Part shown: one piece after another, positions 1 to 29,539 of the stretch
Layout: every line of letters starts with the position of its first letter
How positions within the stretch are numbered: the stretch's first letter is position 1
Notes under the pieces: model-generated
Databases searched by the model: none
What the model was told of the DNA's origin: nothing
Seen by the model: only the letters and a program-made list of their open reading frames with translations
Position numbers and translations under genes: made by a program
Virus record (IMG/VR): IMGVR_UViG_3300033429_000014
Coordinates: 1 to 29,539 of that record
Reading direction: 5' to 3' (one strand)
DNA length: 29,539 nucleotides
DNA from: a virus

Positions 1-2
1 AT

Positions 3-140
3 GAATTATTGAAAGATGAGGAAGAACAATATTGTAATATAAATGCTAGTTGTTCAAGTTGTGTAAAGTTTTACAATGGACGTTGTTTGCATAAAACTTT
101 AGAAGATGTAGATAGTGAGCTTACTATTGAAAAAAAGTAA
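3..140 (+). CDS. Cysteine-rich protein, C-terminal fragment (partial)
   Basis: An open frame enters from the left edge and stops at 138-140, giving 45 visible residues. The fragment contains four cysteines spaced C-x5-C-x2-C-x7-C within about 20 residues, followed by an acidic and then lysine-ending tail. That spacing could bind one zinc ion, but four cysteines alone do not name a family. It reads in the same direction as everything downstream and lies 45 bases ahead of the kinase gene. The start and any N-terminal domain are outside the window. I do not recognise the protein. Confidence 0.55.
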   Translation, partial: ELLKDEEEQYCNINASCSSCVKFYNGRCLHKTLEDVDSELTIEKK

Positions 141-185
141 TGTAATAGCAGAGAAGTTAATAGAAAAAATTACAGGGGGGGTAAA

Positions 186-689
186 ATGAAACAATTAATG
201 TTTACATGTGGTTTACCTAGAAGTGGAAAAACCACATTAAGAAATTATATAGTAGAAAATACAGATTTATTTATAATATCGGCCGACGAGATAAGAATGT
301 TAGTTTATGGCCAGAGATTCTTTAAACAAGGTGAGGAAATAGTGTGGAGTATAAGAAACAAAATATTAGAATATATGCTTCAGCAAAATAAAACTATTTT
401 AATAGATGAAACTAATACATCAATTAGAAGAAGAAAACCAATTATAGAACTTGCTAACTTTTTTAAATGTAATGCAACATGTTTATACTTAGAAACACCT
501 TTGGACATTTGTTTAAAAAGATGTTTAAATGATGATTCATTAAAAGCGGTAATAGAAAGACAAAATAAATATTTTTCTATTCCATTACCAGAAGAGGGAG
601 CAGACATAATAAAACTAAATCACAATAAAAAGTTAGAAGATAATGAAATGTTAAAATGTCTTATAAATCATTTAAATTGCATTATATAA
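186..689 (+). CDS. P-loop kinase, polynucleotide-kinase-like (AAA_33 type)
   Basis: The 167-residue protein begins with a beta strand and a Walker A motif, GLPRSGKTT, at residues 9-17. A conserved aspartate follows in SADEIR (D34), and a hydrophobic strand ends ILIDETN near residue 75. An arginine-rich lid region lies around residues 110-126. This is the layout of the 5'-kinase domain of T4 polynucleotide kinase and related phage and bacterial P-loop kinases, which move the ATP gamma-phosphate to a nucleic acid 5' end or a small molecule. No 3'-phosphatase domain is attached, and the length fits a lone kinase domain. The ATG has a run of G residues (175-181) about 5 bases upstream as ribosome binding site. 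In phages such kinases often serve RNA or DNA end repair. The exact substrate cannot be told from the sequence. Confidence 0.8.
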   Translation: MKQLMFTCGLPRSGKTTLRNYIVENTDLFIISADEIRMLVYGQRFFKQGEEIVWSIRNKILEYMLQQNKTILIDETNTSIRRRKPIIELANFFKCNATCLYLETPLDICLKRCLNDDSLKAVIERQNKYFSIPLPEEGADIIKLNHNKKLEDNEMLKCLINHLNCII

Positions 690-704
690 AGGGAGGTTAA
701 AAAA

Positions 705-1379
705 ATGTCAAGATCAGTTTATCTAAGTCCTTCAACACAAGAGAATAATAAAGGTTGTGGAACTTATGGAACAGAAGAAAAAATGTGTAATAAGATAACA
801 GACATCACAGAAGCAATTTTAAAGCAACATAATATAATAGTGTATAGAAATAAACCTACTATGTATTTAACGCAATTAGTAGCAGATAGTAACAATAAAC
901 ATCCAGATGTTCATTTGGCCATTCACACGAATGCGGGAGGAGGTCGAGGAGCAGAAGTATATTGTTATAAATTTGGGGGAAATGGTGAAAAATTAGCAAA
1001 AAATATTTACTCATTATTAGCACCATTAACACCAACAAGTGATCGAGGAATAAAACAAGGGTTTAACTTTTATGGGATAGGAAAGCATATGTACGAAGTA
1101 GCATATACATCAGCACCAGCATCATTAGTAGAAATTGCATTTCATGATAACGTAAATGATGCAGCGTGGATAGCAAATAACACCAAGAAGATAGGGGAAG
1201 TATTAGCAAAAGGTATTTTAAACTATTTCAATATAAGTTATAAAGCGTTTACAATGGAAACAAAAGAAGAAGTATTTTATAGAGTTGTAACAGGCTCTTT
1301 TAAAAACAAAGAAAATGCAGAACAAAGGGTAAAAGAATTAAAAGAAAAAGATTACGATTCTTTTATAGAAAAGAGGTAA
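705..1379 (+). CDS. Endolysin: N-acetylmuramoyl-L-alanine amidase (Amidase_3) with C-terminal half SPOR repeat
   Basis: The enzyme is expected to cut the bond between N-acetylmuramic acid and L-alanine in peptidoglycan and so release phage at the end of infection. The catalytic domain covers about residues 3-176. It opens with YLSPSTQENNKG and a TEE pair (residues 23-25), carries H74 in LAIHTNAGG as a zinc ligand, and has the catalytic glutamate E143 in LVEIAFHDN. The first histidine of the usual DPGHGG motif is absent, as I recall for phage amidases of clostridial type. Residues 190-224, with YRVVTGSFKNKENAEQRV, match the first half of a SPOR repeat, a glycan-binding fold, and the protein ends there. 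There is no signal peptide, so export should depend on a holin. The ribosome binding site is GGGAGG, 8 bases before the ATG. Confidence 0.9.
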   Translation: MSRSVYLSPSTQENNKGCGTYGTEEKMCNKITDITEAILKQHNIIVYRNKPTMYLTQLVADSNNKHPDVHLAIHTNAGGGRGAEVYCYKFGGNGEKLAKNIYSLLAPLTPTSDRGIKQGFNFYGIGKHMYEVAYTSAPASLVEIAFHDNVNDAAWIANNTKKIGEVLAKGILNYFNISYKAFTMETKEEVFYRVVTGSFKNKENAEQRVKELKEKDYDSFIEKR

Positions 1380-2030
1380 ATGATGACAGACGTTATAACT
1401 AATAGTAAAGCGTTATGGGACGCTCATTATGATAAGCAAATAGGAAGAGGTATATTTGATTATGATAGACATTTATTGGTTAAGCTAAAACACATAGTAA
1501 TGAGACAGTTATTAATAACTAAAGTACTAGATATAGGCTCAGGAAATGGGGAGCTTACCATGGTGCTACGAAAAGATTTAAAGCTAGAAGCTTATGGAAT
1601 AGATATAAGTAATAGAATTGTTACTTGGTTAAATAACCAAATAAAAACAACTGTAAGAGATAGAACAGGACAAACTAAAACAATTAAGTTATTTAAGTAC
1701 TTAGATATAAACCAAGATACTTATAAAACAAAGCAAGGAAAAGAAGTTAAAATAGAAAACTTTCTAGCATGTTACAATTGTATTATAATTAATAAAACTT
1801 TAGAGTATATAGATAGTAAAGTATTAGATAAAATAAAAGGTTATTGTATAGTTGTTATAAGTAATAAAAAAGAAACAAAAGAAAAGATGATAGAGCTATT
1901 AATAAGTAAAGGTTTTAAACAAGCTACTTCAAAAGATGTAATAGAAGAATATAGAGAAGTAAGACCAGAGTTAACAGAAAACATTTATATAAGGGGACTT
2001 GTTAAAACTTTAAAGAAAAGACCTAAATAA
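1380..2030 (+). CDS. Class I SAM-dependent methyltransferase-like protein
   Basis: The 216-residue protein has the S-adenosylmethionine-binding motif I VLDIGSGNG at residues 49-57. An acidic residue at the end of the second strand follows (YGIDIS, D75), which are the two main cofactor contacts of class I methyltransferases. The later part has alternating strands and helices typical of the fold. I see no DPPY-type motif of DNA amino-methyltransferases and no cysteine-nucleophile PC motif, so the substrate is unknown. Its start abuts the endolysin stop codon with no gap, and its ribosome binding site (GAGG) lies inside the last endolysin codons, so the two are probably translationally coupled. 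It may modify DNA, RNA, a protein or a small molecule. Confidence 0.75.
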   Translation: MMTDVITNSKALWDAHYDKQIGRGIFDYDRHLLVKLKHIVMRQLLITKVLDIGSGNGELTMVLRKDLKLEAYGIDISNRIVTWLNNQIKTTVRDRTGQTKTIKLFKYLDINQDTYKTKQGKEVKIENFLACYNCIIINKTLEYIDSKVLDKIKGYCIVVISNKKETKEKMIELLISKGFKQATSKDVIEEYREVRPELTENIYIRGLVKTLKKRPK

Positions 2031-2055
2031 ATAAACTATAAAAAGGAAGTGTAAA

Positions 2056-2364
2056 ATGTTATTAAAAAAAGTAACATACTTAGATGATAATGAAAAAGAA
2101 ATAGAAGTTGATTTGGCAAAAGATGATTATTTATTCTGTTTATATGATGGAAAAGAAAAGAGAGATATAGAAAAGGTGGAATTTAAAAACTTTATGTCCT
2201 CAACAAATGGTACAATAATAAGAGCTTTTATGTCCAATATAATGATGTTATTTGACTGTTTCTATAAAGGTATGAGAAGCAGTAAAAGTTTAAAAGTAAA
2301 AAACACAACAGAGCAAGCAGAAAAGTTATATAAAAATAAAGATATAAACTCCAAATTAAACTAG
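2056..2364 (+). CDS. Hypothetical protein, 102 aa
   Basis: I do not recognise this protein. The N-terminal half is acidic with likely beta strands, the middle holds a short hydrophobic stretch (SNIMMLFDCFYKG) that may be an amphipathic helix, and the C-terminal 30 residues are lysine-rich and probably disordered. The ATG follows a clear AAGGAAG ribosome binding site about 8 bases upstream. It sits 25 bases after the methyltransferase gene and 8 bases before the next gene, consistent with one operon. It has no signal peptide and no clear membrane segment. Confidence 0.65.
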   Translation: MLLKKVTYLDDNEKEIEVDLAKDDYLFCLYDGKEKRDIEKVEFKNFMSSTNGTIIRAFMSNIMMLFDCFYKGMRSSKSLKVKNTTEQAEKLYKNKDINSKLN

Positions 2365-2372
2365 GTGATATA

Positions 2373-2723
2373 ATGAATATATTAAAAAGTATTTTAATTA
2401 AAAGAAAAATAATAAAAAAAAGAAATAAAAAGATAATTAACTCATTAATAAAAATAAAGTTTGAAGCACCAAATGGTAATATGCAATTAGAAGTATTAAA
2501 GGAAAAGTTTCCAGAGTTAAAAGAAGGGGATATAATAGAAGGTACTAATTATTTATTTCAAGTACTATATAGTTATCTACATTTAATTAGTAAGAAAGAA
2601 ATAAAAGAAACCTTTTATAAAATTAGTACTAACACTTTAGAAAACTTTAGAACAGATTGGACTATAAAAAATGAGTATGTTAAAGAGAGTTTTAATAAAA
2701 AAAGGTATAGTAAGAGAGCTTGA
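2373..2723 (+). CDS. Hypothetical protein with V-L-K-x-K-F module (tandem family, member 1)
   Basis: The 116-residue basic protein begins MNILKSILIKR and carries a segment of about 50 residues centred on VLKEKF (41-46). That segment resembles parts of the two genes that follow, so this is probably one member of a small tandem family. The N-terminus also resembles that of the next gene, which begins MSMLKRVLIKK. No catalytic motif is visible and I do not know the function. The ribosome binding site is AGGTGA, 5 bases before the ATG. Its 3' end overlaps the next gene by 53 bases in a different frame. Confidence 0.65.
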   Translation: MNILKSILIKRKIIKKRNKKIINSLIKIKFEAPNGNMQLEVLKEKFPELKEGDIIEGTNYLFQVLYSYLHLISKKEIKETFYKISTNTLENFRTDWTIKNEYVKESFNKKRYSKRA

Positions 2724-3384
2724 GAAACCTTTAGGAAGTGAAGAGTATAAAAGTTTACTAATGAAGTTAGCAAAAACAAAGCTAATAAAAGAAAGAATTA
2801 AGGAAGATAAAACACTAGACATAGAGGTAAAAAAAACTATTGATCTAGGTTTTAATAAATTATTAGAAGAAGTAAAAAAGGAAGCTAAGAATAAAGAGAT
2901 AGAAGCAGACCCTTATTATATTGAGGGAGCTGTTAACTATTTGACAAATAAGTATTTAAATAAAACAATAGACATTGAGTTTTATAGAGGGAATCACATA
3001 GTTCAAGTAAAAGTATTAAAGCAATATTTCAAATGTAAAACAGGGCAAAGAATACACGCACTAGTATCACCTGTTATAAATGCGATAAAAAACGATGAAA
3101 TAAGAACTAATAAAGTATTTAATTTATTAAAGTCTATAGGTAAGGAAGAGTATTTAGAAAAAACTCATAACATGATAATTTATACCCCTAGTGTAGAAAA
3201 CTATTTACAAGTAAAAGAAACTACTATAGAAACATTAGAACCAATAAACGACTTATTATTAAATAAAGAAGAAACAGATATAGTAATTAGTATACAGAAT
3301 GATAAAGAATTGGTTACTGAGTATTTAAAGATTAAAGATAAAATACCAAAAAGTATAAATATAGGTAAAGAAAGAATTTGCTAA
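2671..3384 (+). CDS. Hypothetical protein with V-L-K-x-Y-F module (tandem family, member 2)
   Basis: This 237-residue lysine- and glutamate-rich protein is probably largely helical. Residues about 100-150 contain VLKQYF (115-120) in a setting like that of its neighbours on both sides: a short strand with an asparagine before it, then an isoleucine-rich helix after it. The start lies inside the previous gene and has only a weak ribosome binding site. I keep it because the N-terminus MSMLKRVLIKKGIV resembles that of the upstream protein, and no later start retains that match. The function is unknown. A shorter protein from a later start is possible. Confidence 0.65.
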   Translation: MSMLKRVLIKKGIVRELEKPLGSEEYKSLLMKLAKTKLIKERIKEDKTLDIEVKKTIDLGFNKLLEEVKKEAKNKEIEADPYYIEGAVNYLTNKYLNKTIDIEFYRGNHIVQVKVLKQYFKCKTGQRIHALVSPVINAIKNDEIRTNKVFNLLKSIGKEEYLEKTHNMIIYTPSVENYLQVKETTIETLEPINDLLLNKEETDIVISIQNDKELVTEYLKIKDKIPKSINIGKERIC

Positions 3385-3403
3385 TTAAAAGGAAATAAGA
3401 ATA

Positions 3404-3784
3404 ATGAAGCCTTTAAAAAAGATATTAAATAAAATAATAGAGCAAAGTGAAAAAGAAAAAGAGTTAGAAGATTTGTATAGAATTGAAAAGCAATTAACAG
3501 ATGTAGCAGCACAAAATATAAATGTAATACAAGAAGGACCATTTATAAGAAACATAAGTTTTAAAACAAATACCATTAAAAATATGTTTACCTGCAGAGT
3601 ATTGAAAGATTATTTTTATAATATACCAAAAGATTATATATTTGAAGTTTCAATATTAGCATTTGATAAAATAAAAGCGAAAGTAAATGCCAATCTTACT
3701 ATAGAGGAGTTATCACAATTCATATTCCAATTGTTATTTCGAGAAGGGTACTATATAATTAAGAGGGGGATAAATGATGAGTAG
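3404..3784 (+). CDS. Hypothetical protein with V-L-K-x-Y-F module (tandem family, member 3)
   Basis: The 126-residue protein has a helical, charged N-terminus (MKPLKKILNKIIEQSEKEK). From about residue 50 it carries the same module as its two upstream neighbours, with VLKDYF at residues 66-71 followed by an isoleucine/phenylalanine-rich strand and helix. The ATG has an AAGGAAAT ribosome binding site. The last codons overlap the start of the next small gene in an ATGATGAG junction, which suggests translational coupling. The function is unknown. Confidence 0.65.
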   Translation: MKPLKKILNKIIEQSEKEKELEDLYRIEKQLTDVAAQNINVIQEGPFIRNISFKTNTIKNMFTCRVLKDYFYNIPKDYIFEVSILAFDKIKAKVNANLTIEELSQFIFQLLFREGYYIIKRGINDE

Positions 3785-3929
3785 TCACAGCAGGAACAAT
3801 AAAAAGATTGTAATATCATTATTAAAAGAAATTAATAAATTATTAGAAATGATGGACCAGGAAGAAAACATAAAACTTATAGATGAGGTTATAGATAACT
3901 TAAATGAAAACAAGAAACACACAGAGTAA
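3774..3929 (+). CDS. Small hypothetical protein, 51 aa
   Basis: A short frame overlaps the end of the previous gene by 11 bases and is preceded by a very strong ribosome binding site, GAGGGGG, about 4 bases upstream. Two ATG codons are adjacent (3774 and 3777) and either may be used. The protein is helical and charged, with the core IVISLLKEINKLLEMMDQ followed by IKLIDEVIDNLNENK, which looks like a short helical hairpin. The strong ribosome binding site and the tight junction are the main evidence that it is real. I do not recognise it. Confidence 0.55.
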   Translation: MMSSHSRNNKKIVISLLKEINKLLEMMDQEENIKLIDEVIDNLNENKKHTE

Positions 3930-4077
3930 ATATAATATCACAGGTGGATTTATTGGTGCTATAGGTGATAATGTAAAAAGTAATACTATTAAATGTAATA
4001 ACAACAGTGGTAATATATTTCAAGATGTGGCAAGAAGATATTTTAAAGAAAATAAAATAATAAAAAAGGAAGAATAA
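3904..4077 (+). CDS. Small hypothetical protein, 57 aa, with GGFIGAIGDN motif
   Basis: The frame begins inside the end of the previous small gene and ends 4 bases before the next ATG, filling the gap exactly. The N-terminal half contains NITGGFIGAIGDNV followed by an asparagine-rich stretch. Glycine-x-x-glycine and GDN patterns of this kind occur in short beta-strand repeats attached to signalling and defence proteins. The C-terminal half is a basic helix (DVARRYFKENKIIKKE). The nearest ribosome binding site is weak (GAGG around 3886), so expression probably depends on coupling to the upstream gene. The function is unknown. Confidence 0.45.
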   Translation: MKTRNTQSKYNITGGFIGAIGDNVKSNTIKCNNNSGNIFQDVARRYFKENKIIKKEE

Positions 4078-4081
4078 CAAA

Positions 4082-4843
4082 ATGTTATATAAAATAATAG
4101 CTGGTGTAGGCAAGAAAAAGAAATTAAAAATTAAAAGAGATAAGATAATAGATTTGTTAGAAGAAACAACAGCAAGTGTTGAAGTATTTAAGGGAAGAAT
4201 AGAAATATTTTGTGATGACGATATAACAAAAGTATTAGACTTACTAAGGGATAAAAGTATTGAATACTTTATAGAAAGCACAAGTAAAACAATTAAAGAA
4301 AATAGGGCAATTACAAGGAAAGGAACTTTAGTAGCAAGCAAAGAAGAATTAATAAAACAAATGTTTAAAAGTATGGATGAACATTTTAAGTTGTTGAAAT
4401 ATCAAAATACATTATATGCAGATAAAGAAAAAGTAGATATTGATATTTTATTAAATAGTTATAAGGAAGAGATTTCTTTATTAGCAAAAGAAATAAATAA
4501 AATAAACAAGGAAGTAACAGAAGGACCACAAGAAAATATTAGAGAACCACAGGAAATAAATATTAAAACCCCTGTAGTAAATGATAAAGTTATTGGAGCA
4601 TTAAGAGAAAAAGTTATATTACAATATGATATAGCATTTGAATTATTTGATAGTAATAATGATATTAATACATATAGTAAGGTATTAGATGTTTGTGGAC
4701 AATTAAAAAACAATTATAATATAGATACAGAAGTTGGGAAAGCACTTGATAAAACTATATTAGTAGGGTTTGCAAAAGATCAACAATATATAATAAATCT
4801 TTTAAATGCTAAAGGAGTAGTGTTTGTTAGTGAAGGGATATAA
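4082..4843 (+). CDS. Hypothetical protein, 253 aa, two helical halves joined by a linker
   Basis: I do not recognise this protein. It starts with a basic segment (VGKKKKLKIKRDK), followed by a mixed strand-helix region to about residue 155. A proline/glutamate-rich linker (TEGPQENIREPQEINIK) comes next, then a C-terminal helical domain of about 85 residues beginning DKVIGALREKVI. No Walker, HTH or zinc motif is visible. The ribosome binding site AAGGAAG lies about 10 bases before the ATG. It is the last gene before the non-coding interval that precedes the virion genes. Confidence 0.65.
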   Translation: MLYKIIAGVGKKKKLKIKRDKIIDLLEETTASVEVFKGRIEIFCDDDITKVLDLLRDKSIEYFIESTSKTIKENRAITRKGTLVASKEELIKQMFKSMDEHFKLLKYQNTLYADKEKVDIDILLNSYKEEISLLAKEINKINKEVTEGPQENIREPQEINIKTPVVNDKVIGALREKVILQYDIAFELFDSNNDINTYSKVLDVCGQLKNNYNIDTEVGKALDKTILVGFAKDQQYIINLLNAKGVVFVSEGI

Positions 4844-4861
4844 ATTAATTGCTATGTTGTA

Positions 4862-4890
4862 TTGATTTATACCAATATTAGCTTTATAAT
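4862..4890 (+). promoter_or_regulatory. Candidate sigma-A promoter for the tRNA-like RNA
   Basis: TTGATT at 4862-4867 and a perfect TATAAT at 4885-4890 are separated by 17 bases. A transcript would begin near 4897 and run through the palindrome and the tRNA-like sequence. In DNA this AT-rich a chance match is quite possible, so the call rests on the exact spacing and the position in the only long gap without a gene. Confidence 0.45.
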
Positions 4891-4916
4891 TACTATTGTT
4901 ACTTGCTTTATATAAG

Positions 4917-4942
4917 GTTTTAACATCGGGAAATGTTAAAAC
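4917..4942. promoter_or_regulatory. Perfect 10-bp palindrome with 6-base loop
   Basis: GTTTTAACAT at 4917-4926 and its exact reverse complement at 4933-4942 flank CGGGAA. A T-rich stretch starts only about 10 bases later, so as a terminator it would be poor. It sits about 20 bases downstream of the predicted start of transcription, so it could be an operator or the folded 5' end of the RNA. Which of these is true cannot be told from sequence. Confidence 0.5.
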
Positions 4943-4968
4943 ATCAATATTTTTGTGTAACATTTAGA

Positions 4969-5036
4969 AGGGTAATAGCTTAATCGGGAAAGTGCCAGAT
5001 TATCTGGTTATACAAGTTCGAATCTTGTTTACCCTT
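4969..5036 (+). ncRNA. tRNA-like RNA with a 3-nt anticodon loop
   Basis: The sequence folds as a cloverleaf of 67 nt plus discriminator. The acceptor stem is 7/7 (AGGGTAA with TTACCCT), and positions 8-9 are TA. The D stem is GCTT with AAGT (one G-U pair) around the canonical loop AATCGGGA. The T stem is ACAAG with CTTGT around TTCGAAT. The anticodon stem is a perfect 5 bp (CCAGA 4995-4999, TCTGG 5003-5007), but its loop is only TTA (5000-5002) instead of 7 nt. The variable region is TTAT and no CCA is encoded. It cannot decode as drawn. It may be a tRNA mimic, a decoy for an anticodon nuclease, a damaged tRNA gene or part of an attachment site. An alternative 3-bp stem with a 7-nt loop would lack U33. 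Confidence 0.7.
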
Positions 5037-5052
5037 TAGTAAGTAAAACAAT

Positions 5053-5083
5053 TTGGGCAATAGGATAAATAAAACTATATAAT
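5053..5083 (+). promoter_or_regulatory. Candidate promoter for the virion operon
   Basis: TTGGGC at 5053-5058 is followed 17 bases later by TATATA (5076-5081), which overlaps a perfect TATAAT (5078-5083) at 19 bases. Transcription would begin near 5090, just before the hairpin that precedes the first virion gene. The -35 match is weak, so this is a candidate only. Confidence 0.35.
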
Positions 5084-5094
5084 ACTCTTTTGAG

Positions 5095-5154
5095 AGGTCT
5101 TAACTTATTGGAAAATCGTTAGATAATCCTTTAGGCTTAAGACCTTATTTTTTT
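5095..5154 (+). terminator. Hairpin with T-run in the leader of the virion operon
   Basis: AGGTCTTAA (5095-5103) pairs perfectly with TTAAGACCT (5137-5145) and is followed at once by TATTTTTTT (5146-5154). The loop is long, 33 bases, and contains a smaller ATC-GTTA-GAT hairpin. The T-run ends only 3 bases before the AGGAGG of the next gene. It could end transcription of the upstream RNA, act as an attenuator, or stabilise the leader of the virion transcript. Confidence 0.6.
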
Positions 5155-5170
5155 GTTAGGAGGTGTAACA

Positions 5171-6883
5171 ATGCCAGGTGGTGATTACGTAGAGAGTACG
5201 TGGGTTAATGGAACAACACCAGCAATTAACGCAACAAACCTTAATAACATTGAGGACAAAATAGCAGAACTTGATTCACAATTGGCAAGAAGCCAAGTAA
5301 AATCATTTAAAGAATATGCAAAATACTTTATAGATAGAAGTACAAAAGATATTGAATCATTTGAAGATTCTTCTTTATTTACTAAAGTTGGGGGAGCCGA
5401 TGACGCATTATCAAATGATTATGTTAATTCATTTTGTCATAGGTGCGGCGTAAGATCAACAGCTACAACAAGTACTGTAACATATAGAGGAATGTATAAA
5501 AACATTAGTAGTTTAGATTTATTAACATATAATAGCGGTGGTGTAGCTTCAGACCCGGTTATATTATGGATGTTTTTTATCTCAGATGTGACATATGTAA
5601 CAAAAATTACTTTAAAACTTGGTGATGATAACACAGATAATTATTCCTATGATGCAACAAGTTTATATACTGGTTGGAATATGAGACATGTAAATCAATC
5701 TAGTTTTACAACAAATGGAACCCCGGCAGGATGGGACGATATAACAACAATAAGATGCGAATGGTATTCATCGGGTGCGGCCTCAGGAGCATATATTGTT
5801 TTTGATATTGTCTATTTAGGAAGGCCAAGAATTGGTGATTTATCATCACCTCAACCATTAGTCTTGGATGATGGTAATGGAAATTGGGATATAAAAGTAT
5901 ATGAATTGTATAATGATTTTGCTTTATTCTTTGATAAAGCAGCCAATAAAATAGGTATACAAGATTGTAGTAGATTAAACTATATAAATGACCTCCATGC
6001 ATATTGTACTAAAATTAATTTTATTTGCAAGTTTGAATGGGTTGTGAAGTATGAGGATGAATTAGCAAGTATGTCCTGGATTTATGATGGTGATAATTAT
6101 ATTCAAATTTATATTGAATCGGGAGTAGCGAAACTTTATGCATATGAGGCAGCCTCAGGAACAACGTTAAGTGTAACTTTATCAGATACTTTATTGAAAG
6201 AACAAACAGTAAAAGTATACTTTGAGAAAAATGCTTTACAAGTGAGGGCAATATTTTATTTCGAGAATATGCAGCCAGCATATTTGGAATATGAAACAAC
6301 TATAACGGGTGCCGGTTGTATTTATACAGGACGTGAAACATCGACAGCTTTTAGCTTATTAACTGATATGGTTTTGGGACATCAGCAAGGTTTACAAACA
6401 ATAGAAGATAATAACCAAAATAAAATAAAAATAAAACAAATAGATGAAAGTGTAACAAGTAGTGTAACATTTCAAGATGATGACGAATTATTTCTAGATA
6501 TTGAACCTTATGCAGTTTATGAAATAGTTTTGTTAGCACACTTTAACAGTGCAAGTTCTACACCAGATATAAAAGCAACTTGGACAGTGTCGGGAGATTT
6601 AGCAATGTTAGGGATGAGAACTTTATTAGGACAATACACTACAACTACAAGTATGGTAGATAGTGGTCATATTAGGTTAACATCTTATGACAATATAGCA
6701 ATGACAATACCCTATGGTAATGATGGTACATCATCAAGAAATTCGCCTATTCATGAAAGATTTTTAATTAGGGCGGGCGCTTATGGTGGCAGACTTCAAT
6801 TCCAATGGGCGCAAAATACATCAGACGCAACAGCATCAATAATATTAGCAGGTTCTTATATAAAAGCAACAAAGTTTAATTAA
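5171..6883 (+). CDS. Receptor-binding / tail fibre protein
   Basis: The protein is 570 residues long. I chose the ATG at 5171 because AGGAGG (5158-5163) is spaced 7 bases before it; an in-frame TTG at 5153 lies in the T-run of the hairpin. The N-terminus, with WVNGTTPAINATNLNNIEDK, is typical of phage tail appendage proteins that attach to the baseplate through a short helix. The middle region is rich in beta strands and aromatic residues. It looks like two lectin-type jelly rolls, the second (about residues 240-400) resembling a laminin-G-like domain. The last 150 residues end in WAQNTSDATASIILAGSYIK, a pattern common at the tips of tail fibres. It should bind a cell-surface sugar. Its position before the terminase genes, far from the tail genes, is unusual. 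Confidence 0.75.
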   Translation: MPGGDYVESTWVNGTTPAINATNLNNIEDKIAELDSQLARSQVKSFKEYAKYFIDRSTKDIESFEDSSLFTKVGGADDALSNDYVNSFCHRCGVRSTATTSTVTYRGMYKNISSLDLLTYNSGGVASDPVILWMFFISDVTYVTKITLKLGDDNTDNYSYDATSLYTGWNMRHVNQSSFTTNGTPAGWDDITTIRCEWYSSGAASGAYIVFDIVYLGRPRIGDLSSPQPLVLDDGNGNWDIKVYELYNDFALFFDKAANKIGIQDCSRLNYINDLHAYCTKINFICKFEWVVKYEDELASMSWIYDGDNYIQIYIESGVAKLYAYEAASGTTLSVTLSDTLLKEQTVKVYFEKNALQVRAIFYFENMQPAYLEYETTITGAGCIYTGRETSTAFSLLTDMVLGHQQGLQTIEDNNQNKIKIKQIDESVTSSVTFQDDDELFLDIEPYAVYEIVLLAHFNSASSTPDIKATWTVSGDLAMLGMRTLLGQYTTTTSMVDSGHIRLTSYDNIAMTIPYGNDGTSSRNSPIHERFLIRAGAYGGRLQFQWAQNTSDATASIILAGSYIKATKFN

Positions 6884-6908
6884 AAAAAATAAAAAGGAAT
6901 GATAAGAA

Positions 6909-7373
6909 ATGCCAAAAATAAAAGATGTAAAAAGACATAAAGAATTAAAATTAGATCAATTTAAAAAAGTAGTTAGTTTATTCTTACAGGGTGTAAGGGA
7001 TTTTGGCTCTCAACGTGCGGGTGCAAGATACGCGGGAGTATCTAATAGGACAATAGTAGATTATTTAAATAAATATCCTAAATTTAAAGAAGAATATTTA
7101 GAAGCTCAGCAATATTATATAGGCACTTTAGAAGAAATTGCTTCTATGAGGTCCAAAAAATATTCAGACGGTTTATTAAATAGACAATTAGTAGCTTATG
7201 ACCCGGGACGATACGCAAAAGGACCGGAAACAGTAATACAAAACAACAATACTTATAATATAGAAGCAGGGCAAGCAATAAGAACAGCAGGGATAGCAGC
7301 AAAACAATTAAGATTAGAGAGAAAGCAAATATTAAATGTGGCGCAAATTGATCAAATGAAAAATAAAGAGTAG
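6909..7373 (+). CDS. Terminase small subunit
   Basis: The 154-residue protein directly precedes the large terminase and has a helix-turn-helix in its N-terminal third: RAGARYAGVSNRTIVDYLNK, followed by PKFKEEYLEAQ. That matches phage small terminases, which bind the packaging start site and hand DNA to the large subunit. The middle (EEIASMRSKKYSDGLLNRQL) is likely the oligomerisation region. The C-terminus is basic and helical, where contact with the large subunit is expected. An AAGGAA ribosome binding site lies about 10 bases before the ATG. Its stop codon abuts the next start. Confidence 0.8.
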   Translation: MPKIKDVKRHKELKLDQFKKVVSLFLQGVRDFGSQRAGARYAGVSNRTIVDYLNKYPKFKEEYLEAQQYYIGTLEEIASMRSKKYSDGLLNRQLVAYDPGRYAKGPETVIQNNNTYNIEAGQAIRTAGIAAKQLRLERKQILNVAQIDQMKNKE

Positions 7374-8798
7374 GTGGCAAATGTGGGAGCATTAGCGGCA
7401 AATATGAATTTAATAAAAACTTTAGCACAATATTATAATGACCCTGTAATGTTTGGAACTGACTTTTTAGGTGCTAAATACACAGATTATCAACAAGAAA
7501 TAATGTACGGTATAGCAGATTACAACAAGGTGGCATGGCGTAGTTGTCATGGAGTAGGTAAGACTTATACAGCAAGTGACATAGCTTTATGGTTTTTAAT
7601 TACTAGACACAACTCTAGGGTAATAACCACAGCTTCTTTATGGAGGCAAGTAAAGTTATTATGGAGTGAAATAAGAACAAAAGCAATAAGATTAAGACAA
7701 AATAAAATAATAAATATATATATAAATGACAACACTTATGATTTGAGATTATCGGCTACATGGTTTGCACAAGGTATGGCATCAGATGACCCGGAGAAAT
7801 TGGAGGGTCAACATGCAGAAGATATTTTATTTATAGTAGATGAAGCTAAATTGGTAAATGAAAGAACTTTTAAAAGCATCTCAGGGGCATTAACTTCAGA
7901 GGGTGCAAAGTTATTAATAATTAGCACACCAAGCGAAAATAATGAAGGCTTTTTCTATGATATTTGGAAGCAAGATTATGACTTTAAAAAGTTTCATACT
8001 TCAGCATTTGAAAGTCCAAATGTTAAAGCTAATAAAATTATAGTTCCTGCTTTGGTTACTAATGAATGGGTTAAAGAGTGTAAAAAGGATTGGGGGGAAG
8101 AGTCACCAACATATGTTACTAAAGTGTTAGGGAACTTTCCAAGCAATGAGGGGACGGAAAATAGTTTAATTGCTTATAGTTGGGTTGAAGCAGCTATAGA
8201 AAGAAGTTTAGAAAAATGTAAACCTGTAGAAATTAGTTGTGATGTTGCAAGGTTTGGAACAGATACAACAGTTATTATGAAAAGAGACGGACCAGTGGCA
8301 AGACTTATAAAGAAGATAAATAAAAGGGATACCATGGAAGTAGCAGGAGAAGTCAAAAGAGCTTATGAAGATTTACACGCTAGTTGTGCAAAGATTGATA
8401 CTATTGGCATAGGTGCGGGAGTTTATGACAGATTAAAGGAACAACAAGTAAGGGTGGTAAGTTGTAATAATAGTGAAAAACCTTCAAAACAAAATGAATC
8501 TAAATTTTATAATTTAAGATCAGAGGGTTATTGGAACTTAAGAGAGTTATTCAAAAAAGGTTTAATAGATATAGAACACAATAAATTATTAATACAGGAA
8601 CTAACAATAATAAAATATTTTATACATTCATCAGGAAAGATAATAATTGAATCTAAGGATGAAATAAAAAAACAGTTGGGAAGGTCCCCGGATTATGCAG
8701 ACTCTCTCATGTATTTGTTTTTAAATAAGGGCATAGGAAATATAAAAGATTTAACCATATATGAAAGTGACAATTATGAAGATGTTTCAAATTGGTAA
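7374..8798 (+). CDS. Terminase large subunit
   Basis: The packaging motor and headful nuclease is 474 residues long. The ATPase half has the Walker A variant SCHGVGKT at residues 57-64 (K63), Walker B ILFIVDEA at 151-158 (D156, E157) and the coupling motif STP at 184-186. The nuclease half begins around residue 285 with SCDVARFGTD, in which D290 is the first metal ligand of the RNase H-like fold, and a later acidic cluster lies in RSPDYADSLMY. The start is uncertain. GTG at 7374 abuts the small-subunit stop; GTG at 7383 has GGTGG just upstream; and ATG at residue 11 also has a possible site. The 3' end lies inside the first copy of a 58-bp duplication. Confidence 0.92.
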   Translation: MANVGALAANMNLIKTLAQYYNDPVMFGTDFLGAKYTDYQQEIMYGIADYNKVAWRSCHGVGKTYTASDIALWFLITRHNSRVITTASLWRQVKLLWSEIRTKAIRLRQNKIINIYINDNTYDLRLSATWFAQGMASDDPEKLEGQHAEDILFIVDEAKLVNERTFKSISGALTSEGAKLLIISTPSENNEGFFYDIWKQDYDFKKFHTSAFESPNVKANKIIVPALVTNEWVKECKKDWGEESPTYVTKVLGNFPSNEGTENSLIAYSWVEAAIERSLEKCKPVEISCDVARFGTDTTVIMKRDGPVARLIKKINKRDTMEVAGEVKRAYEDLHASCAKIDTIGIGAGVYDRLKEQQVRVVSCNNSEKPSKQNESKFYNLRSEGYWNLRELFKKGLIDIEHNKLLIQELTIIKYFIHSSGKIIIESKDEIKKQLGRSPDYADSLMYLFLNKGIGNIKDLTIYESDNYEDVSNW

Positions 8799-8898
8799 AG
8801 GCAATCAAGAAGTTAATCAAGAAGGTTAACAGATTGTAAAGGTTTCAAATCAGTAAAAGTAATCAAGAAGCTAATCAAAAGGTTAGTAGATTGCAAAG
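8784..8898 (+). repeat. 58-bp imperfect tandem duplication across the terminase-portal junction
   Basis: Copy 1 (8784-8841) and copy 2 (8842-8898) both begin GTTTCAAAT and end ATTG(T/C)AAAG, with a single-base length difference and scattered substitutions. Each contains two sub-repeats of AATCAAGAAG. Copy 1 includes the end of the large terminase gene. Copy 2 is open in the frame of the portal gene and would read FQISKSNQEANQK, while copy 1 read from the ATG at 8782 gives MFQIGKGNQEVNQ. The two are therefore also related as protein sequence. The gap between the genes (8799-8911) holds only this element and the portal ribosome binding site. Confidence 0.8.
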
Positions 8899-8911
8899 GG
8901 AGTTGACTTTA

Positions 8912-10753
8912 ATGGCAGAAATAGGAGCAATAGGGAGAGGCAAAAGCGCATTATTTGAGTATAACCTAGCAACAGATGAATATTTAAACAAATTAAGATG
9001 GCCGGATTATATTGAAGTTTATGAGAAAATGAAAAGAAGTGATTCCCAAATTAAGGCTATGTTATTAGTTTTAGAATTGCCTATACGTTCGACAAAATGG
9101 TTTGTGGAACCAGCAGATAAAAGTACAAAAGCGCAGACAATAGCAGACTTTGTAAATGCGAATTTATTTAATGCAAAGATGGAGCAGCATTTTGATGATT
9201 TTTTAAGACAAGCGTGTTCAATGTTTGCATTTGGACATAGTATTTTTGAAATAGTTTATCAAGTAAATAAGAAGAAAGAAATCACTTGGAAAAAGTTTGC
9301 ACCAAGACCAGTAAGTACTATATATGATTTTTTGTATGATGAAGTAGGGGACCTTGAAAAGATACAACAATACAAAATAGATAATGCATGGGAAATTGTA
9401 GATATACCAAAAAATAAATTATTGTTCTTTTCTCATAGGATGGAAAATGGAGATGTTCGCGGGCAATCCACGTTAAGAGCTGCCTATAAACATTGGAGCA
9501 TAAAAGATTTTTTATACAAGATAATAAATGTAGGGATAGAAAGAAACTTTGTTGGAACCCCTACAATAACTTTACCACCAAACGCGACAGATACAGATAT
9601 AGAAAGGGCAGAAAAAATAGTTAAAAGTTTGAGAAGTCACTCGATGGGTGGAGCTACTATCCCAGAAGGATATATATTAAGTATGTTTGAAGGCAAAAGA
9701 CCTTTAAACGATATTATGCCCTACATTGAACATCAAGACTTAATGATTGTTAGATCAATACTAGCACAATTTATAAATTTAGGTAGTGGAAATGTTGGTA
9801 GTTTTGCATTAAGTAAAGACCAGAGTGATTTATTTTTAATGATGTTAGAGGCAGAAGCAAAGTATATAGCTAACACATTTAATACTCAAGCAATCCCACA
9901 ACTAGTTAACTATAATTTTAATACTGATCTATACCCTAAACTATGTTTTAAAAGTTTTGGAGGTCAGGAAAAATTAGTAGATACTTTAAAAACAATAGTA
10001 GATGGTGGCATAGTAATACCAGATAAAGATTTGGAAAAATGGATGAGAGATTTATTAGAACTACCAGAAAAAGCAGAAAAGATAATAGAACCCATGGAAG
10101 GTGTTCAGAGTACAAATAATATTGTTCAAAGTGTATCAGGGGAAAACAAAAAAGAAGGACCAGAAAAGAAAATAAAAGATGAAATAAAAGAAATTTTACC
10201 AAAAGAGACAGAAGAAGAAAACAAACAGGAAGATATAAAAAATAAAACTAAAATAAAAGAAGAAAAAATAGATGATAAGAAAAAAAAGTTAACTGAGTTA
10301 TCTGGAATATGGAAGAGAGATTTAACAGATTTTGAAAAAGAAATATATTTGAGTGATATAGAGAAAGATTTTGACACTTTGGAAGAAGCATTTAAAAGGG
10401 ATGGACATAAAATAATAAGAATGCAAGTGAAAGACTTAAGTGAGAAAGCTAAAAAAACTAAAATGGAAAATTTAGCTTCTTTAAATGTAAGGTATAAAGG
10501 GGAAATGGCTAACTTTGTATTTAAACATTTTAAGGAAGCATTTAATACAGGTTCTAAACAAGTACAAAAAGAGTTGGACACGAAAGAACCAAGCATAGAT
10601 TTAACAGCTATACGCGCGCAAGCCTCAATAACAGCAAATAATATTAGTGAAAGAGTAAAGACAACTTATTTATCAGAATACTTTAATAATTTATCATTAG
10701 GGGATTTAAACAAGGCAGCAAAAAGAGCAGAAAGAGCAGTATTAAGGGGTTGA
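8912..10753 (+). CDS. Portal protein, Mu gp29-like (DUF935), with C-terminal helical extension
   Basis: The protein is 613 residues. I start at ATG 8912, which has GGGAG (8898-8902) 9 bases upstream; an in-frame TTG at 8891 has no site. Residues 1 to about 400 match the Mu-type portal family: an early helical region with SDSQIKAMLLVLELPIRSTK, then FAFGHSIFEIVYQ, FAPRPVSTIYDF and ENGDVRGQSTLRAAYKHW. The portal forms the ring at the capsid vertex through which DNA passes. Residues about 405-465 form a lysine/glutamate-rich linker. The last 150 residues are helical, with KRDLTDFEKEIYLSDIEKDF and EKAKKTKMENL. They resemble the helical N-terminal part that usually begins MuF/SPP1 gp7-type head proteins, which the next gene lacks. 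The next start is 4 bases downstream. Confidence 0.88.
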   Translation: MAEIGAIGRGKSALFEYNLATDEYLNKLRWPDYIEVYEKMKRSDSQIKAMLLVLELPIRSTKWFVEPADKSTKAQTIADFVNANLFNAKMEQHFDDFLRQACSMFAFGHSIFEIVYQVNKKKEITWKKFAPRPVSTIYDFLYDEVGDLEKIQQYKIDNAWEIVDIPKNKLLFFSHRMENGDVRGQSTLRAAYKHWSIKDFLYKIINVGIERNFVGTPTITLPPNATDTDIERAEKIVKSLRSHSMGGATIPEGYILSMFEGKRPLNDIMPYIEHQDLMIVRSILAQFINLGSGNVGSFALSKDQSDLFLMMLEAEAKYIANTFNTQAIPQLVNYNFNTDLYPKLCFKSFGGQEKLVDTLKTIVDGGIVIPDKDLEKWMRDLLELPEKAEKIIEPMEGVQSTNNIVQSVSGENKKEGPEKKIKDEIKEILPKETEEENKQEDIKNKTKIKEEKIDDKKKKLTELSGIWKRDLTDFEKEIYLSDIEKDFDTLEEAFKRDGHKIIRMQVKDLSEKAKKTKMENLASLNVRYKGEMANFVFKHFKEAFNTGSKQVQKELDTKEPSIDLTAIRAQASITANNISERVKTTYLSEYFNNLSLGDLNKAAKRAERAVLRG

Positions 10754-10757
10754 TAAA

Positions 10758-12122
10758 ATGAATTTATTAGAAGAAATAAATAATATAGTACTAGCAGAGG
10801 TTAACCCCTATGACAATATATTAACTCAAAACCTAACAGGAATAGGCACTATGATAAATGTGGGCAGGGATAGAACAGCAATAGAAAAAGCGAATTTAGT
10901 GCAATATTCGGCAATTTTAGACAAGAAAGTTTGCCCATTATGCGAACATTTGGACGGGAATGTAACAAAGGTAGGTAGTCCAGAATATTTTCATTATATG
11001 CCTAGGGTACATCATAATTGCAGATGTATATATGTTTATATAAGTAGGGATGAATCGAGACAGCCGGACATATTTTTTCCTAAAGTCCCGGAAGATATGG
11101 AGAAATTAGGAAGCTTGATAAGTGAAACGATATCGACAGGCGGAGCAGTTGCAACAATGACAAGTGTTCAGGGTATTATTGCAACAGGTTCAAAATACAA
11201 TAATATTGATAACTTAGAAGATAGATTGAATGAATTTGAGGGAGAAGACAGACAATTATTGATTGATTATATAGCTCAATTACCCGAGGACGATTACCCA
11301 ATTGGGGTTATTGATCAGTGGTTAAGTAAAATGAACCAATATAAATTTATGGTGAAAAATCAAGATATTGGAGAAATGCATGATCAATTACATAGGGTAT
11401 ATAGAGATTATTTAGAGGAAGCGTTTATGGATATAGATATTAATTTTGTATTTGGTTCTAATCTAGATTATAAATTGGGACCTGATGTAAAAGATGCAGC
11501 AAGGCAATATCAAATAATAAATTTTATGCATAGTCATTTAGATGCAGTTTTACCAGGTAACAATTTTAAAAAGTCTATGATAACAGAATATAAAATTGAG
11601 AACTTAGGAGCGAGTACATCCGGGCAGCTTGCACACTCTATATATAATAAAGAAGTAAGAAAATTATCTATAAGTGAAAGTGTTTTTAAAATGGATAATG
11701 AACCAAGCGCAGCAACAATAAAAAACGAAATGAATAGTGCGTGGGCAACACAAATAGAAGGAGAGAATTTTGATCTTATAAATAATAAAACATATACTTT
11801 AATACATGAGTTAGGACATGCGGCAGATTTAAAATTGAATGAAAAATATAATAAGGAACTTGATTTAATAACTAGTAAAAAGACTAAATACGAAATGTGG
11901 TCAGTGAAAAATTTAAATAAAAAAGATAACTTTACAGCTCCGTCCGAATACGGAAAAACAAAAGTTGAGGAAAGATTTGCCGAAAGTTTTGTTGATTTAT
12001 GTTTGAATGAAAATCCAATGCCTAGCAGTATAGAAATATCTGAAGCTTTAGGAATTGACCATAAGGATTTATACATAAAGCCGGAGCAGTTTAGCAAATT
12101 AATAAACAAGTTAGAGTTTTAA
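10758..12122 (+). CDS. MuF-type minor head protein fused to a HExxH zinc metallopeptidase domain
   Basis: The 454-residue protein has the cysteine/histidine core of the Mu gpF / SPP1 gp7 family at residues 50-95: LDKKVCPLCEHLDG (C59, C62) and PRVHHNCRC (H85, H86, C88, C90). Such proteins bind the portal and are packaged in the head. After a helical linker the C-terminus holds a zincin domain: TLIHELGHAAD with H350-E351-H354, then SEYGKTKVEERFAESF (E404-F411), where E409 could be the third zinc ligand. That arrangement is like lethal-factor-type metallopeptidases. MuF proteins with toxin domains are a known class of phage-borne polymorphic toxins. Here the domain could act on the host after injection, or on capsid proteins. 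The ribosome binding site GGGG overlaps the portal end, suggesting coupled translation. Confidence 0.82.
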   Translation: MNLLEEINNIVLAEVNPYDNILTQNLTGIGTMINVGRDRTAIEKANLVQYSAILDKKVCPLCEHLDGNVTKVGSPEYFHYMPRVHHNCRCIYVYISRDESRQPDIFFPKVPEDMEKLGSLISETISTGGAVATMTSVQGIIATGSKYNNIDNLEDRLNEFEGEDRQLLIDYIAQLPEDDYPIGVIDQWLSKMNQYKFMVKNQDIGEMHDQLHRVYRDYLEEAFMDIDINFVFGSNLDYKLGPDVKDAARQYQIINFMHSHLDAVLPGNNFKKSMITEYKIENLGASTSGQLAHSIYNKEVRKLSISESVFKMDNEPSAATIKNEMNSAWATQIEGENFDLINNKTYTLIHELGHAADLKLNEKYNKELDLITSKKTKYEMWSVKNLNKKDNFTAPSEYGKTKVEERFAESFVDLCLNENPMPSSIEISEALGIDHKDLYIKPEQFSKLINKLEF

Positions 12123-12135
12123 GGTGGTAATTTTT

Positions 12136-12297
12136 ATGATGGTAATGCCTAAATATTATAGTAGTAAATACTATAATAAAAAAACTGGAATACTTAGTGA
12201 TAAAGCACCAGAAGAATTAAAAGAAGAATTTGAATATTATAAAAGGCCATATGAAACAAAAGGAAAAGATAAAGACACAATTAAAATATTGAGGTGA
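12136..12297 (+). CDS. Small hypothetical protein, 53 aa
   Basis: A 53-residue frame begins at ATG 12136, 9 bases after GGTGG, and ends in TGA overlapping the ribosome binding site of the next gene. The sequence is basic and tyrosine-rich: MVMPKYYSSKYYNKKTG, then a helical APEELKEEFEYYKRPYE. It lies immediately after the MuF-metallopeptidase gene. That is where an immunity protein would be expected if the fusion is a toxin, but it could equally be a small head protein. I do not recognise the family. Confidence 0.55.
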   Translation: MMVMPKYYSSKYYNKKTGILSDKAPEELKEEFEYYKRPYETKGKDKDTIKILR

Positions 12298-12301
12298 TTT
12301 T

Positions 12302-12808
12302 GTGAAAAGAATTTGGGGAAGTTTTGTTAAAAGTCCATGCGGTAACCCAACAGCTACAATAACGAGGCCAGATAATACAACAGCATATGCAGTGGGTGAC
12401 GTTTTCGGACAAAATCCAGCATGTAATACAACTTTTTTAAATGTGTTAAACGAACCGGGAGCAAGTTTTTACCTTGTAGGTATTAAGTTAATTTATAATG
12501 CGTCGGCAGTTCCGGCAAGTATGAGTACTTTTACAATACATTTATTTAATGCAGCACCAACAGCAATAGCGGACAATACAGCATGGGCATTAATAGCAGC
12601 AGATAAAGATAAATATTTAGGTAATGTAGTAATCACTTTGCCGGTTGATTTGGGTGGCGTTTTAATAATGCATATGGATGGGTTGAGCTTAAAGCGTAAA
12701 TTAGCTGCAAGTAGTACAACTTTATACGCTCAATTAGTGACTAATGGGAATTTTACCCCGGCTGCTGAAGATGTTGTAAATGTTTCTTTAGAAATTGAAG
12801 TAGCATAA
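12302..12808 (+). CDS. Virion-associated protein, probable head decoration or fibre protein
   Basis: The 168-residue protein starts with GTG and has GAGGTGA 4 bases upstream. It is rich in alanine, threonine and beta strands and has the pattern TITRPDNTTAYAVGDVFG near the N-terminus, then FYLVGIKLIYNA and FTIHLFNAAPTAIADN. I remember this layout from uncharacterised proteins of phage head modules. With its place between the minor head protein and the protease-scaffold, this supports a virion role. No enzyme motif is visible. Assignment as head rather than tail is from position only. Confidence 0.6.
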   Translation: MKRIWGSFVKSPCGNPTATITRPDNTTAYAVGDVFGQNPACNTTFLNVLNEPGASFYLVGIKLIYNASAVPASMSTFTIHLFNAAPTAIADNTAWALIAADKDKYLGNVVITLPVDLGGVLIMHMDGLSLKRKLAASSTTLYAQLVTNGNFTPAAEDVVNVSLEIEVA

Positions 12809-12833
12809 CAAAGAAAAAGGAGATGAAAAGGAG

Positions 12834-14141
12834 TTGGCAAAATACAAAAAGAGCAATTTACCAGAGGCAATTAATAAGCTAAATAAACAACTTAAAGAAC
12901 AATGGTTAGGACTTTATGAAACAATGATAGGGCAAAAGAAGTCAGACGATGAAGCTGAGAAAATTGCAACAAATTCAATTAGGCAATCTTTACAAGATAA
13001 TATAGAAAGTTTGTATTATATGGGAGAGTTTAAACTAGGTGAAGATAACAAATTAGAAATGATGAGGAATGGCAATTGGCAGCATCCTTTATATGGCGAG
13101 TTAAAGATAACTGAAAAAGATATTGATGGGTTTATCACTAGTTTTAATGATAATGTGAGGGGTGTTGATCTTGCAATTGATTTGGAGCATGGAGCAACAG
13201 ATAAAAAAGGAGCAGCCGCAGGGTGGATAAAAGGGTTAGAAAAAGTAAAAGATAATGATGGTATTTCCTTAATGGGTTCTATTGAATGGACAGAGTTGGG
13301 GAAGGAAGCAATAGAAAAAGGGGAATATAAATATTTTAGTCCTGAGTTTAAATCTTCTTACAAAGATAATGAGTCGGGAAAAATATTTAATAATGTTTTA
13401 TTTGGTGGTGGATTAACCAATCGACCTTTTATAAAAAATATGGACCCGGTTTTATTATCTGAAAATGTAAGAAAAGATATTGTAGAAAATTTAGATAATA
13501 GTTATAAAAAATTTGAGGAAGTAGGAGGAGTAAAAAAAATGAATAAAGATTTATTAAAAACATTGAAATTATCTGAAAGTGCAAGTGAAGAAGAAGTAGG
13601 AAAAGCAATTAATTCATTGATTGAAGATAATGAAAAATTAATTACAAAACTTTCAGAAAGTGAAGTAAAAAATGTTGCAGATATAAAGAAATTATCTGAA
13701 ACTAATGAGGCTTTAAAATCTGAAAATGGTATTTTAAAAGGTACAAAAAGCACACTAGAGATTGACAATATCAAACTGTCTGAAAGGGTAGTAAATATTG
13801 AAAGTAAATTGAATAATGCAGAGTGGGATAAAATTGTTACAAAGGCATTAAGTGAAGGAAAGTTAGTCCCTGCAATGGTAGAAAAATATAAAAGCCTATT
13901 TGATAAAGATAAGCAAATGGCTATTGATTTAATGGCAACACAGCCAATTATTGTGGCACTTGATGAACTAGGAACTAAAAGGGCAAAAGCAGAAGGTGAT
14001 GGGGACGCAATTGCATTATTTGAGAAAGAAGTGGCAAAAATAATGCTAGAAAGAAAAGTTGAATATGGTGAAGCTTTAGTTTTTGCAGAAAAAGAACATC
14101 CAAAAATGTTTGAAGATGTAGAAAAAGTAAGATTTGGATAA
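12834..14141 (+). CDS. Capsid maturation protease with scaffold domain (Mu gpI-like)
   Basis: The 435-residue protein starts at TTG 12834; AAGGAG (12817-12822) lies 11 bases upstream, and the ATG at 12823 is in another frame. Residues 55-215 match the Mu gpI-type prohead protease: NWQHPLYGELKITEKDID, LAIDLEHGATDKKGAAAGWI (E118, H119) and YKYFSPEFKS (S169), ending at GGLTNRPFIKNMDP. It would cut scaffold and capsid proteins during head maturation. From about residue 236 the sequence is a lysine/serine/glutamate-rich helical coil, typical of a scaffold. A second, internal start gives that part alone (see 13539). The gene is followed by a decoration and a capsid gene, the usual order. Confidence 0.85.
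   Translation: MAKYKKSNLPEAINKLNKQLKEQWLGLYETMIGQKKSDDEAEKIATNSIRQSLQDNIESLYYMGEFKLGEDNKLEMMRNGNWQHPLYGELKITEKDIDGFITSFNDNVRGVDLAIDLEHGATDKKGAAAGWIKGLEKVKDNDGISLMGSIEWTELGKEAIEKGEYKYFSPEFKSSYKDNESGKIFNNVLFGGGLTNRPFIKNMDPVLLSENVRKDIVENLDNSYKKFEEVGGVKKMNKDLLKTLKLSESASEEEVGKAINSLIEDNEKLITKLSESEVKNVADIKKLSETNEALKSENGILKGTKSTLEIDNIKLSERVVNIESKLNNAEWDKIVTKALSEGKLVPAMVEKYKSLFDKDKQMAIDLMATQPIIVALDELGTKRAKAEGDGDAIALFEKEVAKIMLERKVEYGEALVFAEKEHPKMFEDVEKVRFG
13523..13530 (+). promoter_or_regulatory. Internal ribosome binding site for the scaffold
   Basis: AGGAGGAG lies inside the protease-scaffold gene, 8 bases before an in-frame ATG at 13539. This is one of the best ribosome binding sites in the window, better than that of the full-length gene, and it sits exactly at the boundary between the protease domain and the coiled scaffold domain. 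Confidence 0.75.
13539..14141 (+). CDS. Scaffold protein from an internal start, in frame with the protease
   Basis: Translation from ATG 13539 gives a 200-residue protein identical to residues 236-435 of the protease-scaffold. It begins MNKDLLKTLKLSESASEEEV, followed by long heptad-like helices (about residues 30-90) and a C-terminal helical segment ending EKEHPKMFEDVEKVRFG. Production of scaffold from a nested in-frame start is established for lambda C/Nu3 and Mu I/Z. It would direct assembly of the capsid protein and then be degraded by the protease. Evidence here is the strong internal ribosome binding site and the domain boundary. Confidence 0.7.
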   Translation: MNKDLLKTLKLSESASEEEVGKAINSLIEDNEKLITKLSESEVKNVADIKKLSETNEALKSENGILKGTKSTLEIDNIKLSERVVNIESKLNNAEWDKIVTKALSEGKLVPAMVEKYKSLFDKDKQMAIDLMATQPIIVALDELGTKRAKAEGDGDAIALFEKEVAKIMLERKVEYGEALVFAEKEHPKMFEDVEKVRFG

Positions 14142-14174
14142 GAGTAAATAATAAAAAATTAGGAGGGTTTAACC

Positions 14175-14552
14175 ATGGCAGGACAAAATAATATTTTAAA
14201 TGATAGCATGGTGGCGGCAGCAGATTTAAGCAGTTATCAATACCGTTTTGTAAAGATATCAGCGGCTAGAACTGTAAATATTTGTGGCAGTGGCGAAGCA
14301 ATGTATGGTATTTTACAGAATGCACCAGAGTCAGGGTATATGGCCAACATTTGTGTGTTAGGTATTTCTAATTTGGTAGCTAGTGCAGCTATTTCAGCGG
14401 GTGCAATGGTTGGAAGTGCCGCACTTGGAAAAGGAGTAGCAGTGACAACAGATGTATATGAGTATGGAGCAATTGCCAGGGAAGCAGCAACATTAGACGG
14501 TGATATTATTAGTGTTTTAGTTTGCCCAGGAGCGCCAACAATATCAGCATAA
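14175..14552 (+). CDS. Head decoration protein (DUF2190-like)
   Basis: The 125-residue protein has an alanine/glycine-rich beta-sandwich-like sequence. It begins MAGQNNILNDSMVAAADLS and continues with YRFVKISAARTVNICGSGE, YGILQNAPESG, ISAGAMVGSAALGKGVAVT and YGAIAREAATLDGDIISVL. These segments match the small decoration proteins that sit at the capsid surface in Mu-like and related heads. Its place directly before the major capsid gene is the standard one. AGGAGG lies 10 bases before the ATG. Confidence 0.82.
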   Translation: MAGQNNILNDSMVAAADLSSYQYRFVKISAARTVNICGSGEAMYGILQNAPESGYMANICVLGISNLVASAAISAGAMVGSAALGKGVAVTTDVYEYGAIAREAATLDGDIISVLVCPGAPTISA

Positions 14553-14581
14553 TATAAAAAAAGAAGAGGTGTTAAAATACA

Positions 14582-15520
14582 ATGAGTAGACCAACAAGTA
14601 CACAAGTACATACTGATGCCATAATGACAAATGTTAGTGTTAAATACAAAAATGGATTATATATTGCGGAAACAGTATTTCCAATGGTACCAGTCAAAAA
14701 GCAGTCTGATAAATATTATATATTTACAAAAGCTGATATGTTTAGAAATACAGCAAAGAAAAGAGCGCCGGGAACAGCCTCAGAAGGTCAAAGTTTTGGG
14801 TTATCTACAGATTCATATTTTTGTGAAGAAGTAGCACAACACACTTTACTTGAAGATGAAGTTAGAGATAATGCGGATAGTGTTTTGGGTCTTGAAAGTT
14901 CAAAGGCAAGTTTTGTAACTGATAAGATTTTACTTGAATTAGAAGCTAGAATAGAAACTATGCTAATGACAACAAGTAATTGGGATAATTCCACAACTTT
15001 ATCAGGTACCAATCAATGGTCAGATAAAGATAATAGCGACCCATTAACAGATTTAGAAACTGGAATTGATGCAGTTGAAGATTCAACAGGTAAAAAAGCA
15101 AATACCATTGTATTAGCTAATGATGTATGGAAAGCTTTAAAACATCACCCTGAACTTTTAGACCGTTTACCGGTTACAGGATTAAGAGTTGCAACAACTC
15201 AGCAATTGGCTAACTTACTAGAAGTAGAAAGAATTTTGATAGGTAAAGCAATGAAAAACACAGCAATTGAAGGAGCAACGGCGGCATATTCTAGAATCTG
15301 GACTAAAGATGTTTGGATTGGACATGTTGCCAAAGCACCTGCAAAAGAAACACCAACAGCGGGATATACTTTTGTTTGGAAAAGAGATGGAAAAATAAGA
15401 GGAATTAGAAGATGGAGAGAAGAAAATATTCATAGTGAAAAGATAGAAGCATTTATGAATTATGATGAAAAAATTGTAGGCTCTGATCTTGGTTATGTAA
15501 TAGAGGCTGCAATAGCATAG
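14582..15520 (+). CDS. Major capsid protein, HK97 fold
   Basis: The 312-residue protein forms the capsid shell. The N-terminal arm (STQVHTDAIMTNVSVKYKNG, then YIAETVFPMVPVKKQSDKYY) and the helix with VTDKILLELEARIETML are typical of the Mu/E-type HK97-fold capsid proteins. So is the A-domain core with ANTIVLANDVWKALKHHPEL. It has no long N-terminal delta domain, which fits the use of a separate scaffold. The ribosome binding site GAGGTG lies 9 bases before the ATG. A strong terminator follows directly, as is common after capsid genes. Confidence 0.9.
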   Translation: MSRPTSTQVHTDAIMTNVSVKYKNGLYIAETVFPMVPVKKQSDKYYIFTKADMFRNTAKKRAPGTASEGQSFGLSTDSYFCEEVAQHTLLEDEVRDNADSVLGLESSKASFVTDKILLELEARIETMLMTTSNWDNSTTLSGTNQWSDKDNSDPLTDLETGIDAVEDSTGKKANTIVLANDVWKALKHHPELLDRLPVTGLRVATTQQLANLLEVERILIGKAMKNTAIEGATAAYSRIWTKDVWIGHVAKAPAKETPTAGYTFVWKRDGKIRGIRRWREENIHSEKIEAFMNYDEKIVGSDLGYVIEAAIA

Positions 15521-15550
15521 AGGGGAAGAATTATTTCCCTATCTTTTTTT
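15521..15550 (+). terminator. Rho-independent terminator after the major capsid gene
   Basis: AGGGGAA (15521-15527) pairs with TTTCCCT (15534-15540) around a 6-base loop, with one G-T pair, and TCTTTTTTT follows at 15542-15550. It starts right after the capsid stop codon and the next gene is 15 bases past the T-run, so it is likely to be leaky and to lower downstream expression relative to the capsid gene. Confidence 0.8.
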
Positions 15551-15564
15551 GAAAGGAGAATAAA

Positions 15565-16128
15565 ATGGGTAATTTTAGACTTACAAGAAAACTTAGAAAG
15601 TTAGTTCCTACTTTAGCAAAGGGGACCGGATATTCTGAAATTAACACAGGAAGGTCATTGATTGATGAATTAATGGGCGCTTCGTTAAATTACAATACAG
15701 AAAATTATTTGGCCGTTACCGCTGATTTATCAAGCGCTACATGGAATACAGTGGCAACACATGAACTTTTCACAGTTACCGGACTTGTTAGAGTGAGAAT
15801 TATAGCAGTAGTAACAACAACAGGGGACGATACAACAGGGGATACAAGCAACATTCAGTTAGGAACAGATGGGGATACAGACGGTTTTATTGCTGCAACT
15901 GATGTTGATGATTTGCTAGAAGACGAATTATGGTATGACGCAACACCTACAACAAAATTTGATACAACTAGTACGGTTGTAATAGATAAAACAGTAAATA
16001 CTGAAGATGTAGGGTATGAAATAACAGGAGAAGCAGCAACAGCAGGGGTAATAGTATTTCATTGTTGGTGGGAAGCTTTAGATGGTACAGGTGCAGTTGT
16101 AGCAGGTGCAGGCGGCGCAATGGTTTAA
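15565..16128 (+). CDS. Virion-associated protein, head module
   Basis: The 187-residue protein begins with a basic helix (MGNFRLTRKLRKLVPTLAKG). It then becomes a threonine/aspartate-rich beta protein with TTTGDDTTGDTSNIQLGTDG and a C-terminal VIVFHCWWEAL followed by a glycine/alanine tail. It lies between the capsid gene and the head-tail adaptor, where decoration, fibre or stopper proteins are usually coded. I do not recognise the family. AAAGGAG is 8 bases before the ATG. Confidence 0.6.
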   Translation: MGNFRLTRKLRKLVPTLAKGTGYSEINTGRSLIDELMGASLNYNTENYLAVTADLSSATWNTVATHELFTVTGLVRVRIIAVVTTTGDDTTGDTSNIQLGTDGDTDGFIAATDVDDLLEDELWYDATPTTKFDTTSTVVIDKTVNTEDVGYEITGEAATAGVIVFHCWWEALDGTGAVVAGAGGAMV

Positions 16129-16155
16129 TTCTAAAATAAAAGGAGGGGTTTTGTT

Positions 16156-16602
16156 ATGTATAGTACAGTTGCAGACATTCAGAGTTTAATAAAGTGGACT
16201 ACTTTTAGTACTAGTTCTAAAGTAACTACTACAGAAGTAACAGAGTATATAACAGAAGCAGATACTTATATAGATTCAAAATTAGAAAGAATTTATGTAG
16301 TTCCTATAACTAATGCGAATGATATAGAAGTATTAAAATATGTTTCTAGTAGGTTTGCAGCGGTCGAAGTTGCACAGATTTTAATTTTACAAGCAAGCGG
16401 CGAAATTCCTTCTATTATTAAAGAGTGGAACAATAAAGCAAAAGAAAGACTAGATAAAATACTTACTTTAGAAATCGATTTACCAAACAGTACAAAGGTA
16501 GAGTTAAGCACCTCAGGAAAACTTTATAGTTTTACAGCATATGGAGATGATGATAATGCGGCTCCAAGTTCTCAATGGAATACAGGAGTTGATGAGTGGT
16601 GA
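16156..16602 (+). CDS. Head-tail adaptor (Mu gp36 / DUF1320-like)
   Basis: The 148-residue protein starts YSTVADIQSLIKWTTFS and continues with TEYITEADTYIDSKLERIYVVP and YVSSRFAAVEVAQILI. This is the helical pattern of head-completion adaptors that sit under the portal and open the way to the tail. The C-terminal part (LDLPNSTKVELSTSG-like, then an acidic tail) is typical as well. AGGAGGGG lies about 7 bases before the ATG. Its stop overlaps the start of the next gene. Confidence 0.72.
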   Translation: MYSTVADIQSLIKWTTFSTSSKVTTTEVTEYITEADTYIDSKLERIYVVPITNANDIEVLKYVSSRFAAVEVAQILILQASGEIPSIIKEWNNKAKERLDKILTLEIDLPNSTKVELSTSGKLYSFTAYGDDDNAAPSSQWNTGVDEW

Positions 16603-17114
16603 TAGAGTTTAATTTTGATGTAGACGGTGAGCCACAACTTAGAAGGTGGTTAGATTTAACGGCTGATAGTGTGAATGATTTTAGCACTATTTTTAAAAAA
16701 TTAGGTGAAGATTTTAGAGAAACACAAAAAGCAGTATTTAAAAAACAAGGTGCTAATGAAGGATTACCAGGTTGGAAACCTTTGAGCAGAGGATATAAAA
16801 AATGGAAAGATAAACATTATCCAGGGAAACCAATTTTGACTTTAACAGGTGCTATGAAACAGTCATTGACAAGAAAGAATAACAGTAATCACATAGAAAG
16901 AATTTCAAAGAATACTTTTGAAATTGGGACCAAAGATTTTAAAGCTATTATTCATCAAAGGGGAGGGAGAAAGCTACCAAAACGTAAAGTAGTAGACCTC
17001 TCAGAACCTCAAAAGAGGAGATGGGTACAAATAGCGCATAGAGAAATATTTGATTTAATGACAGAAGGGGAGCAGCAAGCACATCAACAAGGAATGTCAC
17101 CGGGGAGGCGATAA
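16596..17114 (+). CDS. Virion morphogenesis protein (Mu gpG / P2 gpS-like tail completion)
   Basis: The 172-residue basic protein has the family pattern: an N-terminal helix (QLRRWLDLTADSVNDFSTIF), then WKPLSRGYKKWKDKHYPGKP followed by LTLTGAMKQSLTRK, IGTKDFKAIIHQRGGRKLP and a C-terminal RRWVQIAHREIFDL. Such proteins help complete and join head and tail. The start is GTG at 16596 (GTG at 16599 is also possible), with GGAG 8 bases upstream, and it overlaps the previous stop by 7 bases. The family is usual in phages with Mu-type heads. Confidence 0.8.
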   Translation: MVIEFNFDVDGEPQLRRWLDLTADSVNDFSTIFKKLGEDFRETQKAVFKKQGANEGLPGWKPLSRGYKKWKDKHYPGKPILTLTGAMKQSLTRKNNSNHIERISKNTFEIGTKDFKAIIHQRGGRKLPKRKVVDLSEPQKRRWVQIAHREIFDLMTEGEQQAHQQGMSPGRR

Positions 17115-17116
17115 GT

Positions 17117-17581
17117 TTGAATTGTGAATATGCGATTGATTCGGTAATACAGTATTTAACTAGTGATTTGGAAACAATGTTAAATATAATAAAAATTGAA
17201 GCGGGTTCAAGTGTTTTAAGTCAGGTACCACAAACTTTTGATTTTGGAGAAAAAGACCCAACAGCTATTGATAATTTCCCCGCTGTTATGTGCAAAGCTT
17301 CTACAACAGACAATAAAAGTAATCAGTATAAAAATCAGGAAAGAAGTGCATTTTTAGAAGTTATTTTTTGGGTTGTGAATATAGATGAAAATGAATTGCA
17401 TAGAATGATAGTGAGATACGGTGAAGCTATAACAAGGGTTTTAAGAGATGAAACGAAATGGAAAGTTAATTTATATAATCCAGTAATTGGCGCTTGTCAA
17501 TATTCTGATATTTACGAAAGCAGCATAGGACTTGCACAGGCGGGAAATGTAAAAATATCAATTGATTATTTAATAAGCTAA
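17117..17581 (+). CDS. Probable tail terminator / tail completion protein
   Basis: The 154-residue protein starts with TTG two bases after the previous stop, with GGGGAGG upstream. It contains an N-terminal helix, FPAVMCKASTTDNKSNQ, a strand ALEVIFWVV-like segment and RYGEAITRVLRDETKW, ending in strands VKISIDYLI. Size, mixed alpha/beta layout and place between the tail completion gene and the tail tube gene match tail terminator proteins. The sequence itself is too divergent for me to name a family with certainty. Confidence 0.6.
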   Translation: MNCEYAIDSVIQYLTSDLETMLNIIKIEAGSSVLSQVPQTFDFGEKDPTAIDNFPAVMCKASTTDNKSNQYKNQERSAFLEVIFWVVNIDENELHRMIVRYGEAITRVLRDETKWKVNLYNPVIGACQYSDIYESSIGLAQAGNVKISIDYLIS

Positions 17582-17597
17582 AAAGGAGGTTTTTTTA

Positions 17598-18464
17598 ATG
17601 GGAGCAGCAACAAAAATACATGTGGGTGCAGGAAATTTAAACTTGAATCCAGACAGTTCAGCAATTGATTTGGGGTTTTGTTCAGATGGTGCAATGTTAA
17701 ATTATAGCGCAGCATTGGAACCAATCACAGTAGATCAGATTTTGGCACCAGTTGGATATTTTGTGCCAGGTGAAGAGTGTCAATTTGAAACTATTTTATC
17801 GGAAGCAAGTGCCGATAAACTAAAATATGCTTTAGGTTATGGAACAGTAACAACTACAGCAGCAGGAGCAGCGGTTAAAGGTTCAGATAAAATAGAGTTT
17901 GGTGGAAATACTGTATTAACAGATTATGTTTTGGAATATGCAGCACCTAAGAGATCAAACAGAAATTTATATATTAGAGTAAGATTATTAAAAGTAAATA
18001 TAAGTCCAGAATTAGAAATTACTTTTACCAAGGACGGTAAAACAGGGTTTAAATTTGTAGCAAAAGCAGTAGCAGATACCACACAGGACGCAGGAAAACA
18101 ATTAGGCTATTACTTAGAAGAAACAGCAGATGTAACCGGTACCACTCCAACTTTAGCAGTGTCAACATTTGTTCCAGCAGACGCAGCCACTGGAATAGCA
18201 ATTGACGCAACAATAGTTGTAACATTTAATAGAGCAGTACACCCGGAAGGGGTTCACGTTGGTAATTTCATATTAATGAAAGCAGACGGAACAGGAGCAG
18301 CAGGCACAGTAAGTCAAACAGATACCGATGAGGTAACTTTTACACCAACTGCTAATATGGCTTCAGGTATAGTATATTTGTTTGTAGTTGCAAAAGATGT
18401 AAGGGCATTAGACGATTATTCACAAATGGCAGATAATGAATATATCAATTTTACAATTGTATAA
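17598..18464 (+). CDS. Major tail tube protein with C-terminal Ig-like (Big_5) domain
   Basis: The 288-residue protein has an N-terminal tube domain of about 180 residues, beginning MGAATKIHVGAGNLNLNP. It continues with VPGEECQFETILSEASADKL and the strand-rich RNLYIRVRLLKVNISPELEI, as in siphovirus tail tube proteins. From about residue 190 it has a second domain: FVPADAATGIAIDATIVVTF, then AVHPEGVHVGNFILM and DEVTFTPTANMASGIVYLFV. That matches the bacterial Ig-like Big_5 fold. Ig-like domains on tail tubes decorate the outside of the tail and may bind weakly to cell surfaces. AAGGAGG lies 8 bases before the ATG. No sheath gene is present. Confidence 0.82.
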   Translation: MGAATKIHVGAGNLNLNPDSSAIDLGFCSDGAMLNYSAALEPITVDQILAPVGYFVPGEECQFETILSEASADKLKYALGYGTVTTTAAGAAVKGSDKIEFGGNTVLTDYVLEYAAPKRSNRNLYIRVRLLKVNISPELEITFTKDGKTGFKFVAKAVADTTQDAGKQLGYYLEETADVTGTTPTLAVSTFVPADAATGIAIDATIVVTFNRAVHPEGVHVGNFILMKADGTGAAGTVSQTDTDEVTFTPTANMASGIVYLFVVAKDVRALDDYSQMADNEYINFTIV

Positions 18465-18489
18465 TTTGTATGAGAAAGAGGTATAAAAA

Positions 18490-18906
18490 ATGGATAGGAA
18501 CAAAAAAGTTGAAATTTTTAAACAATTTGAACAAAAAAAAGAGCATGATATTTTATTAAATAAAGGTGTGGAGCTGCCTTTTGGCAGCTCGACAGTAACA
18601 GTAAAATCGTTAACATGGAGAAAGTCAACAGAGTTTGAAAAAGAAGCGAAAAGGGTAGTATTAAAATTTAAAGATTTTATTAAATTAGATAGTGAAAATT
18701 TAGAGTCTATTATGGAAGAATTATTTTCATTATTGAATGATGAATTAATTTTGTTAGCTAATAAATCTACAAATGGATATGTAACAATAGAAAAAATCGA
18801 TAGATATGGAGCAACAAAAAATGATGTAATTAGAATAATAGTTGAAAGTATGAGCATAAATTATAGTTATGTAAAAAACTTAATTGCCCAATTAAAAATG
18901 AAGTAA
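18490..18906 (+). CDS. Tail assembly chaperone, short form (G-like)
   Basis: The 138-residue protein lies between tail tube and tape measure, where lambda-type phages code their tail chaperones. It is helical, with FGSSTVTVKSLTWRKSTEFE followed by a helical domain and the end YVKNLIAQLKMK. It likely binds and protects the tape measure during tail assembly. AGAGG lies about 8 bases upstream. Codons 128-130 (GTA AAA AAC) contain a slippery heptamer that allows a minor fraction of ribosomes to continue into the next frame. Confidence 0.8.
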   Translation: MDRNKKVEIFKQFEQKKEHDILLNKGVELPFGSSTVTVKSLTWRKSTEFEKEAKRVVLKFKDFIKLDSENLESIMEELFSLLNDELILLANKSTNGYVTIEKIDRYGATKNDVIRIIVESMSINYSYVKNLIAQLKMK

Positions 18907-19175
18907 ATTTATTAGATGATAATGAAGATCAGGATAGTAATTGGGCGTGGGTATTTGATTATTTAATGAGTAATTATGGTTGGAAACTAGATTATATTAT
19001 GGGTTTAACTAGAAACCAACTTGTATTATTCAAAGAAAAAATCGAAGATAGGGTGATGGAAGAAAGAAAATTCCAAGCTAATTTGCATAACATGAAGATA
19101 AAAGGAAAAGGTTTAGATATGGATGGAGCTATCCCAATTGAATCAATAATTGATTCGGGAAAAACAAATATTTAA
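18490..19175 (+). CDS. Tail assembly chaperone, -1 frameshift product (GT-like)
   Basis: A -1 shift at A AAA AAC (18873-18879) would join the first 130 residues of the short form to 98 residues read from 18879 to 19175, giving 228 residues. The -1 frame is open through the whole overlap and reads CPIKNEVNLLDDNEDQDSN, WAWVFDYLMSNYGWKLDYIM and RNQLVLFKEKIEDRVMEE. That is typical of the second half of tail chaperones. An ATG exists at 18966 but has no ribosome binding site, so independent translation is unlikely. The frameshift arrangement between tube and tape measure genes is conserved in siphoviruses and myoviruses. Confidence 0.82.
18873..18946 (+). promoter_or_regulatory. Programmed -1 ribosomal frameshift signal
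   Basis: The slippery heptamer A AAA AAC at 18873-18879 is in the correct phase. Six bases after it, GCCCAATTA (18886-18894) is the exact reverse complement of TAATTGGGC (18938-18946). This makes a 9-bp stem with a 43-base loop that includes the zero-frame stop codon (18904-18906). Heptamer, 6-base spacer and stem are the standard parts of such a signal. Confidence 0.82.
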
Positions 19176-19192
19176 AGAAAGGGGGAAAATAA

Positions 19193-21526
19193 ATGTCTTC
19201 AGTGCAAGATTTAGTTTTAAGAGTTGGCGGAGATGGAGAAGAAGCAAGTAGTATGCTAGATGGTTTGGGAACTGATTTAACAGGTTTGATAAATCCAGCA
19301 GGATTAGTAGTGGCAGGTATATTAGCTATTGGAACTGCTTTAGTTGGATTAGGTGTTTATGGGGTATTAGCAGCAGATGATATAAAAAAAGCTATGAACA
19401 CATTACAAACTCAAACAGGTGCAACAGATAAAGAAATGGCAGGATTAGAAGATAGCTTATTAAGTATATATTCACAAAATTACGGTGAAAATTACATGGA
19501 TATAGCTGAAAGTATGGCTTTAGTTAAGCAGAGTAGTAAAACTTTAGGGGTTCAAACAGTAGCAGATTTGGAGAAAATGACAAAAGGTGCTTTAGTTCTA
19601 AAAGATACTTTTGGCTTTGAATTAGAGTCAACCATTGATACAACTAGTACTTTAATGAACAGCTTTGGTTTATCAGGTGAGCAGGCTTACAATTTAATAG
19701 CACAAGGCGCTCAAAAAGGCATGAATCGTAACGGTGATATGTTAGAAATATTAAACGAATATTCCCCACAATTTAAAGCTTTAGGATTCACAGGGGAACA
19801 ATTTTTCGATACTATAATTACAGGCGCACAAGATGGAACATGGAGCATAGACAGGATAGGTGATGCCGTAAAAGAATTTACAATACGTTCTAAAGATGGT
19901 TCGAAAGCTACTCAAGAAGCATTTACCGATTTAGGATTTAACGCGGAAGAAATGACGAAGACATTTGCAAAAGGCGGGAAAGAAGCAAATGACGCATTTT
20001 ATGAGGTAAATGAGCGGTTATTGGCAATGAAAGACCCAGTTAAACAAAATGCACTCGGAGTTGTCTTATGGGGTACTATGTATGAAGATTTAGAAAAAAA
20101 GGGTATTGCTTCAATAATAAATATTGATAAACATGTTTCTAAGAATACTCAAACTTTAAAAGAAATAGATAGTATAAAGTACGATTCTTTTGGCGAAGCA
20201 TTAGCGGGAATAAAAAGACAATTTGATGTAAATATAGCGGTCCCTATTGGTAAAGTTATTTTACCTATTTTATCTAAAATGGTTGGTATTTTTTCAGTAG
20301 TTGCCGCAGCAATTAGGGAAAATTTAGCTCCTATGTTAGGAATAATGAAAACAAAAATAATAGAAGCTTTTGGCGGTTCCCTACCAGATATAGATAGTTT
20401 CGTTGCTATGATAGTTGATAATATACCCGCAGCTTTTGAAATGATATCCAGTGTAGTATTGCCCGTCCTTGATAATATGTTGCAATTTATTAAAAATATT
20501 GGAGCAGCAGGACAGGGAGAATTTAAAACTGGTTTTATAGATACAATTAAAAATGAAATACCGATTATTGTTGAAGAAATTAAAAAAGTAGCTATTGAAT
20601 TTATGAAATTTTGGGATGCTATTGTGGCCTTTTCTCAGACGCCGGCATTTAAAGAAATAATTAATTCACTTCTTAGATTTGTTGCAGTTGCAACAAGTGT
20701 AACAGGAACTATAATAAAATGGGTTTTAAAAATGTCTGCCACATTTTATAAGGTGTTTACAAGTGTAATAAATTTAATAACATGGGTAGATAACAAATTT
20801 ACAACTTCGAAAATTATAATAGTACAAGTCATGCAAGCTATGGGAAACCAAATTAAATCAATATGGAATTCGATAATTAGTAAAGTAAAATCGGTAAATA
20901 GCACCATGAAATCTGTATTAATAAGTCTTGTAAATTGGTTGAAATCGGCTATACCTTCAGCGTTTAGAGCAGCGGTAGACCTTGCTAAAGCTGCATGGAA
21001 TAGATTGCCGGCTGGTATTAGAGCAGCAGCAAGTAGCGCCAGGAGTGCCGCAGCATCGGTTATTAATGCGGTTAAAAACGTGATAAGTGGACTTAGTTTA
21101 TATAGCTCAGGCCAAAAGATAATAAGAAGTTTAATAAATGGTATTAAAAGTTTGGCAGGTTCAGCATGGAACGCGGTAACCGATTTAGTACAAGGGATTA
21201 GAAATAAATTGCCTTTTAGTCCCGCAAAGGAAGGACCTTTAAAAGACCTTGATAAGACTGGACCAGGTTTTATTAGTACAATTATCAAAGGGTTAAGGAA
21301 AAGCAGTCCAAAACTTAAAGCTATAATGTGGTCAATAGCTGAAAAAATGAATTTAAACACTAAAGTGCTAGGACAACAAGTCACTAATGTTGCAGGTAGT
21401 GGAGCAAGTAACATCATAGTTAATATCAATGAACCTCATATATATAATGATAGGGATATAGATGTTATAGGAACTAAGTTAGTAAGTAAACTGCAATCTA
21501 ATAATATTCATCCAGAAAGGAGGTAA
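19193..21526 (+). CDS. Tail tape measure protein (TP901 family)
   Basis: The 777-residue protein sets tail length and is ejected ahead of the DNA. Residues 1-65 include a hydrophobic glycine-rich segment (GLVVAGILAIGTALVGLGVY). Residues about 75-330 match the TP901-type core: LQTQTGATDKEMAGLEDSLL, then STLMNSFGLSGEQAYNL, IITGAQDGTWSIDRIGDAVK and LGVVLWGTMYEDLEKKG. The middle holds long hydrophobic helices that could span a membrane, and the C-terminus has LPFSPAKEGPLKDLDKTGPG, common in tape measures. A rule of about 0.15 nm per residue gives a tail near 115 nm. GGGGGA lies 8 bases upstream of the ATG. It ends 2 bases before the next gene. Confidence 0.92.
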   Translation: MSSVQDLVLRVGGDGEEASSMLDGLGTDLTGLINPAGLVVAGILAIGTALVGLGVYGVLAADDIKKAMNTLQTQTGATDKEMAGLEDSLLSIYSQNYGENYMDIAESMALVKQSSKTLGVQTVADLEKMTKGALVLKDTFGFELESTIDTTSTLMNSFGLSGEQAYNLIAQGAQKGMNRNGDMLEILNEYSPQFKALGFTGEQFFDTIITGAQDGTWSIDRIGDAVKEFTIRSKDGSKATQEAFTDLGFNAEEMTKTFAKGGKEANDAFYEVNERLLAMKDPVKQNALGVVLWGTMYEDLEKKGIASIINIDKHVSKNTQTLKEIDSIKYDSFGEALAGIKRQFDVNIAVPIGKVILPILSKMVGIFSVVAAAIRENLAPMLGIMKTKIIEAFGGSLPDIDSFVAMIVDNIPAAFEMISSVVLPVLDNMLQFIKNIGAAGQGEFKTGFIDTIKNEIPIIVEEIKKVAIEFMKFWDAIVAFSQTPAFKEIINSLLRFVAVATSVTGTIIKWVLKMSATFYKVFTSVINLITWVDNKFTTSKIIIVQVMQAMGNQIKSIWNSIISKVKSVNSTMKSVLISLVNWLKSAIPSAFRAAVDLAKAAWNRLPAGIRAAASSARSAAASVINAVKNVISGLSLYSSGQKIIRSLINGIKSLAGSAWNAVTDLVQGIRNKLPFSPAKEGPLKDLDKTGPGFISTIIKGLRKSSPKLKAIMWSIAEKMNLNTKVLGQQVTNVAGSGASNIIVNINEPHIYNDRDIDVIGTKLVSKLQSNNIHPERR

Positions 21527-21528
21527 TT

Positions 21529-22986
21529 ATGAGGCATATTTATATTGATGATGATGGGGACCTAGTATGTGAAACTGAAATACAAATACAGAATACTTGG
21601 ACCTTAGAAGAAAAAATGAATTTAAGAAGTTCCTTTAATTGCCTCGTAAATGATGTAAATGGAGCTACTATTGGAGTAGGGAAAGAGATAAAGATATACA
21701 ATGACTCAACTTATTTATGGGGTGGGGTTATTGAGCAAGAACAAGACCAAGATAGAGACAAAACAACACTATGGCATTCTATAAAGGTGCAAGATTATAG
21801 TAGAATATGTAGTAGGGTATTAGTAAAAAAAGCTTATGATAATATGTCAATTGATGAAATAGTAAAAGATTTTATAAGTAGGTATTTTGCTAGTTATGGA
21901 ATAACAGAAGGAACAATAGAAACCGGCCTAGTAACTTTAAATGTAATAAGTTTTAACTATATCGATGGAGAAAGCTCTTTAAATGAATTATGTACTTATG
22001 GGAATTATGTATGGGAAATTGACAAAGATAAAAAATTAAACTTTTATACTATTGGTTATGTTACTAATTCAACTGCTATGACAGATAGTACTAGTTTTAC
22101 TAATATGAAAAGGGAAAGGAGTATATCAAATTATTTTAATAAAGTTTATATTAAGGGTGATAAAAAGATAACTGTATATAGGGAAAATAAAACTCCTACA
22201 CCTCCACCAAATGGGACTAGCAAAACTTTTATAGTTAAGTACCCAGTTGCTAAGGCTCCAAAAGTGGAATACAGATTAGCAGGTGGTCCATGGTTAGTTG
22301 CTACAGTAGGTATTTTGGGAATTGATGAAGGGAAACAATTTTATTTTACTTATAATTCACCAAACATTGTACAAGATGATGATATGACAGAGTTAAATAC
22401 AGCAAGTGGAGATAATATAAGGATTAGTTACTATGGCTTAGTACCTTTATTTGTGGTATTAAATGATACTTTAGAAATTGCTAGTCGGGGAATTTATGAG
22501 GCTTATATTAAAAATTTGTTGCTAAGTGATACCCAAGACGCTTTGACCTATGGTAGGAACTTGCTAAGTAAATATAGTGAGGTAGCAGACAATATAACAT
22601 TTGATTTATACACTAAAACTTATGAAGCCGGAGAACAATTTTATTTATCTAATACAAAAAGAAATATAACAAGTGAGCTTTTTTTTATTGATAGTATAAC
22701 TTGGAAGTCTAGAGGTCCAGAAGGAATTACTTATAGTTACAAAGTTTTAGATGGTGCAAGTTTGGGAGGATGGGAAAATTACTTTTACAATTTACTAAGA
22801 CCGGAGAAAATAAAATTATCAGATAATGAAATAATTATTATTTTAAAAAACTCTAGGGAGGATTATGCTTGGGATGGTACTTATAGTATAACTATTTTAG
22901 ATGCCTTGTATCCTTCAGAAACTTTATACCCTACAACTTCATTATATCCGGGAACTATTACAGATACAGATTCTATAACTGATTAA
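21529..22986 (+). CDS. Baseplate hub / tail-associated protein
   Basis: The 485-residue protein follows the tape measure. It begins with a strand-rich domain (WTLEEKMNLRSSFNCLVNDV, IYNDSTYLWGGVIEQEQ) and then a helical and strand region (DNMSIDEIVKDFISRYFASY, YIDGESSLNELCTYGNYVWE). This is the pattern of gp27-type hub or tail-tip proteins that start tail tube assembly. The end contains three spaced LYP units (ALYPSETLYPTTSLYPG), likely a short disordered tail. No peptidase or lysozyme domain is visible. AGGAGG lies 4 bases upstream of the ATG. Confidence 0.75.
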   Translation: MRHIYIDDDGDLVCETEIQIQNTWTLEEKMNLRSSFNCLVNDVNGATIGVGKEIKIYNDSTYLWGGVIEQEQDQDRDKTTLWHSIKVQDYSRICSRVLVKKAYDNMSIDEIVKDFISRYFASYGITEGTIETGLVTLNVISFNYIDGESSLNELCTYGNYVWEIDKDKKLNFYTIGYVTNSTAMTDSTSFTNMKRERSISNYFNKVYIKGDKKITVYRENKTPTPPPNGTSKTFIVKYPVAKAPKVEYRLAGGPWLVATVGILGIDEGKQFYFTYNSPNIVQDDDMTELNTASGDNIRISYYGLVPLFVVLNDTLEIASRGIYEAYIKNLLLSDTQDALTYGRNLLSKYSEVADNITFDLYTKTYEAGEQFYLSNTKRNITSELFFIDSITWKSRGPEGITYSYKVLDGASLGGWENYFYNLLRPEKIKLSDNEIIIILKNSREDYAWDGTYSITILDALYPSETLYPTTSLYPGTITDTDSITD

Positions 22987-23001
22987 AAAAGGGGTGAGAT
23001 T

Positions 23002-23463
23002 TTGAAACAATCTTATAAACATAAAGGATATTTTGACATAGTAATAGTAGATAAAAAAAGTATGCAAATAAAGCAAAGGGAAAAGATAAAAAACCTTATA
23101 ACTAATAGTTGTTTAAATGCTATGGCGAATGTATTTGTAAATGTATCCCCTTATCTTCAAGTAAAAGTATTAGCAATAGGGGACGATAACACTTCTCCAA
23201 CAGCAACAAACACAACTTTAAATAATGAGGTATTTAGAACTTATTTTGTAGATCAGAGTATTACAGGAACAGGACAAGCAACAAGCGAATTTTATATATT
23301 AGATTCGGATTATAGTGGAACAATAGAAGAATTGGGTATATTTGCAGGTCCAAACGCTACATTAATAGCAAGTACAGGAACTCTAATAAGTCATGCATTA
23401 TGGAGTTATACAAAAAGTAGTAGTGAAGAAATATATATAGCAAGAATAGATGAGATATCATAG
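23002..23463 (+). CDS. Tail-tip / minor tail protein
   Basis: The 153-residue protein starts with TTG, with GGGGTGAG 9 bases upstream. It has the pattern VLAIGDDNTSPTATNTTLNN followed by VFRTYFVDQS and EELGIFAGPNATLI. I know this from small beta-rich proteins in tail and fibre modules of Firmicutes phages. It lies between the hub and the lysis-type membrane protein. A structural role at the tail tip is likely; a chaperone role is possible. Confidence 0.65.
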   Translation: MKQSYKHKGYFDIVIVDKKSMQIKQREKIKNLITNSCLNAMANVFVNVSPYLQVKVLAIGDDNTSPTATNTTLNNEVFRTYFVDQSITGTGQATSEFYILDSDYSGTIEELGIFAGPNATLIASTGTLISHALWSYTKSSSEEIYIARIDEIS

Positions 23464-23475
23464 AAAGGGGAAAAC

Positions 23476-23769
23476 ATGACTAAAGTAGAATTATTATTTA
23501 AAGGGATAGAAGATATTAGGGAAGACATAAAAATTAACTCTAAAAATAATCGAGAAGATATTTTAAGATTAGAGAGCAAAATAGATGATATGCAAGGGAG
23601 TGTAGTATTAAAAGAAGATTGTGAAAAATCACATACAGAATGTACTAATTTAGTGGAATTAAAGGTAAAAAAAACTGAATGGAGTTATAGAAAAATATTA
23701 GCAGTTGGTGGCATTATTGGTACAGTTTCAACTTTAATATTGGGAGTGTTCAAAGTGATATATGGTTAA
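23476..23769 (+). CDS. XhlA-like membrane protein (lysis accessory or holin-type)
   Basis: The 97-residue protein has a long charged coiled-coil N-terminal part (IREDIKINSKNNREDILRLE, then SKIDDMQGSVV). A single C-terminal membrane segment, ILAVGGIIGTVSTLILGVF, occupies about residues 74-92. This is the layout of XhlA/hemolysin-type proteins of Bacillus and Clostridium phages, which act with a holin in lysis. Placement at the end of the tail operon is typical. Two cysteines at about residues 53 and 60 are less usual. No second small membrane protein follows it, so this may be the holin itself. GAAAGGGG lies 6 bases before the ATG. Confidence 0.75.
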   Translation: MTKVELLFKGIEDIREDIKINSKNNREDILRLESKIDDMQGSVVLKEDCEKSHTECTNLVELKVKKTEWSYRKILAVGGIIGTVSTLILGVFKVIYG

Positions 23770-23803
23770 ATATATGTCAAATGTTACAAAATATCCAACA
23801 CAT

Positions 23804-23839
23804 AAACTCCACTTATAAAGATGTCTTTAGAGTTTTTTT
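23804..23839 (+). terminator. Terminator at the end of the tail-lysis operon
   Basis: AAACTC (23804-23809) pairs with GAGTTT (23830-23835), with an inner TAAAG/CTTTA stem (23816-23829) and a 6-base bulge on the left side. TTTTTTT follows at 23833-23839. It separates the virion genes from the promoter of the replication block. Confidence 0.7.
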
Positions 23840-23853
23840 AAATTATTAGAAAA

Positions 23854-23896
23854 AACTATTGACATCTTTTTCAATTATAGATATAATGTAATAGTT
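23854..23896 (+). promoter_or_regulatory. Consensus sigma-A promoter bracketed by an inverted repeat
   Basis: TTGACA (23859-23864) and TATAAT (23882-23887) are both perfect and separated by exactly 17 bases, the best promoter in the window. Transcription would start near 23894 and drive the replication genes. AACTATTGACAT (23854-23865) and ATGTAATAGTT (23886-23896) form an inverted repeat with one missing base, and its arms cover the -35 and -10 boxes, so a dimeric repressor or activator could bind here. Confidence 0.85.
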
Positions 23897-23926
23897 AAAT
23901 ATTTTACTAGGGGGTAATTAAATATT

Positions 23927-24235
23927 ATGAATATTGAAAACTGTCAAGAGTGTAAAAACAATTCTATTTATGCAAATTCTATAACTTACAAAAATTATAT
24001 TAACAAAATGGAAAGATTCAATCAAGAATGCTTTACATGGTTAGCATGTGAAGTGGTATTGGAACCACTTGAAGAAGCTACTTTTGATAAATACCAAGCA
24101 AGCAGCATAGAAACACCATACTATTATTTATATGTACAAGGTGTGGATAAAATGGAGTTAAAAGGCCATATAAAAGTAATTAGAGATATAAGAATAATGG
24201 AAGACAAAGTAAACGATATTTTATTGGAAAGATAG
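23927..24235 (+). CDS. Small cysteine-containing protein, first gene of the replication operon
   Basis: The 102-residue protein starts about 33 bases after the predicted transcription start, with GGGGG 12 bases upstream of the ATG. It has a CQEC motif at residues 6-9 and two further cysteines (C35 and C41), which may bind zinc. The rest is mixed, with YYYLYVQG followed by MELKGHIKVIRDIRIM. First genes of phage early operons are often small host-takeover proteins, but nothing in the sequence shows a function and I do not recognise it. Confidence 0.6.
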   Translation: MNIENCQECKNNSIYANSITYKNYINKMERFNQECFTWLACEVVLEPLEEATFDKYQASSIETPYYYLYVQGVDKMELKGHIKVIRDIRIMEDKVNDILLER

Positions 24236-24239
24236 TAAT

Positions 24240-24258
24240 AGGAGGGAAAACCCCTCCT
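24240..24258 (+). terminator. GC-rich hairpin, weak terminator candidate
   Basis: AGGAGGG (24240-24246) pairs perfectly with CCCTCCT (24252-24258) around AAAAC. Only a short TTTAA follows, so termination would be inefficient. It lies between the first and second genes of the early operon and may reduce downstream expression or protect RNA ends. Confidence 0.45.
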
Positions 24259-24296
24259 TTAACTATATTAAAAAAATAAAAGGAGATTGTAAAATT

Positions 24297-24830
24297 ATGA
24301 AAGAGTTAAATTTAGTAGCACAACAAATGTTAGTTAGTAATATGGGGGTTATAATGGTGTTTTTTATAGCTTTAATTATACTATTTATAGCAGTATTTAT
24401 ATATGTTATAAAAGTATCAAATGAGGTAGTAAAAGCTAAAAATATTGCTTACAATACAAAGCAGATTGTTAAAAGTATTAGAAAAGATTCAGAATATTTG
24501 CAAGAAATAATTTTAGATTTGCATAGTAAATTTTATACAGTTAAGAAAACAGATTTAAATACTTTAATAAAAGAATCTGTAAGTTTACAAGAAAGGGATA
24601 AAAAATTGGTACAACAAAATAATTTATTTAAAAAAGAAATATTCACTAAAAAAAATAAATTATATGAAAAAGATTTAAAAACAATCCCTAGTGTACACCC
24701 ACAAAAGAAACCAGAACCAATAAAGGACTTGAGGAACTTTAAAGATAGTGCCGCACATACGAAAAGAATTAAAGAAATGGGTGATATAAACAGTGATTAT
24801 ATAGTAGGATGGCAAGCGAATTTAAAATAA
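24297..24830 (+). CDS. Membrane-anchored coiled-coil protein, unknown function
   Basis: The 177-residue protein has one N-terminal membrane segment, VIMVFFIALIILFIAVFIYV (about residues 18-37). The remainder is charged and helical, likely cytoplasmic: SVSLQERDKKLVQQNNLFKK is part of a coiled coil, followed by a proline-containing basic region. AGGAG lies 11 bases before the ATG. Its place in the early operon, ahead of DNA replication genes, makes a membrane anchor for replication or an anti-host factor possible, but this is inference. Confidence 0.65.
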   Translation: MKELNLVAQQMLVSNMGVIMVFFIALIILFIAVFIYVIKVSNEVVKAKNIAYNTKQIVKSIRKDSEYLQEIILDLHSKFYTVKKTDLNTLIKESVSLQERDKKLVQQNNLFKKEIFTKKNKLYEKDLKTIPSVHPQKKPEPIKDLRNFKDSAAHTKRIKEMGDINSDYIVGWQANLK

Positions 24831-24844
24831 AAGGAAGTTATAAA

Positions 24845-25726
24845 ATGATAAAGAAAATAAATTGCCCCGCATTAATCAACTTTACATTGTATGAAAGGGA
24901 CTATATATTAAGTAAATTTAATATAGATGATAATTTAATAGGGGAAGAAGTAAAAGAAGGTTTTAGATGTTTTTTGGTCTTATTTAATAGCAAGACGTAC
25001 TTATACAACAATGAAACTCAAGAAGATGTTATAGAAAGATTCCCACATTTAAAAGCTAATATAAATAATTCTATTATTTTAGATGGGTTTTTATTTGATA
25101 AAGCGCCTGAATATGTTTATAGTATGGTTAGAATTAATGTAGACATGGCTATTAAAAGGCAGGAAAAGAAAAAAGTAAAATTCTATGCTATGGATTGTAT
25201 AAAAATAAATAATGAAAGTATAACCGATTTACCTTTATTTCAGAGGAAAGTAATTTTAAATGAAGTAGTTGCTAAAATAAACAATGAGCATATAAAGGGG
25301 GTGAAAATTTCAAAGCATAAAGAAGAGTTTTATAATAATTTAAATGCTAATAATGGAAGTGGAATGTTATATAAAGATATTAATTCCTTGTACAATGATA
25401 ACGTAAAGTATAAAAAAAGAGCTTGTAAACATATTATAAAAGCTAAAATATTAAAAATAAACAAAGAAATAAGTTCGTTAGAATACGGCTTATTAGAAAA
25501 AGGGAGAATAATAAATCATGGCCAGGCCTCAGCACGTAAAAGCACTATAGTAAAGATGCTAAAGGAGAACCCTGAGAGTTTGTTAAATAAATTTGTTACT
25601 TTACATTATCAATATGTTACTGTAAAAAATAAATTAAGGAATGCAAGAATAATTGAAATATTAGATCAGGAAACTATAATTACAAATGTGGAAGATTTAT
25701 ATTTTATTAAAAAAGGGGGTATTTGA
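24845..25726 (+). CDS. ATP-dependent DNA-ligase-fold protein with degenerate active site
   Basis: The 293-residue protein starts at ATG 24845, with GGAAG 7 bases upstream; an in-frame ATG at 24809 lies in the previous gene without a site. The two-domain ligase layout is visible. The nucleotidyltransferase domain has ERFPHLK, IILDGFLFD (79-85), KFYAMDCIKI (112-121), DLPLFQRKVILNEVV (128-142), GSGMLYKD (171-178) and IIKAK (197-201). An OB-fold domain from about 211 has KGRIINHGQ and NKLRNARIIEI. Key residues differ from KxDG, LDGE and EG-x-x-x-K. Motif I reads EEVKEGFR, with valine in the lysine position or one residue missing. Motif III ends in F82, and motif IV begins with S172. It may bind nicked DNA without sealing it. 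Remote or altered catalysis cannot be excluded. Confidence 0.75.
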   Translation: MIKKINCPALINFTLYERDYILSKFNIDDNLIGEEVKEGFRCFLVLFNSKTYLYNNETQEDVIERFPHLKANINNSIILDGFLFDKAPEYVYSMVRINVDMAIKRQEKKKVKFYAMDCIKINNESITDLPLFQRKVILNEVVAKINNEHIKGVKISKHKEEFYNNLNANNGSGMLYKDINSLYNDNVKYKKRACKHIIKAKILKINKEISSLEYGLLEKGRIINHGQASARKSTIVKMLKENPESLLNKFVTLHYQYVTVKNKLRNARIIEILDQETIITNVEDLYFIKKGGI

Positions 25727-26148
25727 TGAAGAAAATAGAAAGACAGAATATAGAAATGTATCTCTTATTAAATGAGTTTATAGTAGCAGATGAGGCAAAG
25801 AAAAAAGAAGAAGTTAGGATAAAAGTTTTAAAAAAAGATGTTACTTCCTTGATGGAAGAAACACAACAAGATGAGGTTTTTGTGGAACAATCAGAAAATA
25901 GTGAAAATAAAAAAATAAAAGCTTTAAGATATGATAGGGTATCGTATGAATTTGATACTGAAAACTTATATAAGAAATTAAGAAAAAAATTAACAAATAA
26001 AGATTTAAAAAAAATATTTGAATTAAAAATAAATAAAGAAGAATTAGAAAACCTGATAGCCATGGGCGAACTAACATTAAAAGATATAAATGATTACACT
26101 ACAACAAAATCTCAAAAGATATTAAAAATAATGAAAGTAAATAATTAA
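25726..26148 (+). CDS. Hypothetical protein, 140 aa, replication module
   Basis: The ATG overlaps the stop of the ligase-like gene (TGATG) and has AGGGGG 7 bases upstream, so the two are coupled. The protein is charged and helical. An N-terminal helix (KKIERQNIEMYLLLNEFIVA) is followed by an acidic linker (TQQDEVFVEQSENSENKK) and a C-terminal helical domain with KKLTNKDLKKIFELKINKEE. It may partner the ligase-like protein or the primase, judging from position only. I do not recognise the family. Confidence 0.65.
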   Translation: MKKIERQNIEMYLLLNEFIVADEAKKKEEVRIKVLKKDVTSLMEETQQDEVFVEQSENSENKKIKALRYDRVSYEFDTENLYKKLRKKLTNKDLKKIFELKINKEELENLIAMGELTLKDINDYTTTKSQKILKIMKVNN

Positions 26149-26149
26149 A

Positions 26150-27025
26150 ATGTATGTAGATGTTTTAAGCATTTTAAACCGTTATGGATTGTTGCACGAA
26201 GATATAGTGCAAAGTGGTAATAATATAAAACTTAATTGCCCTTTTCATAATGAATTAAATGCTTCACTTTCTATTAATCTAGATAGTGGGAATTATTTTT
26301 GTTTTGGGTGTGAATCATCGGGAAGCATATTTAAATTTATAATGGAATTAGAGGAAGTAAACTCTTTACAAGCAGCAAGAATAATTAATAAATATAAAAA
26401 TAAGAGAAGAATAAAAACAAATAAAGAAGATTCCAGAAAGAAAAAATTAAAAAGTGCTTATAGACATTATAAAAGATTAATAGTTCCAAATTGGGAAGAA
26501 TTAAAAATGAATTATATGATAAATGAAAGGGGGTTTTACCCTAATGTTTTAAAAAAATTTAAAGTTAAACTTAATAGTGAAAAAGATTATCCAATACTTA
26601 TTCCTATCTTTGAGAATGGAAAGTATAAAGGTAATTTAAGAAGAAGAACAGACGATAAAGAAGAAAGTAAATACTTGAACTCTAAAGGATTTTGTAAAAA
26701 GAAAACTTTAGGCGGGAACTATGAAAAGGGTTCTACTATTTTAGTCGTAGAAGGGTATTTGGATATGATGAAAGCATACCAATTTGGATACAAAAACGTA
26801 GTTTGTTTATTCGGTTGTATACCTTCAGATGAACAAATAAAGAAGCTAAAACACGCTACTAATAACATAATTACAGCACTAGATAATACACCTTTAGGAA
26901 AAAAAGGCAACAAGATGTTAAGTAAACATTTTAAAGTCAGAAAATTTAAATATCCATTTCATATAAAGGATATATGTGATTTTAAAAGTAAATATAGTTT
27001 TAATAAAGCTATCAATACAAATTGA
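26150..27025 (+). CDS. dnaG: DNA primase, DnaG type (CHC2 zinc finger and Toprim)
   Basis: The 291-residue protein makes RNA primers for DNA synthesis. The N-terminal zinc finger has C30, H33, C51 and C54 (NCPFHNE and YFCFGCESSGSIFKFIMEL). The linker to the catalytic core contains YPILIPIFENGKYKGNLRRR, common in phage primases. The Toprim domain has ILVVEGYLDMMKA (E201), IITALDNTPLGKKG (D245) and KDICDF (D274, D277). The usual DxD acid pair reads DNT, so one metal ligand is changed. No helicase-binding domain or helicase domain is attached, and the length is short for DnaG. The ATG is one base after the previous stop with no clear ribosome binding site, so coupling is likely. Confidence 0.85.
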   Translation: MYVDVLSILNRYGLLHEDIVQSGNNIKLNCPFHNELNASLSINLDSGNYFCFGCESSGSIFKFIMELEEVNSLQAARIINKYKNKRRIKTNKEDSRKKKLKSAYRHYKRLIVPNWEELKMNYMINERGFYPNVLKKFKVKLNSEKDYPILIPIFENGKYKGNLRRRTDDKEESKYLNSKGFCKKKTLGGNYEKGSTILVVEGYLDMMKAYQFGYKNVVCLFGCIPSDEQIKKLKHATNNIITALDNTPLGKKGNKMLSKHFKVRKFKYPFHIKDICDFKSKYSFNKAINTN

Positions 27026-27042
27026 AAGAGGGTATATAAAAA

Positions 27043-28086
27043 ATGATTAACAAAAATAGTAAAAACAGAAATCCTGCAAGAAAAAAGAAAATTATAAGCT
27101 CAGCACCAAGAAGAGAGAAAAAGAATAGTTTAATAAATAGTATAAAGAAAAGAATTGAACAAAGTTCTAGTCAATCAAATAGCTTATTTAAGTTTGCAAG
27201 TAACGAAAAAAGACGAATTAGGTTTTTAACAGATTTAGAAGGAGCGACAGAAATAACTTTCCATAATGTATGGCAAGGCTTTTTCTTTCCCTGTCCTAAA
27301 TATTTTGGCTATAGAACATGTCCATTTTGTAATGGGGCACATGGGTATGGAAAAGAATTAAAAACATCAGTTAAATATATTTTAAGTTTTTTTGATTATG
27401 AAACAAAGTCAATTAAATTTATGATGGAAGGTGCTAATAGTTTTAGTCCTATATTGGACATAGTGGCATATTATGATAATTACGGTACAATAACAGATAG
27501 GGATTATGTAGTAAATAGAATGGGTGAAGCTTTAAACAGTAGTTACACCATTATGCCGGGTGTGAAAAACCGTTTTAAAGGTAACGAGAAAGCTTTAACA
27601 GAAGATGAAATATTTGAGCATTTAGAGAAAATGAATTTAGAAAGAATAGAAAAAGAATTAGGATATTCCCCAGGTGACCCACAAGATAAACCAACAAAAG
27701 CAGACCGATTAGCAGAAAAGAAAAAACAGCTAGAGGAAGAGTTTGAAGAAGAAGACGAAGAGTATGAGGACGAAGAAGAAGATGTAGAAGTTGAAGACGA
27801 AGACGAAGAGTTTGAAGAAGAAGATGAAGAGTACGAGGATGAAGATGAATATGAAGACGAAGACGAAGACGAAGACGAAGACGAAGAATATGAGGATGAA
27901 GAGGATGAAGAAGAGTATGAAGAGGAGGAAGAGGAGGAACCACCAAGAAAAAGAGTAAAGAAAATTGTAAAGAGAAGTGTAGTTAAAAAGCCAATTAGGA
28001 AGATAAAAACCCCACCTTTAAAAAAGATAGTGAAAAGACCAATAGAAAAGCCAGTTAGTAAAGTGTTAAAAAAACGTAGAAGATAA
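27043..28086 (+). CDS. Single-stranded-DNA-binding protein, gp32-like, with acidic then basic tail
   Basis: The 347-residue protein begins with a basic segment and then a core of about residues 48-200 with KFASNEKRRIRFLTDLEGA, ITFHNVWQGFFFPCPKYFG and RTCPFCNGAHG. C84, C93, C96 and H100 are probable zinc ligands. This is the layout of T4 gp32-like proteins of large Firmicutes phages. Residues about 227-301 are almost only glutamate, aspartate and tyrosine, coded by repeats of GAAGAC-type codons. Acidic tails are usual in such proteins and recruit replication partners. Here the acid tract is followed by a basic, proline-containing tail (RKRVKKIVKRSVVKKPIRK) ending in KKRRR, which is unusual. 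GAGGG lies upstream of the ATG. Confidence 0.75.
   Translation: MINKNSKNRNPARKKKIISSAPRREKKNSLINSIKKRIEQSSSQSNSLFKFASNEKRRIRFLTDLEGATEITFHNVWQGFFFPCPKYFGYRTCPFCNGAHGYGKELKTSVKYILSFFDYETKSIKFMMEGANSFSPILDIVAYYDNYGTITDRDYVVNRMGEALNSSYTIMPGVKNRFKGNEKALTEDEIFEHLEKMNLERIEKELGYSPGDPQDKPTKADRLAEKKKQLEEEFEEEDEEYEDEEEDVEVEDEDEEFEEEDEEYEDEDEYEDEDEDEDEDEEYEDEEDEEEYEEEEEEEPPRKRVKKIVKRSVVKKPIRKIKTPPLKKIVKRPIEKPVSKVLKKRRR
27739..27944 (+). repeat. Low-complexity GAA/GAC codon repeat coding the acidic tract
   Basis: A run of GAAGAC, GAAGAA, GAGGAT and GAGTATGAG units, in phase with the codons, codes the glutamate/aspartate/tyrosine tract of the ssDNA-binding protein. Such runs change length easily by slippage, so the tail may vary between related phages. 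The large serine-rich antisense frame here is only a mirror of this repeat. Confidence 0.75.
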
Positions 28087-28097
28087 CAATAATATAT

Positions 28098-28123
28098 AGG
28101 GACTTTCATTAGTCCCTTTTTTT
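28098..28123 (+). terminator. Rho-independent terminator after the ssDNA-binding protein gene
   Basis: AGGGACT (28098-28104) pairs perfectly with AGTCCCT (28111-28117) around TTCATT, and a T-run extends to 28123. It starts 12 bases after the stop codon. The polymerase gene begins 19 bases after it, so it probably lets part of the transcription through, keeping the binding protein more abundant than the polymerase. Confidence 0.85.
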
Positions 28124-28141
28124 AAAAAGGAGGAGTTTTAA

Positions 28142-29539
28142 ATGAGTTACAGGAATATAGTAAATTCTTTAAAAAAGAAGTTTAAGTTTAAATTTGATGA
28201 GTTTGTTAATCTACACCATCATGATACATATAGTCCTTTTGATGGTTTAGGGTTTCCAATAGATAATGCTAATAGAGCAGCAGAGTTAAACCAAATTGGG
28301 TTAGCTCAAACCAATCACGGTAATACAAGCGGTTTAATTGACCATTTTAAAGCCTGTAAAGAGAATAATATAAACCCTATTATGGGGTGTGAAGCTTATT
28401 TTGTATTAAATAACTTAGTAAAAGAAAGAAAGAATTATCATATCACTTTACTATGTAAAAATGATAACGGATATTCTAACTTAATGCAGATGATAAGTGA
28501 GGCAAATATGACAGGCTTTTATTATAGGCCTAGAATTGACGTTAAATCCCTTTTAAAATACCAAAAAGATTTAATAGTGTTATCTGGTTGCCAAAACAGT
28601 ATTATATATCAATACGCTATAGAAGGCCGTATAAAAGCAGCGGAAAACCTAGCATTAAACTTTTATAAGAAGTTAGATAATTTCTATTTAGAAATACAGC
28701 CTCACAACATACATATGCAATCAATAGCTAATAATTTTGCTATTGAAATGAATAAAAAACATGGTATACCTTTAGTAATGACTATAGATAGCCATTATAC
28801 AGAGAAAAAGGATGCTAGAACACAACTATATTTAAGAGCTTTTAAAATTCCTACATCTACATTAAAAGATTATGAGGGCCTATACCTTCATAATAGAAAA
28901 TCAGTTATAGAGTTTTGGAAATCTAATTATACTTATACCAAAAGAATACAAAAAGCAATAAATAATACTGTAATAATAAACAGTATGTGTAATGTGAGTT
29001 TGGATTTTGGTAATTTATCTAAATTGGATTGGGGAGAGAATAGCACTAAAAAGCTTAAAAAATTAGCTTTAAGAGGTATAAAAGAAAAAGGGTTATATAA
29101 TGACCCTGAGTATAGAAAAAGGCTAGAATATGAGCTAGATATGATAATATATAAAGAGTTTGAAGATGTATTTCTACTATGTGAAGATGTAGTATCAGAG
29201 GCAAAAAGACAAGATATTAAAATAGGATTCGGAAGAGGTTCTGGGGTATCCTCTTTAGTAGCTTATTGCTTAGATATTACAAAGGTGGACCCAATAGAAT
29301 ATAATCTTTTATTTGAAAGGTTTATGTCTAAAGAAAGGAAAGGTATGCCAGATATAGATATAGATTTTGATTCTAAGAAGAGAGATAAAATATTAGAATA
29401 TATAGAAAATAAATTCCCAGGTCAACAAGCTCAAGTTTCAAACAAAGGAAAATATCAAGTTAGAAACTTGTTAAATGATTTCTATAAATTGTTTGAATTA
29501 CATAATAAAGAAATAACAAAAGAAGATCAGAAAGAACTA
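28142..29539 (+). CDS. dnaE: DNA polymerase III alpha subunit, DnaE type (partial, N-terminal 466 aa)
   Basis: The frame starts at ATG 28142 with AAGGAGGAG 6 bases upstream and is open to the window edge. The N-terminal PHP domain shows NLHHHDTYSPFDG (H25-H27, D28), then LAQTNHGN (57-61), NPIMGCEAYFV and a later VMTIDSHYTEK. The polymerase core shows GRGSGVSS (364-371), VDPIEYNLLFERFM and PDIDIDF (403-409), which carries the two catalytic aspartates D404 and D406. It copies the phage genome together with the primase and ssDNA-binding protein. In the usual TDHG motif of the PHP domain the aspartate is asparagine (N58), so that domain may be inactive for metal-dependent hydrolysis. Length and the C-terminal domains lie outside the window. 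Confidence 0.93.
   Translation, partial: MSYRNIVNSLKKKFKFKFDEFVNLHHHDTYSPFDGLGFPIDNANRAAELNQIGLAQTNHGNTSGLIDHFKACKENNINPIMGCEAYFVLNNLVKERKNYHITLLCKNDNGYSNLMQMISEANMTGFYYRPRIDVKSLLKYQKDLIVLSGCQNSIIYQYAIEGRIKAAENLALNFYKKLDNFYLEIQPHNIHMQSIANNFAIEMNKKHGIPLVMTIDSHYTEKKDARTQLYLRAFKIPTSTLKDYEGLYLHNRKSVIEFWKSNYTYTKRIQKAINNTVIINSMCNVSLDFGNLSKLDWGENSTKKLKKLALRGIKEKGLYNDPEYRKRLEYELDMIIYKEFEDVFLLCEDVVSEAKRQDIKIGFGRGSGVSSLVAYCLDITKVDPIEYNLLFERFMSKERKGMPDIDIDFDSKKRDKILEYIENKFPGQQAQVSNKGKYQVRNLLNDFYKLFELHNKEITKEDQKEL

Follow-up and report, generated by a model that had tools for sequence, protein, structure and literature searches.

The reason why phages carry tRNAs is still debated. The tRNA-like genes of murine gammaherpesvirus 68 are reportedly fused to microRNA hairpins. 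Only 3 of the 8 viral tRNA-like genes of this virus have a 7-nt anticodon loop (PMC4810235), and it is the nearest precedent for viral tRNA-likes without such a loop. For the anticodon-loop variants of mycobacteriophages, and for tRNA-Tyr against retron-Eco7, an anti-tRNase role has been proposed or shown (PMC10264068, PMC11555353). The literature searched, which leaves most subscription journals outside it, did not describe any phage tRNA whose anticodon loop has only 3 nt.

Here, we analyzed a 29,539-bp phage fragment (the window, meaning the whole stretch of DNA under analysis), whose only tRNA, at positions 4969 to 5036, has an anticodon loop of three bases. Like the tRNA-likes of murine gammaherpesvirus 68, this element is viral and lacks a 7-nt anticodon loop, although that virus is an animal virus. 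It also differs from the defense-evading phage tRNAs, which retain their decoding loop and serve as replacement tRNAs (PMC10264068, PMC11555353), since it cannot decode. With the tRNA-like domain of tmRNA it shares the lack of an anticodon; however, it has no mRNA part or tag and its D stem is fully paired. It is not a tmRNA, as RF00023 gave no match and RF00005 was the sole Rfam match in the window.

The element is a tRNA body with a three-base anticodon loop

The first-pass annotation of this DNA had described intact acceptor, D, T and anticodon stems around the loop TTA and had proposed a check with the tRNA covariance model. Both the pairing and the model bear this description out. The element matched RF00005 over its full span (model positions 1 to 71) with 56.1 bits, above the gathering cut-off of 29 (E value of 9.8e-10 in a search of all Rfam on both strands), which places it in this structural family. 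All 21 cloverleaf pairs (7 + 4 + 5 + 5) are intact: 7/7 in the acceptor stem (AGGGTAA/TTACCCT), 4/4 with one G-U in the D stem (GCTT/AAGT, loop AATCGGGA), 5/5 and all Watson-Crick in the anticodon stem (CCAGA/TCTGG), and 5/5 in the T stem (ACAAG/CTTGT, loop TTCGAAT). The variable loop is TTAT, and the tertiary residues of the elbow are present (U8, A14, A15-U48, G18, G19, U54, U55, C56 and A58). The discriminator is U73. ARAGORN did not report the element, and the computed minimum free energy of the unmodified RNA (-17.8) belongs to a fold other than the cloverleaf.

A decoding tRNA has a 7-nt anticodon loop with U33, which the loop TTA does not provide, and no redrawing of the arm as a shorter paired stem with a 7-base loop and U33 was possible. 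Because of this three-base loop and the lack of a U33 alternative, the RNA as encoded should not decode under known decoding rules. Both the covariance model and the body identify the element as a tRNA, but it lacks a defining feature of decoding tRNAs, and we filed it as a non-decoding variant outside the decoding set. It is thus a real, tRNA-derived, non-decoding element.

Table 1. Features in and around the tRNA-like gene of the window
Feature	Position	Strand	Description	Basis
Promoter-like match	4862..4890	+	TTGATT-17-TATAAT	not above chance
Perfect inverted repeat	4919..4944	.	TTTTAACAT-n-ATGTTAAAA, upstream of the tRNA-like gene	sequence, fold
tRNA-like gene	4969..5036	+	13-nt anticodon arm made of 5 bp and the loop TTA; CCA not encoded	Rfam RF00005, pairing, energies
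Shortened anticodon arm	4995..5007	+	CCAGA-TTA-TCTGG; cannot form a stem that has U33 in a 7-nt loop	sequence
Long hairpin followed by a T-run, terminator-like	5093..5154	+	just upstream of the ribosome-binding site of the next gene	fold z -3.6, 0/200 shuffles

Genomic surroundings and search for relatives

The window carries genes for both terminase subunits (small and large), a portal, a head protease, a major capsid protein and tail proteins, as well as an endolysin, a primase and a ligase-like gene. No other non-coding gap of the window is as long as the one between predicted genes that holds the tRNA-like gene (309 bp at 4844-5152). It had been proposed that a promoter upstream and a hairpin with a T-run downstream would make it a separate RNA. 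The hairpin half of this proposal held, since none of 200 shuffles equaled its folding. The promoter half did not: 3 kb contained 19 promoter-like sites compared to 20.4 in shuffles, and we rejected the match at this chance level as evidence for a separate transcript.

A small AAA_33 kinase encoded at 186-689 of the window resembles RNA-end-healing polynucleotide kinases (PHROG 505, bacterial Pnkp) and also L-seryl-tRNA(Sec) kinase. No RNA ligase partner for it was recognized within the fragment, and a link to RNA repair was rejected, the ligase at 24809-25726 resembling DNA ligase. A methyltransferase at 1380-2030 weakly matched a PHROG that bears the name tRNA methyltransferase.

No close relatives of the window were found by phage DNA search, and searches of viral contigs with its terminase, tail, portal and capsid proteins returned distant phages only, the scanned stretches of which held no tRNA. 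The exact anticodon-arm pattern of the element had no match in viral contigs, and its sequence matches in phage records were short T-arm matches only. A tRNA-like of nearly the same architecture in a 55-kb phage (L072) was likewise rejected, as no proteins were common to that phage and the window in the 38 kb compared. Unlike that of the window element, the short arm of L072 does allow a drawing with U33.

Loop-shortened tRNA-likes recur in phages

The window element is not unique, as various phages carry tRNA-likes with an intact body and a shortened loop. We assigned a tRNA-like to this class if its acceptor, D and T stems were intact and its D-to-T distance was at least 2 nt below normal; the window element belongs to it, with a distance of 22 against a normal 26-28. 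A generic scan of viral contigs for a D arm and a T arm at shortened distance, whose counts are lower bounds, gave at least 33 matches with all three stems kept, or at least 34 with the window. Pattern scans yielded at least about 33 families of such phage tRNA-likes. Loop-shortened phage tRNAs are easily overlooked, since ARAGORN either fails to report them or calls them 'tRNA-???', and in annotations they appear as 'tRNA-OTHER'.

An exhaustive scan with a D arm like that of the window yielded 59 contigs. With the window counted, four loci had a D-to-T distance of 22, which corresponds to a 5-bp stem, a 3-nt loop and a 4-nt variable loop; four had 23, three had 24 and none had less than 22. 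Most of the seven loci at 25 were normal tRNAs for which the register was shifted by one base. After grouping at 85% identity, 7 of 41 families were short. Perfect acceptor and T stems were seen in 7/7 short compared to 14/26 recognizable normal families, a difference that is only suggestive (Fisher p 0.03) since the window itself is counted among the short families.

We then compared 33 short and 33 normal phage families that passed the same minimum-pairing filter. Among the matches listed, the bodies of short and normal families did not differ in how well they were preserved: U8 was present in 32/33 short versus 33/33 normal families, the Levitt pair in 27/33 versus 29/33, a perfect acceptor stem in 25/33 of each and a perfect T stem in 31/33 of each. 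The sequences of the short arms among these matches are highly variable, and some of the arms are not perfectly paired in the stem. In several phage records, chosen for having few tRNAs, the short-arm element is the only tRNA.

The same short-arm tRNA-like (96% identical) was found in L066 (3841-3909), L213 (1060-1132) and L048 (1535-1587), with an identical short anticodon region and unrelated flanking DNA; L066 and L223 are the same phage. It looks as if this tRNA-like had moved between phages. At two further loci, L131 (12126-12192) and L135 (2563-2632), the short-arm tRNA-likes start a few bases after a TATTAT-like box, have similar upstream sequence and are followed closely by a T-rich stretch downstream of the acceptor, an arrangement that looks like transcription as stand-alone small RNAs.

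Short arms are almost absent from 101 bacterial genomes

The generic pattern was found at normal length in 89 of 101 bacterial genomes and in a short version in 2, one of these two matches lying on a contig with portal and capsid genes, i.e., a phage. Short-arm forms are thus almost absent from these 101 genomes. A genome scan for short arms with the D arm of the window gave one match, on a phage contig. However, in a control none of 398 bacterial genomes contained this D arm, not even with an arm of normal length, and we therefore did not count this result as a sign of viral specificity. Among the bacterial records, a 175-kb contig binned in a Lachnospiraceae genome (L265, CALWLS010000005.1) is a large phage with portal and capsid genes; at 5173-8576 and 14333-15562 it carries two elongation-factor-like genes and a tyrosyl-tRNA synthetase.

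A family of Streptomyces phages has kept a shortened arm

Genes labeled 'tRNA-OTHER' are carried by the Streptomyces phages Karimac, Mildred21, Daubenski, Bmoc and Enygma (Stanwilliamsviridae), which fall into two genera. Their anticodon arm consists of a 5-bp stem and an invariant 6-nt loop, AGGCCA. Six distinct sequences showed 100% pairing, with 8 doubly changed pairs in the acceptor, anticodon and T stems, and slid controls gave zero doubly changed pairs. These two-sided compensatory changes indicate that a shortened, non-standard arm has persisted through considerable divergence in at least one lineage of phages. The family thus supports the notion that phages can keep such an arm under selection. 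LilMartin, MulchMansion and Angela have orthologues with 3 additional nt, one of which is annotated as tRNA-Ala(ggc). A second 'tRNA-OTHER' of 129 nt lies near the first in Mildred21 (L178, 2134-2262).

The window element resembles this family in being a phage tRNA body with a shortened, non-standard anticodon arm. However, the family has a loop of 6 nt instead of 3 and occurs in unrelated phages with many tRNAs and a tmRNA. The window element is not a member, as its loop is TTA and it has no homologous sequence match there.

A possible decoy or a possibly recently inactivated tRNA

The ancestor of the window element was a tRNA of the ordinary kind. Its anticodon loop probably lost four bases, and UUA would be the remnant of U32 U33 NNN A37 A38 minus four adjacent bases. 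The RNA would be transcribed, trimmed by host RNase P and RNase Z and given CCA; neither of these nucleases nor the CCA-adding enzyme needs the anticodon arm. It would have been kept because its target recognizes the tRNA body and not the anticodon, and this target would most likely be a host tRNA-acting factor or a tRNA-attacking defense effector that is soaked up by the decoy. We put forward this reading, a loop-shortened tRNA descendant kept as a body decoy, tentatively and at somewhat less than an even chance. In its favor we counted the complete body with all elbow residues, the recurrence of the class in phages with bodies no less intact than normal, the one selected family, the second family whose identical short anticodon region sits in unrelated flanks, the phage records with such an element as their only tRNA, and the rarity in bacteria. 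Against it we counted that no relative conserves the element, that the clearly selected family has a 6-nt and not a 3-nt loop, that the promoter is at chance level and that deletions fit the class nearly as well, as detailed below.

We regard it as rather doubtful that a recurrent class in phages of many kinds as a whole gave up decoding (with an arm of about 13-16 nt and the body kept) and uses tRNA shape, for example as decoys against tRNA-attacking defenses, with the window RNA as its extreme member. If so, the loop of the window RNA would be the smallest possible in a hairpin. If a non-decoding class with a selected body does exist, part of the answer to why phages carry tRNAs would lie outside codon supply, and non-decoding phage tRNAs would be small RNAs with which to find tRNA-acting defense factors.

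A recent inactivation is the main alternative to the decoy. A phage tRNA would have lost four loop bases by deletion and would now be without function, with decay or discard still ahead. In the short class, anticodon-helix pairing was 4.10, far above the 3.01 of shuffles (0/5000). As a null for broken tRNAs, we simulated random deletions in normal viral tRNAs. Deletions anywhere between the D and T arms gave 3.40, and the observed value was reached in 0/3000 simulations, while deletions confined to the anticodon arm gave 3.74 and reached it in 130/3000. With arm-confined deletions, 10.3 fully paired anticodon stems would be expected versus the 11 seen. Since these deletions fit nearly as well, retained stems are no strong evidence of selection in any single case, and we rejected the argument that a paired anticodon stem proves selection. 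The first-pass annotation had suggested selection for tRNA shape on the grounds that a decayed tRNA would lose stem pairs as well, and had named candidate roles such as a nuclease decoy or a synthetase trap. The reasoning from stem pairs proved weak; what stands of the suggestion is that phages can keep such arms, as seen from the compensatory changes of the 'tRNA-OTHER' genes and the body-intact families.

Several further observations fit a recent inactivation. The TTA remnant is what a simple 4-nt loss from U-U-NNN-A-A would leave, loop-only deletions also reproduce the pairing of the class nearly as well, and the variable short arms with their imperfect stems point the same way. Moreover, the short tRNA-like L146 is 3 nt shorter than ordinary Bacillus phage tRNAs and 85-87% identical to them. 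On the other hand, every cloverleaf pair of the window element is intact, perfect acceptor and T stems were more frequent in the short than in the normal families of the exhaustive scan, and Streptomyces phages have an element of a related kind on which selection acts. A recent inactivation is thus a serious possibility, if short of probable, and function in the window phage and recent inactivation stand at about even odds.

The tRNA body could instead serve as a processing signal, with the anticodon arm dispensable, as in tRNA punctuation. The acceptor/T domain is the part recognized by RNase P and RNase Z, and their cut might separate transcripts at the boundary of the upstream genes and the terminase/structural operon. 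The position of the element fits, as its non-coding gap is the longest, coincides with a gene-block boundary and has a strong hairpin next to the element; in L066/L223, only 12 bp separate the tRNA-like from the large terminase gene downstream of it. However, the terminator-like hairpin directly after the window element would end the transcript anyway, neighboring genes differ among phages, and the D arm and the 15-48 pair are kept though less critical for cutting. We consider a processing signal improbable.

Decoding via an unusual arm, such as a 3-bp stem with the 7-nt loop GATTATC and the anticodon UUA, is geometrically possible, and for the short forms L040, L072 and L145 a drawing that places U33 in a 7-nt loop exists. 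It is very unlikely for the window element, whose redrawn arm has no U33 and a pyrimidine at 37 and is 4.1 kcal/mol less stable than the 5-bp/3-nt arm (cloverleaf energies of -11.7 and -15.8 kcal/mol, respectively). Moreover, UUA would read the ochre stop, and of the 34 genes predicted in the window, 23 end with this codon. Finally, a loss of the four bases through an assembly or sequencing error, conceivable for a single metagenome contig of which the searches found no second copy, is hardly credible, as the site has no homopolymer and the same kind of arm occurs in independent phages, including the cultured and separately sequenced Streptomyces phages.
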